Below, in pieces: positions 1-64,000 of a stretch of DNA of 64,000 nt; position 1 is the stretch's first letter; each line of letters opens with the position of its first letter. The DNA lies in the NCBI RefSeq assembly GCF_024281235.1, contig NZ_JAHWXY010000001.1, forward strand, positions 1-64,000, in the 5' to 3' direction. This DNA comes from Shinella daejeonensis. Its GTDB lineage: Bacteria > Pseudomonadota > Alphaproteobacteria > Rhizobiales > Rhizobiaceae. The notes below the pieces were generated by a model. The model was given only the letters and a program-made list of their open reading frames with translations. It had not been told where the DNA came from and did not search any database. The position numbers and the translations under genes were made by a program.

Positions 1-1049
1 GGATCATTGGCAAGATGATCGCGGGTGGCACTGGGCGCGTGCTTCACACCCACAGAAACAGTTAAAGAAGATTCTTGGTTAGACTCTAAGTTAAGGGCGC
101 GAATCCGCCTGCGATTTCCAGACGTTAAGGCCGGTTTGGGTTCCTGATAGCACGAGCCTCGGGTTCCCGATGGCACGATAGTCCGGGTTCCCGATAGCAC
201 GAGCCCGTCCACAGGTTTTCCACAGGGCGGGAGCGGCTCGAACGCGAGCAGCGTGCGCCCGCCGATCTCCATCTCCAGCGACAGGACGTAGCCGGGCAGC
301 GGCTGGCGCCGCACGATGTCGCGCAGCTCGAACGCGAAGCGTTTGAACGGCGACAGACTGCCGGATTTGACGTGGAGGTGGCGCAGGTCGAACCGCCAGC
401 CGTCGCGCTGGCGGCCGCCGTGCTTGCGCACGATGCGGTAGAGCCAGCGGTCGAGGCCGCCGGTCAGATCGAAATAGGCCGGGTCGATTGTGAGGATGAG
501 CGCGTCGTCGAGGACGGCCTTGTAGAACCAGTCGGGGACGATCAGCTCGATGCCGTCCGGCCGCCCATGGCGGTCGGTGCGCTCCTGCCATTCGTTGATC
601 CACGAGAAGCGGTGGCGGCGGCCTTCGGCGGGCTGGCGGATCGATGTCGAGATGGTCGTGGATTGCAGCCGGTCCAGCGCCGCCTTGAGGCGCTGATAGT
701 CGCGCAAGCTGGTGCCGCGTCCGACATAGGTGAGGATTTCATAGGGCGTCGCCGCCATCAGCCTGGACGTGCGAAGCCCGTTGTCGCGGGCTTCGACGAT
801 CTGGCTGGCGGCCCAGATCAGGATGTCGGCGTCCCAGATCGTGGCCATGCCATGATCGGGAACGGCCTCGACGCGGATCGTGATGTCGCCGGCTGCGAAG
901 TCGATCGGCGCGACGCGATGGGATTTGGAGAGGGAGAAGAACGGATAGGCCATGAGATCCTGCGCATCTCGTGGCGCGAAGTCGCCGGGGAGCGCGCGAA
1001 ACAGATCGAGCTGCCCACGCTCCGAGGGGTCACGACGCCGCACCACCAT
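1..1049 (-). CDS. Replication initiator protein A, C-terminus off the left edge
   Basis: This frame is open from the ATG at 1049 to base 1, at least 349 codons. It begins MVVRRRDPSERGQLDLF and contains DLMAYPFFSLSKSHR, the opening of the RPA (replication initiator protein A) family found on alphaproteobacterial plasmids and ICEs. Family members start replication at a nearby origin by binding repeated sites. Residues around 60-250 match the family core (WAASQI, LIVPDWFYKAVL, DRWLYRIVRKHGG as I read them). It starts 18 bp after the excisionase gene, so the two are probably co-transcribed. The coding part near 138-202 contains three iteron-like repeats. Translation continues past the repeats in the same frame, so the C-terminal extension may be a by-product of the repeats. 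Confidence 0.85.
   Translation of the reverse strand, partial: MVVRRRDPSERGQLDLFRALPGDFAPRDAQDLMAYPFFSLSKSHRVAPIDFAAGDITIRVEAVPDHGMATIWDADILIWAASQIVEARDNGLRTSRLMAATPYEILTYVGRGTSLRDYQRLKAALDRLQSTTISTSIRQPAEGRRHRFSWINEWQERTDRHGRPDGIELIVPDWFYKAVLDDALILTIDPAYFDLTGGLDRWLYRIVRKHGGRQRDGWRFDLRHLHVKSGSLSPFKRFAFELRDIVRRQPLPGYVLSLEMEIGGRTLLAFEPLPPCGKPVDGLVLSGTRTIVPSGTRGSCYQEPKPALTSGNRRRIRALNLESNQESSLTVSVGVKHAPSATRDHLAND
138..202. repeat. Three iteron-like 18-bp direct repeats inside repA
   Basis: Copies of GGGTTCCYGATRGCACGA lie at 138-155, 161-178 and 185-202, spaced 23 and 24 bp, i.e. about two helical turns. They differ only at two positions. Iterons are the usual binding sites of plasmid initiator proteins, so a role as replication origin or copy control site for this initiator is reasonable but inferred. 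More copies could lie past the left edge. Confidence 0.6.
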
Positions 1050-1067
1050 GAAAGGGTCCGGCCACGA

Positions 1068-1349
1068 TCAGCGTGCGAACCGGCCGGCAACCCGGTCGGT
1101 CGACGGCGGCTGGCGCTTCGCCGGCAGCACGGAGCCGCGCGGATCGGAGGTCGAGGTGACGGCGCCGCGCTCGGCCCAGGTTTCGAGATCGTCGACGGCA
1201 TAGACGACGCGCCCGCCGAGTTTGCGGTAGGCCGGGCCGGTGCCGTAGGTCCGGTGCTTTTCGAGGGTGCGGGCAGACAGGCTGAGAAACTCAGCGGCTT
1301 CCTTGGTCCGCAGGTAGCGTGGCGGGAGCGCGGCGGTTTCGGGTCGCAT
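1068..1349 (-). CDS. rdfS: RdfS-like excisionase (AlpA/MerR-type HTH, recombination directionality factor)
   Basis: A 93-residue protein with a winged helix-turn-helix of the excisionase/AlpA type: YLRTKEAAEFLSLSARTLEKHR at about residues 12-33 (recognition region) followed by GPAYRKLGGRVVYAVDDLETW. Proteins of this type bind attachment-site DNA and turn the integrase towards excision. It lies downstream of the fseA-type activator and upstream of repA on the same strand, as expected if activation of this gene triggers excision. GGAGG lies 9 nt before the ATG. The RdfS name rests on family and context; an AlpA-like regulator of other genes is the alternative. Confidence 0.7.
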   Translation of the reverse strand: MRPETAALPPRYLRTKEAAEFLSLSARTLEKHRTYGTGPAYRKLGGRVVYAVDDLETWAERGAVTSTSDPRGSVLPAKRQPPSTDRVAGRFAR

Positions 1350-1377
1350 GGGGCGGGCCTCCGTGGGGTTGCTGGGG

Positions 1378-1396
1378 GCCGCTGGCGATCAGCGGC
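1378..1396 (-). promoter_or_regulatory. Inverted repeat upstream of the excisionase gene
   Basis: GCCGCTG and CAGCGGC form a perfect 7-bp inverted repeat around GCGAT, 29 to 47 bp before the excisionase start in the 143-bp gap after the activator gene. It could be a binding site for the FseA-type activator or an mRNA hairpin; there is no T-run, so a terminator is less likely. Confidence 0.35.
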
Positions 1397-1492
1397 TGAC
1401 AACGACCACGGTGGCGGAGAACCGTCGGCGGGATGGATGGGGGACTTGAGGTGGCCTAAATCCCCACCCCGGAAACCATGGCGGCGCGGCGA

Positions 1493-2255
1493 CTAAGGGC
1501 GGCGGCGCTGGCGAAGGAGTTGCAGGTAGCCCCCGTTGATGAGGGCAAGGCCGCCTTCGACGAAGGCAATGACGGCATCACGGAGCGGCGACGTCTTCCA
1601 GGGCTCGGTGTCGACGCGCGCCGCGCCGTAGATTGCAATGGCGATCTCACGATAGGTCGCGCCGTTCATATGGCCGTCGGCGGCGCGCAGCTTCAGCCGA
1701 AAGCGCCGCCGCTGCTCGGCGGTCATGCGCGTGTCGCGCGGCGGCGGGCGGCCGAGCCAGATGCGCGCCATTCGCGCCAGGGCATCGATGCGGTCGAGGA
1801 CGTCGGCATCGAACGGAACCAGCGCCGCGAGCTGGTCGCCTGGAACCGTGCCGGAAAGGAGAAGCACCGGGATGTCGTGCTCGGAGAAGGACGCATAGGC
1901 GCCTTCGGGAGCATTACGCCCTACGGCGAACGGGTCGACGGATACAGCGGCGCCAGGCGGCAGAAACTCGGGTCGGCGCGTCAGCATGAGAACGGCGCCA
2001 TCGCATGAGGGCGACCACAGCACATCTTGGTCCAGCGCGGACAGGCCCGGCCTGGCAGCGAAATCGCAGCCCCCAGAGTTGTTCTGCGTCTTTCGGAAGC
2101 GGTGTGGCTTCGGCGGCCGTATTCACAAGACCGCTGTAAAGTTCCTGATAAGGAACGTATCGGCGAAGGCATTCCCAAGCGAGACCTTCGACCGGCAAGC
2201 TATCGAAATAGTCGTAACGGCTGTCGTCCCGCCAGTCGCTTGTATCTGGCCTCAT
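1493..2255 (-). CDS. fseA: FseA-type excision activator, DUF6499 + DUF2285, made by +1 frameshifting
   Basis: Two overlapping frames make one protein of about 253 residues. The upstream frame starts at ATG 2255 (MRPDTSDWRDDSRYDYFD, 8 nt after GGAG) and encodes a DUF6499-like domain ending in LWGLRF. The zero frame then becomes arginine-rich nonsense to a stop at 1914. Moving +1 at the TTT-C (2063-2060) gives AARPGLSALDQDVLWSP and a complete DUF2285 domain to the stop at 1493. In ICEMlSymR7A, FseA is made the same way, by slippage of tRNA-Phe from UUU to UUC, and activates the excisionase gene rdfS. The excisionase-like gene lies next downstream here too. A GTG at 2023 could also start the second half alone. 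Confidence 0.85.
2060..2063 (-). other. Candidate programmed +1 ribosomal frameshift site (UUU C)
   Basis: The mRNA reads CTG CGA TTT CGC in the zero frame, with TTT as codon 65 from the start at 2255. Slippage onto TTC and resumption at GCT (2059) restores the DUF2285 frame. The site ends a conserved-looking LWGLRF motif, matching the known UUU to UUC slip of FseA in Mesorhizobium. Confidence 0.75.
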
Positions 2256-2381
2256 AGCGTCCACTCCTCGCAGTTTACGCGCAAGTCGGACGCCTATTTT
2301 TCCTATTTAACCCTAGGTAGTAGAAGGACAGGAGAGGACATGACGCGATGTTCAAAGAGCATCGCGCGGACATCGGGCCGA

Positions 2382-2642
2382 TCAGCCGGGGGGCTGGCGC
2401 AGAAGGTGCCGATAGCCGGTATGCGTCATCCAGCGGGCGCGAGCGAGATGGCTTTCGTGGATGCGTCGGCAGCGTTCGGGGTCGCCTGATGGATCGAGAC
2501 CAAACAGGATCTGCACCGCCTCGGTCCAATCGGCGCCATCCGCATCCGCGTCCAGCAAGCGCGCGTACAGTTTGACGTGCGCCTTGTCATAGGCGGTCAG
2601 TTCCTGCCCTGCCGGCGCGGTATCTTCGTAAGTCTCGGTCAT
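2382..2642 (-). CDS. QseM-like DUF2285 small protein (candidate antiactivator)
   Basis: An 86-residue protein starting MTETYEDTAPAGQELTAYD, with a compact helical domain (YARLLDADADGADWTEAVQILF ... RRIHESHLARARWMTHTGYRHLL) like the DUF2285 relatives encoded beside excision genes of alphaproteobacterial ICEs. In Mesorhizobium, QseM binds and blocks both TraR and FseA. The position directly upstream of the fseA-type gene and downstream of a small HTH regulator fits this role, but the function is inferred. An in-frame start further up at 2711 would add residues unlike the family, so the ATG at 2642 is preferred. Confidence 0.6.
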   Translation of the reverse strand: MTETYEDTAPAGQELTAYDKAHVKLYARLLDADADGADWTEAVQILFGLDPSGDPERCRRIHESHLARARWMTHTGYRHLLRQPPG

Positions 2643-2735
2643 GGTGCAGGCTCGATTACTATCCGGCTGCTGCATCTTAACCAAGTTTGATCCAAAATGG
2701 AGCGATAGCAAGCGCCGGCGGGTTGTGCCCGCCGA

Positions 2736-3002
2736 TCAGCGCGCGGCATTGGATGGGTTGGGCTTATTTCCGCGATCATCGACCAGCAACACTCCTTGCC
2801 CTTTATCGGTGGACAGAAGGACGATGCCGGCCGCTTCCAAGGCCCTGCGCACCTGATCGCGCGTCGTCTCGTACACGTCGAGCCCGCTTTCGGATTCGAG
2901 GCGTTTGAGCGCGGTCAAGGCTACCTGGGCGCGGTCAGCGAGCGTCTCCTGTGTCCAGCCGAGCAACGCGCGTGCGGCCCGTGATTGTCGGGCGGTGATC
3001 AT
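2736..3002 (-). CDS. XRE-type HTH regulator, QseC-like
   Basis: An 88-residue protein whose first 60 residues form a Cro/C1-type helix-turn-helix: ARQSRAARALLGWTQETLADRAQVALTALKRLESESG, followed by a short region ([14 protein letters not shown]) typical of small XRE regulators. It lies 93 bp upstream of the QseM-like gene on the same strand. In the Mesorhizobium ICE, QseC controls qseM; here the same pair is kept. Its start at 3002 follows a perfect Shine-Dalgarno GGAGGTGATC that is part of a palindrome reaching into the coding start, and another palindrome lies 44 bp upstream, so autoregulation is likely. Confidence 0.7.
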   Translation of the reverse strand: MITARQSRAARALLGWTQETLADRAQVALTALKRLESESGLDVYETTRDQVRRALEAAGIVLLSTDKGQGVLLVDDRGNKPNPSNAAR

Positions 3003-3013
3003 ACATGATCACC
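2994..3013 (-). promoter_or_regulatory. Palindrome covering the Shine-Dalgarno and start of the HTH gene
   Basis: GGTGATCAT and ATGATCACC are perfect 9-bp arms separated by 2 bp. On the mRNA the left arm contains the Shine-Dalgarno and the right arm the start codon, so a folded transcript would hide the ribosome binding site; as DNA it could be an operator. Part of the symmetry arises because a full anti-16S sequence happens to precede ATGATCACC. Confidence 0.5.
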
Positions 3014-3045
3014 TCCCATTCAGACCTACGCGCACTCCAGAACTA

Positions 3046-3060
3046 CGACTAATTTAGTCG
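3046..3060. promoter_or_regulatory. 15-bp palindrome upstream of the HTH gene (candidate operator)
   Basis: CGACTAA-T-TTAGTCG is a perfect palindrome with 7-bp arms, beginning 44 bp before the HTH start codon. Position and symmetry suit a binding site for the HTH dimer. Confidence 0.5.
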
Positions 3061-3247
3061 CTCTTGCTTCTTTTGGCCAGCCTAAAGGCGCCGCGACCAG
3101 CCGGTGAAGGGCGCGCTTGTCGCGCATTGATTCGCCGGGCCATGCGCTATCGGGGAGCCTGAAAGGCTGGCCCCGGCCTGCCGCGCGCCGGCGACCGTAA
3201 TGGGCGGGCGGCGTCTGAAGATGGAGGGGCGGATGTTCCGCCCCGTT

Positions 3248-3412
3248 TCACGCGAATGGATCGATTTCGGAGACGATGGTGTCGTCGTCGCCGTCATATT
3301 CGGTGGCGGGCATCACGCTCATGGTGCCGTCGCCGGCGCGGAAGATGATGATGGCGACCATCAGGGTGGGGGCGAGACTGGCGGCGTAGGCGTTGGCAGT
3401 TGCGAGGGTCAT
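3248..3412 (-). CDS. Small hypothetical protein, 54 aa
   Basis: Starts MTLATANAYAASLAPTLMVA and ends DTIVSEIDPFA. The first half is hydrophobic (possible single membrane helix, residues about 8-25), the second acidic. It lies downstream of ssb and, like ssb, has a hairpin with an ATGG loop before the start codon. I recognise no domain. A longer reading to 3688 is possible but would run through the hairpin and sequence of poor coding character. Confidence 0.55.
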   Translation of the reverse strand: MTLATANAYAASLAPTLMVAIIIFRAGDGTMSVMPATEYDGDDDTIVSEIDPFA

Positions 3413-3721
3413 TGTCCGGCTCCCGATCTTGGCGGGGACCATTCCCCGCTCGACGGGCGCCCGAAGTGTTCTGGGCTCGGCCGGGGTCATCGCGCAGGCG
3501 AAGACGAAGCGACTGCACGCTTTGGGTAGCGGACCCCATGAGGGTTGACCCTGGAAGGCCGGGATCGGAACCAAGGTTAAGCCATAAGAGCGGGGTGGAT
3601 TCCGCCTGCCGGAGCCGGTTGCCCCTGCATTACCATTGTCGGAGCTGCCTTGGCTCGCCGCCTGACGGTCGCGATCGGCGCCCGCCATCCGTGGCCTGCG
3701 TGATGCCCGCCACCGAATATG
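3295..3721. repeat. 24-bp perfect inverted repeat (3295-3318 and 3698-3721)
   Basis: A 24-bp piece coding VMPATEY in the small gene at 3248-3412 recurs perfectly in the opposite orientation at 3698-3721, with weaker similarity just upstream of it (CTGACGGTCGC near 3662 against CTGATGGTCGC in the gene). The second copy looks like a decayed inverted duplicate. The roughly 450 bp between the small gene and ssb (3413-3862) otherwise holds the ssb terminator and nothing else I can recognise. Confidence 0.6.
3432..3449 (-). promoter_or_regulatory. Hairpin in the leader of the small gene at 3412
   Basis: Minus strand GCGGGGA-ATGG-TCCCCGC, perfect 7-bp stem, 20 nt before the ATG. The ssb leader has a similar hairpin with ATGG in the loop (4284-4305). 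Confidence 0.45.
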
Positions 3722-3825
3722 CGCCTGGCGCTCCCCAGCCCTTCCGATCCTCTCGCGTGAAACGGCGCGCAGCGCCCGAGGCCGTGGTGCAACGCTGGCG
3801 GCGATCCGGCGCGAACATGAGAAAT

Positions 3826-3847
3826 CCCGGCGGCTTTCGCCGCCGGG
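3826..3847 (-). terminator. Terminator after ssb
   Basis: Minus strand CCCGGCGGC-GAAA-GCCGCCGGG, a perfect 9-bp GC-rich stem with a GAAA tetraloop, followed by ATTTCTC. It starts 16 bp after the ssb stop. The T-run is short, so termination strength is uncertain. Confidence 0.65.
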
Positions 3848-3862
3848 TCTCCGGCCGTCCGA

Positions 3863-4264
3863 TCAGAACGGGATGTCGTCATCCATGTCCCGGTCGTCGC
3901 TGCCGTTTTCGGCCTGCTTCGCCCGGCTCAGGAAATCGACGGTCTCGGCGATGATCTCGCAGCCGTAGCGGTCATTGCCCTGCTGATCCTGCCACTTGGT
4001 GTAGTGGATGCGGCCGCGAACCAGAACCTTCATGCCCTTTTCGCAATGCTCCTCGATCGTCTTGCCGAGGCCGTTGAAGGCGGTGATCCGGTGCCATTCG
4101 GTGTCCTGCACCCGGTAGCCCCGGTCGTCGCGGACCACCTTGCCTTCCGAGTAGCGGGGGCGCGAGGTCGCGAGGGTGAAGTGGGTGATCCTGGTGCCGC
4201 CCTGGGTGGTGCGGGTTTCCGGGGTCTGGCCGATGTTGCCAGCGAGGATGACGATGTTCTGCAT
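3863..4264 (-). CDS. ssb: Single-stranded DNA-binding protein
   Basis: 133 residues: N-terminal OB fold (MQNIVILAGNIGQTPETRTTQGG ... FTLATSR, WHRITAFNGLGKTIEEHCEKGMKVLVRGRI) to about residue 105, a short acidic linker, and the C-terminal tip DMDDDIPF that recruits partner proteins in bacterial SSBs. It coats single-stranded DNA; on conjugative elements a plasmid-borne copy protects the incoming strand. It is shorter than chromosomal SSBs (about 170 residues) because the linker is reduced. The leader carries a hairpin at 4284-4305 and the gene ends at a GC-rich terminator. Confidence 0.95.
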   Translation of the reverse strand: MQNIVILAGNIGQTPETRTTQGGTRITHFTLATSRPRYSEGKVVRDDRGYRVQDTEWHRITAFNGLGKTIEEHCEKGMKVLVRGRIHYTKWQDQQGNDRYGCEIIAETVDFLSRAKQAENGSDDRDMDDDIPF

Positions 4265-4283
4265 TGTAGGTCTCCGTTGCTTC

Positions 4284-4305
4284 TCGGAGGAACCATTCCC
4301 TCCGA
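4284..4305 (-). promoter_or_regulatory. Hairpin in the ssb leader
   Basis: Minus strand TCGGAGG-GAATGGTT-CCTCCGA, perfect 7-bp stem, 20 nt before the ssb ATG. Same distance and an ATGG loop as in the leader of the small gene at 3412, suggesting shared control of two leading-region genes. Confidence 0.5.
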
Positions 4306-4309
4306 CGAG

Positions 4310-4949
4310 ACCCGGCCAAGGCCGTCTGGAGACTCCTGCAACTGCCGGCTCGCCGGCAGCTCGCCCCTAAGGTCCGGGTGGAGCGGGCAGCCGCGCTCGC
4401 GCGGCAACACGGCCGGAAACCGCGGGGGTTGCCGGAAGGAAACAGAACGGACTTAGGGGATCAGTCAGTCGGAGGGATTGGTGCTTCCGTAAGCCCGGTG
4501 GAGACCGGAGCCAGAACAGCGTCCTTGCTGGCCGCAGATGACGACAGGGCCAGACGCACCGCCTCGGTGGCGCACCGGCCACGTCCCCGGTCGCCTGCCG
4601 ATCCGCGCCCTGGCCTCTGAGGCAAGTGAGGACTTCCGCGAGAATGAGGCGCCTGCCGGGTTATCCGCACGATTCGCCGGATCATCGTTCGACGGGACGA
4701 GGCTCGATCCCGCGCATTGCAGGATGGCATGAAGATGCTCGCGGCCCAGCTCGTCGCGCAACCATGGACCGATCAGCCCCGCATCGACCGCCGCGCTCGC
4801 AGATCCCGCCCGATGCCGACGCTCCGGGCCGGACGGGGCGACCGACACGGCAGCGGCACATCCGGCGACGGTGACGACACTTGCTCTGATCGGATGGCAG
4901 GAGGCTTGGCGCGAAAGCTGCTGGGATGGACATGGGAGCGATGGATCGT
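4310..4949. other. About 640 bp with no supported gene between ssb and the cargo block
   Basis: Several open frames exist on both strands, but none matches a family I know and none has a convincing start. A minus-strand stretch (about 4690-4900) reads like protein (DAGLIGPWLRDELGREHLHA) and could be a decayed element gene interrupted by the cargo insertion. The promoter of ssb should lie at the left of this stretch. Confidence 0.4.
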
Positions 4950-5142
4950 CGCCGCCCCCCCGTGTCAGCGATTGAAGCCGAATGGCGGAAACGCGCCGAA
5001 GGCGTGGTTCCGGCGAAGCCGAAAGCGCGGCACGAAGGGCAACGCCATAGTGATCGCTGCAATCCGGCTTCTATGAACCATTGCAAAAGTCGCTATTCTA
5101 CAGCGACGCAAAAAATCAGGCGTGAAAGTCTCGCTCCAATCG
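4950..5142 (+). repeat. Cassette-border repeat copy R1
   Basis: About 193 bp, closely similar to R2 (6588-6779) over its whole length and to R3 (7497-7629) from 5002 onwards. Shared landmarks are GTGGTTCCGGCGA, GCAATCCGGCTTCT, TTCTACAGCGA and a final CTCGCT..AATCG. R1 contains GTCGCT-ATTCTAC-AGCGAC, a small inverted repeat, near its right part. The sequence drifts between copies in a way that does not preserve one reading frame, so it is probably not coding. It ends just before the phosphotransferase gene. Confidence 0.8.
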
Positions 5143-5165
5143 CGAGTTTTGCGACGGGATCGTGG

Positions 5166-6074
5166 ATGTTGAGTAGTATCGAAAATCTTGGCGTATCCAT
5201 AAACGCCGAACTGGCGCGGCGACTGATAGCTGCGCAGTTTCCAGAATGGTCTAACTTGCCGGTCACGGCCATAGAACCCGGCGGGTGGGACAATCGCACT
5301 TTCCGACTTGGAGATCATATGTCGGTGCGCCTGCCAAGCGCACGCGCCTATGCCGCTCAGGTGGAGAAGGAACACGAATGGTTGCCGAGACTCGCGCCGC
5401 ACCTGCCGCTACCAATCCCTGTCCCGCTGGCGAAGGGATCACCGGCCGAGGGCTACCCTTGGCCTTGGTCGATTTATGAATGGCTGGATGGCGAGCCGGT
5501 AACGGCAGATAATATTTCCGGCTGGACCGGGTTTGCCCGTTCGGTCGCCCGCTTTCTCGCCGCCTTGCATCGTATAGATGCGACGGGCGGGCCTCTGCCG
5601 GGACAGCACAATTTCCATCGTGGTGGCCGTCTCGCTCTCTATGATGCGGAAACCCGGTCCACGCTGACGGCGCTCGCCGGGCGCATGGATACGGCGGTTG
5701 CAGGTGACATATGGACGGCCGCGCTATCGTCGGAGTGGCACGGCTCGCCGCTATGGGTCCATGGCGATATGTCATCCGGCAACCTTCTCGTGAAGGATGG
5801 CGCTCTATGTGCTGTGATTGATTTCGGCTGCTCGGCAGCAGGCGACCCCGCTTGCGATCTTGTGATTGCATGGACGCTGCTTTCCGGCGAGAGCCGGGAA
5901 GCATTTCGCGCCGCGCTTCCCCTCGATAGGGACACTTGGAATCGGGCTCGCGGGTGGGCCTTGTGGAAAGCCCTGATTACCGTCGCAGATCAAGGCAAGG
6001 GTCAGCCCGAACAGGAATCGTCGTGGCAGGTCATAGGTGAGCTAGTGGCCGACTACCGCCAGCAGCGGAACTAA
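5166..6074 (+). CDS. Aminoglycoside phosphotransferase family protein
   Basis: 302 residues with the APH fold: nucleotide-binding N-lobe ([33 protein letters not shown]), catalytic loop [13 protein letters not shown] (about residues 197-209) and the metal-binding segment [16 protein letters not shown]. Such kinases phosphorylate aminoglycosides or related small molecules using ATP; the substrate cannot be told from sequence, so resistance is not shown. ATG 5166 is chosen because the open frame upstream to 4926 runs through the repeat R1, which is not coding elsewhere, and because 302 residues is normal for the family. It is the first gene of the cargo block. Confidence 0.85.
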
Positions 6075-6189
6075 TATCGCAGGACTCCTGACTTTCGGAA
6101 GCCGCACAAGTCTACGATTCAAAGGCTGCAAACTCGGAAGTTTTGGACTCCATCTTCGACGTGACATCTCAGAGAATTCAGGAGGAGAG

Positions 6190-6540
6190 ATGACGAAGCA
6201 TCGAATCTACTCAATGAGCTTCGGGAAGGTCTATCCGCTCCTGGTCGCCAAGGCTGAAAAGAAGGGGCGCACCAAGGCAGACGTTGATCAAATCATCTGT
6301 TGGCTGACCGGCTATGATCTGACGACATTGGAGGACCAGTTGGCGAAGAAGACGAACTATGAAGATTTCTTCGCGCAAGCGCCTCAGATGAATCCGTCCC
6401 GATCGTTGATCACCGGCGTTGTCTGCGGTGTCCGCGTGGAGGAAATTGAGGAACCTACCATGAGGGAAATCCGCTACTTGGACAAACTGATCGACGAACT
6501 CGCGAAGGGAAAAGCGATGATGAAAATCCTGCGAGGATAA
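6190..6540 (+). CDS. DUF2200 family protein
   Basis: 116 residues beginning [34 protein letters not shown], with IICWLTGYD and [24 protein letters not shown]. This matches the DUF2200 family of small soluble proteins, whose role is unknown. The start is clear: AGGAGGAGAG directly precedes the ATG. It shares a repeat-bounded unit with the phosphotransferase upstream (115-bp gap) and is followed by repeat R2. Confidence 0.85.
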
Positions 6541-6587
6541 CCGGGGTCGGGCCGCCCTCATTAATCTGCGCGCAGCACAAGCACATC

Positions 6588-6779
6588 CGCCGCCCCCGTG
6601 TCAGCGATTGAAGCCGAATGGCGGAAACGCGCCAAAGGCGTGGTTCCGGCGAAGCCGAAAGCGCGGCCCGCAGGGAGACACCATAAAAGCCGCTGTAATC
6701 CGGTTTCTATGCACCGTCGCAAAAACGGCCATTCTACAGAAATGCAAAACTCAGATGCGAAAGGCTCGCTTTAATCGGA
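6588..6779 (+). repeat. Cassette-border repeat copy R2
   Basis: 192 bp, the second copy of the repeat described for R1; nearly identical to R1 over its first 80 bp (CCCGTGTCAGCGATTGAAGC onwards) and more diverged after that. It separates the DUF2200 gene from the LysE gene. Confidence 0.8.
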
Positions 6780-6814
6780 TTTTTCTGAGAGCGCCTTGCT
6801 TCCAATTCGCTCTT

Positions 6815-7480
6815 ATGACTTGCTCGATCCAAACCATTTGGCAAGTATATAACTTGCCTCAAGAACTGACGACCATCTTTACAGCTTTGGCAATTTATGC
6901 GGCTGTTGTTCTTCGCCCCGGTCCAAACTTTACTCTTATAACGCGCCTCGCGGCATCCGGCGCGCGACCTGCCGCATTGGCGGCGACACTCGGTTTTTCC
7001 GTGGGTGCGACGGTCTATGCCGTTCTATCCATGACGGGCCTCGCCCTCATCATTACCCGCGTGGGATGGCTGGTCACATTCGTTCAGATCGCCGGCGGCT
7101 GCTACCTGATCTATCTTGGTCTATCGGCATGGTTCAGCCACACCGCAAAGACGCTCGATGGTGCCGGGAGTCCGCACATCACCAGTGCGGCGCGCGGGTT
7201 TCGTATGGGACTGATCGTTGAGCTATCAAACCCTAAAGGCATCGTGTTTTTCGTCAGTTTCTTCGCTGTCGCTGTTCCTATGGAAACCGCGTTATGGGCC
7301 AAGGCAGTAATCCTTGCTGGCGTGCTAATCCTCGAAATCGTGTGGTATGGGGCAGCGTCGTTCTTGCTGTCCACTCGACCAGTGCGCGCCGTCTATGAGC
7401 GTTTTGCCATCTGGATCGAGCGCGCTATCGGGACGCTGCTTGCAGGCTTCGGCTTGCGCTTGATCTCGGAAAAGATTTGA
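6815..7480 (+). CDS. LysE family amino acid exporter
   Basis: 221 residues, inner membrane, about six hydrophobic segments. LRPGPNFTLITRLAASGARPAALAATLG matches the conserved P-G-P-N-x-(T/L) region of LysE/RhtB exporters, and NPKGIVFFVSFFAV is the second family signature. Family members export amino acids or derivatives using the proton gradient; the substrate is unknown. An open frame extends upstream to 6608 through repeat R2; ATG 6815 is taken as the first start outside the repeat. A start at the TTG near 6856 would give a more usual length. Confidence 0.85.
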   Translation: MTCSIQTIWQVYNLPQELTTIFTALAIYAAVVLRPGPNFTLITRLAASGARPAALAATLGFSVGATVYAVLSMTGLALIITRVGWLVTFVQIAGGCYLIYLGLSAWFSHTAKTLDGAGSPHITSAARGFRMGLIVELSNPKGIVFFVSFFAVAVPMETALWAKAVILAGVLILEIVWYGAASFLLSTRPVRAVYERFAIWIERAIGTLLAGFGLRLISEKI

Positions 7481-7496
7481 TCCTGTCGCACAATTA

Positions 7497-7629
7497 GCGT
7501 GGTTCCGGCGACGCCGAAAGCGTGGCCCGCAGGGCGACACCAAATCAGCCCCTGCAATCCGGCTTCTGCCTACGGTCGCTCTTCTACAGCGATGCAAAAA
7601 TCGGACGCAGAACTCTCGCTTTATTCGGA
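7497..7629 (+). repeat. Cassette-border repeat copy R3 (shorter)
   Basis: 133 bp, third copy. It lacks the first 50 bp of R1 and R2, starting at GCGTGGTTCCGG, and follows the LysE stop by 16 bp. It contains TCGCT-CTTCTAC-AGCGA, the same small inverted repeat as in R1. Confidence 0.75.
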
Positions 7630-7706
7630 GATATTGGCGACAACTGTTGCGTTAACAGAAATCAGAAACGGGCACACATCGCCGTCGTGAAAAGGGAGCT
7701 GGATCG

Positions 7707-8039
7707 ATGAAGCTGAAGAGATTTCTGGCGGTGACGGGCGCTGTGTGTTTGCTCAGTGGGATAGCCCACGCAGCGGAGCCATCTTTCGAGGGAAAGTACA
7801 CATTCAACTGGCTCAAGAGCCCCGGCAAGCAAAGCTGCATCAAGATCGATGCAAAGCTCGCGTCCCGTATTGCGTCAAAGGCATTCAGTTGTCACCAGAA
7901 CGAGGGAAAGATGGAAGCCGGAGAAACCGTTCCGGCCTGCAAGGCGGCACGCGGCAACGTCGAATATCTGATCTTCAATACGCGAGCCTCTTGCGAGAAC
8001 GAGCGCCAAGCGCAGGACGCGAACTCGGAAGAGGAGTGA
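7707..8039 (+). CDS. Small secreted protein with four cysteines, unknown function
   Basis: 110 residues. Signal peptide MKLKRFLAVTGAVCLLSGIAHA is cleaved before AEPSFEG, giving a mature periplasmic or secreted protein of about 88 residues. It has four cysteines (SCIKID, FSCHQN, PACKAA, ASCENE), enough for two disulfides. The ATG follows GGGAG by 7 nt. It is the last gene of the repeat-punctuated cargo block and is convergent with the membrane protein gene at 8085. I do not recognise a family. Confidence 0.75.
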   Translation: MKLKRFLAVTGAVCLLSGIAHAAEPSFEGKYTFNWLKSPGKQSCIKIDAKLASRIASKAFSCHQNEGKMEAGETVPACKAARGNVEYLIFNTRASCENERQAQDANSEEE

Positions 8040-8084
8040 CACTTCCCTTCCGGCCCATGCCGCCAGCATCACCGGAACGCAAAG

Positions 8085-8501
8085 TCAGCGCGAAAGCGCA
8101 GCCGTTCCGACCGCATTGAGGTTCACCACGGCCGCAATGCCGATGACGATGCCACCGATCCCGCCGAGGATGTTGATGGCGATGGCCGAGTCGATCATGT
8201 GCTTGGTCACGCCATGGACCAGCGCATAGCCGGCGATGACGGCCGGAATGGCGAAGATGGCGAGCGCCATCAGGCGCAAGGCGGGGTTCTTGGCGAAGCC
8301 GAGGACACCAATCACCGGCACGATCGAGCCGATGGCCGCAGCGACGGCCGCGAGGGCGGACATCATGAAGCCCGAGCCGGTCGCATAGACATATTGGAAC
8401 GCGGTGATGCCGGTCATCACCGGCAGCGCATAGATGGCGAGATGCCAGGCGATCACGCAGAAGGTGATGGTCAGCGAGATGGCGAGTAGGATCAGCGTCA
8501 T
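8085..8501 (-). CDS. Small integral membrane protein, element-conserved type, unknown function
   Basis: 138 residues, almost entirely hydrophobic, with about four membrane segments (MTLILLAISLTITFCVIAWHL; FMMSALAAVAAAIGSIVPVIG; LMALAIFAIPAVIAGYALV; ILGGIGGIVIGIAAVVNL). ATG 8501 is chosen over GTG 8513 because GGAGG precedes it by 5 nt. It lies downstream of the DUF2493 gene and close to the cargo insertion. No function can be assigned. Confidence 0.75.
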   Translation of the reverse strand: MTLILLAISLTITFCVIAWHLAIYALPVMTGITAFQYVYATGSGFMMSALAAVAAAIGSIVPVIGVLGFAKNPALRLMALAIFAIPAVIAGYALVHGVTKHMIDSAIAINILGGIGGIVIGIAAVVNLNAVGTAALSR

Positions 8502-8662
8502 GGAAACCTCCACTTGAATGGTTGAGGATCACGACAGGCTGACTTGGGATACGCTCTTGCCTGCGACTATGCTGCTTTGCCGGTTCTACAGGTGAGCATC
8601 ATAAAAGCCTTCATGCCGTCGCTCAAGTATTGGCGGCCATGACAGCCGCCTTTCGGCGGCGC

Positions 8663-9592
8663 TTACGCGCCGCCGTGCTTCATGACCGGGATGCCGAGCT
8701 TGCGGGCCTTGTCCGCGAGATTGTCCTGAATCCCGGTTCCGGGGAAGTGGATGACCCCGATTGGCATGGTGTCGAGCATCGCATCGTTGCGCTTGAACGG
8801 CGCTGCCTTGGCGTGCTTGGCCCAATCGGGCTTGAAGGGGATTTCCACGACCTTGCGGCTGTTGGCCCATTTCACGGCGATGAGTTCGGCGCCCTTCGGG
8901 CTTCCACCGTGCAGCAGCACCATGTCGGGGTGCTTGGCGTGAACCTGATCGAGCTTGGCCCAGATCAGGCGGTGGTCGTTGTAGTCGAGACCGCCGGTGA
9001 AGGCCACTTTCGGGCCGGCCGGTAGGAGCACCTCTTTCTCGGCGCGCTTCTTCGCGGCGATGAAGTCGCGGCTGTCGATCATCGCGGCGGTCAGGTTGCG
9101 ATGGTTGACCATGGAGCCGGAGCGCGGCCGCCAGATCGAGTGGGTGTGGCGCTCGAAGTGTTCGGCGGCCTGGTCGCGCATCAGCTCGAAGGCGTCGCGC
9201 CGTTCGAGAAGGGTCTGCCCCTCTGCCGTCAGGCGCTCCAGCTCGACGGACTTCACCTCGGACCCGTCCTGTTCCCTCTGAAGGCGGCGCTGCGCGACTT
9301 CGTTGTCGTCCAGCTCGCGTTCGATCCGGTCGCCGGCGCGCTGGAAGAGGTTGACCGTGCCCCAGAGCAGTTCTTCGAGGTCGGGCTCGAGGCGGGTGTC
9401 CGAGAGCGCCACCACGAGGGCGTCGAAGATGTCGGCGATGCTGCCGGCCACGACATTGCCCTCGGGGAGCGGCCGCGGGTCGGGTTCGTCCTCGAAGGGA
9501 CGGTAGCCGTAGAGCGCCAGTTCCTGCAGGATGTGATCGGTCGGGGAAGATGCGTGGTGCGGTTCGTAGTCGGTGTCGTGGTGTTCGGTCAT
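8663..9592 (-). CDS. DUF2493 / SLOG-domain protein
   Basis: 309 residues. The C-terminal part (KVAFTGGLDYNDHRLIWAKLDQV ... MVLLHGGSPKGAELIAVKWA ... EIPFKPDW ... MPIGVIHFPGTGIQDNLADKAR) is the YspA/cpYpsA-type SLOG fold, a Rossmann-like domain thought to bind nucleotide ligands (GGSPKGAE is the glycine-rich loop). The N-terminal half is helical and acidic with a likely coiled coil around residues 75-130. Such proteins are frequent in alphaproteobacterial conjugative elements; the role is unknown. ATG 9592 is used; the longer frame has low-complexity N-terminal sequence. Confidence 0.85.
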   Translation of the reverse strand: MTEHHDTDYEPHHASSPTDHILQELALYGYRPFEDEPDPRPLPEGNVVAGSIADIFDALVVALSDTRLEPDLEELLWGTVNLFQRAGDRIERELDDNEVAQRRLQREQDGSEVKSVELERLTAEGQTLLERRDAFELMRDQAAEHFERHTHSIWRPRSGSMVNHRNLTAAMIDSRDFIAAKKRAEKEVLLPAGPKVAFTGGLDYNDHRLIWAKLDQVHAKHPDMVLLHGGSPKGAELIAVKWANSRKVVEIPFKPDWAKHAKAAPFKRNDAMLDTMPIGVIHFPGTGIQDNLADKARKLGIPVMKHGGA

Positions 9593-9920
9593 GGCGGTCT
9601 GCCTTCGGCTCGAAGCCGCGCCCATCGCGGCCTTCATGGCGACGAAGGCGTCGGACGGGCCGGACCTGCACCTGACGCGCAGCGGAAGGCCGGAACGCAG
9701 AGGAGGATGACGGAGGCCGGCGATTTTGCCTCGCGATGCAAAGCGCCCCTTGGGGCGCGGCGGAAAATCGTCGGGCGCAGGCATTGCCTGTCCGGCACGG
9801 CTGACGCCCGATCGCCCTCTCAGAAGGCCGTGGGGGTGGCCTCTCAGCGCCGGAGGTAGATCGTCATGGCTGAACCGGCTCCGCGATACCGCCTTGCCGC
9901 TACCACCTGACCGCGACCGA
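9593..9920. other. 328-bp gap between the DUF2493 and Toprim genes
   Basis: Contains the terminator of the upstream Toprim gene (9743-9758) and presumably the promoter and leader of the DUF2493 gene. No open frame here is convincing. Confidence 0.5.
9743..9758 (-). terminator. Terminator after the helicase-Toprim operon
   Basis: Minus strand GCGCCCC-AA-GGGGCGC followed by TTTGC: a perfect 7-bp GC stem. It lies about 165 bp after the Toprim stop. Confidence 0.5.
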
Positions 9921-10982
9921 TCAGGCCGCCAGCAGCATGAAGCGGGCTATGTCCTGCGAGACGATCTGGTCCCGCAGCCGTGCCGCCAATGCGTCGTGGC
10001 CGAGCAGCCTGAGATCTTCGTTGAAGTCGCCGAGCCGTGGCGTGAGCACAACCGCCTCGATCCCGACCGAGCTCGCACGCTCCGTCAGGGTCGCCATCGC
10101 ACCGTCGCCGGCCGGATCGTTGTCGCGGGCGATATAGAGCCGCCGCAGCGTCGCCGGGAACAGGATGGCGCTGAGATGGGCCGCCGAGAGCGCCGCCAGA
10201 GACGGCATCCTGGGCAGAACCGAGCGAACGGACAGCAGCGTTTCGATGCCTTCGCCGGCCGTCATCACCTCGCTGCCCATGCCGAAGCGGACGGCGTTTC
10301 CGAGGAGATCACCCATCGCACGCCGGGGCGTCTCGATCGGCGCACGGCCCAGACGCGCCTCGCTGAAGCCGTCGGGATCGAGCCAGGTGCGGTGCGCGCC
10401 CGTGATGGTGCCGGCGAGGTCGGTGACGGCGGCGACCATTGCCGGCCAGGTCTCGGTCGGTGCGTTCTCGTCGGCCCGATAGTAGCAGCGGGGATGGAAG
10501 CGCAGCGCGTCGGTTTCGTGCAGAGCCGTAATGGCGCGATTGCGTAAATACGTTTCCACGAGCGTCCGCCCGATGGGCTTCGCCATGGCCAGGAGCCGCC
10601 GTGACGCTTCGGGCGATCCTGCCGGCGCCGATGCCGGTCGCCAGTCACGATCAGCGGGTTCGGGTTCAGGATGCGGCAGGGCGAGGAAGGACCGCGCCTC
10701 GTCGGCAATGTCCTTGAAGTCGATCAGCCCGCAGCTTTCGCGGATGACGTCGAGAAGATCGCCATGCTCGCCCGTGGCGGAATCGGTCCATTTGCCGGCC
10801 GCGCCCTTGCCGGTCTCCGGGCCGGTCAGCCGCACGAACATCGAGCGGCCCGGCGCGTTGCGGACGTCGCCGACCTGCCAGTATCGCCCGGCGCGGTGGC
10901 CGGACGACAGATAGTGACGGCAAACCGCCTCGGCCTGCCGGCCGAGACGGATCGCGAGTTCGGAGGCGTCGAGGCGAGTCAT
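9921..10982 (-). CDS. DUF7146 / Toprim domain protein (primase-like)
   Basis: 353 residues. The N-terminal region (HYLSSGHRAGRYWQVGDVRN, GPETGKGAAGKWTDSATGEHGDLLDVI) is the usual partner of a C-terminal Toprim domain, seen here as MTAGEGIETLLSVRSVLP (the Toprim glutamate) and LYIARDNDPAGDGA (the DxD motif). The domain order resembles plasmid primases and virulence-associated E-like proteins, so a role in initiating synthesis on single-stranded element DNA is inferred. Its ATG directly abuts the stop codon of the helicase gene, showing co-translation. Confidence 0.85.
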   Translation of the reverse strand: MTRLDASELAIRLGRQAEAVCRHYLSSGHRAGRYWQVGDVRNAPGRSMFVRLTGPETGKGAAGKWTDSATGEHGDLLDVIRESCGLIDFKDIADEARSFLALPHPEPEPADRDWRPASAPAGSPEASRRLLAMAKPIGRTLVETYLRNRAITALHETDALRFHPRCYYRADENAPTETWPAMVAAVTDLAGTITGAHRTWLDPDGFSEARLGRAPIETPRRAMGDLLGNAVRFGMGSEVMTAGEGIETLLSVRSVLPRMPSLAALSAAHLSAILFPATLRRLYIARDNDPAGDGAMATLTERASSVGIEAVVLTPRLGDFNEDLRLLGHDALAARLRDQIVSQDIARFMLLAA

Positions 10983-13900
10983 TTACGCCGCCTCCCGCTC
11001 GCCGATGCGCTCGACCGGCCAGCGGTCGAGCAGCTTTGCGAGCACGACCGGCCCATTGGCGTCGACCGGCACGAACATGCGCAGCTTCCACGAGATGATT
11101 TCGTGAAACAGGCCATAGGCCGTGAGCCGCTCGCGCATGGTGTCGGTGAAGCCGGAGAGCTCGATGCGGTTCGCGCCCATGACGCGAGCGCGCCGAAGCT
11201 GAAGGCCCTCGGCGAGATCGAGAATGGTGCGGCCGTCCATCAGCGCCATGAAGGCGTCATCGGGCGTGAGCGCGGTCGTGCCGGTCGTGGTCGCGTTGGC
11301 GGCCCAGGCCGGAGAGACCTTGCGGCCGATGATGCGCTCGCCGTCGTCGGTCTGGAGGCGATACACCCGCGTCGATTGATTCGGCAGGCGCTTCCAGATC
11401 GGCAGCAGCAAGCCAGTGACGACATGGATCGTGCTGTCGGCAAACTCCGGCACCTCGGCGATCTCGGCGTTCCAGGCGGCGGCGAACGCATCCTGATCCG
11501 CCTCGATCCAGTGGGTTTCGGCCATGGCCTTGATGGGAATGTTATGTCCCTCCGTCGGGCGCAGCAGCCGAACGCGGCGCTCGATCTCGCCATCGTCGAG
11601 CATGATGCTGATGGTCGGCACCTGCACGGCGGCGCGGCCGGAACGCTCGTTGACGAGGAGCTTCGCGCGCCGGTCATCGAGATGGCCGAGGGCGGCGTCC
11701 AGCGTGAGCGGACGATTGCGCGCGCGCTGCGTGATGGTGAGCAACCGGGTTTCTGCGCCGGTGCCCGGATGAACATAGATGGTCTTGCGGTCGGTGACGA
11801 TGAACCGCTCGGCGGTCAGCGTCTCCAGCCCGGCGTCATAGGTGCCGCTGGCGATAGCGCCCTCGATGCGCGCCGTCAGAAGCTGCTCGAAGGCGGTGAA
11901 GAGGACGCCTTGAAGCTCGATAGTGAGCGCCAACAGCCGATTGAGGAAGGTGGTGATCGGCGGCAGCTCGTCCTTGATGCCGGTCGAATCCATCAGCTTC
12001 AGGCCGGTGGCGGACTCGAAGCGGTCGAGCGAGCAGCCCTCGACCTTGCCGCGCACCAGCAGCATGTAGAGTTGGCGCAGCGCATCGCGCGCATAGGAAC
12101 TTTCCAGATTGTCCTCGGGACGGAACAGGCCCTGTCCGCCGGTCTGGCGCTGGCCCCGCGTGATCGCGCCCAGCGTGTCGAGGCGGCGAGCGATCGTCGA
12201 CAGGAAGCGCTTCTCGGCCTTCACATCGGTGGCGATGGGCCGAAACAGCGGCGGCTGCGCCTGGTTGGTCCGGTGGGTGCGGCCGAGTCCCTGAATGGCG
12301 GCGTCGGCCTTCCAGCCCGGTTCGAGGAGGTAATGGACGCGCAGGCGCGTATTCCGCGCCGAGAGTTCGGCGTGGTAGCTGCGCCCGGTGCCGCCCGCGT
12401 CGGAGAAGATCAGGACGCGCTTGTCGTCGTCCATGAATGCCTGCGTCTCGGCCAGATTGGCGGAGGCCGCGCGGTTCTCGACCACCAGACGGTCGATGCC
12501 GCCCGGACTGCGCTTCCTGACGATCCGGCGCGAGCGGCCCGTCACCTCGGCCACCATGTCGGCGCCGAAGTGCTGGACGATCTGGTCGAGCGCGCCGGGG
12601 ACGGCCGGCAGGCTCGCCAGCTTCTCGATCAGCTCGTTGCGGCGGGCGACGGCCTCCCGGCTTTCGACGGGCTGGCCGTCGCGCATGACCGGACGGGACG
12701 AGACCTTGCCGTCGCTGTCGGTGAAGGGCTCATAGAGTTGCACGGGGAAGCTGGTTTCGAGGTAGGACAGGACATATTCGCGCGGCGTGATGTCCGCCCG
12801 AATATCGTTCCATTCCTCGGTCGGGATGTCGGCCAGCCGCCGTTCGGTCAGCGCCTCGCCGGTCGAGACGATCTGGATCACGGACGAATGGCCGGCGTCC
12901 AGATCGGCGGTGATCGACCGGATCAGCGTCGGCGTTTTCATGCTGGTGAGCAGATGGCCGAAGAAGCGTTGCTTCGCGGACTCGAACGCCGATCGCGCAG
13001 CGGACTTCGCCTGCTTGTTCAGCGTGCCGGTCGATCCGGTGATGTTGGCGGCCTCCATCGCCGCGTCGAGATTGTTATGGATGATGGCGAAGGCCCCGGC
13101 ATAGGCATCGTAGATGCGGGTCTGCTCGGGTGTCAGCGCGTGCTCGACCAGCTCGTACTCCACGCCGTCGAACGACAGCGAGCGGGCGGTGTAGAGGCCG
13201 AGCGCCCGCAGGTCGCGCGCCAGCACCTCCATCGCCGCGACGCCGCCGGCTTCGATGGCCTCCACAAATTCGGCCCTGGTCGAGAACGGGAAATCCTCGC
13301 CGCCCCAGAGGCCGAGCCGCTGGGCATAGGCGAGATTGTGGACGGAGGTGGCGCCGGTCGCCGAGACATAGGTGACGCGGGCGTTGGGGAGCGCGTGCTG
13401 GAGGCGGAGCCCCGCGCGGCCCTGCTGCGAGGCGGCGACATCGCCACGTTCACCTTTACCGCCAGCAGCGTTCTGCATGGAATGCGCCTCGTCGAAAATG
13501 ATTGCTCCATCGAAATCGGAGCCCAACCATTCAACGATCTGCTTGACGCGCGATAGCTTCTCACCGCGGTCGTCGGAGCGCAGCGTGGCGTAGGTTGTAA
13601 ATAGGACGCCTTCGGGAAGCGTGATCGGCCGCCCTTGCGGGAAACGCGAGAGCGGCGTGACCAGCAGCCGCTCCATGCCGAGCGCGCTCCAGTCGCGTTG
13701 CGCGTCCTCCAGCAGCTTGTCGGACTTCGAGATCCAGACCGCCTTGCGCCGGCCTTGCAGCCAGTTGTCGAGGATGATCGCGGCGGACTGGCGGCCCTTG
13801 CCGACGCCTGTGCCGTCGCCGATGAAGAAGCCGCGCCGGAAGCGCACGGCCTTCTCGGCATCGTCACGCGCGGCCGAGACGAGATCGAACGTCTCGTCCA

Positions 13901-15338
13901 CGGTCCACGCGCCGGCGAGATAGTCAGAATGGGCCTCGCCGGCATAGACCAGCGTTTCGAGCTGAGCGTCGGATAGAAGCTCGCGGATGTTGGCGGGGAG
14001 ATGCGGACGATAGCTCGGCTTCGGCGGCGCGACACTCGCCATCGCGGCGGACTGCACCAGCTTCGTGGGGTGAGCCTGAGACCCGGCAATACGGATCGCC
14101 TGCAATCCGTATTCCTCATAGATCGCGTCAGAGATGCGGCCATCGTCGTCGGCCCCGGCTTCGGTCTCCGCCAGCGCGTCGATGATCTCATAGTCGAGCG
14201 GAACGCCTTCCGGCTCGGCCGCGACGGCGGCGGGCGCGATCCTGGCGGCGCGGTTGAGATAGCCGCGCACGCTGCGCGCGGCGGCGGGCTCAGCGGCCGG
14301 AACGATGACGGACGGGTCGACCGGCAGGCGCGGCGGAAGATGCGCGCCGATCCAGTCCATGAGCGTCGCGGCGTCCGGCGCGGTGCCCGGCGAGACCGGG
14401 AAGACCGTGGGATCGTCGGCGGGCAGCTTGTCGATGACGGTCAGCCGCGTGGCGAACGTCGTGCCATGCTTGGCATAGACCGCGCCATCGATCCCGGCGG
14501 AGAACACGACGCGGCCGCGCTCCTGCAAGCGGGTGAAGGCGGAAACCCACGCCGGGGCTTCCGGGCCGAAGTTCGCGCCGGTGATCGTGACGAGACGCCC
14601 GCCGGGCGCCAGGCGCGCGAGCGCGGCGGCGACATGGCGGAACGCGGCATCAGCCACGCGGCCCTCGACATGGACCATGGCCGAGAACGGCGGGTTCATC
14701 AGCACGACGGACGGGACAGCGGCGGGATCGAGATGATCGTCGATCTGCGCCGCGTCGAAGCGGGTGACGGGAATGGCCGGGAAGAGAGAAGAGAGAAGCG
14801 AGGCGCGCGTGTCGGCCAGCTCGTTCAGCACGAGCGAGCCGCCAGCGATCTCCGCGAGGATGGCGAGCAGCCCGGTTCCGGCCGAGGGTTCGAGCACACG
14901 GTCGGCGGTCGTGATCGCGGCGGCGGTCGCGGCGACCAGGCCGAGCGGGATCGGCGTCGAGAATTGCTGGAGCGCCTGGCTCTCTTGCGAGCGGCGGGTA
15001 TGGGTCGGCATCAGCCCGACGATCTTGCCGAGCAGCGGCAGCGCGGCGGCCGCAGAACCGGCTTTGCGGAAAAGCGCCTTTCCGTATTTGCGCAGAAACA
15101 GGACGGTCGCGACCTCGCACGCCTCATAAGCGGTTTTCCAGTCCCAGAGGCCGGTGGCGTCGGAACCGCCGAAGGCCGTTTCCATCGCGCCGCGCAGGGC
15201 GACAGCATCGACGCGGGCACCGCGTTCGAGATGCGGCAGGATCAGGAGGGCGGCAGCGTGGACGGCGGCAGCGTCATCGCCGGGCGCTGCGAGCGGCGTC
15301 GCCGGCAGCGTGTCGGCCAGGGGAAGCAGAGCGTTCAT
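10983..15338 (-). CDS. Methyltransferase-strawberry notch helicase fusion (DarB-like)
   Basis: 1451 residues. Residues about 110-330 form a class I SAM-dependent methyltransferase (VLEPSAGTGLLAI, and the amino-methyltransferase motif NPPF near 213). Residues about 480-1100 form a strawberry notch-type SF2 helicase: Walker A GDGTGVGKGRQSA near 506, DEAH in IIFDEAHSMQN near 611, and motif VI-like QGLGRTHRTNQA. Large fusions of this type occur on phages and plasmids; phage P1 DarB, which has the same two activities, protects phage DNA from restriction. ATG 15338 is chosen over 15422, where a leader hairpin lies. It heads an operon with the Toprim gene. Confidence 0.85.
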   Translation of the reverse strand: MNALLPLADTLPATPLAAPGDDAAAVHAAALLILPHLERGARVDAVALRGAMETAFGGSDATGLWDWKTAYEACEVATVLFLRKYGKALFRKAGSAAAALPLLGKIVGLMPTHTRRSQESQALQQFSTPIPLGLVAATAAAITTADRVLEPSAGTGLLAILAEIAGGSLVLNELADTRASLLSSLFPAIPVTRFDAAQIDDHLDPAAVPSVVLMNPPFSAMVHVEGRVADAAFRHVAAALARLAPGGRLVTITGANFGPEAPAWVSAFTRLQERGRVVFSAGIDGAVYAKHGTTFATRLTVIDKLPADDPTVFPVSPGTAPDAATLMDWIGAHLPPRLPVDPSVIVPAAEPAAARSVRGYLNRAARIAPAAVAAEPEGVPLDYEIIDALAETEAGADDDGRISDAIYEEYGLQAIRIAGSQAHPTKLVQSAAMASVAPPKPSYRPHLPANIRELLSDAQLETLVYAGEAHSDYLAGAWTVDETFDLVSAARDDAEKAVRFRRGFFIGDGTGVGKGRQSAAIILDNWLQGRRKAVWISKSDKLLEDAQRDWSALGMERLLVTPLSRFPQGRPITLPEGVLFTTYATLRSDDRGEKLSRVKQIVEWLGSDFDGAIIFDEAHSMQNAAGGKGERGDVAASQQGRAGLRLQHALPNARVTYVSATGATSVHNLAYAQRLGLWGGEDFPFSTRAEFVEAIEAGGVAAMEVLARDLRALGLYTARSLSFDGVEYELVEHALTPEQTRIYDAYAGAFAIIHNNLDAAMEAANITGSTGTLNKQAKSAARSAFESAKQRFFGHLLTSMKTPTLIRSITADLDAGHSSVIQIVSTGEALTERRLADIPTEEWNDIRADITPREYVLSYLETSFPVQLYEPFTDSDGKVSSRPVMRDGQPVESREAVARRNELIEKLASLPAVPGALDQIVQHFGADMVAEVTGRSRRIVRKRSPGGIDRLVVENRAASANLAETQAFMDDDKRVLIFSDAGGTGRSYHAELSARNTRLRVHYLLEPGWKADAAIQGLGRTHRTNQAQPPLFRPIATDVKAEKRFLSTIARRLDTLGAITRGQRQTGGQGLFRPEDNLESSYARDALRQLYMLLVRGKVEGCSLDRFESATGLKLMDSTGIKDELPPITTFLNRLLALTIELQGVLFTAFEQLLTARIEGAIASGTYDAGLETLTAERFIVTDRKTIYVHPGTGAETRLLTITQRARNRPLTLDAALGHLDDRRAKLLVNERSGRAAVQVPTISIMLDDGEIERRVRLLRPTEGHNIPIKAMAETHWIEADQDAFAAAWNAEIAEVPEFADSTIHVVTGLLLPIWKRLPNQSTRVYRLQTDDGERIIGRKVSPAWAANATTTGTTALTPDDAFMALMDGRTILDLAEGLQLRRARVMGANRIELSGFTDTMRERLTAYGLFHEIISWKLRMFVPVDANGPVVLAKLLDRWPVERIGEREAA

Positions 15339-15363
15339 CGGGAAGTCCTCGGGAGAGCGGAAA

Positions 15364-15415
15364 CGGGCAAGCCCGCCGGCGCTCTCTCTTGGACCGGACG
15401 GGCTCGAACCCGTCC
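15364..15415 (-). promoter_or_regulatory. Double hairpin in the leader of the helicase fusion gene
   Basis: Two perfect inverted repeats: CGGGC-AA-GCCCG (15364-15375) and GGACGGG-CTCGAA-CCCGTCC (15396-15415). The second shares GACGGG/CCCGTC arms with the leaders of three neighbouring genes but is closer-packed and farther (58 nt) from the start codon. Confidence 0.45.
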
Positions 15416-15461
15416 CGGCCACTCTCTCCCTCTGATGCCGTGGCGGTAGCCGGCATGAAAA

Positions 15462-15489
15462 AGGCGCCCGGCCGTACGGCGGGGCGCCT
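15462..15489 (-). terminator. Terminator after the ardB gene
   Basis: Minus strand AGGCGCCC ... GGGCGCCT with an internal GCCGTACGGC palindrome, followed by TTTTTC. It lies 7 bp after the ArdB stop and separates it from the helicase leader. Confidence 0.8.
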
Positions 15490-15496
15490 GTTGAGG

Positions 15497-15901
15497 TCAG
15501 TCGATGGCGCTGTAGATCGCAGACGCCTCGGGATGGCGGTCGAGATAGCGATGAAGCCGCTCGTAGCCGTTGGCGAGGAAATCGGACTCGAACCGGAACG
15601 ACAGGTGCGAGAAGGCGAACAGCGTGGCGATGATCCCTGCCGCTTCGGCCGACACCTCACCGCGATATTCGGTGATCGCGCTTTCGATGCTGTTACGCGG
15701 CTTGGAGGTCGGCGCGAGAAACAAGGGCTGCGTCCCGATCTCGTAGAAGTTCCAGAGGCCGCCGCCGTAGTCTCGCGGGCTGAGGCGCTCCATGAGGGAA
15801 TAGACCGAGTTCTCGGCCACGATCACGAGCGGCAGGCTGAACAGGGTCGGCAGGAACAGTTCGCGCCGATCTTCGGGAACAATGGTGGCGGGCATGGTCA
15901 T
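15497..15901 (-). CDS. ArdB/KlcA-type antirestriction protein
   Basis: 134 residues, single antirestriction domain: VPEDRRELFLPTLFSLPLVIVAENSVYSLMERLSPRDYGGGLWNFYEI, followed by EAAGIIATLFAFSHLSF, the order seen in ArdB and KlcA. These proteins block type I restriction in vivo during plasmid entry. The ATG at 15901 follows GGGGAGA by 5 nt and overlaps the stop of the upstream DUF6117 gene (ATGA), so the two are translationally coupled. Confidence 0.88.
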   Translation of the reverse strand: MTMPATIVPEDRRELFLPTLFSLPLVIVAENSVYSLMERLSPRDYGGGLWNFYEIGTQPLFLAPTSKPRNSIESAITEYRGEVSAEAAGIIATLFAFSHLSFRFESDFLANGYERLHRYLDRHPEASAIYSAID

Positions 15902-16161
15902 TCTCCCCGCACTTGTTCTGCCGACAGGAAGCCCGACGGGTTGGCGGGGTCCGGCGGGAGATAGGCGTCGTAGGGATTGCCGTCTGCGAGATGGCCGAAC
16001 GGCGTCATGACGTAATCGGCATGATCGCGGCCAACGGCGCAAAGGACGTAGCGGGTCTGGCCTGAGACGGCATCGAGGCACTCCATGAGGGCCAGATTGC
16101 CGTCGCTTGCCGCGCGCAGCAGGGTGTTGAAGTTCGTGCGGGCATGATCGGGGATAGCCAT
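15898..16161 (-). CDS. DUF6117 family protein, 87 aa
   Basis: Begins MAIPDHARTNFNTLLRAASDGNLALMECLDAVSGQTRYVLCAVGRD and includes YVMTPFGHLADGNPYDAYLPP. This matches a small family (DUF6117 as I recall it) found in alphaproteobacterial conjugative elements. Function unknown. Its stop overlaps the ArdB start by 4 bp. AGGAGACTCTC precedes the ATG. Confidence 0.75.
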   Translation of the reverse strand: MAIPDHARTNFNTLLRAASDGNLALMECLDAVSGQTRYVLCAVGRDHADYVMTPFGHLADGNPYDAYLPPDPANPSGFLSAEQVRGE

Positions 16162-16183
16162 GAGAGTCTCCTGAAACTACGAA

Positions 16184-16202
16184 ACCCGGCGCGAGGCCGG
16201 GT
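16184..16202 (-). terminator. Terminator after the gene at 16229
   Basis: Minus strand ACCCGGC-CTCGC-GCCGGGT then TTCG. Perfect 7-bp stem, 26 bp after the stop. Confidence 0.65.
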
Positions 16203-16228
16203 CGAATGAAAGAAAGGGCCGCGGGAAA

Positions 16229-16783
16229 TCAGGCGGCCAGCGGCATTCGCAGAAGCTCGGCGGCAGTCTCGCGCCAGAACGCATCGACCAGCCGCGCCTC
16301 AAGCTGGCTGGCGCGGTAGCGATAGTCGCGGGCCGGGCCGTGCTCGCCGCGACCGACTGCGGCGAAGGCTGCACCGCGCAGTTTGCTGGCCTCGGTCACG
16401 ATCTGGCGGGCCTCGGCGTCGGATGCGACCGGCTGCTGCCAGAGGATGATGCCGGCGCGGACGGTTCCGGCGAGAACCACGCCCTGATCGCAGTCCTGAA
16501 TGACGATCATGCGCGGGCGGAAGCGGAGCATGTCGTCGGTCCCGACGCGAATATCGCCGCGGGCGATCCGGCCACTGGCGACGGACATGGCCTCTTCGGG
16601 CGACGGGTATTCGCCGAGGGCGACAATCTGGTCGAAACTGTGGGCTTCCACGCCCTCGTAGCTGGCGGTGCCGATGCAGGAGATCCGCAGCGGGAATTTC
16701 TGTGCGCGCTCCAGGGTCGGCAGGACATGGTGCGCGAGAATGGCGCCGATCGGGGCGACGCGAGATTGGCGAGCAAGGGTCAT
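16229..16783 (-). CDS. Hypothetical element protein, 184 aa
   Basis: Starts MTLARQSRVAPIGAILAHHVLPTLERAQKFPLRI. Mixed alpha/beta composition with no membrane segment; the C-terminal part (RDYRYRASQLEARLVDAFWRETAAELL) is helical and basic. I recognise no domain. ATG 16783 is chosen because a conserved hairpin leader sits 11 nt upstream; a longer open frame to 17065 runs through this leader and the terminator of the next gene. Flanked by terminators on both sides, so a monocistronic unit. Confidence 0.7.
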   Translation of the reverse strand: MTLARQSRVAPIGAILAHHVLPTLERAQKFPLRISCIGTASYEGVEAHSFDQIVALGEYPSPEEAMSVASGRIARGDIRVGTDDMLRFRPRMIVIQDCDQGVVLAGTVRAGIILWQQPVASDAEARQIVTEASKLRGAAFAAVGRGEHGPARDYRYRASQLEARLVDAFWRETAAELLRMPLAA

Positions 16784-16793
16784 GGGATCAATT

Positions 16794-16841
16794 CCGCGAC
16801 GGGCGGCGGAAGCCTCTCCTCCACCTCGTAACCCGTCACGG
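16794..16841 (-). promoter_or_regulatory. Conserved hairpin leader, copy 1
   Basis: Minus strand CCGTGACGGGT ... GCCCGTCGCGG: an 11-bp stem (with GT pairs) enclosing AGGTGGAGGAGAGGCTTCC. It ends 11 nt before the start codon of the gene at 16783. Same layout as copies at 19120-19166 and 20976-21023. Confidence 0.7.
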
Positions 16842-16904
16842 CCAGGCCGACCGGCCTCTGCCTCTCTCCACTCTTGGAAGCCGGCCGTGGCCACCATGAA
16901 AAAT

Positions 16905-16928
16905 GCGCCCCACCGGATGATGGGGCGC
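16905..16928 (-). terminator. Terminator after the ParB-like gene
   Basis: Minus strand GCGCCCCA-TCATCCGG-TGGGGCGC followed by ATTTTTC. Perfect 8-bp stem, 10 bp after the stop. Confidence 0.88.
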
Positions 16929-16937
16929 ATGTTTCGA

Positions 16938-19109
16938 TCATTCGGCCGCGACGAGAACGACTTGCTCGTCTTCGGTCTCGGTGGCTTCGTCCTCGTCGCC
17001 ATCGCCAGCCAGGAAGTCCGGCAGGGCCTCGCCGTCACCGGCATCGCCAGCGTCACCGGCGTCACCGTCGAGTTCGACCAGGCGCAGCGGCTCGGGCAGC
17101 CAGCCGGTTTCGGCCAGCAGGCGCTCGGCCTCCTTCGCCATGTCGCCCTTCTTCAGATGGCTGATGAGCTGGGCGGCGCGCTCGCCCGCACCTTCGCGAA
17201 CGGCTTCGAGGATGCGGGGCTTGGTGACGCGGCCGAGATAATTGTCGACCGTGGGCCTCCAGCCGCCGTCGATCACCATGTCGAAGCCGGTGGCGCGGGC
17301 GATGCGATCCGCGCCGGAGAGGCGACGATCAAGGCCGAACTGCGAGACGCCGGAACCGCTGTGCGGATTGGGCCGCTCGTAGAGGGCGTTGACGCCGTAG
17401 CTGACGCAATGGGCGAGCAGCGCCATCCGGCTCGTATCGTCGAGCGCGGCGATCCAGTCCCAGACCGCGCTTTCATCGGTCGGGACGTCGGCCTTCCAGG
17501 CGTCGAAGCGTTCGTCGATGGCCTTGGCCGAGGGCGTGTCGCCTAGATCGCTGCCCTGCACACCGAGATGCCGCTGCTTCACGAAGATCTCCATGCAGCC
17601 GTTCGGCGCCGAGTAGTGATAACGCTGCATGACCAGGCGGTGCAGGAGCGCCGTCATCGCGACATGGGGGTTGTTGGCGAGCGCGTCATGGAGCGCGAGC
17701 GTGCGATGGGCGGTGAGTTCGATCACCAGCCGTTCGGGGAGCGGCTTGATCGCGTCATCCTCGTCGTCCTCCGCATCGACCGGCTCGCCGCCGATGGTGA
17801 TGACGGCCCGCTGGACGCTGGCCTGGGCCGCGACCGCGCCGCCTTCGGCGTCACGCTCGCCATCGCCGGCATCATCCTCGCCGTCGACGGTGACGGGCGC
17901 CTCGTCCTCGGGACGGACATAGCCGCGAGCGACGACGAGCTGGCCGGCACGGTCGATGCTGATGAAGACACCGGCACGGCCGATCTCGTCGGCGTCATAG
18001 ATCGCCGGGCGGTTCTCGAAGGCGGACAGTGCGGTCTCGATCTCGCCGAGGCGCGCGTCGATGTCGTCGGGCAGCTCGTCGTAATCGGCATGTTCGGCCT
18101 CGAGCCGCTCATATTCCTCGCGCAGCGCCTCGCGGGTCGCGCGCTCGGCATCCGTGAGGTCGAGCGGCGTTGAGGCGAGAACGCGCAGGCCGCGATCGTG
18201 GCCGTAGGGCAGATCGGTGTCGACCTCGATCCACTTCCAGCCTTCGGCCGCGACGTCATCGGCGATGCCCTTCAGCTTGTCGGAGACCAGCCGGTCGAGC
18301 AGCTCGGGATTTTCCAGCCAGCCTTCGTCCTCATCGGAGAAGAGATCGCGCAGCATCACGCCGCCGGCCTGTTCATAGGCTTCGACGCCGACGAACTGCA
18401 CGCGCTTGTCCTCGATCGGAACCGTGGTCTCGGTCAGGAGATCGCGGATATACCAGGGCTGGCGGTTGTGCGAACGCTGGATCGCCTCCCAGACCTGCTC
18501 CTGACGGGCATGATCGGGGTTGACGGTGAACGCCTCCAGCATCGCCAGCGTCATCTCGGTGCGCGCATAGGCATCCATGAGCGACGGCGCGACGCGGGCA
18601 AGGCGAAGGCGCTGGGCGATGTAGCGCGGCGTGGTGCGATAGGCGTCGGCGACTTCCTCCTTCGACATGCCGCCATCGACCATGCGCTTGAACGCCTTGA
18701 ACTGGTCGAGCGGATGGAGCGCCAGCCGGATGACGTTCTCGGCATAGGAATCGTCGACGGCCGAGGTCTTCGCATTGGCCTTTTTCACGAGGCAGGGAAC
18801 GAGACCGTCTTCGGGGAAACGGCCTGCCGCGACCAGGCGGGCGATGGCGCGGTAGCGCCGGCCGCCGGCGGGGGTCTCGAAATCGCCGGTCTCTGCGCCG
18901 GCTTCGTCGAGAACGGCACGGACATTGAGGCCCATCACGAGGTCTTCACGGCGGTCGATGTCCTGGGTCAACTCGTCGAGACCCTCTTCAACGCCGATCT
19001 CGCGGACATTGCTGTCCGAGAGTTTGATGCGGTTGAACGGAATGTCGCGCGTGCGGGAAAACTCGATCATCGCGACGGCGGGGTTCTTCTTGCGGGCAGC
19101 TTTGGCCAT
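16938..19109 (-). CDS. Large ParB/Srx-domain protein
   Basis: 723 residues. Residues about 15-130 form the ParB/sulfiredoxin-like N-domain (IPFNRIKLSDSNVRE, and the box II-like AGGRRYRAIARL), followed by a ParB-type HTH (SYAENVIRLALHPLDQFKAFKRM, KEEVADAYRTTPRYIAQRLRLARV). The rest, about 450 residues, is acidic and unique to large element-borne ParB relatives. Classical ParB proteins are about 300 residues and partner with ParA; no parA is adjacent, so nuclease, regulatory or CTP-switch roles are as likely as partition. ATG 19109 is preferred over GTG 19118 because GGAG sits 8 nt before it. Conserved hairpin leader upstream. Confidence 0.85.
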   Translation of the reverse strand: MAKAARKKNPAVAMIEFSRTRDIPFNRIKLSDSNVREIGVEEGLDELTQDIDRREDLVMGLNVRAVLDEAGAETGDFETPAGGRRYRAIARLVAAGRFPEDGLVPCLVKKANAKTSAVDDSYAENVIRLALHPLDQFKAFKRMVDGGMSKEEVADAYRTTPRYIAQRLRLARVAPSLMDAYARTEMTLAMLEAFTVNPDHARQEQVWEAIQRSHNRQPWYIRDLLTETTVPIEDKRVQFVGVEAYEQAGGVMLRDLFSDEDEGWLENPELLDRLVSDKLKGIADDVAAEGWKWIEVDTDLPYGHDRGLRVLASTPLDLTDAERATREALREEYERLEAEHADYDELPDDIDARLGEIETALSAFENRPAIYDADEIGRAGVFISIDRAGQLVVARGYVRPEDEAPVTVDGEDDAGDGERDAEGGAVAAQASVQRAVITIGGEPVDAEDDEDDAIKPLPERLVIELTAHRTLALHDALANNPHVAMTALLHRLVMQRYHYSAPNGCMEIFVKQRHLGVQGSDLGDTPSAKAIDERFDAWKADVPTDESAVWDWIAALDDTSRMALLAHCVSYGVNALYERPNPHSGSGVSQFGLDRRLSGADRIARATGFDMVIDGGWRPTVDNYLGRVTKPRILEAVREGAGERAAQLISHLKKGDMAKEAERLLAETGWLPEPLRLVELDGDAGDAGDAGDGEALPDFLAGDGDEDEATETEDEQVVLVAAE

Positions 19110-19119
19110 GGTCTTCACT

Positions 19120-19166
19120 CCACGACGGGCGCCGAGAGCCTCTCTCTCGAACCTAACCCGTCATGA
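19120..19166 (-). promoter_or_regulatory. Conserved hairpin leader, copy 2
   Basis: Minus strand TCATGACGGGT ... GCCCGTCGTGG; ends 11 nt before the ParB-like ATG. One stem position is A-T here and G-C in the other two copies, a compensated change that supports pairing. Confidence 0.7.
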
Positions 19167-19239
19167 AATCCCCATCCCCTCTCTCCCTCTATCGGCGGTG
19201 CGGCTGGCGGGACGCCAACCGTGGCAGCGCCACGGCTGC

Positions 19240-20013
19240 TCATGGCCGGACACCTCCGGCGATCGTGACGGGGACGATCCGTTGGACGGTGACGGGCCGC
19301 GTCTCGGCGGCCTGCGCCAGCCGCTCGATCAGCGCGACGTCGGCATCCGAGCATTCGCCGCGCACCTCGATCTCAACGCGATGATCGGCGTGGTGAAGAT
19401 GGGAATCACGCAGGCGATGGTCGGACCCGGCGTAGAATCCCGCCGAGCGATCAATAGGATGGACCCGTTCGCTCAGAAACAGGATGCCCGATCCGAGATT
19501 GCCGCAGAACAGCCGCTCATCGCTTTCGGCCCTGTTCGAGCCGCCCGCGATCCTGCGCTTGCCGATCTGGCGGAAAGCCTCGTGGAAGCTCGACGGATTG
19601 CGGGTGATGCCGGCCGAGCGCGCCTGATGGAAGACCCACGGCGGCCTCTCGGGATCGAGCTTGCCGACGGCGATCTGATGGAGGAAATCGGCGAAGCTCG
19701 CCGGATCGGCGGGATATGGGCAGGTCCGCCAGATTTCGCGAACGCGGGCGCGCAAGGGATCGGGCAGCGCAAAGAGCCGGGCACGGCCTTTGTGCCACCA
19801 GGCCGCGCGCTGATTGCGACGATCGCGTTCATACTCGTCCCACCAGATGGTGCGGCGAGCCATTTCCTCGTCGACGCCATTCTGGGTGGCGGCGATGTCC
19901 TCGGCAAAGAGCGGCAGGGCCTCGCGTTCGAGGCGCTGCTTGCGATGGAAGGCCGCGCGTTTGCGCGACGTGTCCCGATAGGGTTCGGGGCGGTGTCCGC
20001 GGCGGAAGCGCAT
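19240..20013 (-). CDS. Hypothetical element protein, 257 aa
   Basis: Starts MRFRRGHRPEPYRDTSRKRAAFHRKQRLEREALPLFAEDIA, a strongly basic N-terminus, then RRTIWWDEYERDRRNQRAAWW and PLRARVREIWRTCPYPADPASFADFLHQIAVG. The last 40 residues (VEIEVRGECSDADVALIERLAQAAETRPVTVQRIVPV) form a predicted beta-alpha-beta unit. I do not recognise a domain. Its start overlaps the stop of ardC by one base (TGATG), so it is translated with ArdC. Confidence 0.75.
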   Translation of the reverse strand: MRFRRGHRPEPYRDTSRKRAAFHRKQRLEREALPLFAEDIAATQNGVDEEMARRTIWWDEYERDRRNQRAAWWHKGRARLFALPDPLRARVREIWRTCPYPADPASFADFLHQIAVGKLDPERPPWVFHQARSAGITRNPSSFHEAFRQIGKRRIAGGSNRAESDERLFCGNLGSGILFLSERVHPIDRSAGFYAGSDHRLRDSHLHHADHRVEIEVRGECSDADVALIERLAQAAETRPVTVQRIVPVTIAGGVRP

Positions 20014-20966
20014 CACGCGGCTCTCCGCAAATCGTCGGCGTCGGGCAGATGCTTCGCGTCCGGCTGGAAGGACAGAAGCCAGTCGGCCGCCTTGCTCGCC
20101 TGCGAGGCGGCGCGGACGATGGCGCGATTGTCCTCGCGCAGCACCTCCAGCCACGAACCGATATAGTCGGCATGGCGCACGGTCGGGACGATGCCGAGCG
20201 CGGCGCAGCAGAAGGCCGAGGTCAGCTCCGCCGTGATTTCCTCGACCGAATAGAGCTTCGAGCCGAAAGAGCCGGAGAGGTTTCGGTTCAGCCGGTGCGC
20301 TGCGCCGCTCGCGTGACCGAGTTCGTGCAGCGCCGTCCGGTGCCAGTTGATCGGCTCGAAATAGGCGGCCGGGGGAGGGACTTGCACGTAGTCGAGGGAC
20401 GGCACGTAGAACGCCCGGTTGCCACCGATGCGGAAGTCGATGCCGGTCGCCTTGATGAGCGCGTCGACCTGGGGCTCGATCATGCCGGGCGGCGGAGGAG
20501 GGGCGGCCGCCTCGATGCCGTCGGGCAGATCGTCGCATTGCGCTGTGTTGAACACCGTGAAGCGCTTCAGGAACGGGATCGCCTGCGCTTCTTCGCCGGC
20601 CTCGAAGGCGCGGCGTTTCTCGTCCTCCGGCGTGAAGCGATCGGCATAGACGACGGTGGTGCCGCGCTCGCCCTTGCGGACGTGGCCGCCGAGCGACAGC
20701 GCCTGGCGAAAGGTGAGCCAGCCCTGGCCGGGAAAGCCGTGCTCGATGACGGCGCCCCAGAGGATCAGCACATTGATGCCGCTGTAGCTGCGCGCGGTCG
20801 CGGCGTTGCGCGGCAGGCCCAGCGGAGCCTTGGCCGCCGTGGTGCCCCAGGGCTGGACCCACGGCACGCGGCCGGCTTCTAGCTCGGCGATGATCTTGCC
20901 GGTGATTTCGTCGTAGAGGTTCGCGCGGTCAGCGCCGGTGCGAGGGGTGCGGTCATGTCTGGACAT
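20013..20966 (-). CDS. ardC: ArdC family antirestriction protein
   Basis: 317 residues. N-terminal single-stranded DNA-binding part (NLYDEITGKIIAELEAGRVPWVQPW, the DUF1738 signature, SYSGINVLILW) and C-terminal zincin-like metallopeptidase with HELGHASG near residue 212 and a downstream glutamate (SVEEITAEL). ArdC of IncW plasmids binds single-stranded DNA and protects incoming plasmid DNA in new hosts. It is the first gene of the long minus-strand leading-like block and carries hairpin leader copy 3. Confidence 0.92.
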   Translation of the reverse strand: MSRHDRTPRTGADRANLYDEITGKIIAELEAGRVPWVQPWGTTAAKAPLGLPRNAATARSYSGINVLILWGAVIEHGFPGQGWLTFRQALSLGGHVRKGERGTTVVYADRFTPEDEKRRAFEAGEEAQAIPFLKRFTVFNTAQCDDLPDGIEAAAPPPPPGMIEPQVDALIKATGIDFRIGGNRAFYVPSLDYVQVPPPAAYFEPINWHRTALHELGHASGAAHRLNRNLSGSFGSKLYSVEEITAELTSAFCCAALGIVPTVRHADYIGSWLEVLREDNRAIVRAASQASKAADWLLSFQPDAKHLPDADDLRRAA

Positions 20967-20975
20967 CGCGGTTCT

Positions 20976-21023
20976 CCGCGACGGGCGCCGGAAGCCTCTC
21001 CTCCAGCTCTCTACCCGTCACGG
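20976..21023 (-). promoter_or_regulatory. Conserved hairpin leader, copy 3
   Basis: Minus strand CCGTGACGGGT ... GCCCGTCGCGG enclosing GCTGGAGGAGAGGCTTCCG, ending 10 nt before the ardC ATG. Nearly the same sequence as copy 1. Confidence 0.7.
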
Positions 21024-21082
21024 CAAAACCCGTCCGCACTCTCACTCTCGAAGGAGACGTTGCGGGGATCTCCGGGCGTCGG

Positions 21083-21113
21083 GAATTTGTGCAACAGGCC
21101 GTTGCACAAATTC
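21083..21113. repeat. Perfect 13-bp inverted repeat upstream of ardC
   Basis: GAATTTGTGCAAC-AGGCC-GTTGCACAAATTC. A shorter relative with the same GTGCAAC-N5-GTTGCAC core lies at 37509-37535 inside the DUF1016 gene. It lacks a T-run. It may be a remnant of a DUF1016 gene or part of a transfer origin. Confidence 0.6.
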
Positions 21114-21217
21114 GGGGACGATAGACCTTCGATCGGCGCCCGGTGGAGTGCCGTATTTGCGCATATGCGCTGACGGCCCCTCGGCGTGCGAAGCGCTGCC
21201 GAATTTGCTATTCCGGG

Positions 21218-21601
21218 ATGCAAGAAAGATCAGACGGGAAGCCGATTCAGCGATCGGTGCGGATTTCGGAGAGGCCGGTGGAAATCACCTTCGAGCGGGA
21301 CAGCGTGTGTGCTGGCGACGATGTGCTGGCCCCCAACAGCAGGACGATCGCCTTTTCCGACAAGCCGCGCCTGAGCGAAATCCTGAGCGAGAGCGGCCCG
21401 CTACTCGCCTATATGCCCTGCGTTCAGGCGTCGACGACGCACTGGCTGGCGTGGATCGACAAGGAATGCGTCGCCAAGGTTGCCTTCACCTGTGAGCCGC
21501 AGCGTGTGCTTGCCGTCTCGATGCTGGTGCCCGATCGGTGCATCGACGCGAACCGGATCTATTTCAGCGAGGACGGACAAGAGCGCGCCGGCCAATCCTG
21601 A
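21218..21601 (+). CDS. Hypothetical element protein, 127 aa
   Basis: Begins MQERSDGKPIQRSVRISERPVEITFERDSVCAGDDVLAPN and includes LLAYMPCVQASTTHWLAW and VLVPDRCIDANRIYF-like sequence. Plus strand, opposite to ardC, so it starts a divergent unit. The start at 21218 is chosen as the first ATG giving sequence of even composition; an upstream start at 21143 would add a cysteine-rich stretch overlapping the intergenic region. No domain recognised. Confidence 0.6.
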   Translation: MQERSDGKPIQRSVRISERPVEITFERDSVCAGDDVLAPNSRTIAFSDKPRLSEILSESGPLLAYMPCVQASTTHWLAWIDKECVAKVAFTCEPQRVLAVSMLVPDRCIDANRIYFSEDGQERAGQS

Positions 21602-21663
21602 GCAAAATCCGGTGAGTGGCCCACATGGGATGCTCGGTGAGCATTTCGGGTGAAAGGGGGCGT

Positions 21664-21730
21664 TGCGGGGTCTCCCCGCAGAAGGGGTCGACCGAGACGC
21701 AAGGCTCGGTCGCAGGGGAAGGCTTTCCCC
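21664..21730. other. Cluster of three adjacent hairpins (oriT or structured RNA candidate)
   Basis: Three perfect inverted repeats in 67 bp: TGCGGGG-TCT-CCCCGCA (21664-21680), CGACCGAG-ACGCAAGG-CTCGGTCG (21689-21712) and GGGGAA-GGCT-TTCCCC (21715-21730). The stretch lies between two convergent genes (stop at 21601 and stop at 21766), so the first could be a bidirectional terminator, but three in a row with no T-runs is unusual. CGTTGCGGGG(A)TCTCC at its left edge recurs at 21058-21073. Confidence 0.55.
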
Positions 21731-21765
21731 GCACCGGTCTTAGCCGCCACACGAAGACGAATGAT

Positions 21766-22272
21766 TTAGAGCGCGAAAGCTGCCTGACGATGCACTTCCA
21801 GATGTCGCTCAACGCGAAATGTCCCTTTTGGGAGCGCCCGCAGGAGATCCGGCTCGGGCCGCGTCAAATCTAGCCAGGCCATACGCTCCTCGCGGCGCAA
21901 AACCACCATCTGACGATCATGGTACGGAGCGATGTCGTCATTCGCCTCGACCGTCAGGATGGCGTAGGCTTCGGGCCAGTCGCGAGTGGCAGGACGCCAG
22001 ATGCCGGCGAAGTAGAACCAATCACCGTCCGCCAGCATGAAGCGATAGTGCTTGCCCTGGCTGCGGTGCCGAAATTCCGAGGCAGGGATCAGGCAACGAA
22101 ACGTTGGAAAGGTCCGACCCTCGGCCCGCACGACGGTAAACGGCCGTTCGCCGGATTCGCGTGGTTGCAAGCCCCAAGGAAGCTCGACCATCTCAACACC
22201 GCTGCCATCGCGTCGTATGATGACACGGCGATCGTCGAGCGACGTGGCTGAGTCGAAGGCCGTAGCGCTCAT
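21766..22272 (-). CDS. SRAP family protein lacking the catalytic N-terminal cysteine
   Basis: 168 residues of the SRAP (SOS response-associated peptidase; YedK/HMCES) fold: VELPWGLQP, TFRCLIPASEFRH, WFYFAGIWRP and DIAPYHDRQMVVL. SRAP proteins capture abasic sites in single-stranded DNA through Cys2, exposed after removal of Met1. This protein starts MSATAFD and has no cysteine near the start; the glutamate (ASEF) and histidine (YHDRQ) are kept. It may bind DNA without crosslinking. It is divergent from a canonical SRAP gene, with a LexA box 9 nt before its ATG. Confidence 0.8.
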   Translation of the reverse strand: MSATAFDSATSLDDRRVIIRRDGSGVEMVELPWGLQPRESGERPFTVVRAEGRTFPTFRCLIPASEFRHRSQGKHYRFMLADGDWFYFAGIWRPATRDWPEAYAILTVEANDDIAPYHDRQMVVLRREERMAWLDLTRPEPDLLRALPKGTFRVERHLEVHRQAAFAL

Positions 22273-22280
22273 GATGTCGA

Positions 22281-22295
22281 GAACGTACCAAGAAC
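22281..22295. promoter_or_regulatory. LexA box between the two SRAP genes
   Basis: GAAC-GTACCAA-GAAC, an exact match to the alphaproteobacterial LexA consensus (GAAC-N7-GAAC, i.e. GTTC-N7-GTTC). It lies in the 59-bp gap between divergent SRAP genes and could repress both. Confidence 0.75.
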
Positions 22296-22331
22296 ATGAT
22301 CGCCGCGCAAGGCGATAGAGCTGGAGGATGG

Positions 22332-22922
22332 ATGTGCAATGACTATCGCCTGACCGTCGATCTCGCTTCGATCATGGAGGATTTCGCGGATCTCAAGATC
22401 AAGATCCGCTTCTCGGAGGGCCGTCCCAACGTCGAGGCGCGACAGGATATCAAGATCACCGACACTGCGCCGATCGTCAGAACGGTTGATGGGGTGCGCG
22501 GCGAAGGCGATCTCGTAAACCGGCGCTGGAGCTGGCCCGGGCAGAACAAGCGGCCGGTTTACAACTTTCGATCCGAGGGCAGGGAGTTCAAATCCAACCG
22601 CTGCCTGATCATCGCCGACGGCTTCTATGAGTTCACCGATCCCGTCGACCCGAAGAAGAAGCGGAAGGACAAATGGCTGTTCACGAAGACGGACGAGAGG
22701 ATTTTCGCGATCGCCGGCATCTGGCGCGAGACGAACGATGTGGGCGAGGCCTTCACCATGCTGACGATGGAGCCTGGGCCCGACATCGCACCATACCATG
22801 ACCGACAGATCGTCATTCTCGAACGCGACGCCTGGGCCGACTGGCTCGATCCGTCCGTGCCGGCGCAGTCGCTGATCCGGCCGCTTTCAGCCGGAGCCTT
22901 GCAGGTTGCGCAGGTTGGATAA
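22332..22922 (+). CDS. SRAP family protein, abasic-site-capturing type (YedK-like)
   Basis: 196 residues. The ATG at 22332 (after GGAGG) gives MCNDYRLTVDLASI, with Cys2 placed for thiazolidine crosslinking to abasic sites and Asn3 as usual in the family. Other conserved parts: RRWSWPGQ, NRCLIIADGFYEF (catalytic glutamate), KWLF, FAIAGIWRE and DIAPYHDRQIVIL (histidine). The product shields abasic sites in single-stranded DNA. A start at 22296 would bury the cysteine and is rejected. Likely SOS-controlled through the LexA box 37-51 bp upstream. Confidence 0.9.
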   Translation: MCNDYRLTVDLASIMEDFADLKIKIRFSEGRPNVEARQDIKITDTAPIVRTVDGVRGEGDLVNRRWSWPGQNKRPVYNFRSEGREFKSNRCLIIADGFYEFTDPVDPKKKRKDKWLFTKTDERIFAIAGIWRETNDVGEAFTMLTMEPGPDIAPYHDRQIVILERDAWADWLDPSVPAQSLIRPLSAGALQVAQVG

Positions 22923-22955
22923 ATATCTGCATTGATAACGGGGCTAAGGATTCTG

Positions 22956-23600
22956 ATGCAGCAAGAGGAAATCGAAGAGCGGCTTGAGCGGATGCGTAAG
23001 CTCGGTAGCGTCAGCTCTTCGGAGTGGCAGGCTTATACATGGAAGAACGAGCTGGCTGAACAAAAGCGGCGTATCGAATTGCATCTTGGTGACGCGCTCA
23101 GGGACAACGAGACTGAATACAATCCCTATCATATGCTTGAACGAGCCATAGGCGTCGCGGCGGTTTGCATGCGGCGACTTATCGAGTGCCGATTGGTGAC
23201 GGATCGTTTTCGCGATACAGCGCTGGAGGTTCACGAGATACACGCCAAGGCGGATACGGACTGGCGCGAACCGTTCATAAGCCAGACGGCGAGCGAGATT
23301 TTTAACAACTACGACCTGACAGCACGGCGCACAGAGAAGCGAATACCGAAGGTGATTTCCGACAAGATGCTGCATGCGCGCGTCATCGGCGTACTGTCCG
23401 GCAACGCCTATATGCCCGACGGTCTTCTCATCGCGTCGGACACGCAAAGCAAGACCCAGCTTTTTCATTTCACGCCGCCCGAGATTGCATCGATCTTCGA
23501 TGCTTTTCTCGACGATCAGGTTCGATCCTCGACGGATGGATACTTAGATAAGAACGGTGATTTCAAGGGAACGCGCAGGGTGTTCGCGACTAGGGATTAG
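22956..23600 (+). CDS. Hypothetical protein, 214 aa
   Basis: Starts MQQEEIEERLERMRKLGSVSSSEWQAY after AAGGA with 5-nt spacing. The first 60 residues are helical and charged (possible coiled coil); the middle contains MLERAIGVAAVCMRRLIE and the end HARVIGVLSGNAYMPDGLLIASD ... IASIFDAFLDD. Less GC-rich than neighbours, which suggests separate acquisition. It follows the SRAP gene on the same strand by 33 bp. No family recognised. Confidence 0.65.
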   Translation: MQQEEIEERLERMRKLGSVSSSEWQAYTWKNELAEQKRRIELHLGDALRDNETEYNPYHMLERAIGVAAVCMRRLIECRLVTDRFRDTALEVHEIHAKADTDWREPFISQTASEIFNNYDLTARRTEKRIPKVISDKMLHARVIGVLSGNAYMPDGLLIASDTQSKTQLFHFTPPEIASIFDAFLDDQVRSSTDGYLDKNGDFKGTRRVFATRD

Positions 23601-23652
23601 TCGCCGCCTGTGTGTGGCGGAGGGCCGGGTGCCCACGAACGAGAGGATTGCA

Positions 23653-24012
23653 GTGCCAGACCGTAAGCTTTCACCATGCGCCCGTCAGACCGAGGCAGAG
23701 ATCGAAAACTACTATCGCAATCAGCCCGAGGGATCGCGGGCCGTGGTTCGCCGGACCCACGGTGGCATCCTGACCTACCAGATCACGACCTTCGGCCTGC
23801 GGCGCACGCGCTCCGGCCGGATCAACGTGGAAGGAGTAGGCGACTTCTACATGAAGTCCGGCAAGAACTGCTGGGAGCCGACCGGCCAAACGAGATTGGT
23901 TGTCCCGACGGACGAAGTATTGGCTTGGGCCGCCGAGAACCCTCGCGGTAAGACGGGTGTGAGCATCTACGCTGACGAGCCGTTCTGGAAAAGAGCGCCG
24001 TTCACAAGGTGA
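23653..24012 (+). CDS. Hypothetical protein, 119 aa
   Basis: The likely start is GTG 23653 (after AGAGG, 6 nt), giving VPDRKLSPCARQTEAEIENYYRNQPEG, then HGGILTYQITTFGLRRTRSGRI and VEGVGDFYMKSGKNCWEPTGQTRLVVPTDEVLAWAAENP. A predicted small alpha/beta protein with no recognised domain. Convergent with the DUF6615 gene, whose stop is 19 bp away. Confidence 0.6.
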   Translation: MPDRKLSPCARQTEAEIENYYRNQPEGSRAVVRRTHGGILTYQITTFGLRRTRSGRINVEGVGDFYMKSGKNCWEPTGQTRLVVPTDEVLAWAAENPRGKTGVSIYADEPFWKRAPFTR

Positions 24013-24031
24013 GCCGCCGTCAGGTTTGCCG

Positions 24032-24883
24032 CTATGAGCGATCCTTGATGACGACCAGCGATCCGATCGGGCCAACTTCGGCGCGGACCTGTTCGATCAC
24101 GCGTTGTCGATCCTCGATTGGAGCCGAAATCAGCTCCCTGACGTAGGCAGGGGGGTCGTATCGAAGACCCGGAACGTCGAACCTTGCATCGGCGCTGGCC
24201 GCGCGTTCCGCCAAAAACCTCACAATACCGTCCGCGCGCCGTGGAAGTGAGGGGTCATCAGATGAGCCGGCGAAGCCTCGGCAACACACCAAGCATCGAA
24301 GCGGTACGGACACTGGGCCGAGGGTCGAGATTCCAACGCCGCCTTGCTTTATCAGCGGTTTCACTGCGGCGGCAAACGCGACGGTGCAGCCGAGCTGCTC
24401 GAGCTGCGGCGGGGTGGAGTGACAGTTCCAACTCAGCTTGGGGAAAGTCAGAAGACTGTGGTTGTACAGAAAATACAGAGCCGGAATGCCTTTGAGATTG
24501 GCCTGGTCTAGTAGGATGTCGATCTGCGGACGGCCACGCACCTTGTGCTTGATAGAGGAGTATAGATTGGCCTTTGCTTTGAGAACTTTCGCCTGGATCA
24601 GCAGTCCGACCCATTCCCGCCCGTTGGTCAGCCACCATTCCCAGTCTGCGCCAGTCACTGACTCCTCAGGCTTTGTGAACTGAAAGGTCGCGACTTCAGC
24701 AGGGTGGGCGCTCTGAACGTCCAAGAGGAAATTGTCAGTAATAGTTTCTTCGCCGCGATTGATTCCGAGCATCCTCGCGCGACCAAGGTCCGTCCATATC
24801 TTCTGTGCCATTGCAACGAACGTGCCGCAGAGTGGATCAGACGGCAGAAGTCCGCTTGCGGTAATTGCTGAACCTACGGTCAT
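24032..24883 (-). CDS. DUF6615 family protein, PD-(D/E)XK-like nuclease candidate
   Basis: 283 residues. The N-terminal region (LCGTFVAMAQKIWTDLGRARMLG, GEETITDNFLLDVQ) and GADWEWWLTNGREWVGLLIQAKVLKA match DUF6615 as I know it. D (in GADWEWW) plus Q-A-K (LIQAK) resembles a variant PD-(D/E)XK nuclease core; this is inference. The second half (PLRCLVCCRGFAGSS, RFLAERAASADARFD) has no known motif. It lies 58 bp downstream of the ATPase gene on the same strand, so the two form an operon and may act together in defence. Confidence 0.7.
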   Translation of the reverse strand: MTVGSAITASGLLPSDPLCGTFVAMAQKIWTDLGRARMLGINRGEETITDNFLLDVQSAHPAEVATFQFTKPEESVTGADWEWWLTNGREWVGLLIQAKVLKAKANLYSSIKHKVRGRPQIDILLDQANLKGIPALYFLYNHSLLTFPKLSWNCHSTPPQLEQLGCTVAFAAAVKPLIKQGGVGISTLGPVSVPLRCLVCCRGFAGSSDDPSLPRRADGIVRFLAERAASADARFDVPGLRYDPPAYVRELISAPIEDRQRVIEQVRAEVGPIGSLVVIKDRS

Positions 24884-24941
24884 TTGTGTGAGGAATTCCT
24901 ATTCGAGGGGCTCCGCGACCGCGTGCTGGTCGTCCTGGACA

Positions 24942-27233
24942 TCAGCCTCGCTTTGCAAAGGCCAGGACGCGAGTGCTGAAGTGCGTCAGCTCCAGGTCGT
25001 TTATCGCTGCGGTCTCGTAAGCGGCATTCGTGTCGTGATGAAAGCGGTTGGCATAGGCGAGCAGCGCGCGCAGCTCGTCGATATCCGCCTGGTTGAGAAG
25101 CTGATTTGGCTGTCCGACCCTTTGTTGGCAGACACCCATGAACGGGCCGAGCAGCATCCCGGGCGGAAAGGCGCTTGGGTACGCGACGCGCATGAATGCC
25201 TCAAGGATGTGACGCAGAGCGGCGGCGACGCGCCGCTCCGTGGCGGGATCGGCTGCGTCAAGATAGGCGGCCACGAGCGCGTGACGCCTATCGTGTTCGG
25301 TAATGCAGTCCTGATTGACGTCCCAGGCGGCCAAGGTCGACCCGACCGCATCGCGGCGGATGAGGATTGCTTGCCGGGCAGCCGTGTCTGCGCCTTCCCA
25401 GAGCTGGCACAAAAACGGCTTGGAGTGCGACAGCACGATGACCTGACGCACTCGCGCGGCCAGCCGGCGCATCTCCTGCACGGTCGTCAACGAACGGTGC
25501 TCGTCGAGGCTGGTCATCGGATCGTCGATGACCACGATTTTCCGCGCAAGCTGTGGGTCTTGATCGAGCGAAGCGAAGAAGAACGCAAGGGCGAGGGTGT
25601 TGCGGTCTCCAGCGCTGAGGGTGTTCCGGAACGCTGGCCCCGCATCAGCGGTCAGCGCCACCGCTACGTTGTTGATGACGACGTTGTAGTTGCAAGATGA
25701 GCCGCCGCGATTGTTGACGGGGCTCACGGCGGCCAAGCGGAACCCTGCATTGAAGCGCTGCAGGTAGGTGTTGATGGCCACTTCATAGGCCGGGAATACG
25801 TTTTGACGATAGTTATCGAGGGCAGCTCGCGCCTGTCTGCGTTGCGTTTCGGTGGCCGTCTTAGCCGCCTTCTCTGCCAGATAGTCGGCGCACTGCGTGT
25901 TGGTAGGCTCGCTGTGACGTCGCTGGACAGCCTGCAATCGCGCGAGATCGGCCGTGAGAGCGGGGACACTGGCGGCTGCCGCTTGCTCCTTCACGATTGC
26001 AATCGGCGCGTTGCACGCGACGAGGCCGTCAGAGACAGCGCCGATTGTGGCACGGACATTGTGATAGGCGGCGACCATAGCGAGGACGTCTTGCGGAAGG
26101 TTCATCTCGTCGAGTGGCGCCGCGGCTTTCGCCCGGAGGACGGTGAGCACGCCATCACGGGCGGAGGTCCAGGCGCGGAGGATTGCAGCGGTATCGATAT
26201 TCACTTCCGGAACATCGGTGAAGGCATTCCAGAACGTGCGATTTTCAACGGCGACCCGTACGGCTCGCTCGAAGGCCGCGGGCACGTCGCCGGCATGTGC
26301 CGTGTTGATGCCCTGTCCGACATCGTTGATCGCCGTCCTGAGATTTCGATACGCCTCGCTGAAATAGGCTTGATAGTGCTGGATGACTGGAGACCCGTCC
26401 AAATCCTGGGCGCAGAAAGGGCAGACCTCGTGGTCGTGCCCTTCGGACGCAGGCCCGACGCGCGTCATGCCGTCACCGACCCATGCCTCGCCACCGCGAC
26501 CAAGGCTGCGTAAATGATCCCTCACGCGCCCGGCAGCCTCGGCTTCAAGATCGGGAAGGGTGCGCGCGAGGAGCGTGTCGATTTCGGCAACGTCGAAGCT
26601 GGGAAGGGAAAGCGGTTGGAATTCCGAGCGTTGTCTGATGGCCTCCGCCGAACGGCCCGCCGCCAGATTCCGTTCGGCGGCGGCGAGGGCCGCATCAATA
26701 TCGGGGTTCGCCGGTAGCGCGCAAAAATCGTCGACCTCCATGCCGCCGCGCGCGGCAGCGGGTATGGCATTGCTCCTTTGAGTGAGAGCTCGGTTATGCT
26801 CCTCGATGCGTGCGACATGCCCTTGAAGGGCGACGTTAAGGGCGACGCCCTGGGCGCCGAGAATCAGCTCATGCAGGTTCTGACGGTGACCGGCTCCGAT
26901 CTCGACGCCTGAGCAGACATTGGCGGCGACGAAAGCATCGTCGAATATCGCGATCTCGGGCATTGGCGCCGGCCATGCCCCGTTGTGAAACTGTACCGTT
27001 GTCCCTGCGATTCCGAGCACGACATGCGGCGGATTCGCGGCTCCGAGCCTTTGGCGCTCCAGTACAAGATCGGCGGCCCCCGTCCCAAGCGATCGCAATA
27101 TCGAGGCGAGCGTGGTTTTTCCCCGGCCATTTTCGGCATAGATCAGCGTGAGGTTGGCGAACGGGAGTTGTGCGCCAGCGTTTACCGAGTCGAATTGCCC
27201 GATATTGCGCAGCAGTTGGATACGTTCGAGCAA
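24942..27233 (-). CDS. AAA_13 / RloC-like ATPase with zinc hook
   Basis: 763 residues with the layout of SMC-like AAA_13 ATPases. Walker A AENGRGKTTL at about residue 33, a helical arm with the zinc hook CPFC near 270, a second helical arm, ABC signature-like SAGDRNTLALAFF near 538, Walker B IVVIDDPMTSLDEH near 563. RloC and PrrC anticodon nucleases share this head; their C-terminal triad is R-x3-E plus H, and here RHILE (about 673) and a downstream HH (about 730) could fit, but the spacing is not diagnostic. Likely a DNA-damage or phage-sensing ATPase. The partner DUF6615 gene follows. Confidence 0.8.
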   Translation of the reverse strand: MLERIQLLRNIGQFDSVNAGAQLPFANLTLIYAENGRGKTTLASILRSLGTGAADLVLERQRLGAANPPHVVLGIAGTTVQFHNGAWPAPMPEIAIFDDAFVAANVCSGVEIGAGHRQNLHELILGAQGVALNVALQGHVARIEEHNRALTQRSNAIPAAARGGMEVDDFCALPANPDIDAALAAAERNLAAGRSAEAIRQRSEFQPLSLPSFDVAEIDTLLARTLPDLEAEAAGRVRDHLRSLGRGGEAWVGDGMTRVGPASEGHDHEVCPFCAQDLDGSPVIQHYQAYFSEAYRNLRTAINDVGQGINTAHAGDVPAAFERAVRVAVENRTFWNAFTDVPEVNIDTAAILRAWTSARDGVLTVLRAKAAAPLDEMNLPQDVLAMVAAYHNVRATIGAVSDGLVACNAPIAIVKEQAAAASVPALTADLARLQAVQRRHSEPTNTQCADYLAEKAAKTATETQRRQARAALDNYRQNVFPAYEVAINTYLQRFNAGFRLAAVSPVNNRGGSSCNYNVVINNVAVALTADAGPAFRNTLSAGDRNTLALAFFFASLDQDPQLARKIVVIDDPMTSLDEHRSLTTVQEMRRLAARVRQVIVLSHSKPFLCQLWEGADTAARQAILIRRDAVGSTLAAWDVNQDCITEHDRRHALVAAYLDAADPATERRVAAALRHILEAFMRVAYPSAFPPGMLLGPFMGVCQQRVGQPNQLLNQADIDELRALLAYANRFHHDTNAAYETAAINDLELTHFSTRVLAFAKRG

Positions 27234-27383
27234 TTGAGACCCCCTCTACGCCCCGAGATTGTTATCGGTTACTTTCTCATTGGATCGATCCTTGCCGTAA
27301 GCGGCGCTTGACGCTGCCCGATTCCGGATTTCCTCCACCTAGATGCTGATGCCAAGCTTATCCGAGGCTTGACTAAATTTCGA

Positions 27384-30300
27384 TCAATGGAAGTTGCGGC
27401 TGCGCACTTTTATCGTGTCGATGTGTAGGTCCGGAATATAGATGTCGCGCGTGCGCAGGCCCTTGGGGGGCAGCTCGCGCGGATCGGGACCGGCACCGCC
27501 GTTGCGGACCTGATCGCCGCGGCCATGCGGGAGCGGGAATTCCGCATCACGGCTGCCGACGCTGGCGAGATCGGCCGAGAGGTCGGTAATGCGCTGGGCA
27601 ACCAGGTGAACAACGTCGCCCTCGCGTTGTATCCGACCGCGCACCGCCATCATACTGGCCGACAGGACGGCGCGGCGGTTCGCCTCGAAAATCTTTGCCC
27701 AGACAATGAGGTTAGCGATACCCGTCTCATCCTCCAGAGTGATGAACATCACGCCCTTGGCGCTGCCTGGGCGCTGACGGACGAGCACGATGCCAGCCGC
27801 CTCAAGCCAACGCCCGTCACGGGTCGCCATGGCCTCTGCACAGGTGACGATTCGCCGCCGCTGGAGATCCTCGCGCAGAAAGCTCAGGGGGTGAGCCCGT
27901 AGCGTCAGCCCGACATGGCCATAATCCTCGACCACCTCGCTTCCCGCCTTCATCGGCCGCAGCTCGAAGGTGGGCTCATTCAACTCGGGCACGATCTCCG
28001 CCTCTCGGGTGGATGCGGCCGCGAATAGTGGAAGCGGCTCGTCCCGGAGCGCCTTGATCGCCCATAGAGCCTCGCGGCGGGCAAGCCCCAGCGCGGGACG
28101 GAAAGCGTCGGCTTCGGCGAGCTGGACCAAGGCGGCGGACGGCACGCCCGCGCGATGCCAGAGATCATCGATGGAGGCGAAGGGCTGGTCGGCCCTTGCC
28201 CCGACGATCGTGGCTCCGTGGGTATTGGCGAGGCCTTTGACCATTCGCAGTCCGAGCCGCACGGCAAAGCGACTGTCATCGTCAGTCGGCTCCAGCGTGC
28301 AGTCCCAACGGGAGGTATTGGCGCAGACGGGCCGGATTTCGACGCCATGTTCCAACGCGTCGCGGACGATCTGAGCGGGAGCATAGAACCCCATCGGCTG
28401 GGCGTTGAGCAGTGCCGCGCAGAAGACGTCGGGATGCCAGCATTTTAGCCACGCACTGGCGTAGGCGATCAGTGCAAAAGAGGCAGCGTGCGATTCCGGA
28501 AATCCATAAGAGCCGAAGCCTTCAAGTTGCTTGAACGTGCCCTCCGCGAAATCGCGATCATAACCGTTGTCGACCATCCCCTCGATCAGCTTCTTCTTGA
28601 AGCTCGATACGCCGCCGGTGAATTTGAAGGTGGCCATCGACTTGCGGAGCATGTCGGCTTCGCCTGGCGTAAAGCCGGCGCATTCGATGGCGACGCGCAT
28701 GGCCTGCTCCTGAAATAGCGGCACACCTAAGGTTTTTCCAAGAACCTTCTCTAGGGCGGGCTTAGGAAAGATGACCGGCTCCAGGCCTTCACGGCGGCGC
28801 AGATATGGATGCACCATATCGCCTTGAATTGGCCCCGGCCTCACGATCGCGACTTGCACCACAAGATCGTAGAAGGTGCGCGGCTTGAGCCGCGGCAGCA
28901 TGGACATCTGCGCCCGGCTCTCGATCTGGAAAGTGCCGAGCGTGTCAGCTTTTCTAATCATCGCATAGGTTCGGGGGTCTTCGGCCGGGATAGTGGCGAG
29001 ATCCAGTGCGATGCCTTTGTGCTCGGCCAGGAGATCGAGGCCGAACTTCATGCAGGTCAACATCCCAAGCGCCAGAACGTCGACCTTCATGAAACGCAGC
29101 GCGTCGATGTCGTCTTTGTCCCATTCGATCACCTGCCGGTCTTCCATGGCGGCGGGCTCGATCGGCACGAGATCGTCCAGCCGATCGTTCGTAAGAACGA
29201 AACCGCCTGGATGCTGCGACAAGTGCCGGGGAGCGCCCATGAGCTGGCGTGCGAGGTCGAGTGTGAGCCGCAATCGCCGATCGGTGGCATTGAGGTTGAG
29301 CTGCTCGACCTGTCTTTCGGTCACGCATTCGTCGGACCAGCCCCAGACCTGACCGGAGAGGGTCTTGATAAGGTCCTCCGGCAAGCCCAGTGCCTTACCC
29401 ACATCGCGCAGCGCGCCCTTTGTCCTGTAGCGCGTGACCGTCGAGCAAAGAGCGGCATGGTCTCGGCCGTAGGTGTTGAACACCCACTGCATCACGATCT
29501 CGCGGCGGGCATGTTCGAAATCGACGTCGATGTCCGGAGGCTCGGCGCGCTCCTCGCTGACGAAGCGTTCGAACAGGAGATCGTTTCGGCCAGGATCGAT
29601 CGAGGTGATGCCCAGCACGAAACAGACTGCGGAATTGGCCGCCGAACCGCGTCCCTGGCAGAGAATGTCCTGTGACCGCGCAAAGCGGACGATCGCGTTC
29701 ACGGTCAAGAAATATGGCGCGTAGTCGAGCTTCGCGATCAACCGCAGCTCATGCTGCAAGGTCGCGCGGACGCTATCGGGGAGTCCTTCCGGATAGCGGC
29801 GCTCGGCACCCTCCCAGGTGAGTTTTTCGAGGGTCTGCTGTGGCGTCAGCGAGGGGTCGTCGCGCTCCTCGGGATATTGATAGGCTAGTTCGTCCAGGCT
29901 GAAGCGGCAGCGCTCGGCGATCGCCAGCGTGCGGGCGAGCGCCTCGGGATAGCGGCCGAAGAGCCTGTGCATTTCCTCGGGCGGCTTCAGATACCGATCC
30001 GCATGACGTTCACGTCGATGGCCCAAGGCGTCGATCGTGACGTTGTGACGGATCGCGGTCACGACATCCTGCAGGATGCGGCGCGACGGCTCGTGAAACA
30101 GGACGTCATTGGTAACAACGGTCGCAACACGCATCTGCGCAGCGAGATTCGACAGGTTGTGCAGGCGAAGCTGATCGTTCGGTCGGCGCCGCAGGGTCAG
30201 CGCCATATAGGCGCGATCGCCGAACGCCTCCCGTAACCGGCGCAATTGCAGTCCGCATTCCGCATCGGCGACTTCGGGAAGAAGCACGGCGATCAGCCCG

Positions 30301-30653
30301 TCGCCATAGGCCACGAGGTCGTCCCAATGCAGAAGACACTTTCCCTTGCCGGCCCGGCTCTTGCCTAGGGTCAGGAGACGACATAGCCGCGAATAGGCGG
30401 GCCGGTCGGTCGGATAGACGAGAACGGACACGCCATCGCTCAGATCGAGACGACATCCGACGATCAGGCGCACGCCCGTTCCTTTGGCGGCTTCACGGGC
30501 GCGCACGATACCGGCCAGCGAGTTGCGATCGACGATGGCGAGCGCCTCGATACCAATGGCCGCGGCCCGAGAAAACAGCTCATCGGCCGAGGATGCGCCC
30601 CGAAGAAAGCTGAAGTGGCTCGTGACCTGGAGCTCGACATAGCGGGCGCTCAT
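27384..30653 (-). CDS. dnaE2: Error-prone DNA polymerase III alpha (DnaE2 / ImuC)
   Basis: 1089 residues. N-terminal PHP domain ([21 protein letters not shown]), polymerase core with [29 protein letters not shown] (catalytic aspartates) and the fingers and thumb regions ([31 protein letters not shown]), and an OB fold near the end ([20 protein letters not shown]). DnaE2 carries out damage-induced mutagenic synthesis with ImuA and ImuB. Its ATG overlaps the imuB stop by 4 bp, so the three genes form one operon under the LexA box at 32878. Confidence 0.97.
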
Positions 30654-32173
30654 CCGAACACCCCATGGAGAAACCAGCGATGCGAGCCGGTGGTCGCGTC
30701 CTCGCCGTCACCAGCCCGATAGATCCAGTAACGTTCGCCGGCGTCATCCTCGACGCGGAAATAGTCTCTGACCGCGGCCAGCTCCGCATCGCGCATCCAC
30801 CATTCGCCAAAGACGCGCTCGGGGCCGTCGGCGCGCTTTACCCGTCGACGAATACCGCGCCAGGTGAACGAGACCGGCGGATGATCGGGCAGAAGCGCCA
30901 CGGTCTCGATCGTTTCCGGGCGGCCGAGGAGTCTTGCCGGACGCGGCCAGTGGCTTGGCCAAGCCGCACCGCTCTCGGGAGCCATCGCGGGTATCCGACA
31001 TACCGAGCGTTCCGGCACGTCGCTTGCGGCGGGGGCCATCCGGTAGATCGCGCGTTCGCCGACACGGTTGGCGAGCGTATCGATCAGGTCGGAAATATCA
31101 GGAGCCGCGACCTCGATGAGGCTGCTGGCCATCTGCCTGCGTTCAAGCGGCTCGGCGATGGTGGCGGTCAGAGTCATGACCTCGATCCCGAAGCCAGGAT
31201 CGATCGTCTCGATCTTGTCGGATAGCAATCGCGTGAGGCGTTTCGCGTCGCGCACTGGTTGGGCCATCCCGACGCGCACGGCGGCAAGGCGATTGTCCAC
31301 GCGATGACAGATGAGATCCAGCCGGCGCGCGCCGAGGCCCTTTTCTTCTAGGGCTTCACAGAGCTGGGTCGTCAGCTTGCCGATGTAGCGGGCGATTGTT
31401 TCGGCCGCGCCGATCGGCTCGGGGAAGGCCCTGCGTATGGAAATCAAATCAGGCGGCCTGACGGGTTCGATAGGTTCCGCCAGAATGCCGAGCGCCTGAT
31501 CGATGCGCCGACCGAGCTGCGGACCGAAGCGCAGCGTCAGGGGTGCCCGCGGTTGCGACAGGAGATCGGCGATGCGCTCGAATCCGAGCAACCGCAAATC
31601 AGACGATGTTGGACGGGGCAGTCGCAGCGCCTCCAGCGGCAGCACGTCCAATACCGATGAGCCGTGGCCGGGAGGAGCGACATAGGTCGCCGTCCCAGCA
31701 AACCGCGCCAGCGCGTGCGCCGCACCCCAGCTATCGGCGATGGCCGCCCGGGCCGTCACGCCGGACATGATCAAGCGGCCGACCAGGGCGTCCAGCATTG
31801 CTTGCTCGCCGCCATGAAGATGGTCGGCGCCGGTCGTGTCGATGACGATCCCATCTGGCGCGTCCGGTGCGACGATCGGCGCAAAGCGTTGCAGCACCCA
31901 GAGCGCCAAACGTTCAAGTCCGGCTTCATCCTCGATCGGTTCTGCGTCCCTCACGATCAGGCCGGGCACCAGAACCTGCGCTTTGGCGGCAGGCATGCCT
32001 ACGAAGACGCCGGCAGCCCGCGCTGCGGCATCCGACGCCACCACCAGCCGCTTGCTTCCCTCCCGGCCGATCAGGACGAGCGGCGCCTCAGACGGAGGCG
32101 CCGCGTCGCCAGCCTTCCGCCGAAGCCGGTCGGTAGGCCAGGTCGGCAGGAAGAGCGAGACAACCCGTGTCAT
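30650..32173 (-). CDS. imuB: ImuB, Y-family polymerase-like protein
   Basis: 507 residues starting [22 protein letters not shown], the typical ImuB opening, after GGAGG with 6-nt spacing. The Y-family fold is visible ([67 protein letters not shown]). ImuB proteins lack polymerase activity and act as a hub linking DnaE2 to the beta clamp. It overlaps imuA by 86 bp in another frame, an arrangement seen in this cassette elsewhere. Confidence 0.93.
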
Positions 32174-32840
32174 CGCAGGCCTCCAACTCGAAGTCCGCAC
32201 TTTCGCCAGCACGAGCGCGGATCAACTCAACTAGCCAGCGGTGCCGGCCGACGCCGGGCACCGGAAGCGGTTCAGACGGCAGCATGGACACGCGCCATCG
32301 GGTCATTGCAGCGGTGGGCTGACCAAAATCCGATGCCTCGGTAGGTCGTCGCCAGCGCCGAAGCGCGATGCCGATCGTCCCTGTCCCCTCGGCTGCTAGC
32401 TGAAGGCGGCGCGATGCTGTCATGGACAAGCGGGCGGTCTCGGCGACGACGGCGCCTAAACCGCCATGACGCAGTCCTTCCTCCATGCAGGCGAGGACCG
32501 TCTTGTCGTCGCCTGCTTCGAGATAGACGACCCGATCGGACGTAAGACCGGCTTGCGCGAGAGCGGGGGCGAAGAGATCAGGCCGAGTGATGCACCACAG
32601 GACTTTGCCGGTCGTCCTGGCCGCTATGCCAGCAGAGAACAGAGCAGCGGCGGCGCCGTCGACAGCGCCGTTTCCGCCGCCAGCGACTTCATGAAGAGCC
32701 CCCCGCGCCAGGCCTCCGCCCGGGAGTCGCGAGTCTACGTCGGCGATCCCGAAGGGGAGCACCGATTTCGCGCGCCGGCTCTTGCCTTCGATCCGTTCGA
32801 TCTGCGCGCGCAAAGACTCTATGGCGGGCTCGGGCCGCAA
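32088..32840 (-). CDS. imuA: ImuA (RecA-like cassette protein)
   Basis: About 250 residues: ESLRAQIERIEGKSRRAKSVLPFGIADVDSRLPGGGLARGALHEVAG at the N-terminus, then KVLWCITRPDLFAPALAQAGL and VYLEAGDDKTVLACMEEGLRHGG. This is the RecA/SulA-related first protein of the SOS mutagenesis cassette; it modulates ImuB-DnaE2. The start is probably TTG 32840, since no in-frame ATG occurs before the conserved region; an ATG in another frame at 32876 is not the start of this protein. LexA box 38 bp upstream. Confidence 0.9.
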   Translation of the reverse strand: MRPEPAIESLRAQIERIEGKSRRAKSVLPFGIADVDSRLPGGGLARGALHEVAGGGNGAVDGAAAALFSAGIAARTTGKVLWCITRPDLFAPALAQAGLTSDRVVYLEAGDDKTVLACMEEGLRHGGLGAVVAETARLSMTASRRLQLAAEGTGTIGIALRRWRRPTEASDFGQPTAAMTRWRVSMLPSEPLPVPGVGRHRWLVELIRARAGESADFELEACDDTGCLALPADLAYRPASAEGWRRGASV

Positions 32841-32877
32841 GTTCGTTCCTGACCTCCTGGGGCGGGTTCGCTTTCAT

Positions 32878-32892
32878 GTTCACTATTTGTTC
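32878..32892 (-). promoter_or_regulatory. LexA box upstream of imuA
   Basis: GTTC-ACTATTT-GTTC, an exact alphaproteobacterial LexA site, 38 bp before the imuA start. It implies DNA-damage induction of imuA-imuB-dnaE2 by the host LexA. Confidence 0.85.
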
Positions 32893-32933
32893 TTCTTTTC
32901 AGCCGAAAGAGACAAGGGAGAAGCTAGCGGGCG

Positions 32934-33197
32934 TCATCGCATTTCCTCGTCGGCGATGGCCTGCACCACCTTCATGTCCATTTCCGCATCGGGTGACAGG
33001 CGCGCGACCTCCGAGGCGACCTTGGCCCAATGCCAGAACTCGTGCCTGTTTCCTCGTGCGCGACTGCGTGCGGCAAGCCGCTGAGCCGCATAATAGGCGT
33101 GACGGCCGTGCGACTCGATCATGGCCCGCGCGTCCTGCTTCCAGCGTTGGCGAATCTGTCTGCGCTTTTCCATCCAGGCGGCCAGACGATGGAACAT
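32934..33197 (-). CDS. Small hypothetical protein, 87 aa
   Basis: Starts MFHRLAAWMEKRRQIRQRWKQDARAMIESHGRHAYYAAQRLA and ends WAKVASEVARLSPDAEMDMKVVQAIADEEMR. Highly helical and basic in the first half. Its ATG follows the stop of the degraded frame at 33198 by no gap, so it may once have been coupled to that gene. Element-conserved type; function unknown. Confidence 0.65.
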   Translation of the reverse strand: MFHRLAAWMEKRRQIRQRWKQDARAMIESHGRHAYYAAQRLAARSRARGNRHEFWHWAKVASEVARLSPDAEMDMKVVQAIADEEMR

Positions 33198-33362
33198 TCA
33201 GCCCCCCTTTCCGCCACGCGCCCGCGACTGTTTCGGTTCAGCCAGGAACCTCGTGCCGACATCGATCGCGCGCCGCGCGCTTTCCCGCCAGCGTCGATCA
33301 TGAAATCCCGCAAGGTATGCTCGATCCCGATGCGCAACTTGACGACGGACATGAACGGAAAG
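33198..33362 (-). pseudogene. Remnant of a DUF1016-type C-terminal region
   Basis: The minus strand reads FMSVVKLRIGIEHTLRDFMIDAG, then, in another frame, ESARGAIDVGTRFLAEPKQSR to a stop at 33198. These match two separated parts of the DUF1016 protein encoded at 36530-37876 (LMSVVKLRIEIERAVRDLAF and AAKQAVEIGTIFLADLK). About 60 residues between them are missing and the frame is broken, so this is a deleted leftover of a second copy of that protein. Confidence 0.6.
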
Positions 33363-33370
33363 CCGCACCG

Positions 33371-34534
33371 CTAGACCTCCGCAGCCGGTCTTGTGATCCG
33401 CGGCCGCCGCGTGACCGGGACCGCCGGGGGCTGCGTCGACGTCAGCAACGCTTCTTCTGCCGTTTCCTGTGGGTACATGAACGTCGTGCGATCGGCGATA
33501 TATTCGCCAAGGGCTTTCGGGTTCTCTTTTGACGGTATCGGCGCGTCATATGTGAGCGACAGGAAGGATGTGAGCGCGATCCTGTAGAGTGGAGCGGCAT
33601 ATTCGAAGACGGTGCGCTGAGGCGTGGCGAGGAGTAGCGTGCTCCGGTCAACCGGATTGCCGTGGAGGAAATCGTTGCGGCAGTCATAGAGCGTCTGGAT
33701 CAGCCACGAAGCTAGCGTCCGCTTCACCTTCGTCTTCCCGCCGGTGTCGTGCGCGCGCCGGCTGCTGGCAGGGATCGCCCACGGCGTCCGCTCGATCAGT
33801 TCGAATACCTTTTCCCGGTTGGCCTGGCCGCTTCCGCCGGGATGAACCAAAATTTCGAAGGCGCTGACCCAGAGCGATACAATCCGGCCGACGTCGTAGA
33901 ACGTCGTGTCGGTCCCTGCAGGCAGCAGCGAAGCCTGATAGGCCATGTTGAGCGAACGCATCAGCGCCACGTCCTCCCACGCCGGTTCCTGGGCCTCATA
34001 TCGCCGTCGCCACCGCGCTAACAGCATGGCGAGCAGCGGTGCGTCGATGTCGCTCGCCGCGAGCGGTGTGCGAAAAAGGGTCGGCGACGATTGGCCTCGG
34101 AAGCTGGAAACCAGATGCGAGCCGAGGATCGCCGGCGTGCTGCCGATGACGTCCTTGTAGTGCCGGTCGAGCATCCACGGATAGATCGCGACGGCTTCCC
34201 CGAACAGAACGCGATGCCCGCGTGGATAACGCAGCTCCTGAGCCCGCCCATGGGTGACGGCTGACAAAGCCACGATGTCTCGGAAGCTTCCTAGGGCGGC
34301 GACGTCGCCGAAGCTTGGTGGCGCATCGGCATCGAGGAGGAGGACGGCCGGCTCGAACTTCTCCCCGAAATTGTCCGAGAAGCGATTGAGGAATTGCTTG
34401 AACGTCGGGTGGGCGCGTTTCAGAGCTTTGACGCGATGGTCGTGAGCCGGCGCTATCGCCGCGATCTCGCATCCGACGGCTTGGTCAAGCGGCACGTTGG
34501 GCAGGACAAACACCGGCGTCCATTCGACGGTCAT
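33371..34534 (-). CDS. HEPN-motif protein, 387 aa (putative defence RNase)
   Basis: Starts MTVEWTPVFVLPNVPLDQAVGCEIAAIAPAHDHRV, after GAGGAAT. Near residue 290 is LYDCRNDFLHGNPV, an R-x4-H motif (R-N-D-F-L-H) as in HEPN ribonucleases of the ApeA type used in phage defence and abortive infection. The N-terminal half has alternating beta and alpha stretches (FEPAVLLLDADAPPSFGDVAAL). It is the last gene of the integrase-led operon, 23 bp after the zinc-motif protein. RNase activity is inferred only from the motif. Confidence 0.7.
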   Translation of the reverse strand: MTVEWTPVFVLPNVPLDQAVGCEIAAIAPAHDHRVKALKRAHPTFKQFLNRFSDNFGEKFEPAVLLLDADAPPSFGDVAALGSFRDIVALSAVTHGRAQELRYPRGHRVLFGEAVAIYPWMLDRHYKDVIGSTPAILGSHLVSSFRGQSSPTLFRTPLAASDIDAPLLAMLLARWRRRYEAQEPAWEDVALMRSLNMAYQASLLPAGTDTTFYDVGRIVSLWVSAFEILVHPGGSGQANREKVFELIERTPWAIPASSRRAHDTGGKTKVKRTLASWLIQTLYDCRNDFLHGNPVDRSTLLLATPQRTVFEYAAPLYRIALTSFLSLTYDAPIPSKENPKALGEYIADRTTFMYPQETAEEALLTSTQPPAVPVTRRPRITRPAAEV

Positions 34535-34557
34535 ATTCTATTCCTCACATCGCACGC

Positions 34558-35703
34558 CTAACCGCGGGGCTGTCGGTCCTTCCATTGGCGATGCTGCTCA
34601 CGCAGCGCTGCCTCGATGGCCGCGAGCTGGGCGCCGTAGTCCAGCCCGTGCGGACTTCTGGCGGCGACCCCGGAGGACGCGATGACGAGGCGCCACGCGC
34701 CATATTCGTGAAAGGGGTTAAGTCCAATGACGTTGCCGAGCGCGAGATCGCTGGGTGTCGGCGCGGCCAACAGCTTGGCGAAGGCCGCGATCGCAGCGTT
34801 CATGTCCCAATCGCTGACGAATAGCACCAGCGCGCAGAGGGCAAGTAATGCGGGCGGCGCACCTTTCCATCGATAATGTTCAGGTTGGCGCTTGCCGAAA
34901 TCGATGTTGCTGTTTGCAGCGACAAAAACGCAAAGCGAGAGCGCGGCCTCGTAGTATGGCTGGAGCTTGGTGGTGTCGAACACCTCGCGACCGTGGTTTT
35001 TCCGGGCGAGTTCGCCCGCCTGTTTCCACGTCGCCTCATCGGAGGGCACGAGGCGGCCAGTCACCAGATCGAACAGATCAAGGTGCTCTTCGGTGAATTG
35101 CTTTTTCGCGGCGGCTTTCCAGTCGAAGGCCGGCATCTCCGCTTGAGACGGATGGAACTGCCAGCGCTGATAGTGGGGATGACGCTGAAGCGAATAGGCC
35201 CACTGGATTGCCTCTAGCGGCAAGGACACGGTGAAGCGGGAGGCGGATTTGAGATCGAAAAACCACTGTCGCATGTCCCGGATACGACGTTGGTCAAAGA
35301 TACCCTGCTCGATGCCCTTGCAGACGAGGAGTCGGATTGCGCGGGTTTCCGAGCTTTTCTCTGATCCAAAGTCGAGAAGGCTGTCCTGAGTCGAGCGGGT
35401 TTCGTCGTCGCCATAGAATTCACAGAACGGGTGATGGGCGTCGCCACCGTTGGGATCGACAAACCTGAAATGCGCCTGCCGGAGAACCGCCCTGGATACC
35501 CGCGACCTTGCCGAGCGAACGACGCTAGCTCCGAATTTGCCGCACGATGAGCATTGAATGTCGGCGCGGATCGCATCGCCAAACCCACTGAGAAGCTCAG
35601 CCCCGTCGCGGTCCTGCGTTGGCTGTGCGCCGGTCATTAGGGTGGCGAGCTGGTCGACGTCGAGTTCGCGCGCGAACTTCACAGAAAATGCGGTTGCTGG
35701 CAT
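34558..35703 (-). CDS. Hypothetical protein with Cys/His metal motif, 381 aa
   Basis: Starts MPATAFSVKFARELDVDQLATL (a start at 35718 is also possible). Residues about 55-100 contain C-S-S-C-G and later HHPFC, a likely metal-binding knuckle. The rest is mostly helical (ESLDLFDLVTGRLV-like, LAARKNHGREVFDTTKLQPYYEAALSL, LLALCALVLFVSDWDMNAAIAAFAKLL). No known family. Between two other unknown genes of the integrase operon; the gap to the HEPN gene is 23 bp, so joint function is plausible. Confidence 0.65.
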   Translation of the reverse strand: MPATAFSVKFARELDVDQLATLMTGAQPTQDRDGAELLSGFGDAIRADIQCSSCGKFGASVVRSARSRVSRAVLRQAHFRFVDPNGGDAHHPFCEFYGDDETRSTQDSLLDFGSEKSSETRAIRLLVCKGIEQGIFDQRRIRDMRQWFFDLKSASRFTVSLPLEAIQWAYSLQRHPHYQRWQFHPSQAEMPAFDWKAAAKKQFTEEHLDLFDLVTGRLVPSDEATWKQAGELARKNHGREVFDTTKLQPYYEAALSLCVFVAANSNIDFGKRQPEHYRWKGAPPALLALCALVLFVSDWDMNAAIAAFAKLLAAPTPSDLALGNVIGLNPFHEYGAWRLVIASSGVAARSPHGLDYGAQLAAIEAALREQHRQWKDRQPRG

Positions 35704-35763
35704 TGGCCCCCCAGCCACGTCTATCGTTATGCGTCGGGCGACAGATCGAACGATCCGACAATA

Positions 35764-36537
35764 CTATTTATCAATACTAGCGTTGGTTTCACTTTCGGGA
35801 ACGATTTCGAGCATTCCTTCCACTGTCATCAAGTCGATTGCAAGATTCAAGGCTTCCTTTTCAGTGTCGGTAAATGCGGCCGATTGGTGCCGGGAGCCAA
35901 GATCAGCGCTCAACTCTTCGACGAGACGAAGGATCATGTAAATATGCAGGGCGTAAGATCGTCTTGCGAGCCCCGCATCGGTTTCCGGAAAATAGCGTGT
36001 CATGTTTGTCGGGCCGGGCAATCCGTCCGAGTCGCCGTCCCACATGGTTGCGCTCTGCACGATGCCGTGTCGGGACACATGAGCGGCGGCGGAAAGCCCG
36101 CCGTATAGACGGGCGAGCGATTGCTCGAGGGCTGCGACATTCGGAGCGCCATTGGGCTTTCGCCGGTTCGCACCAACCGCCTTGAGCTGCGCGAGGATTT
36201 CCAGTTCCTGACGCAGCATCGCGTGCGCCTGTAGATAGCGCGCCTCGGAGATCGCTCTCTCACAGGGTTCGAGGCCGATAACAAATGCAGCAAATAGAGC
36301 GTCACGTTCGAATGCGGTCTGATCGCCTTCAACTACGGCGCCGTTGATGCGCAAGAGGCCACTCGCGAGTACCCCGGTCGCCAGCATGTGGGCGTCGATC
36401 AGCCGTCCGTATGCGGCCATGGCCTTGGCCTTGGCTTGATCGCCGTATACCTTCTGGACTGCGTAGAGGGTGGCGGCGGGCTCGATCAGCGCCTGCTTGT
36501 GCCGCTCGATGGCTTCCTCGTTGAGCGTCTCAGTCAT
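35764..36537 (-). CDS. Hypothetical helical protein, 257 aa
   Basis: Starts MTETLNEEAIERHKQALIEPAATLYAVQKVYGDQ and is predicted all-helical. The pattern YLQAHAMLRQELEILAQLKAVG ... LARLYGGLSAAAHVSRHG recalls four-helix DUF5677/HEPN-like folds but lacks an R-x4-H motif. The gene overlaps the end of the DUF1016 gene by 8 bp, so it is translated with it. Function unknown. Confidence 0.65.
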   Translation of the reverse strand: MTETLNEEAIERHKQALIEPAATLYAVQKVYGDQAKAKAMAAYGRLIDAHMLATGVLASGLLRINGAVVEGDQTAFERDALFAAFVIGLEPCERAISEARYLQAHAMLRQELEILAQLKAVGANRRKPNGAPNVAALEQSLARLYGGLSAAAHVSRHGIVQSATMWDGDSDGLPGPTNMTRYFPETDAGLARRSYALHIYMILRLVEELSADLGSRHQSAAFTDTEKEALNLAIDLMTVEGMLEIVPESETNASIDK

Positions 36538-37876
36538 CGGCGTTCAAAACCTTGAGGTCGGCGAGGAAGATCGTGCCGATCTCAACGGCCTGCTTTGCCG
36601 CATCCGAGTCGACGTCGACGCCATGCGACGCTTCGTTCATAACCCGCAGCGCGCCGAGCATCTCATCGGTGCTCGCAGGCACCGGACCCTGCCGTCGTAG
36701 GTCGCGCAGCATGTTCACAATACCTGTGGGGCGATCGAAGACGATACCTCTTGCGAAGGCGAGGTCGCGGACCGCCCGCTCGATTTCAATGCGAAGCTTG
36801 ACCACGGACATCAAGGGGAACTCGCGCGCGAACTCCGCAACGGTCGGCAGATCCTCAGCAAACTGGGGTGGGAGCGCATGGGAGAGCTGATACTGAGCGA
36901 CGCCCATCGGTTTACTGGAATCTCGCAGCGCGTATTCGACGATCACCTCGTTGCGCCCCTTGCACACGATGATGCCGATGGTTGGCTTGTCATCCGGATG
37001 GCGCAACTGCTCGTCGACGGCCGACAGGTAGAAATTCATCTTGCCCGCAAACTCAGGCTTGAAGTCCTCGATCTTCAGCTCGATCACCACGAAGCAGCGC
37101 AGGCGGAGGTGGTAGAAAAGCAGGTCGAGGTAATAGTCCTGACCGCCCACTTCGAGGTGATACTGGCTCTCGACGAAAGCGAAGCCCTTGCCGAGTTCGA
37201 GGATCAGCGAGCGCAGATGCTCGATCAGCCCGCGTTCCAGATCCCGCTCCAGCATGTCCGGGCCGAGCGAGAGGAAGTCGAAGGTGTAGGGGTCTTTGAG
37301 GAGCTGTTGGGCAAGCTCGGATTGCGCGGCCGGCAGGGTGCGCGAGAAATTGGTGAGCGCGCTGCCTTGGCGGACGAACAGATTGCTCTCGATCTGATGG
37401 ACGAGGACGGGCCGGGTCCAGCCATGCTCGATCGCCTGCCGGGCATACCAGGCGCGTTCTTCGGGCGCCTTCACGGCATCTAGCAGGCTGACGTTATGGC
37501 CCCAGGGCAATTGTGCAACGACCCGTTGCACAATTTCGGGATCGGGCCAGGCATCGGCCAAAGCCCGCATATATTTGAGGTTTCGGGACGAAAGTCCGGT
37601 CATCTCGGGAAACGCCAGCCGGAGATCCCCGGCCAACCGGTCGACGACCTTGGTACCCCAACCCTCGCGTTCCTGCCGAGCGAGAATATCCCGCCCGATG
37701 GTCCAGTAGAGCACGATCATCTCGCGGTTCACCGACATGCTGGCGCGGTGCCGGGCTTCGATGATCTTCTGCTTCAGGTCGCCGACGAAGGCCGCATAGC
37801 TTTGCGGGTCGATGTCGGTGGCCGCCGCGCCGGTCTTCGCGCGGCGAGGGGCAGGGGATTTGGGCGGCAGCGTCAT
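36530..37876 (-). CDS. DUF1016 (YhcG) PD-(D/E)XK nuclease
   Basis: 448 residues. The N-terminal DUF1016_N part (YAAFVGDLKQKIIEARHRA, LYWTIGRDI, LSSRNLKYMRALADAWPDPEIVQ, AQLPWGHN) is followed by the nuclease core: GGQDYYLDLLFYHLRLRCFVVIELKIEDF (aspartate, then E-x-K) and KMNFYLSAVDEQLRHPDDKPTIGIIVC. Beyond about residue 335 there is an extra 110-residue C-terminal region (MSVVKLRIEIERAVRDLAF ... EIGTIFLADLK) longer than standard YhcG. The start overlaps the integrase stop by one base (TGATG). DUF1016 proteins are frequent on mobile elements and in defence islands; the exact role is open. Confidence 0.85.
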   Translation of the reverse strand: MTLPPKSPAPRRAKTGAAATDIDPQSYAAFVGDLKQKIIEARHRASMSVNREMIVLYWTIGRDILARQEREGWGTKVVDRLAGDLRLAFPEMTGLSSRNLKYMRALADAWPDPEIVQRVVAQLPWGHNVSLLDAVKAPEERAWYARQAIEHGWTRPVLVHQIESNLFVRQGSALTNFSRTLPAAQSELAQQLLKDPYTFDFLSLGPDMLERDLERGLIEHLRSLILELGKGFAFVESQYHLEVGGQDYYLDLLFYHLRLRCFVVIELKIEDFKPEFAGKMNFYLSAVDEQLRHPDDKPTIGIIVCKGRNEVIVEYALRDSSKPMGVAQYQLSHALPPQFAEDLPTVAEFAREFPLMSVVKLRIEIERAVRDLAFARGIVFDRPTGIVNMLRDLRRQGPVPASTDEMLGALRVMNEASHGVDVDSDAAKQAVEIGTIFLADLKVLNADD

Positions 37877-39117
37877 CAAGCAGCCGCCTTCAGGCGCTTC
37901 TTCGCCAGCATGGCGCGGACGAACTTGTCCCATTTCGCCATGCCCGCGCGCTTCTCGACCATATAGTGCCAGCGGTCGTAGTGCTTGGAGCTGACGTCCT
38001 GCAGCGCGTGGTTCTGGAGGCGGTCGCGGATTTCCTTCGATATGCCCGCCTTGCCGGCGAGCGTCTTGAAGGTGCGGCGCAGATCGCGATTCGTCGCATA
38101 GGGGATCACACCCCGATCGCGCTGACGCCAGACGAAGCTATAGAGCGTGCCGTGGCTGACGGGCTTTGACGGGTCTTTGGCAGACGGGAAGAACCAGCCG
38201 TATTCGTTCGGCGTGATCGACTCGATCAACTCGGCGGCGAGCAAGGGCACCGGAACGGCGTGAGGCTGGTCGTTCTTGGTCTTGGACCAGTCGATGATGC
38301 GCTCCTTGGCATCCCACTGATCGACATGCAGGCGCGCAATCTCTTCGACGCGCTGGCCGGTCAGCATGATGATCTGCACGGCGCGCGGGTAGGACGGATG
38401 GACCGGGGTGTCGGGGCATTCGAGCCACCGATAGAGCTGGACGAACTCGTCTTCATCGAGCCAGCGCGTGCCCTGAACCTTCGGCTCGGTCGGGATGCCC
38501 GTCGCCGGATTGAACGGGATGCGGAAGCGGCGGGAGGATTGCTGCCGATAGTCGTTGTCGGACTTCATGCCCCAGGCGAAGGCGGCATGGAGATAGGAGC
38601 GCACATGGTCGGCCATCGACTTCGCGCCGCGATCGTAGATAGGGCGGATGATTTCGATGATCTCCTCAGCCTCGATCTCGCGGGCGAGGCGATTGCGCCC
38701 GAGCGTGTCGGCGATCTTGTTGAGGCCCTTTTCGGTCTCCTTCCACGAGGGCTTTCCGGCGTCCTTGAGCGCGGCGACATAGCCCTCGAACAGATCGGCG
38801 ACCGTGCCGGGGCGCGTGTCGGTGGCGATCTTGATGCTCCGGCCTTTCTGGATGACGTCGGCAAAGTCGCGCTTGAAGATCTCGCGGGCCTGGGCGAGCG
38901 ACATCGAGGGATAGGCGCCGAGCTTCTTCTTTGTGCGCTTACCGTCGCGCCATTGCTGCGCCATCCAGTCGGCGGTGACACGCTTCGGCATTGGTTTGAG
39001 AACGAGGACGAGACGGCCGGTGCCGCGTCCTTCACCATCGGCGAGGTTTTCCTGCTTCTGGCTCAACTCGACGCGCTTGAGCGCATGTCTGATCGTGGAG
39101 TCGGTGAGTGCGGCCAT
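37876..39117 (-). CDS. Tyrosine integrase, P4-like
   Basis: 413 residues. N-terminal DUF4102-type arm-binding domain (LGAYPSMSLAQAREI, WMAQQWRDGKRTKKKLG), core-binding domain, and catalytic domain with arginine (MLTGQRVEEIARL), lysine region (WSKTKNDQPHAVPV), second arginine (TNRDLRRTFKTLAG; the box II histidine is arginine, common in this subfamily), and the tyrosine nucleophile in SSKHYDRWHY. It catalyses integration and, with the excisionase, excision. Adjacent to the right attachment site in radC. It is the first gene of the operon that continues with the DUF1016 nuclease. Confidence 0.95.
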   Translation of the reverse strand: MAALTDSTIRHALKRVELSQKQENLADGEGRGTGRLVLVLKPMPKRVTADWMAQQWRDGKRTKKKLGAYPSMSLAQAREIFKRDFADVIQKGRSIKIATDTRPGTVADLFEGYVAALKDAGKPSWKETEKGLNKIADTLGRNRLAREIEAEEIIEIIRPIYDRGAKSMADHVRSYLHAAFAWGMKSDNDYRQQSSRRFRIPFNPATGIPTEPKVQGTRWLDEDEFVQLYRWLECPDTPVHPSYPRAVQIIMLTGQRVEEIARLHVDQWDAKERIIDWSKTKNDQPHAVPVPLLAAELIESITPNEYGWFFPSAKDPSKPVSHGTLYSFVWRQRDRGVIPYATNRDLRRTFKTLAGKAGISKEIRDRLQNHALQDVSSKHYDRWHYMVEKRAGMAKWDKFVRAMLAKKRLKAAA

Positions 39118-39291
39118 GGCGTTTCCTCCTTTCCGGAACTGGGATCGGTCGAGGAGAAACAGGGATCGCTAGCTGGGAGCGGAAGGCCGTTTATTACCCC
39201 GATTACAGCCCCCAATTTGCCAAAACCGCCCCCAGTACGCAAGGGCCAAAAATCGCTAATTCCTTAGTGTTTCAGCGTGCTTGAGCGTGAT

Positions 39292-40011
39292 CTAGTGTGA
39301 TCGAAATGAGTGAGTGGGGTGATTGTGGACGAGAATGATGGCGGTGGCCGAGAGTTCCAGCGCGCGGCGCACCACTTCGCGCGGATAGACCGGAGTGTGA
39401 TCCACCGTGCCGTAGCCTTGCACCTCGTCGGCGATCAGCGCGTTGCGCTTGTCGAGGAACAGGATGCGGAATTGTTCGCGCGGCTCATGCGCCATGGCGG
39501 CGTGGCAATACTGGATGACAGCCGCCCAGGAGGAGAGCACCTGCTTGTTGCGGATTTCGCTTTTCAGCGTGCGCCGGGCGACGGCTGCGACCAGCTTGAG
39601 GTCGAGCGCGACCGATTCGCCGATGCCCTTCACCTCCATGAGAAGAGCGGGCGACGCGCCGAAGACGCCCGAAAGCGTGCCGAAGCGATCCAGCAGCGCC
39701 TTGGCGACCGGTTTCGTATCGCGCCGGGGAATGAGGCGGAAGAGCAGCAGTTCGAGGATTTCATAATCGGCCAGAGCGCCGTCGCCGCTGTCGCGAAAGC
39801 GGGTGCGCAGCCTTTCGCGATGGCCGTGATAATGCTGATCCTGCACGTTCCGCACGGCGGGCCTTGCGCTGAGCGGAGCCTGCGCCGGCCGCTCGTGGAA
39901 GTGGGCGCGCTCGTCGTTCTCGTGAAAGGCCGGGTTTTCGCGAGCGGCCGGGTTCTCGCGAAAGCTGGCTTCCGATGATCGGTCGCGCGGGTCTTTCGGC
40001 GATCCTGCCAT
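39292..40011 (-). pseudogene. radC: radC, truncated by element insertion
   Basis: 239 residues starting [14 protein letters not shown]. The RadC fold is intact as far as the JAMM motif ([29 protein letters not shown], HhH domain, [34 protein letters not shown]) but then reads THSFRSH and stops. Normal RadC continues with S-G-D-P..S..D and about 40 more residues. The lost serine and aspartate are metal ligands, so the product is probably inactive. It follows map by 7 bp. Confidence 0.9.
39316..39330. other. Right attachment site core (GGGGTGATTGTGGAC), inside radC
   Basis: On the minus strand this is GTCCACAATCACCCC, coding V-H-N-H-P, the most conserved part of radC. The radC reading is normal up to here and departs right after, so recombination took place at or within these 15 bp. 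The 176 bp from here to the integrase start should contain the integrase arm sites and its promoter. The matching left copy is outside the window. Confidence 0.75.
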
Positions 40012-40018
40012 GCCGGAC

Positions 40019-40846
40019 CTATGCGGCAAGGCCGGGCCGGTCGAGACCGGCGGGCGACAATGTGAAGATCTCGCAGCCGTCCGCCGTGACGCCGACGGTG
40101 TGCTCATATTGTGCCGAAAGCGAGCGGTCGCGGGTCACCGCCGTCCAGCCGTCGGAAAGCACCTTCACATGCGGCCGGCCGAGATTGATCATCGGTTCGA
40201 TGGTGAAGATCATGCCCTCGCGCATTTCCGGCCCCTCGTTGGCGCGGCCGTAATGCAGGATATTCGGCGTATCGTGGAAGAGCCGTCCGACGCCATGGCC
40301 GCAGAAGTCGCGCACCACGGAGCAGCGTTCGGCCTCGGCATAGGTCTGGATCGCTTCGCCGATCGCCCCGGTGCGCGCGCCGGGCTTCACCGCCGCGATG
40401 CCGCGCATCAGGCATTCGTGGGTGACCTCCAGCAACCGTTCGGCGGCGCGCTTGATCTCGCCCACTGGATACATGCGGCTTGCGTCACCGTGCCAGCCAT
40501 CGACGATATAGGTCACGTCGATATTGACCACATCCCCCTCGCGCAGCGGTTTGTCGTTCGGGATGCCGTGGCAGACGACATGGTTGATGGACGTGCAGGT
40601 GAAGCGGGTATAGCCGCGATAATTCAGGGTCGCGGGCAGGGCGCCGTGATCCATGCCGAATTCACAGACGAAACGATCGATCACATCCGTGGGTACGCCT
40701 GGCTTCACCAGCGGATAGAGTTCGTCGAGGCAGCGGGCCGTCAGTTGGCAGGCCTTGCGCATTCCGGCGAAAGCTTCCTCGTCGTAGAGACGGATAACAC
40801 CGGTGTTCTTGAGGGGTGCGGCGGCGGCGTCGATATAGGTAACCAT
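40019..40846 (-). CDS. map: Methionine aminopeptidase, type I
   Basis: 275 residues of pita-bread fold: [49 protein letters not shown] (first aspartates), [19 protein letters not shown] (histidine) and [11 protein letters not shown] (glutamate), then AQYEHTVGV with the last glutamate. Removes N-terminal methionine from new proteins. Located in the order phaC-sfsA-map-radC on the minus strand. Confidence 0.97.
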
Positions 40847-40876
40847 GTCGGAACTCTCAAATATCTGTCCGCCTGT

Positions 40877-41596
40877 TCATAGAGCAGCGGGCAGGGGTTC
40901 GTCCATGGCGATGAGGGACAGCGGCCGAATTTGCGCCGGCGTGACGGTGCATTTGAGCGCATAGGCCTCGACGCCGCGCGCGCGGGCGCGCCGGAAGCCG
41001 GCCGCATAGACCGGGTCGAGATCCGCACAGATCCGGAAGCTCTCGCAATCTTCCCGCTGCACCAGATAGAGCATGACGGCGCGAAAGCCCGCTTCGGCCA
41101 TGTCGCCGAGCTCTTCAAGGTGCTTGGCGCCGCGCGCCGTCACCGTGTCGGGGAATTCCACGACGCCCGGCGTGCGGCGAAAATGGACATTCTTCACCTC
41201 CACATAGGCGGGCGGGCGGCCGCCGCCCGACAGGAGGAAGTCGATGCGCGAATTGCGGCCGTATTTCCGTTCTCGTTCGAGGACCGGATAATCGGCGAGG
41301 TCTGCGACCATTCCCGCGCGCATTGCCGCCTCCGCCAGCCGGTTGGGAAGGCCGGTGTTGATCCCGACCACCGTTCCGTCCGCCTCGACCAGTTCGAGAC
41401 GGTGGCGATACTTGCGGCCCGGCCCGTCATGCTCGGATATCCATATGCGTGATCCCGGCGCGGTAAGGCCGCGCATCGAGCCGGTATTCGGGCAGGAGCC
41501 GGTGATCGCCGTTCCGTCGTCGAGAATGGCGTCGAAGAGAAAACGCTTGTAACGCTGGACCAGCGTTGCGGGAACGAGTGGCGGATCGAAGGTCAT
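40877..41596 (-). CDS. sfsA: SfsA, DNA/RNA nuclease-like sugar fermentation stimulation protein
   Basis: 239 residues: [31 protein letters not shown]-type motif ([12 protein letters not shown]), SRIDFLL with YVEVKNVHF (D..E-x-K, a PD-(D/E)XK core), [34 protein letters not shown]. SfsA family proteins have a nuclease-like fold; their physiological role is unclear. Lies 30 bp upstream of map. Confidence 0.93.
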
Positions 41597-41614
41597 GTCG
41601 GTTGCCGCACGCGC

Positions 41615-43474
41615 TCAGGCCCGGACCCGGACATAGGAGCCGGGCGCTTCCTCAAGGGAGTTCATCGACCCTCCCGTCTTGCGGGCCGGCACCCTGCGGT
41701 CGTCCTGCGCGCTGATCCATTCGTGCCAGTGCGGCCACCAAGAGCCGGGTGTCTCCGTGGCCTTCCGGACCCAGTTCTCGAATTCGCCCCGCGCGGGGCC
41801 GCCGGTCCAATACTGGTATTTCTTCCTGTCGGGCGGATTGACCACGCCGGCGATATGGCCGGAGCCGGACAGGACGTAGGTGACCTTGCCGCCGAAGAAC
41901 CGGCTGCCGACGAACACCGATTTCGGCGGCGCGATATGATCCTCCCGGGTGGCCAGATTGTAGACCGGGATCTTCACGTCCTTGAGCGAAAGCGTCTTTC
42001 CGGCAAGCACCATCCTGCCTTGCGAAAGCGTGTTGTTAAGGTAGCAATTCCTTAGATAAAACGAGTGGTTGGCAGCGGGCATTCGCGTGGAGTCCGAATT
42101 CCAGTAAAGCAGGTCGAAGGGCATGGGCTCCTGCCCCTTGAGATAATTGTTGACGAAATAGGGCCAGATGAGTTCCGACGCCCGCAGCATGTTGAAAGCG
42201 GTCGCCATCTTCGAGCCGTCGAGATAGCCGGTGGCTTTCATGCCGCGTTCGATGAGGTCGATCTGCTCCTCGTCGGCGAAAACCTTGAGATCGCCTGCAT
42301 GGGTGAAGTCGACCTGCGTGGTGAAAAGCGTGGCGCTGCGGATGCGCCGGTCGCGCTCCTGCGCGTGCAGCGCCAGCGTCGCCGCCAGCAGCGTGCCGCC
42401 GACGCAATAGCCGATGGCGTTCACGTCCTTCTCGCCGGTCGCCTGCTCGATCGTATCCAGAGCGAAGCCCACGCCCTCCCGCGCATAGGATTCCCAGTCC
42501 TTGCCGGCATGGCGTTCATCCGGATTGACCCAGGAGATGACGAAGACGGTATGTCCCTGGTCGATCGCCCATTTGATGAAGGATTTCTGGGGGTTGAGAT
42601 CGAGAACGTAGAATTTGTTGATCCACGGCGGGCAGATGAGGAGGGGGCGCTTCAAGACGTCCGGCGTCGTCGCGTCATATTGGATCACCTGGCAGACATC
42701 GCTCTGCGCAAGCACTTTTCCCGGCGTCAGCGCAAGGTTTTCGCCGATCGCGAACTTGCTCGTATCCGTCTGGCGCAGTTTCAGATCGCCCCGCCCGGCG
42801 GCGATATCCTCGGCGAGCATTCTCATCCCGCGAACGAGGTTCTCGCCCTTCGACGCGACGGTTTCCCGATAGAGTTGCGGATTGGTCGTGAGGAAGTTGC
42901 TCGGCGAGATCGCGCTGGCGATTTGTCTGACGTAGAAAGACGCCTTGTGACGCGTATTCTCGTCCAGGCCGTCCGCCTCCGAGACGAGAAGTTCGGCCCA
43001 GTCGGATGTCGCGAAATAGGCGCGGCGCAGGAAGTCGAAGAACGGGTTTTTCACCCAGTCCTCATCGGTGAAGCGCTTGTCCTTGCGATGCGGATCTTCC
43101 TCCGCCTCATCGGGCGTGTCGACGGCAAGCCGGTTCAGCGTGTGCGACCATAGAGTGAAATAGCTGCCGAGCAGCGCCGTTTGCGCCTCCAGCGTGCGAT
43201 GCGGATCGGACAGCCAGTATTCGGAGACTTTCGACAACGTCTTGACCATGTCGACCATCGGTTCGGCGACGGTGTCGACCTTCTCGCCGCTTTCGCGCGG
43301 CGCAAGCCAGGCGGAAGCCGCTTTTCCCAATTGCTCGACGGCACGGGCGATATTGACCGTCAGCGCTTCGGGATCGCGCAGGATGTAGGGCTCGATGGAG
43401 GCGGGATCGAAGGCGGAAAATCCGGATGCATCGGAGCCGGTCGCGCCTTCGCCTGACTTGTTCTGACCAGCCAC
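41615..43474 (-). CDS. phaC: Class I poly(3-hydroxyalkanoate) synthase
   Basis: 619 residues. Helical N-terminal domain, then alpha/beta hydrolase with the PhaC box GYCVGG (nucleophile cysteine), the aspartate in YNLATREDHIAP and the histidine in GSGHIAGVVNP. Polymerises hydroxyacyl-CoA into storage polymer on granules. Expressed with sfsA and map on the minus strand, gap of 18 bp to sfsA. Divergent from the lipoprotein gene. Confidence 0.96.
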   Translation of the reverse strand: MAGQNKSGEGATGSDASGFSAFDPASIEPYILRDPEALTVNIARAVEQLGKAASAWLAPRESGEKVDTVAEPMVDMVKTLSKVSEYWLSDPHRTLEAQTALLGSYFTLWSHTLNRLAVDTPDEAEEDPHRKDKRFTDEDWVKNPFFDFLRRAYFATSDWAELLVSEADGLDENTRHKASFYVRQIASAISPSNFLTTNPQLYRETVASKGENLVRGMRMLAEDIAAGRGDLKLRQTDTSKFAIGENLALTPGKVLAQSDVCQVIQYDATTPDVLKRPLLICPPWINKFYVLDLNPQKSFIKWAIDQGHTVFVISWVNPDERHAGKDWESYAREGVGFALDTIEQATGEKDVNAIGYCVGGTLLAATLALHAQERDRRIRSATLFTTQVDFTHAGDLKVFADEEQIDLIERGMKATGYLDGSKMATAFNMLRASELIWPYFVNNYLKGQEPMPFDLLYWNSDSTRMPAANHSFYLRNCYLNNTLSQGRMVLAGKTLSLKDVKIPVYNLATREDHIAPPKSVFVGSRFFGGKVTYVLSGSGHIAGVVNPPDRKKYQYWTGGPARGEFENWVRKATETPGSWWPHWHEWISAQDDRRVPARKTGGSMNSLEEAPGSYVRVRA

Positions 43475-43639
43475 GGACCACTCCTGATTTTGTTGTTACT
43501 TTTGTATTTTTACATTCTGCCCGAAAAAGATTACAAGCGCCAGACAGCCTTTCCGCAGCGGGAAGGGAAGGGGCGGAACGGCGCAGGATTGACGCCGCGC
43601 GGGCCGCCTCGTCGTCGGCAATGGGAGCGGAGTGCCCTG

Positions 43640-43987
43640 ATGGCGTTCGAAATGAGAAGGATGCACGCGGCGGCGGCCGTTGCGGTGTTGTCGCTATGCC
43701 TGGTGTCCTGCACGTCCACCTCGCGCGAGGAAACCGTCTCCACGGCCAATGCCGGAGCGGATCGTTCGGGCGTCTATCCGGACATCACGGCGCCGGTGAG
43801 CGCGGCCGCTCCGCAGATGAGCAACGCGGCGGCGCAGGAAATGGAGGCCCGGCTTTCGGCGCTCGCGGGCCAGCGACGTTCCGGGGCGGTCTCCGAGGCG
43901 GAATACCGCCGGCGCCTCGCGGAGCTTCAGGCGCTGGGCCAGAGCCACGGGAAAGAGACGCTGGCGGCGATCGAGGGCGAGAATTAA
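43640..43987 (+). CDS. Small lipoprotein, 115 aa
   Basis: Starts MAFEMRRMHAAAAVAVLSLCLVSCTSTS: signal peptide with lipobox LVSC, cysteine about residue 22. The C-terminal half contains a short helical domain (EMEARLSALAGQRRSGAVSEAEYRRRLAELQALGQSH), resembling SHOCT-type helices. An open frame extends back to 43490 but has no signal character. Envelope protein of unknown function. Confidence 0.75.
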   Translation: MAFEMRRMHAAAAVAVLSLCLVSCTSTSREETVSTANAGADRSGVYPDITAPVSAAAPQMSNAAAQEMEARLSALAGQRRSGAVSEAEYRRRLAELQALGQSHGKETLAAIEGEN

Positions 43988-44161
43988 CGCTTGCCTTTCT
44001 TGCTGTTTGGCAGCAAAGCCAGCGATGGTCCGAAACAGCCTCCGGTACGGAAAAGCGCCTTTTTCTGACCGTATTTTCTGTTACTCGGGAACGTCATCCG
44101 CGCGGATCTTCGTCCAATCCGGCAGTCCCGCCGGAAGGGTCCGCGCCCAACGGGGTTAGAA

Positions 44162-45379
<1,218 letters not shown>

Positions 45380-45432
45380 CCCGTTCCCTCCGCAATCGGC
45401 GGGGGACTTTCAATAAACGTTAGGACATGACC

Positions 45433-46761
45433 ATGGCTGATGCCCTGAAGATCGGCATTGCAGGCTTGGGAACCGTCGGTTCCGCGCTTGCGAGGATTCT
45501 CGTCGAACGCAGGGACATGCTTGAAACGACATGCGGACGGCCGATCGAGATTTCGGCCGTCTCCGCCCGCGATCGCGATCGCGACCGGGGCATCGATCTT
45601 TCCGGCGCACAATGGTTCGACGATCCGGTCGCCCTTGCGCGCGAGGGCGGGATCGATGTTTTCGTGGAACTGATGGGCGGTGCGGACGACCCGGCCTATG
45701 CGGCCGTGAAGAAGGCGCTGTCGCGGGGCCTTCATGTCGTTACCGCCAATAAGGCGCTGCTGGCCGCCCACGGCGTGGAGCTTGCCGTTCTGGCGGAAAA
45801 GCACGGCTGCCTGCTCAATTACGAAGCGGCCGTCGCCGGTGGCATTCCGGTCATCAAGGCGCTGCGGGAATCGCTGACGGGCAACACGATTTCGCGCGTC
45901 TACGGCATCATGAACGGCACCTGTAACTACATCCTGACCAAGATGGAGAAGGAGGGGCTCACGTTCGAGGCCTGCCTGACCGAGGCGCAGCGTCTCGGCT
46001 ATGCCGAAGCCGATCCGACCTTCGACATCGAGGGTAACGACACCGCCCACAAGCTGGCGATCCTCACCACGCTCGCCTTCGGCACGAAAATCGCCGCGGA
46101 CGATATCTATCTGGAAGGCATTTCCAATATCTCCATCGACGACATCCGGGCGGCGGCCGATCTCGGGTATCGTATCAAGCTCCTGGGTGTGGCCCAGAGG
46201 ACGGATACGGGCATCGAACAGCGGGTCCATCCGACGATGGTGCCGCTCGATTCGGTGATCGCCGAAGTCGACGGCGTTACCAATGCGGTGGCGATCGAAT
46301 CGGATATCCTCGGCGAATTGCTGATGGTCGGCCCCGGCGCCGGCGGTAACGCCACGGCCTCCGCCGTGCTGGGCGACATCGCCGATATCGCCAAGAGCCG
46401 GCCGGGCGCGCAGACCGTGCCGGTTCTCGGCCGTCCCGCCGCCACGCTCGCCTCTTACAAGCGTGCCCAGATCCGCAAGCATCATGGCGGCTATTTCATC
46501 CGCCTGTCGGTCGAAGATCGCACGGGCGTCTTCGCCAGCATCGCAAGGCACATGGCGGACAACGGCATTTCGCTCGAATCGATCGTGCAGCGCGCGCAGG
46601 CGGTTGCCGAAGGTGACGAAAACGATTCCAAGACGATCATTCTCGTCACCCATGCGACGATGGAGGATTCGGTGCGCAAGGCCGTGGCCGCCATCAGAAA
46701 TGAAGGATATCTGGTGGGCGAGCCGCAGGTCATTCGCATCGAACGTCCGAAGACCAGCTGA
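45433..46761 (+). CDS. hom: Homoserine dehydrogenase
   Basis: 442 residues from ATG 45433 (AGGA 7 nt upstream; the ATG at 45427 is too close to it). NAD(P) motif GIAGLGTVGSA, catalytic region (VTANKALLAAHGVELA, GIMNGTCNYILTKME, EADPTFDIEGNDTAHKLAIL) and a C-terminal ACT domain (IRLSVEDRTGVFASIARHMADNGISLESIVQR) for feedback by amino acids. Reduces aspartate semialdehyde to homoserine for threonine and methionine. Confidence 0.97.
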   Translation: MADALKIGIAGLGTVGSALARILVERRDMLETTCGRPIEISAVSARDRDRDRGIDLSGAQWFDDPVALAREGGIDVFVELMGGADDPAYAAVKKALSRGLHVVTANKALLAAHGVELAVLAEKHGCLLNYEAAVAGGIPVIKALRESLTGNTISRVYGIMNGTCNYILTKMEKEGLTFEACLTEAQRLGYAEADPTFDIEGNDTAHKLAILTTLAFGTKIAADDIYLEGISNISIDDIRAAADLGYRIKLLGVAQRTDTGIEQRVHPTMVPLDSVIAEVDGVTNAVAIESDILGELLMVGPGAGGNATASAVLGDIADIAKSRPGAQTVPVLGRPAATLASYKRAQIRKHHGGYFIRLSVEDRTGVFASIARHMADNGISLESIVQRAQAVAEGDENDSKTIILVTHATMEDSVRKAVAAIRNEGYLVGEPQVIRIERPKTS

Positions 46762-46858
46762 TTGACCGGCCGCGAAAGCGATCTTCTTCCCGTGCCCGCC
46801 TTCGGCCATTTCTTCGAAGAGCGGGCATGGTGTTTCCAAGGCTCTTTCGGGAGTTGAC

Positions 46859-48667
46859 ATGAGCATGCTGGAAAACGCGGATCCGGTAAACCGGGCTTTC
46901 CTTGGCGTCGAACGCTCGGCCAGCGGCCAGCGCTGGGTCGCCAGGCTCGACCAGGCCGGAGAGAATCGGGCGCTGGCCATGAGCCAGCTTCACGGCCTGC
47001 CGGAGCTTATCGCGCGGGTTCTCGCCTCCCGCCGCGTCGCATCCGAAACCGCGCTCGAATTCCTCGACCCGACCTTGCGCCGGTTGATGCCCGAGCCCTA
47101 CAGTCTCATGGATTGCGAGGCGGCGGCCGAGCGGCTGGCGCGGGCCATCGAGCGTCGGGAGCGCGTGGCGATCTTCGGCGATTACGACGTGGACGGCGCG
47201 GCATCCTCGGCCTTGCTCTACCGTTTCCTCTCGCATTTCGGCATCGAGGCGGAGATCTACATTCCGGATCGTATTTTCGAGGGCTACGGCCCCAATCCGG
47301 CGGCGATCGGCCAGCTCGTCGACCGTGGCGCGCAATTGATCGTCACGGTGGACTGCGGGTCGACAAGTCACGAATCGCTTGCCACGGCACGCGAGCGCGG
47401 CATCGATGTGGTGGTGATCGATCACCATCAGGTGGGCGAGAGCCTGCCGCCGGCGCTTGCCCTGGTCAACCCGAACCGCGAGGACGACCTTTCCGGACAG
47501 GGGAATCTTTCGGCCGCCGGCGTGGTCTTTCTCGTTCTGGTCGCCTTGCAGCGGCTGCTGCGCGGCCGTGGTGACGGTCGTGCCGGTTCGTTCGATCTCC
47601 TGACGATGCTCGATCTCGTCGCCCTCTCGACGGTCTGCGACGTGGTGCCGCTCAAGGGACTGAACCGCGCCTATGTGGTCAAGGGGCTCATCGCCGCGCG
47701 GCATCTCGGCAATGTCGGACTGACGGCGCTTCTCAAGCAGGCAGGCATCGGCGGGCCGGTGACGCCCTACCATCTGGGCTTTCTCGTCGGCCCGCGCATC
47801 AATGCCGGCGGCCGCATCGGCGACGCGGCGCTGGGAAGCCGGCTGCTCACCCTAGACGACCCCGCCGAGGCCGAACGCATCGCCCGCCAGCTCGACGAAC
47901 TGAACCGCGAGCGCCAGGCCATGGAAGTGGCGATGCTGGCCGAGGCGGATGCCGAGGCTCAGGCCGAATACGGATCCGGGGAAAACGCCTCGGTCATCGT
48001 CACGGCGCGGGAAGGGTGGCATCCGGGCGTCGTCGGCCTGCTCGCCTCCCGCCTCAAGGATCGCTACCGCAGGCCCGCCTTCGCCATCGCCTTCGATCCG
48101 TCCGGGCGGGGGACGGGATCCGGCCGCTCGATCAGCGGCTTCGATCTCGGCCGCATGGTGCGCGCGGCTGTGGAGGAGGGGCTTCTCGTCAAGGGCGGGG
48201 GGCATGCCATGGCGGCCGGGCTGACGGTAGAGCGGGCCAATCTTGGCCGTTTGCGCACCTTCTTCGAGGAGCGCTCCGCGCGCAGCGTGCGGGATCTCGT
48301 CGCCCGCGAGACGCTGAAGATCGACGGCGCGCTTGCCGCAAGCGGCGCGACGCTGGCGCTTGCCGACCTCCTGGAGCAGGCCGGGCCCTATGGCTCGGGT
48401 CATCCCCAGCCGGTCTTTGCCCTGCCCGCCCATCGCATCCGGGACGTGCGTTCGGTCGGCGCCAACCATTTGCGCGTCGCGCTCGAAGGTCCCGATGGCG
48501 GACGGCTGGACGCGATGGCCTTTCGTGCGGCTGAAACCGACCTCGGTCTTTTCCTGGTCAAGGCGCGGGGAGAGGCGGCGCATGTCGCCGGAACATTGTC
48601 GGCCGATAGCTGGCAGGGAAGCCGCCGCATCCAGTTCCGCATTCTCGATGCGGCAAAGGCGTTCTGA
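46859..48667 (+). CDS. recJ: Single-stranded DNA exonuclease RecJ
   Basis: 602 residues. DHH superfamily motifs: IFGDYDVDGAASSALLY, VTVDCGSTSHE, VVVIDHHQVGE, and later GPRINAGGRIGDAALG; DHHA1 and C-terminal OB regions (GSGRSISGFDLGRMVRAAVEEG, GGHAMAAGLTV). Degrades single-stranded DNA 5' to 3' in recombination and mismatch repair. In line after hom, 97-bp gap. Confidence 0.96.
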   Translation: MSMLENADPVNRAFLGVERSASGQRWVARLDQAGENRALAMSQLHGLPELIARVLASRRVASETALEFLDPTLRRLMPEPYSLMDCEAAAERLARAIERRERVAIFGDYDVDGAASSALLYRFLSHFGIEAEIYIPDRIFEGYGPNPAAIGQLVDRGAQLIVTVDCGSTSHESLATARERGIDVVVIDHHQVGESLPPALALVNPNREDDLSGQGNLSAAGVVFLVLVALQRLLRGRGDGRAGSFDLLTMLDLVALSTVCDVVPLKGLNRAYVVKGLIAARHLGNVGLTALLKQAGIGGPVTPYHLGFLVGPRINAGGRIGDAALGSRLLTLDDPAEAERIARQLDELNRERQAMEVAMLAEADAEAQAEYGSGENASVIVTAREGWHPGVVGLLASRLKDRYRRPAFAIAFDPSGRGTGSGRSISGFDLGRMVRAAVEEGLLVKGGGHAMAAGLTVERANLGRLRTFFEERSARSVRDLVARETLKIDGALAASGATLALADLLEQAGPYGSGHPQPVFALPAHRIRDVRSVGANHLRVALEGPDGGRLDAMAFRAAETDLGLFLVKARGEAAHVAGTLSADSWQGSRRIQFRILDAAKAF

Positions 48668-48735
48668 GACCGTTCCGCTTCGCAAGCAGCGTCGGACGGT
48701 TATCGCCGGGCGTTGTCTTTAAAAAAAGGGGAGGG

Positions 48736-48810
48736 TGGCACGCCCTAGGGGAATCGAACCCCTCTTTCCAGAATGAAAATCTGGCGTCCTAACCGATAGA
48801 CGAAGGGCGC
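48736..48810 (-). tRNA. tRNA-Glu (TTC), copy 1
   Basis: 75 nt including an encoded CCA. Minus strand acceptor GCGCCCT pairs with AGGGCGT; anticodon loop ATTTTCATT gives TTC; T arm GGGGTTCGATTCCCC. A run of seven T follows on the minus strand, serving as terminator. Differs from copies 2 and 3 by one base in the T arm. Confidence 0.97.
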
Positions 48811-48824
48811 GTGCGATGGTCGTC

Positions 48825-48853
48825 TTCTAGACGGGAGCGTTGCTTTCCGCAAG
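48825..48853 (-). promoter_or_regulatory. Promoter of tRNA-Glu copy 1
   Basis: Minus strand CTTGCG, 17-bp spacer, CTAGAA, fitting the rhizobial housekeeping consensus CTTGAC-N17-CTATAT. The -10 ends 14 bp before the tRNA. Confidence 0.7.
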
Positions 48854-48941
48854 CCCTAAATGCAGGATTTTTTTATGTTTATTGCCCTTGACGAGGTGGC
48901 GCTTCGAATACGGCGCGAGGCTTGCGTCTGATCGGGGAGGG

Positions 48942-49016
48942 TGGCACGCCCTAGGGGAGTCGAACCCCTCTTTCCAGAATGAAAATCTGGCGTCCTAACC
49001 GATAGACGAAGGGCGC
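48942..49016 (-). tRNA. tRNA-Glu (TTC), copy 2
   Basis: 75 nt, the same as copy 3; T arm GGGGTTCGACTCCCC. Encoded CCA. Confidence 0.97.
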
Positions 49017-49030
49017 GTGCGGTGGCCGTC

Positions 49031-49059
49031 TTCTAATCACGTCCCGGCGGATTCGCAAG
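49031..49059 (-). promoter_or_regulatory. Promoter of tRNA-Glu copy 2
   Basis: Minus strand CTTGCG, 17-bp spacer, TTAGAA; same placement as at copies 1 and 3. Confidence 0.65.
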
Positions 49060-49158
49060 CGTCAAAATCGCTTCGCCGACACTTTTTCCAAAGCATTTGG
49101 AAGGGAGGAATCCAGAACACTCTGGCTGAGATGATCAAAGGGGAAATGGAGAAGAAGG

Positions 49159-49233
49159 TGGCACGCCCTAGGGGAGTCGAACCCCTCTTTCCAGAATGAA
49201 AATCTGGCGTCCTAACCGATAGACGAAGGGCGC
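49159..49233 (-). tRNA. tRNA-Glu (TTC), copy 3
   Basis: 75 nt with encoded CCA; anticodon TTC. Confidence 0.97.
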
Positions 49234-49247
49234 GTGCGATGGCCGTC

Positions 49248-49276
49248 TTATAGAGGGCGCTCCCGGCTTCCGCAAG
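49248..49276 (-). promoter_or_regulatory. Promoter of tRNA-Glu copy 3
   Basis: Minus strand CTTGCG, 17-bp spacer, CTATAA, the best consensus match of the three. Confidence 0.75.
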
Positions 49277-49371
49277 TCGGAAAAAACGCCTCTCGTCAAA
49301 AAAGAGATACCCGGCCGGAAGTGGGTCTCGACATAAATAATCGAATGAATACCGCCTATTGGGGCGACGTT

Positions 49372-50652
49372 TCATTTTTTACGGCGGCAGTTCCAGTTCC
49401 AGTCGCGCTCGGGGCCGATATCGATATGAACCGATTCCGTGTGGCAATAGGTTCCGACCCCGCCACGCCCTGGAAGGCTCCGCAGATAGTTCGCAAGCTC
49501 CCATTTGTCGACGCCGGCGATCTGGATGTCCGCCGCCTCGCACCGGGTGTGCAGGGATTGTTTCGCCCGGTTACGCTTTACACCGCGCAGGCCGGACGTG
49601 ACGATGATCGGCTTGCCATAATGGTTTTCGACAGTCTTCAGGACGTTCAGCAGTTCCGGCTTGAAGCAGCCGGTCTTGACGTTTTCCGTCTGTAGCCAGA
49701 GACCGTTGGGCGCCAGACGGGCGAGCCCGGCGAGCGAGGCAACTTCCTTGAATTCCGGCTGACCGTGATTCTCGGCTGCTTCCTCCGCCTCGCTGTGACT
49801 GCTATCCGAAGGCAGGCTGCTGACGGAGACACCGGGAAGATTGGTGTTGCTGAAGCCAAGGGATGCCCTGCGGGTGGCCGCCGCGCTGTCGCGATTAAGG
49901 ACCTGCCGCGGTTGCCTCGGCGTGGCGGCATCGGGCGACGGCTCCGCAAGCGGTTGTTTGCGCGTGAAAAGCGAAGCGAGCGTCTTGGGCTTTCCGCTTT
50001 CCGCCGGCTTCGTTCCGGCGGTTTCCCCGGCCATCGCCTTCACCGCCGTTTCGGCATTGGCCTGAAGGGCGTATTCGGCGGCGTTGCGGCTGCCCTTTTC
50101 ATCGATGAGCGCCGTCCGGACGGATGTCGGGACCGGCACCTGCTCCGGCAGGATCGCTGATTGCTCGTCGCTTTCCGTGGTGTAGGGCGGGGAGGCGCCG
50201 GCGTCGGTTCTCGGCATGTCATCCACCGGCAGGCGGCCCGTTTCGGCGGTAGCCCCGCTGGAGTAGAGACTGTTGACGGCGGCATTGGTTCTGACGCTTT
50301 CCGCCCGATAGGCCGGAACGCTGCCGCCGCTCGAATAGATGCTGGAAGCGCCGGCGTTGAGTTGCGTCGGCTGCATGACTACGTCGGCCATGTCGGCGCC
50401 TGTCGCTTCCGCTGCCGGATCGGTCGGGCCGGATGCAGCGGCGGACGCAATTCCGGCCTCGGGTTGCGCTGCGGGGACTTCCGCCGTCGCCGGATTTTCT
50501 TCCGTCGCAAGCGGCGGGCTATCGTCGGCGTCGGCGCGCATATCCGATGTGACGGCCGATACGCACCCTGACAGGGCGATCAGCGAGGCGGCAAGCAGCA
50601 GGCCGTAACGAAATGATTTGAGGCCTGTCGGCTTTCCATGGGTGTCAGGCAA
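49372..50652 (-). CDS. DUF882/M15-type murein peptidase lipoprotein
   Basis: 426 residues. Signal with lipobox LIALSGC (residue about 30), a long low-complexity linker rich in Ala, Pro, Ser (about 35-280), then a peptidase M15A-like domain: HYGKPIIVTSGLRGVKRNR, HTRCEAADIQIAGV (H..D zinc ligands) and YCHTESVHIDIG (last histidine). The domain resembles D-Ala-D-Ala carboxypeptidases of the YcbK group acting in the cell wall. The linker probably spans the periplasm. Confidence 0.85.
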   Translation of the reverse strand: MPDTHGKPTGLKSFRYGLLLAASLIALSGCVSAVTSDMRADADDSPPLATEENPATAEVPAAQPEAGIASAAASGPTDPAAEATGADMADVVMQPTQLNAGASSIYSSGGSVPAYRAESVRTNAAVNSLYSSGATAETGRLPVDDMPRTDAGASPPYTTESDEQSAILPEQVPVPTSVRTALIDEKGSRNAAEYALQANAETAVKAMAGETAGTKPAESGKPKTLASLFTRKQPLAEPSPDAATPRQPRQVLNRDSAAATRRASLGFSNTNLPGVSVSSLPSDSSHSEAEEAAENHGQPEFKEVASLAGLARLAPNGLWLQTENVKTGCFKPELLNVLKTVENHYGKPIIVTSGLRGVKRNRAKQSLHTRCEAADIQIAGVDKWELANYLRSLPGRGGVGTYCHTESVHIDIGPERDWNWNCRRKK

Positions 50653-50973
50653 AGGTTTTCCCCCGCTTTCGACATTCTGGCCCTTCGGTCTTGCCGCCGG
50701 TCAGGCATTTCATTCAAAAGATCACAACCGCATCCGGAAAAGCACGAAGTGCACGGCGCGGCTACTGCGATTGGGAGGTTCCGACCGCAGGAATGCGGCC
50801 GAAAACCAAAACGGTTACTAAACAAATGCCGGCATTATGGAAATGACCAGAATTCGCCTCTTCCCGCGGCGAATCGACCGGTAGCAAGTTCCCGGTCGAT
50901 TGCGGCGATAAAATGTTGACAGCGAATAGAGATAGGCGACGGGCGTTGCCCGGACCTTGCGTCCCGGTCGCTC
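50653..50973. other. 321-bp intergenic stretch with an inverted repeat at 50872-50901
   Basis: AATCGACCGG and CCGGTCGATT form a perfect 10-bp inverted repeat with a 10-nt loop, about 75 bp after the glyoxalase stop. It lacks a T-run, so a factor-dependent terminator or regulatory site are both possible. The promoter of the downstream lipoprotein gene should also lie here. No gene seen. Confidence 0.4.
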
Positions 50974-51414
50974 CTACCACTCGCCGGTATTGGCCATGCT
51001 GGCCCAGGGTTCGGCAGGGGCGAGGCTTTCGCCCTTCTGGAGGATTTCGATGGAGATGCCGTCCGGCGAGCGGACGAAGGCCATATGTCCGTCGCGCGGC
51101 GGACGATTGATGGTGACGCCGTTGTCCATGAGCTTCTGGCAGGCCGCATAGATATCGTCGACCTCATAGGCGAGATGGCCGAAGTTTCGCCCGCCCGTGT
51201 ATTCCTCGGGATCCCAGTTGTAGGTGAGTTCGAGGCAGGGCGCCTTGTTGTCGCGCGCCGCGTCCACGTCTCCGGGGGCAGCCAGGAAAATCAGTGTGAA
51301 ACGGCCCTTCTCGCTTTCGCGACGCTGCACTTCGACCAGGCCGAACACGGTGCAATAGAAATGCAGCGATGCGTCGATGTCTTTCACGCGGACCATCGTA
51401 TGAAGATAACGCAT
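50974..51414 (-). CDS. gloA: Lactoylglutathione lyase (glyoxalase I), VOC family
   Basis: 146 residues, two VOC modules: [26 protein letters not shown] (first His ligand), [16 protein letters not shown] (Glu), [18 protein letters not shown] (His) and [13 protein letters not shown] (Glu). Converts the methylglyoxal-glutathione adduct to lactoylglutathione in the cytoplasm. Divergent from the cold shock gene. Confidence 0.95.
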
Positions 51415-51518
51415 TGGAATGTCCTCCAGATATTGAACCGGTCATAAGACTTAGATTTTTGTCAGCTTGAGGCAAGCCTTGACGCCTATGCTGGCGGTGG
51501 GCAAAACTTTTAAAAGGG

Positions 51519-51547
51519 CTTGCGCGCTCGCGGCGGGACAATGTTAT
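51519..51547 (+). promoter_or_regulatory. Candidate promoter of the cold shock gene
   Basis: CTTGCG, 17-bp spacer, TGTTAT, about 65 bp before the coding start, leaving a leader in which cold-shock control could act. The -10 is weak. Confidence 0.45.
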
Positions 51548-51611
51548 CTTGATCGACAAGAATCAGTTAACCGTAAGTCGTGTGACGCGTAAATTAAGGG
51601 GCTGGCAGGCG

Positions 51612-52190
51612 ATGGCGGACAGGATGTCTTCGAAGGAAGTCACGATGCGTGATGACCAGAGCGGCGACGCCGTCGATCTGATCGAGATCACCGGCGCCAT
51701 CAAGTGGTTCGATATCGCCAAGGGATTCGGCTTCATCGTGCCGGACAACGGCATGGAAGATGTGCTGTTGCATGTGACGTGCCTGCGCCGCGACGGGTAT
51801 CAGACCGTGCTCGAGGGAACCCGTATCGTGGCGTTGATCCAGCGGCGCGAGCGCGGCTATCAGGCCTTCCGCATCCTTTCCATGGATCAGTCCACGGCTG
51901 TGCATCCTTCGCAACTGCCGCCCGTCAAGACGCATGTGCAGGTGACGCCGACGAGCGGGCTGGAGCGCGTTCTGGTCAAATGGTTCAACCGCACGAAGGG
52001 TTTCGGCTTCCTGACCCGCGGCGAGGGCACCGAGGACATCTTTATCCATATGGAGACGTTGCGCCGTTTCGGCCTGACGGAGCTGCGACCGGGGCAGGTG
52101 GTGCTCGTCCGCTTCGGCGACGGCGAGAAGGGCCTGATGGCGGCGGAGATTCATCCGGATACGCCGCTTCCGGGCAACAGGGCCCATTGA
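51612..52190 (+). CDS. Cold shock protein with two CSD domains
   Basis: 192 residues from ATG 51612; ATG 51645 with AAGGAAG 5 nt upstream is an equally good start. CSD 1: TGAIKWFDIAKGFGFIVPDNGMEDVLLH; CSD 2: RVLVKWFNRTKGFGFLTRGEGTEDIFIHMETL. Both keep RNP-like aromatics (KGFGF, D(V/I)(L/F)(L/I)H). Duplicated CSD proteins are typical of alphaproteobacteria and bind RNA or single-stranded DNA. The stop overlaps the start of the DUF192 gene (TGATG). Confidence 0.9.
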   Translation: MADRMSSKEVTMRDDQSGDAVDLIEITGAIKWFDIAKGFGFIVPDNGMEDVLLHVTCLRRDGYQTVLEGTRIVALIQRRERGYQAFRILSMDQSTAVHPSQLPPVKTHVQVTPTSGLERVLVKWFNRTKGFGFLTRGEGTEDIFIHMETLRRFGLTELRPGQVVLVRFGDGEKGLMAAEIHPDTPLPGNRAH

Positions 52191-52687
52191 TGCGGCTCGC
52201 CCTGCCGTGCGCGGCGGTTATCCGGCTTGTCGTCGGGTTGGCGATCCTGTCCTTCATGCTTTCGGTTCCCGTACGGGCGGATGAAGCCCTTGAGACCCAG
52301 TCGCTGCGGATCGAGGTGGCGAAGGGAAAGCATCATGATTTCACCGTCGAGATGGCGATCACCCCGCGCCAGCGCGAACGCGGCCTGATGCACCGCAGGG
52401 AAATGGCGCCGGACCGGGGCATGCTCTTTGCTTTCGGCGAGACGCGGCAGGTCCTGATGTGGATGCGTAACACCTATCTGCCGCTCGATATGCTGTTCAT
52501 CGGCCGCGACGGCAGGATCCGCAGCATTCACGAAAACGCTAAACCTCTTTCCGAGGCGATCATCGATTCGAAAGTGCCGGTCGACTTCGTGCTGGAACTC
52601 AATGCCGGCACTGTGCGGCAATTCGGTATCAGGACCGGAAATCGCGTGAGAAACGCGCTGATCGAACAAGCCGGCCAGACCCCCTGA
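52190..52687 (+). CDS. DUF192 family secreted protein
   Basis: 165 residues. Signal peptide at 1-30 (VVGLAILSFMLSVPVRADE), then DUF192: FTVEMAITPRQRERGLMHRREMAPDRGMLFAFGETRQVLMWMRNTYLPLDMLFIGRDGRI and ELNAGTVRQFGIRTGNRV. Exported; role unknown. Coupled to the cold shock gene by one-base overlap. Confidence 0.9.
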   Translation: MRLALPCAAVIRLVVGLAILSFMLSVPVRADEALETQSLRIEVAKGKHHDFTVEMAITPRQRERGLMHRREMAPDRGMLFAFGETRQVLMWMRNTYLPLDMLFIGRDGRIRSIHENAKPLSEAIIDSKVPVDFVLELNAGTVRQFGIRTGNRVRNALIEQAGQTP

Positions 52688-52766
52688 CGATCTTTCGCTG
52701 CACAACGGCCATTTGCTGTTGCGACGTCGGCAGGTTCCGTGTATCTCCCATCGCGTCCGCAACGGA

Positions 52767-52843
<77 letters not shown>

Positions 52844-52992
52844 CCGCCTTCCCCTGCGGGGCAAGGCTTGGAAGTGTGACCCATCCCAATCGACGCATCG
52901 CCGCTGCACATCCTTGTTATTGCGCCAATTCGGGCTCAAGGCGGCCTCTCATTCATTCTTTCCTGCCGAAAATGCCGGATACCCCCGGATCG

Positions 52993-54216
52993 TCAGCCGG
53001 CGGAGTCGCGCAGAAGGAGGATGTCGCAGGCCTCGCCGGCGGCCGCCGGCGGAGCGAAGGGGGGGCGGACGATGAGGGCGTCCGAGCGGGCGAAGTCCTT
53101 CATCATCGAGGAATCCTGCTTGTCGAACGGGGTTGCGGCCCATTCGCCCGATGGCGTGCGGGAAAGGCTGGCGCGCATGTAGTCCTGACGGTGCTCGTTT
53201 TGCCGAAGAGGGGTGGCGGTGACCGCACGGCGCAGCCGGTCGAGCGGCGGCAGACCGGCCAGCCGGCGCACCAGCGGTTCCAGGAAAAGCGTGGAGCAGA
53301 CGAGGCTCGAAACAGGGTTTCCGGGTAATCCGACGACACGGACGCCCGCCATGCGGCCGACCATCAGCGGCTTTCCCGGCCGCATGGCGATGCGCCAGAA
53401 ATCAAGCTCCATCCCGGCTTCACGCAATACCGGCTGGACGAGATCGTGGTCGCCCACCGATGCGCCGCCAAGGGTCACCAGAACGTCGATACCGAGATCG
53501 CGAACCTGCCCGACGGCGGCCAGAAGCGCGCCACGATCATCGGCGACGATACCGAGATCGATCACTTCCGCGCCGGCGGCGCGTGCGATCGCGGCGACGC
53601 CGAAGCTGTTGGAGGCGATGATCCGGCCCGGGCCGGGTGTCGTGCCCACCGCAACGAGTTCGTCGCCGGTGGCCAGCAGAGCGACGCGCGGACGGGCGCG
53701 GACGACGACCGCAGGGTGATTCATGGCGGCGGCCACGGTCAGACGGCCCGCATCGAGCCGTTGGCCGGTCTGCAACACGGTCTCGCCCTCGGTGAAATCC
53801 TGACCACGCCGGCGAATGTGACGCCCTTTCGCAGTGACGAAGGTGGTGCGGATACGGCCGTCTTCCAGCCGTTCCGCGTCTTCTTGCAGGAGCACGGTAT
53901 CGGCGAAGGCGGGCAGGGGAGCGCCCGTAAAGATGCGCACGGCTTCGCCCGGCCCCGCCGTTCCCTCGAAAAAATGGCCGGCCGCCGCCTGGCCGACGAC
54001 GCGCAGGACGGAACCGGGTTCGGCGATATCGGCATGGCGGACGGCATAGCCGTCCATGGCGGAATTGTCGAAAGGCGGTTGGGTCAGCCGGGCGGCGAGA
54101 TCTTCGGCGAGGATCCGTCCTTCCGCATCGGCAAGGGCGATACGCTCCGTGCGGGCGACGGGAGCGGCGTCTGCAAGCAGGCGGTCGAGGGCGTCGGCGA
54201 CGGGAAGGAGAGCCAT
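52993..54216 (-). CDS. moeA: Molybdopterin molybdenumtransferase MoeA
   Basis: 407 residues: LTQPPFDNSAMDGYAVR, RIFTGAPLPAFADTVLLQED, RPRVALLATGDEL, GIVADDRGAL, DVLVTLGGASVGDHDLV, RPGKPLMVGRMAGVRVVGLPGNPVSS. Inserts molybdate into molybdopterin-AMP. Last gene of the PPIase-trpD-trpC-moaC-moeA operon; one-base overlap with moaC. Confidence 0.96.
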   Translation of the reverse strand: MALLPVADALDRLLADAAPVARTERIALADAEGRILAEDLAARLTQPPFDNSAMDGYAVRHADIAEPGSVLRVVGQAAAGHFFEGTAGPGEAVRIFTGAPLPAFADTVLLQEDAERLEDGRIRTTFVTAKGRHIRRRGQDFTEGETVLQTGQRLDAGRLTVAAAMNHPAVVVRARPRVALLATGDELVAVGTTPGPGRIIASNSFGVAAIARAAGAEVIDLGIVADDRGALLAAVGQVRDLGIDVLVTLGGASVGDHDLVQPVLREAGMELDFWRIAMRPGKPLMVGRMAGVRVVGLPGNPVSSLVCSTLFLEPLVRRLAGLPPLDRLRRAVTATPLRQNEHRQDYMRASLSRTPSGEWAATPFDKQDSSMMKDFARSDALIVRPPFAPPAAAGEACDILLLRDSAG

Positions 54217-54707
54217 CAGCCGGCTTCCTGTCGCCGGTAATCGCCGGAACGGCCGCCGGATTTCGCCGTCAGCCGAATGCCGCCGATCTCCATTTCCCGG
54301 TCGGCGGCCTTCGCCATGTCGTAGAGTGTCAGGCAGGCGATGCTGACGGCGGTCAGCGCCTCCATCTCGACCCCGGTGCGCCCGGTAAGCTTCACCGTCG
54401 CCTCCACCCGAAGGCCGGGCAGGGCCCGGTCCTCGCGGATGTCGACGGAAACCTTGCTCAGCATCAGCGGGTGGCAGAGCGGGATGAGGCTTGCCGTCTG
54501 CTTGGCGGCCATGATGCCGGCAAGACGGGCCGTGCCGATCACGTCGCCTTTCCGGACGTTGCCGGCGAGGATGAGGTCGAGCGTGGCGGCGGTCATGCGG
54601 ATATGGCCCTCGGCGGTGGCGATGCGCACGGTCTCGGCCTTGTCGCCGACGTCGACCATGCTTGCCTCGCCGGACGCGTCGATATGGGTCAGTCCGCCGC
54701 CCGTCAT
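54216..54707 (-). CDS. moaC: Cyclic pyranopterin monophosphate synthase MoaC
   Basis: 163 residues starting [23 protein letters not shown]. Family motifs: [58 protein letters not shown]. Acts with MoaA in molybdenum cofactor synthesis. ATG overlaps the trpC stop (ATGA). Confidence 0.97.
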
Positions 54708-55513
54708 CTTACTGCCCCGGCCTCGCCGGAAAGAAGGGCGCGGGTGGCGACCTCCACATCGTCCTTCCGCATCAGGCTTTCGCCGACAAGAAAGGTCGAG
54801 ATTCCGACCTTGCCGAGCCTCTGGCAATCCGCATGGGTAAAGATGCCGCTTTCGCCGACGAGGAGCCGGTCCTCGGGGACCATCGCCGCCAGTGTCTCCG
54901 ACGTGGCGAGATCGACCTCGAAGGTGCGCAGGTTGCGGTTGTTGATGCCGATGAGCCTGGAACGCAGTTTCAGCGCACGCTCCATTTCCGCCCTGTCGTG
55001 GACTTCCACCAGCACGTCCATGCCGAGCGAGAAGGCGGCATCCTCGAGCGCGGCGGCCTCGTTGTCGTCGAGCGACGCCATGATGAGGAGAATGCAGTCC
55101 GCGCCCCAGGCCCGGGCCTCCAGCACCTGATAGCTGTCGAACATGAAATCCTTGCGCAGCGCCGGCAGCGCGCAGGCCTGTCTGGCGGTCGTGAGGAACT
55201 CCGGCGCGCCCTGAAAGCTCGGGCGATCGGTGAGGACGGAAAGACAGGCTGCACCGCCCGCCTCATAGGCGCGGGCGAGCGCCGGCGGATCGAAGTCCGG
55301 CCGGATCAGGCCCTTCGAGGGACTGGCCTTCTTGATTTCGGCGATCAGGCCGAAGGCGCCTTGTTGCTTCCTTGCGGCAAGCGAAGCGAGGAAGCCGCGC
55401 GGCGGCTCCTGGTCGCGGATGCGCGCGCGAAGCTCGACGGCCGGGGTTTGCGCCCTGGCGGCGGCGATCTCGTCGCGTTTGTAGGTTTCGATCTTCTTCA
55501 GGATATCGGTCAA
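54704..55513 (-). CDS. trpC: Indole-3-glycerol phosphate synthase
   Basis: 269 residues, TIM barrel: [107 protein letters not shown]. Catalyses ring closure in tryptophan synthesis. Follows trpD by 9 bp. Confidence 0.98.
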
Positions 55514-55522
55514 GGCGTGCTC

Positions 55523-56545
55523 CTATTCCGCCGTCTCTTCGTTGGAAACGGCGACGAGCCGTTCGAGCGCCGTATTGGCCCGGCCGCTTTCCAGCGAGTC
55601 GACAGCCAGCGCCATGCCCTCCTTCAGAGTCTCGGCCCTGCCGGCGATTACCAAGGAGGCGGCGGCATTGGCGAGCGCGATGTCCCGATAGGGCATATGC
55701 GCGCCGCCCAGCACCGAAAGAAGCGCTGCGGCATTGTGCGCGCCGTCACCGCCGCGGATGTCGTCGAGCGTCACTTGCGGCAGGCCGAAATCGGCCGGTG
55801 TCAGTTCGAACGTGCGGATAGCGCCGTCTTCCAGCGCCGCCACCTGCGTCGTGCCGGTGGTGGTAATCTCGTCGAGGCCGGAGCCATGCACCACCCAGAT
55901 GCTTTCCGAACCCAGTTCCCGCATGACCTCGGCAATCGGCACGACCCAATGCGGCGAGTAGACGCCGAGCAATTGCCGCTTGACGCCGCCGGGATTGGAA
56001 AGCGGGCCGAGCAGGTTGAAGATCGTGCGGGTGCCGAGTTCGACCCGCGACGGGCCGACATGCTTCATGGCCGGATGGTGCTGTTGCGCGAACATGAAGC
56101 CGAGACCCGCCTCACGCACGCAACGCGCGATGCCGGCCGGGCTCGCATCGAGATTGACGCCGAGGCAGGACAAGGCGTCGGCCGTGCCGGATTTCGAACT
56201 GAGCGCGCGGTTGCCGTGCTTGGCGACCGGAACGCCGGCGCCGGCCACGATGATCGCGGCGAGGGTGGAGATATTATAGGTGCCGGCGCCGTCGCCGCCC
56301 GTGCCGACGATATCGACGGCATCGGCGGGGACATCGACGGGCAGCATCCGCGCCCGCATGGAGCCGACTGCGCCGCAGATTTCCTCGACAGTCTCGCCGC
56401 GCACCCGCAGCGCCATCAGGAAGCCGCCGATCTGCGACGGCGTGGCTGCGCCCGACATGATGATTTCGAAGGCGGCGCGCGCCTCCGTCCGGTCGAGCGG
56501 CGTGCCGAGGGCGACCTTCGCGATATGGGATTTCAGGTCGGACAT
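55523..56545 (-). CDS. trpD: Anthranilate phosphoribosyltransferase
   Basis: 340 residues starting [22 protein letters not shown] (a strong GAGGAGG lies upstream; longer frames extend into the PPIase gene). Motifs: [42 protein letters not shown]-type PRPP site, [36 protein letters not shown]. Starts 16 bp after the PPIase stop. Confidence 0.98.
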
Positions 56546-56561
56546 GGAGCTCCGCCTCCTC

Positions 56562-58451
56562 TTAGCGGGGAACGTTCTGTTCGGCGAGCGTGCGGTTGAT
56601 GGAAACGCCGTAGCGAGCCTGGAGGGCATTGACCATCTGGTCGAGAATGTCGTCGCCGCTGGCGCGGGCGACGGCTGCGACCTGTTGCTCCTCGCCGGAC
56701 AGCGCGTCGCCGGCAGCGCCGGCATCGACTTCCGTCACCTGGAGAAGGATCTGGCCCTCGCCGTCGACGCCCGGAGCATTGGCGATGTGGCCGGCCGGCC
56801 CGCCGAAGGCGGCGGTGACCGCCGCAGCGCTCAGGACAGGATCCTGTGCTCCGCGCTTGAGACCGGTCTTGGTTTCGACCGCCAGGCCCATGTCGCTGGC
56901 AACCGTCGCCAGATCGTCGCCGTTGCGAAGGCTTTCCGCCAGTTCGCCGGCCTTTTCCGCGAGCGACTGGCGCTGCTGTTCGGCCGTCCAGTCGGCCACG
57001 ACGCGATCGCGAACCTCCTCCAGCGTGCGGTCCCGGTCCGGAATGATGTCCAGCACCTCGAACCAGGCGTATCCTTCACGCCCGATGTTGACCGGCGCCG
57101 TCTCGGCGCCGACATCCGCCTTGAAGACATCGGCGAGAAGGGCCGTACGCTCGGGAATGCCGATGATTTCCTCACCTTCCGCATCATTACCCCGGGCGTC
57201 GATCGCCTCGATCGTGACGGCCTTGAGATTGGCCTGCTGCGCCGCCTCGGCAAGCGTCGCACCCTCGGCGCGGCTGTCCTCGATACGGTCGTGAACGCCG
57301 AGAATCCCTTCGGAGGCTTCCGACAGGGCGAGTTCCTGACGCAGTTCTTCCTTGACCTCGTCGAAGGATTTGACCGTTTCGGCGCGGATATTGGTGATCC
57401 GCAGGATGACCGGCCCGAAAGCGCCTTCTACGACGGGCGTCGTGCCGCCGTCGGCGGCGACGGCAAAGGCGGCTTCCGCCAGTTTCGGGTCGGGCAGGCC
57501 GCCGCTGGTGAAATCGCCGAGCAGCACGTCGGTCGAGGATTTTCCCTGTTCCCGGACGAGATCGTCGAAGGTGGAGCCGGAGGAAAGCTTCGCCGCCGCC
57601 GCATCCGCTGCTGCGCGGTCGGGGAAGGCGAGTTGCTCGACGGTGCGCGTGGCGGGCGTGCGGTAACGCTCCTTGATACGATCGTATTCGGCGTGGATCG
57701 CCTCCTCCGTCACGGTGGCCGTATCGACGAGGTCCTTCGGTTCCAGCGAGACATAGACGAATTTGCGATACTCGGGCGCCCGGTAGTTCGCCTTGTTTTG
57801 TTCGAACCACGGAGCGAGCACATCGTCGCCGGGGGCCTTGACCGGATCGATATTGGCGTTGGTCAGCAGCAGGTAATCGATGGTGCGGCTTTCGTCCCGG
57901 TAAAGGCGCAGCGCATCGACCAGTGTCGCGGGCGCCTCATAGCCGTCGGAAAGAGCCTCGACGATCTGGGTGCGGACCGCCACCTGGCTGCGGTTGTTGA
58001 TATAGTCGTTTTCCGAAAGGCCGGCGTTGCGCAGGATCGCCGAGAAGGCGAGGCGATCGAACTGGCCGTTCGCGCCGTGGAACGCCGGATCGTCGGCGAT
58101 GAGCTGCGCCAGCCGCCCTTCCGAAAGGCCGAGGTTCATGTCGCGCGAGAGCTGATCGAGGGCGGCTCCCGCGACGAGCTCGGCGTAAACCTGATTTTCG
58201 ACGCCGAAGGCGCGCGCCTGTTCGGCGGTGAGCCGCGTGCCGAAGCGTTGCGAGAGCGTGGCCACCTGACGCTCATAGGCAAGCCGGAAATCAGTGGGTG
58301 AAACGGTGACATCCCCGACGGTGACCACCGCGTTGGCCCCGCCGGTTACGACGGAACTTGAAACGCCCCAGACCGCGAAGGAACCGACCAGAATGATAAG
58401 CAGGCCTTTGGCAACCCAGGTCTGGGCGCCGCGTCTCAGTGCGTCGAGCAT
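56562..58451 (-). CDS. Membrane-anchored peptidyl-prolyl isomerase (PpiD/SurA-like)
   Basis: 629 residues from ATG 58451 ([16 protein letters not shown]). One N-terminal membrane segment ([19 protein letters not shown]), then SurA-N-like chaperone helices ([29 protein letters not shown]) and a parvulin domain at about 245-370 ([16 protein letters not shown] ... [25 protein letters not shown]). The layout is that of PpiD, a periplasmic folding factor at the translocon. First gene of the trp-moa operon. Confidence 0.88.
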
Positions 58452-58749
58452 CGTCTCTATGTCCTCATGTGGCGGCGGGTCGGCCGGAACCCGTCTCATA
58501 ACGGAAAGTTCGGCGGAATTGAAGTCCGCGAACATGCGGTTTGAAACGCCTGTTTCCGGCAGTCTTTCCGCCGCCGGCGCAAATGGAGCAGGCAAGAGCG
58601 GTTTCTTTCGCCGGCAAAGGATTTTTTTCTGAAATTATACGCTTATCTCCGGGTTCCGCACTTTCGTTTATGGCCGGTTCATGCTCGCATGGGCGGCTTG
58701 CGCGGAGGTGGTCCCGGGCGCAGACGGAGCCGATAGATAGAGGATAGCC

Positions 58750-60399
58750 GTGGAATCGACCGTTGTCATGATCAACCTGTTCGGAGCGGTGGCGTTGCTG
58801 CTGTTCGGCCTGACGCTGGTCAAGGACGGTATGACCCGGGCTTTCGGCGTGCGGCTGCGCCGTGGCCTCGGGGTGGGGACGGGCGGTCCGGTGCGTTCTT
58901 TCGCCGCCGGCTTCATCGCCACGGTCGCGCTCCAGAGCTCCACGGCGACGGCGCTGATGATCGCTTCCTTTGTCGAACGCAATCTCGTTCGCGCCCGTAT
59001 GGCGCAGGTCGTGCTGCTGGGAGCCAATGTCGGCACTGCCGTCACGGCCTGGCTGGTGGCTTCGGGCATCGAGTCCATATCGCCGCTGATCATCCTGACG
59101 GGGGTCGTCATCTACAAGTCGAGCAGTTCCAGCGCGCGCCAGGGACTGGGTTTCGCGCTCGTCGGCATCGGCCTGATGCTCCTGTCGCTGCACCTGCTCG
59201 GCCTTGCCACGGAGCCGATGCGCCAGTCGCCGGCGCTCGGAGCCTTCCTGACGCTGCTCGACGGGGCATGGCCGGCGGCGCTCGCCTTCTCGACCGTGCT
59301 TGCCATCCTCTCCTCGTCGAGCCTCGCGGTGGTCGTGCTGATCCTCTCGCTTTCGGCCATGGGCATCCTGTCGCCGCCGCTGACCGTCATTCTCGTCCTC
59401 GGCGCCAATCTCGGCGGCGCGGTGCCGCCGGTCATCGCGACGCTGAACGCGGCCGCCCCGGCGCGGCGGGTGACGATCGGCAATCTGCTGGTGCGGGCGA
59501 TCGGCTGCCTGGCCGCGCTGCCGCTCGCCGACGAGATCGCCATGCTGCTCGCGGCGCTGCCGCTGCCGCCTTCGAAACTGCCGGTCGATGTCCATCTCGC
59601 CTTCAACATTGTCGTGGCGCTGGTCTTCTGGCCGCTCTCCGGGCTGCTGTCGCGGCTGATGGAACGGCTGGTTCCGGAAGAGGCGCAGCCGGAAACCGGC
59701 CCGAAATATCTCGACGAATCGGCCTTCTCCAGTCCGGTGGTGGCGCTCTCCGGCGCCACCCGCGAGGTGCTGCGCGTCGGCGATCTCATCGAAACCATGC
59801 TGATCAGGACGATGCGGGCCTTCAACGAGAACGATCTGGCGCCGCTCAAGGATATCGATGCGCTGGAGCAGCAGGTCGATGCCTTGCAGCAGGAGGTGAA
59901 GATCTATCTTTCCCGCCTCGGGCGGAAGGGTATCACCGGCGAGAATGCCGCCCGCTCCAGCGTCATCATCGATTATGCCATCAACCTCGAGCATATCGGC
60001 GACATCATCGACAAGAGCCTGCAAGGGCAGGTGCGCAAGAAGATCGTCAACGGCATGAAGTTTTCCGAGGACGGCTATCAGGAACTGTGCAACCTGTTCA
60101 ACCTGACCATCGAGAACCTGCGCATCGCGCAGACGATCTTCGTCACCCGCGACACGGGGCTTGCCCGCCAGCTCATGGAGGTGAAGGTGGAGGTCCGGCA
60201 TATGGAGAAGGACTCTTCCGAACGCCACCTCGAACGGTTGCGCGACGGCCGGCTCGACAGTCTCCAGACGAGTTCCGTCCATCTCGATATCCTGCGCGAT
60301 CTCAAGCGCATCACCGCCCATGTCGTTTCCGTCGCCTATCCGATTCTCGACGAAAGCGGGCTGCTTTCCGAAAGCCGCCTGCGCAGCAGCGCCGAATAG
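58750..60399 (+). CDS. Na/Pi cotransporter family protein with PhoU-like C-domain
   Basis: 549 residues from GTG 58750 (GAGG upstream). Two NptA-type repeats in the membrane part: [21 protein letters not shown] and [40 protein letters not shown], with glutamine/serine-rich re-entrant loops. Residues about 330-540 form a PhoU-like helical domain. Predicted sodium-coupled phosphate transporter of the inner membrane. Divergent from the PPIase gene. Confidence 0.9.
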
Positions 60400-60497
60400 A
60401 CCGCAGGCGGCGTCGCTTTCCCGGTCGAAATCCCTTTGTGCGGCGCGATGGCTTTTTGCTAAGAAGCGGCAAGATCGAAAGACAGACGAGGATTCCC

Positions 60498-61880
60498 ATG
60501 ACCGCCGCTTCGACGAAACGTACATCCCTTGCCGTCGTTCTGGCCGCCGGCGAGAGCACGCGCATGAAATCGTCGCGTTCCAAGGTGCTGCATCCCGTGG
60601 CCAACCGGCCGATGATCGCGCATGTCGTCGATACGCTCGCCGGGGCGGGCATTTCGGAGGTGGCGCTGGTGCTCGGCCGCGACGCGGAGAAAGTGGCGGC
60701 GGCGGCGGCCCATCCGTCTGTCGAAAGCTCCGTCCATATCCAGACGGAACGTCTCGGCACCGCGCATGCCGTGCTTGCCGCCCGTGAGGCCATCGCGAAA
60801 GGGCACGACGACCTGATCGTCGTCTTCGGCGATACCCCGCTCATCACCGCAGCGACGCTCGAAGCCGCGCGTGCGCAGCTTGCGGACGGCGCGGACGTCG
60901 TGGTCATCGGCTTCCGCACCGCCGATCCGACCGGTTACGGCCGGCTGATCATCGAGGGCGAGGAACTGCTGGCGATCCGCGAGCACAAGGATGCGAGCGA
61001 GGCGGAGCGCGCCATAACCTATTGCAACGGCGGCCTGATGGCGCTGAACGGCTACAAGGCGCTCGACCTGATCGCGCGTATCGGCAATGCCAATGCCAAG
61101 GGCGAATATTACCTCACCGATATCGTCGAGGTGGCGCGGGCGGCGGGCGGCAGGGCCGTCGCGGTCGAAGCGGCCGAGGCGGAACTGACCGGCTGCAACA
61201 ACCGCGCGGAACTCGCATTCATCGAGAAGCTGTGGCAGGAGCGCCGGCGGCGGGAGATGATGGTCGACGGCGGCGTCTCCATGATCGCGCCCGAAACGGT
61301 CTTCCTGTCCTGGGATACCGAAATCGCCGGCGATGTGACGATCGAGCCGAATGTCGTCTTCGGCCCCGGTGTCCGTATCGAGAGCGGCGCGGTGATCCAC
61401 GCCTTTTCGCATATCGAGGGCGCGCGGGTGGCCGCCGGCGCGCAGATCGGTCCCTACGCCCGCCTGCGGCCCGGCGCATCGGTCGGCGAGGGTGCGCGGG
61501 TCGGTAATTTCTGCGAAGTGAAAAAGGCTGAGATCGGCCCCGGCGCGAAGGTCAACCATCTGACCTATATCGGCGACGCCTTCATCGGTGCGCGAACCAA
61601 TATCGGCGCCGGCACGATCACCTGCAATTACGACGGCATCAACAAGCACGTGACGCAGATCGGCGCTGACGCCTTCATCGGATCGAACACCTCGCTTGTC
61701 GCGCCGGTCTCGGTCGGCGAGGGGGCCTATGTCGCCTCGGGCAGCGTTATCACCGCCGACGTGCCGGACGATGCCGTGGCCTTCGGCCGCGCCCGCCAGG
61801 AAAACAAGGAAGGGCGCGCCGCCGTCATCCGCGAGCGCAACAGGGCGCTCAAGGACGCGCGCGGCAAGTCCGGCGCCTGA
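60498..61880 (+). CDS. glmU: Bifunctional GlmU
   Basis: 460 residues. N-terminal uridylyltransferase ([58 protein letters not shown]) and C-terminal left-handed beta helix acetyltransferase with hexapeptide repeats ([47 protein letters not shown]). Makes UDP-GlcNAc. Upstream of glmS, 135-bp gap. Confidence 0.98.
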
Positions 61881-62015
61881 GGCCCTTCGCCTGCAACAGC
61901 CGTGGTCGTCCGCGTTAACGCTTGCAATCGAAAGTGAGCACCCCCGTGTTGCGCCCCGGGCAAAAACCTCTACCAAGGGGCAAACATCTTCAGGCCTGAT
62001 CGAGGGAAGCGGCTC

Positions 62016-63842
62016 ATGTGCGGAATTGTCGGTATCGTTGGAAACCAGCCTGTTGCCGGCCGGCTCGTGGAAGCGCTCAAGCGGCTGGAATACCGGGGCT
62101 ACGATTCGGCGGGCGTCGCCACCATCGTCGACGGCCGGCTGGAGCGCCGCCGCGCCGAAGGCAAGCTGTTCAACCTGGAGAGGCGGCTGGCCGAGGAGCC
62201 GCTGGGCGGCACGATCGGCGTGGCCCATACGCGCTGGGCGACCCACGGCGCGCCGACCGAAGCCAACGCCCATCCGCATTTCGTGGAGGGTGTCGCCGTC
62301 GTTCACAACGGCATCATCGAGAATTTCTCGGAGATCCGCGATGAAATGACCGCCGAAGGCGCCGCCTTCACCACCGAGACCGATACGGAAGTGGTGGCGC
62401 AACTGCTGGCGAAATATCGCCGCGAAGGCCTTGGCCGCCGTGAGGCGATGCATGCCATGTTGCGCCGCGTGACGGGAGCCTATGCGCTGGCGGTGATCTT
62501 CGAGGACGACCCGTCCACGATCATGGCGGCGCGCAGCGGTCCGCCGCTCGCCATCGGCTATGGCCAGGGCGAAATGTTCCTCGGCTCCGACGCGATCGCG
62601 CTTGCGCCCTTCACCAATGAGATCGCCTATCTGGTCGACGGCGACTGGGCGATCCTCGGCCGTGACGGCGCTTTCATCTTCGATAACGACGGCAATCGGG
62701 TCGAGCGTCCGCGCCAGATCTCGTCCGCCGCCGCCTATCTCATCGACAAGGGCAACCACCGGCATTTCATGGAAAAGGAAATCCATGAGCAGCCGGAGGC
62801 GATTTCCCACGCGCTGGGCCACTATGTGGATTTCCTGCGCCACGAGGTGAAGCCGGTCACGGGCGAGATCGATTTCGCATCGGTGCCGAGCCTTGCGATT
62901 TCGGCCTGCGGCACCGCCTACCTGTCCGGCCTGATCGGCAAATACTGGTTCGAGCGCTACGCGCGCCTGCCGGTCGAAATCGACGTGGCCTCCGAGTTCC
63001 GATACCGTGAAATCCCGCTCAATCCGGCCTCGGCCGCGCTCTTCATCTCGCAATCCGGCGAGACCGCCGACACGCTGGCGTCGCTGCGCTATTGCCGCGA
63101 ACAGGGCCTGAAGATCGGCGCGGTGGTCAATACGCGCGAATCGACCATCGCGCGCGAAGCCGATTCCGTCTTCCCCATTCTCGCCGGGCCGGAAATCGGC
63201 GTGGCCTCGACCAAGGCGTTCACCTGCCAGCTCGCCGTGCTGGCGGCGCTTTCCGTCGGGGCGGGCAGGGCGCGGGGCACGATTTCGGCGGAAGAGGAAA
63301 GGGAACTCGTTCGCCATCTGTGCGAAATGCCGCGCATCATGAGCCGCGTGCTCAACACCATCCAGCCGGCCATCGAGCAATTGTCGCGCGATCTCTCGAA
63401 ATGCCGCGACGTGCTCTATCTCGGCCGGGGAACCAGCTATCCGCTCGCCATGGAGGGCGCGCTGAAGCTCAAGGAGATTTCCTATATCCACGCGGAAGGC
63501 TACGCCGCCGGCGAACTCAAGCACGGACCGATCGCGCTGATCGACGAGAACATGCCGGTCATCGTCATTGCGCCGCACGACCGCTTTTTCGAGAAGACCG
63601 TATCCAACATGCAGGAAGTCGCCGCGCGCGGCGGACGGATCATCTTCATGACCGATGAGAAGGGGGCGGCGGCCTCGCGGCTGGAGACCATGGCGACCAT
63701 CGTCATGCCGACCGTCCACGAGATCGTCGCGCCGATGATCTATTCCCTGCCGATCCAGCTTCTCGCCTATCATACGGCGGTCTTCATGGGCACGGACGTC
63801 GACCAGCCGCGCAATCTTGCGAAGTCTGTGACCGTCGAGTGA
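62016..63842 (+). CDS. glmS: Glucosamine-6-phosphate synthase
   Basis: 608 residues. N-terminal glutaminase with Cys2 (MCGIVGIVGNQPVAGRLVEALKRLEYRGYDSAG, HTRWATHGAPTEANAHPH) and two SIS isomerase domains (SACGTAYLSGLIGKYWFE, SQSGETADTLASLRYCREQG, LGRGTSYPLAMEGALKLKEISYIHAEGYAAGELKHGPIALI as parts). Converts fructose-6-phosphate and glutamine to glucosamine-6-phosphate. The stop overlaps the next GTG by 3 bp. Confidence 0.98.
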   Translation: MCGIVGIVGNQPVAGRLVEALKRLEYRGYDSAGVATIVDGRLERRRAEGKLFNLERRLAEEPLGGTIGVAHTRWATHGAPTEANAHPHFVEGVAVVHNGIIENFSEIRDEMTAEGAAFTTETDTEVVAQLLAKYRREGLGRREAMHAMLRRVTGAYALAVIFEDDPSTIMAARSGPPLAIGYGQGEMFLGSDAIALAPFTNEIAYLVDGDWAILGRDGAFIFDNDGNRVERPRQISSAAAYLIDKGNHRHFMEKEIHEQPEAISHALGHYVDFLRHEVKPVTGEIDFASVPSLAISACGTAYLSGLIGKYWFERYARLPVEIDVASEFRYREIPLNPASAALFISQSGETADTLASLRYCREQGLKIGAVVNTRESTIAREADSVFPILAGPEIGVASTKAFTCQLAVLAALSVGAGRARGTISAEEERELVRHLCEMPRIMSRVLNTIQPAIEQLSRDLSKCRDVLYLGRGTSYPLAMEGALKLKEISYIHAEGYAAGELKHGPIALIDENMPVIVIAPHDRFFEKTVSNMQEVAARGGRIIFMTDEKGAAASRLETMATIVMPTVHEIVAPMIYSLPIQLLAYHTAVFMGTDVDQPRNLAKSVTVE

Positions 63843-64000
63843 TCGTCCGGACCGAGCAGGGCGGCGATGTCGAGGCGATCCGTCACCTGACGGAGAGGGC
63901 GTTTGCGAGCGCGCCGCATACGGACGGGACGGAACATCTGATCATCGATCGTCTGCGGGCCGCGGCGGCGCTGACGCTTTCGCTGGTCGCCGAGGACGCC
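63839..64000 (+). CDS. GNAT N-acetyltransferase, N-terminal part only
   Basis: Reading from GTG 63839 gives VIVRTEQGGDVEAIRHLTERAFASAPHTDGTEHLI and LRAAAALTLSLVAEDA to the window edge (54 residues), matching the opening of YhbS-like GNAT acetyltransferases. It overlaps the glmS stop by 3 bp, so it is co-translated. The rest is outside the window. Confidence 0.75.
   Translation, partial: MIVRTEQGGDVEAIRHLTERAFASAPHTDGTEHLIIDRLRAAAALTLSLVAEDA

Follow-up and report, generated by a model that had tools for sequence, protein, structure and literature searches.

Organization of the locus

The window analysed here is a stretch of 64,000 nucleotides of Shinella daejeonensis DNA. Near its beginning, on the minus strand, lies a gene that is divided between two reading frames (Table 1). 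It starts with an ATG at 2255-2253, which by sequence reading is accompanied by a GAGGAG at 2269-2264. The conserved part of frame 0 ends in EQLWGLRF, with UUU at 2063-2061, and the next base is the C at 2060. The +1 frame, read from 2059, opens with AARPGLSALDQDVLWSP and encodes the residues A-A-R-P-G-L-S-A-L-D-Q, followed by the DUF2285 domain and a stop at 1495-1493. The gene thus has the domain order of FseA, an N-terminal DUF6499 and a C-terminal DUF2285, both above their Pfam cut-offs. The initial annotation had described an activator split over two frames into these two halves, and this description was borne out with exact coordinates. Because frame 0 stays open past the junction to a stop at 1916-1914, the split is one of overlapping frames, with about 70 codons open in both. 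The tail that would be read in the event of no slip varies in length across 205 such genes (median 17 codons, range 0-236). A PDB sequence search with the DUF2285 half gave no match at E<=1, and NCBIfam and PHROGs held no family for either half of fseA or for the qseM-like gene upstream.

Table 1. Features of the fseA region, and the integrase, in the window
Feature	Positions	Strand	Basis
Frame-0 half, DUF6499 (Trans_reg_dom, PF20109), ATG to slip codon, 65 codons	2061..2255	-	Pfam 65 bits, cut-off 23.8
+1-frame half, DUF2285 (RovC_DNA-bd, PF10074), 188 codons + stop	1493..2059	-	Pfam 118.6 bits (1493-2023), cut-off 26.4; +1 coding constraint from slip codon
Recoding element TGG GGG CTG CGA TTT C: SD-like GGGGG, CGA codon, slip codon UUU, skipped C	2060..2075	-	sequence; conservation; genome-wide specificity
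Slip tetramer UUU-C	2060..2063	-	sequence; conservation in relatives and survey
Frame-0 tail (read if no slip), 48 codons + stop	1914..2060	-	ORF reading
rdfS-like excisionase gene, presumed activator target	1068..1349	-	HTH_17 41.8 bits; phrog_66 excisionase 39.2 bits; TIGR01764 below cut-off
fseA-rdfS intergenic region, conserved block, presumed activator binding region	1350..1492	-	alignment, window and 18 distinct relatives
qseM-like lone DUF2285 gene, presumed antiactivator	2382..2642	-	PF10074 24.6 bits (2382-2627), below 26.4 cut-off
XRE-type HTH gene upstream, QseC-like by position only	2736..3002	-	HTH_3 22.4 bits, below cut-off 23
Tyrosine integrase	37876..39117	-	Phage_integrase 38.5 bits

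The neighbouring genes are widely shared among the 23 close relatives described below. The qseM-like gene, upstream of fseA on the same strand, and the XRE gene have homologues in all 23. An rdfS-like homologue occurs in 22, lying directly downstream of fseA in 21 and about 3.7 kb away in the other (L035); none was found in L036 among the 23 relatives examined. The likeness to FseA in having an rdfS-type gene nearby is one of neighbourhood, not of regulation. The conserved block between fseA and rdfS is visible in 16 of the 18 distinct relatives, the exceptions being L035 and L036. FseA boxes have been described as inverted hexamers 15-16 bp apart upstream of rdfS; a search of the window without consensus letters found no exact inverted hexamer at 14-18 bp.

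The stretch beyond the rdfS-like gene is annotated in plasmid records as replication initiator A, and a tandem repeat (138-205, period 24, 2.9 copies) lies in this replication-initiator-like frame. The integrase is probably near the chromosomal side of the element, and ordinary chromosomal genes (phaC, moeA) come after it. Since the contig ends at window base 1, the conjugation genes of the element are out of view. Elsewhere in the genome there are four TrbE/VirB4-type matches, one of them 15 kb from an fseA copy on contig C35. Cargo between 8663 and 32212 includes a SLOG-type YAcAr protein, a DUF7146/Toprim protein, a Strawberry-notch-type helicase, a weak ParB-like match and a DnaE-type polymerase adjoining an ImuB-like Y-family protein. 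Three direct repeats of 83 nt (5002-5084, 6638-6720 and 7497-7579), two of them 82-83% identical to the reference copy, adjoin small genes for an APH-family kinase, DUF2200 and LysE, an arrangement that resembles a cassette-like accessory array within the element. The APH-family kinase gene (5175-6074), 3 kb away from fseA, scores at best 30 bits, far below the resistance-family cut-off of 205.

Conservation in close relatives and in the host genome

One scan of genome contigs with the DUF2285 half yielded 23 loci, 18 of them distinct at the gene (several are near-copies), and their named records include Kaistia, Devosia, Camelimonas, Aureimonas, Rhizobium, Paracoccus and Novosphingobium. The two halves are offset by +1 in all 23, and none of the 23 carries an uninterrupted single frame. 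The initial annotation had proposed comparing the LRF-UUUC site across homologues and had named close homologues with a single frame as the finding that would speak against it. The comparison gave CGA-UUU-C in 22 of the 23 relatives and CGA-UUU-U in one (L035), and the single-frame homologues that do exist are more distant. In the host genome, 4.66 Mb in 37 contigs, there are six fseA-type genes, every one of them offset by +1 with UUUC. These lie on contigs C1, C6, C11, C31, C35 and C36 and share one recoding element. The genus draw added 20 genomes of 4.8-7.0 Mb, and one of them (G1019) likewise has six PF20109 matches.

Survey of DUF6499/DUF2285 pairs

PF20109 was searched in five overlapping draws of genomes, with matches in 25 of 385 genomes for the class, 61 of 297 for the order, 43 of 398 for the phylum, 8 of 21 for the genus and 58 of 199 for the family. 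DUF6499 was paired with DUF2285 by home-made profiles, and with the named relatives added there were 253 distinct pairs; nine DUF6499 matches lacking a downstream DUF2285 were excluded before counting, and 13 listed PF20109 places were also left out. The pairs comprised 210 offset by +1, 41 in a single frame, one offset by +2 (L096) and one in the same frame with a stop near its start (L229). The last was set aside, though it is labelled split in the tree, so that the out-of-frame set numbers 211.

In 210 of these 211 pairs an in-frame UUU-Y stands at the site, the skipped base being a pyrimidine throughout (192 C, 18 U; no A or G). A restriction to pyrimidines is striking in this comparison, since the skipped base would code for nothing in the product. 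Re-pairing by a GAA anticodon predicts UUU-Y and not UUU-A or UUU-G. The anchor TGGGG...TTTY is fitted by 205 of the 211 pairs (187 with C, 18 with U); of the six that depart from it, all but L044, which has UGU-C, still carry UUUC at the slip position. With an anchor on TGG-GG alone, which does not require UUU-Y, 125 of 128 split genes fit (the exceptions being L044, L051 and L065), and UUU stands where expected in 124 of these and is displaced downstream by one codon in the remaining one.

In the fseA copy L044 (1501-1800), UGU-C replaces UUU-Y and TGGAGG replaces TGGGGG. Both are changed together, as expected under decay, and this gene may be decayed. L096 has an extra frame change downstream, and a further single gene of the survey has a stop in the +1 frame; L096 and L044 look like decayed members of the family. 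Single-frame fseA-like genes are also found duplicated on one contig, about 0.9 kb apart at L231 and about 16 kb apart for L193 and L194.

A quick tree of DUF2285 alone (247 rows, six weak single-frame rows having been left out of the 253; 104 columns; many unresolved forks) places the window in two starred clades, one of 20 and one of 76 rows, that consist of split genes throughout; no single-frame member was found in the larger. Split and single-frame rows come no nearer to each other than 0.85 changes per column. The split and single-frame labels require 10 changes on the tree, at least four of them forced by starred branches. Pairs from outside the class were all single-frame (13 of 13, a small sample), and PMC10359603 reports the site in the beta and gamma classes as well.

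Coding constraint across the junction

Substitutions were counted in 50 gene pairs, each gene being used once, in 15-nt blocks and by frame-0 codon position. In the 15 nt before the slip codon the counts at positions 1, 2 and 3 were 7/5/22, and in the next 15 nt, which begin with the slip codon, they were 31/7/2, so the third-position excess switches at the slip codon from frame 0 to the +1 frame. The +1 third position keeps the largest count in the next six blocks, to nt 104, and the frame-0 signal is weaker further upstream (42/30/49 at nt -60 to -46). The initial annotation had located the slip at 2063-2060, and the site proved exact to the base. The spacing of residues agrees with this. 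In the pattern W-G-L-x-x-x-x-D-P, 26 of 35 distinct single-frame homologues have D/N/S/T-P at the same place. Split genes show this spacing too when a +1 shift is applied, so the slip must move the frame by +1 without inserting a residue.

These counts bear on the strongest alternative, that two separate proteins are made, with DUF2285 translated from a start of its own (for example GTG at 2023) and the halves pairing without fusion. Such an arrangement has been argued for in Azorhizobium caulinodans (PMC9601964), and 191 of 204 split genes do have an ATG, GTG or TTG in the +1 frame between the slip site and DUF2285. The remaining 13 have none before DUF2285. Moreover, the +1 frame is constrained from the slip codon, ahead of any start: sorted by +1 codon position, the substitutions that fall between the slip and the first +1 start codon number 60/36/137, and the window compared with eight members of its clade gives 4/1/31 over the 36 nt that separate the slip from the first +1 start. 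Coding constraint ahead of any start codon argues against two separately initiated proteins, and also against decay. Separate proteins would in addition have no evident reason to keep UUU-Y, and this alternative is considered very unlikely.

Nucleotide constraint beyond the tetramer

The conserved sequence is specific to these genes in the host. Across the 4.66 Mb genome there are six occurrences of UGGGGNNUGCGAUUUC and no more, all at the six fseA genes, and the 16-mer TGGGGNNTGCGATTTC likewise occurs six times, precisely at the six fseA-like genes, with none for the backward control. Within the window TGGGGNYTGCGATTTC occurs once, against 0.00 in 100 shuffles. In the larger draws, matches to the 16-mer fell at PF20109 places in 48 of 57 cases for the family (199 genomes) and in 38 of 48 for the order (297 genomes), the host's own six sites being in both. 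Over these two draws 19 of 105 rows lie off fseA, and since the backward control remained at 0 in both tables despite these matches, it understates chance. Use of the element outside fseA was considered and dismissed as chance, as no fseA domains were found at the 19 off-fseA matches or at 95 matches in IMG/VR.

Codon choice was examined in a thinned set of 123 split genes with less than 70% identity around the site. Since they all come from the 205 genes that had been selected by the TTTY anchor, the tetramer is better judged from the 210 of 211 given above; binomial p-values on the thinned codon counts ignore common descent. As background, within the surveyed genes TTT makes up 29% of Phe codons, CGA 9.2% of Arg, GGG 11.9% of Gly and TTG 11.1% of Leu. 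At the element of the thinned set, CGA accounts for 67 of the 77 Arg codons that precede the slip codon, GGG for 90 of the 123 Gly codons (versus 6 of 35 distinct single-frame homologues) and TTG for 60 of 106 Leu codons. The synonymous codons TTT, CGA, GGG and TTG of the element thus depart from the gene background. On these counts, the constraint extends past the UUUC tetramer, which is an addition of the present analysis. The SD-like UGGGGG is already described in PMC10359603. For the CGA codon no mention was found in the literature searched, in so far as its text was available; the 2015 PNAS first description of the site lies outside that literature, so the codon is not claimed as unreported.

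This codon choice is relevant to another alternative, namely that the frames are joined by transcript slippage or by a shift elsewhere in the overlap and not by P-site slippage of tRNA-Phe at UUUC. The overlap of about 70 codons would permit other places by frame alone. Against this, the codon periodicity switches exactly at the slip codon, and the choice of TTT, CGA, GGG and TTG in the element departs from the background. Ordinary transcript slippage needs a longer run than three U, and the run here is only three. Joining by such means appears less probable still than separate proteins.

It is possible, at somewhat less than even odds, that the recoding signal is a composite 16-nt cassette, UGGGGNNUGCGAUUUY, with CGA as an active part, and not just UUUC. 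CGA is read through an inosine-A pair. It might give a weak E-site contact and so more slippage, with the GGGGG 6 nt upstream setting a low baseline. CGA cannot be strictly required, given that 46 of the 123 thinned split genes have a residue other than Arg before the slip codon. If the composite view is correct, the presence of the same cassette in all six fseA genes of one cell would imply joint tuning by one cellular condition, a candidate being the charging of tRNA-Arg-ICG or tRNA-Phe.

Proposed mechanism

Taken together, the geometry, the conservation of the site, the +1 coding from the slip codon and the gene neighbourhood support by comparison, with a probability of about 0.93, the reading that the gene is the fseA of an integrative element and that its product is a DUF6499-DUF2285 activator of the neighbouring rdfS-like gene made by a +1 slip at UUUC. 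The +1 slip best fits the conserved tetramer, the periodicity switch and the unchanged residue spacing in these alignments, and the same three observations support the FseA mechanism proposed in the initial annotation. Ribosomes would translate DUF6499 in frame 0 and arrive at the UUU at 2063-2061. The majority would stay in frame 0, giving a short DUF6499 protein. The anticodon of tRNA-Phe is GAA, and in a minority of ribosomes it would re-pair from UUU to UUC, so that C 2060 is skipped as a coding base. These ribosomes would enter DUF2285 and complete a transcription activator of 65 + 188 codons, which would turn on the rdfS-like excisionase gene, and the lone DUF2285 protein from the upstream gene would restrain it. 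Low slip efficiency, rdfS activation and antiactivation are features that we infer from ICEMlSymR7A, and work on that element (PMC10359603, PMC5009743) likewise suggests that recoding would limit excision.

A pseudogene or an error of sequencing or assembly, as might be thought from frames separated by a single base and from occasional decayed-looking members such as L044 and L096, can be dismissed as the least probable reading of all, because the same geometry recurs in the 23 relatives from other assemblies and in the six host copies, UUU-Y is kept in all but one of the out-of-frame pairs, and both halves evolve as proteins.

The locus provides a clean and conserved case of recoding in genes that, according to PMC10359603, annotation pipelines do not annotate as intact proteins. 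The survey yields a simple DNA signature that helps to find frameshifted fseA genes, together with a testable claim, that the codon preceding the slip codon belongs to the signal. The results are also relevant to a dispute in the literature over frameshifting in a related element (PMC9601964).

Comparison with known systems

The +1 frameshift of prfB (RF2) resembles the present one in having an internal SD-like GGGGG and a +1 P-site slip, and a four-pyrimidine slip sequence is common to both, CUUU in prfB and UUUC here (PMC12421855). In contrast to prfB, there is no stop codon in the A site, the sense codon CGC coming next; the distance from the SD-like run to the slip codon is 6 nt (CUGCGA) instead of 3 nt; and nothing here points to autoregulation by a release factor.

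Single-frame FseA-like regulators share both domains and, in 26 of 35 distinct cases, the residue spacing noted above. They differ in using one frame and in having many different codons at the slip position. The Pfam name of the DUF2285 domain itself derives from RovC.

For Azorhizobium caulinodans, PMC9601964 describes halves with their own start and stop codons and no use of a frameshift. The comparative data argue against this view for the family at large, the A. caulinodans strain itself being outside the comparison.

The closest likeness is to FseA (msi172-msi171) of ICEMlSymR7A from Mesorhizobium japonicum R7A, in which DUF6499 and DUF2285 also lie in overlapping frames joined by a +1 shift (PMC10359603, PMC5009743) and the shift also adjoins a WGL coded by UGGGGG. 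As in FseA, a +1 offset separates the halves here, and the slip site is conserved. The reported target in ICEMlSymR7A is rdfS of the same element, and here the neighbouring rdfS-like gene is the presumed target; similarly, the lone DUF2285 antiactivator QseM has its presumed counterpart in the qseM-like gene. The arrangement differs. In R7A, fseA belongs to a traI2-msi172-msi171 operon under TraR (PMC5882170), whereas here fseA has the qseM-like and XRE genes upstream of it, on its own strand, and the rdfS-like gene directly downstream. About 61% of 4709 curated FseA homologues are reported in PMC10359603 to require the shift, and a split fseA is therefore less surprising than the initial annotation held. 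The family and the predicted mechanism are those of FseA of ICEMlSymR7A, a known kind and not a new one (PMC10359603, PMC5009743).
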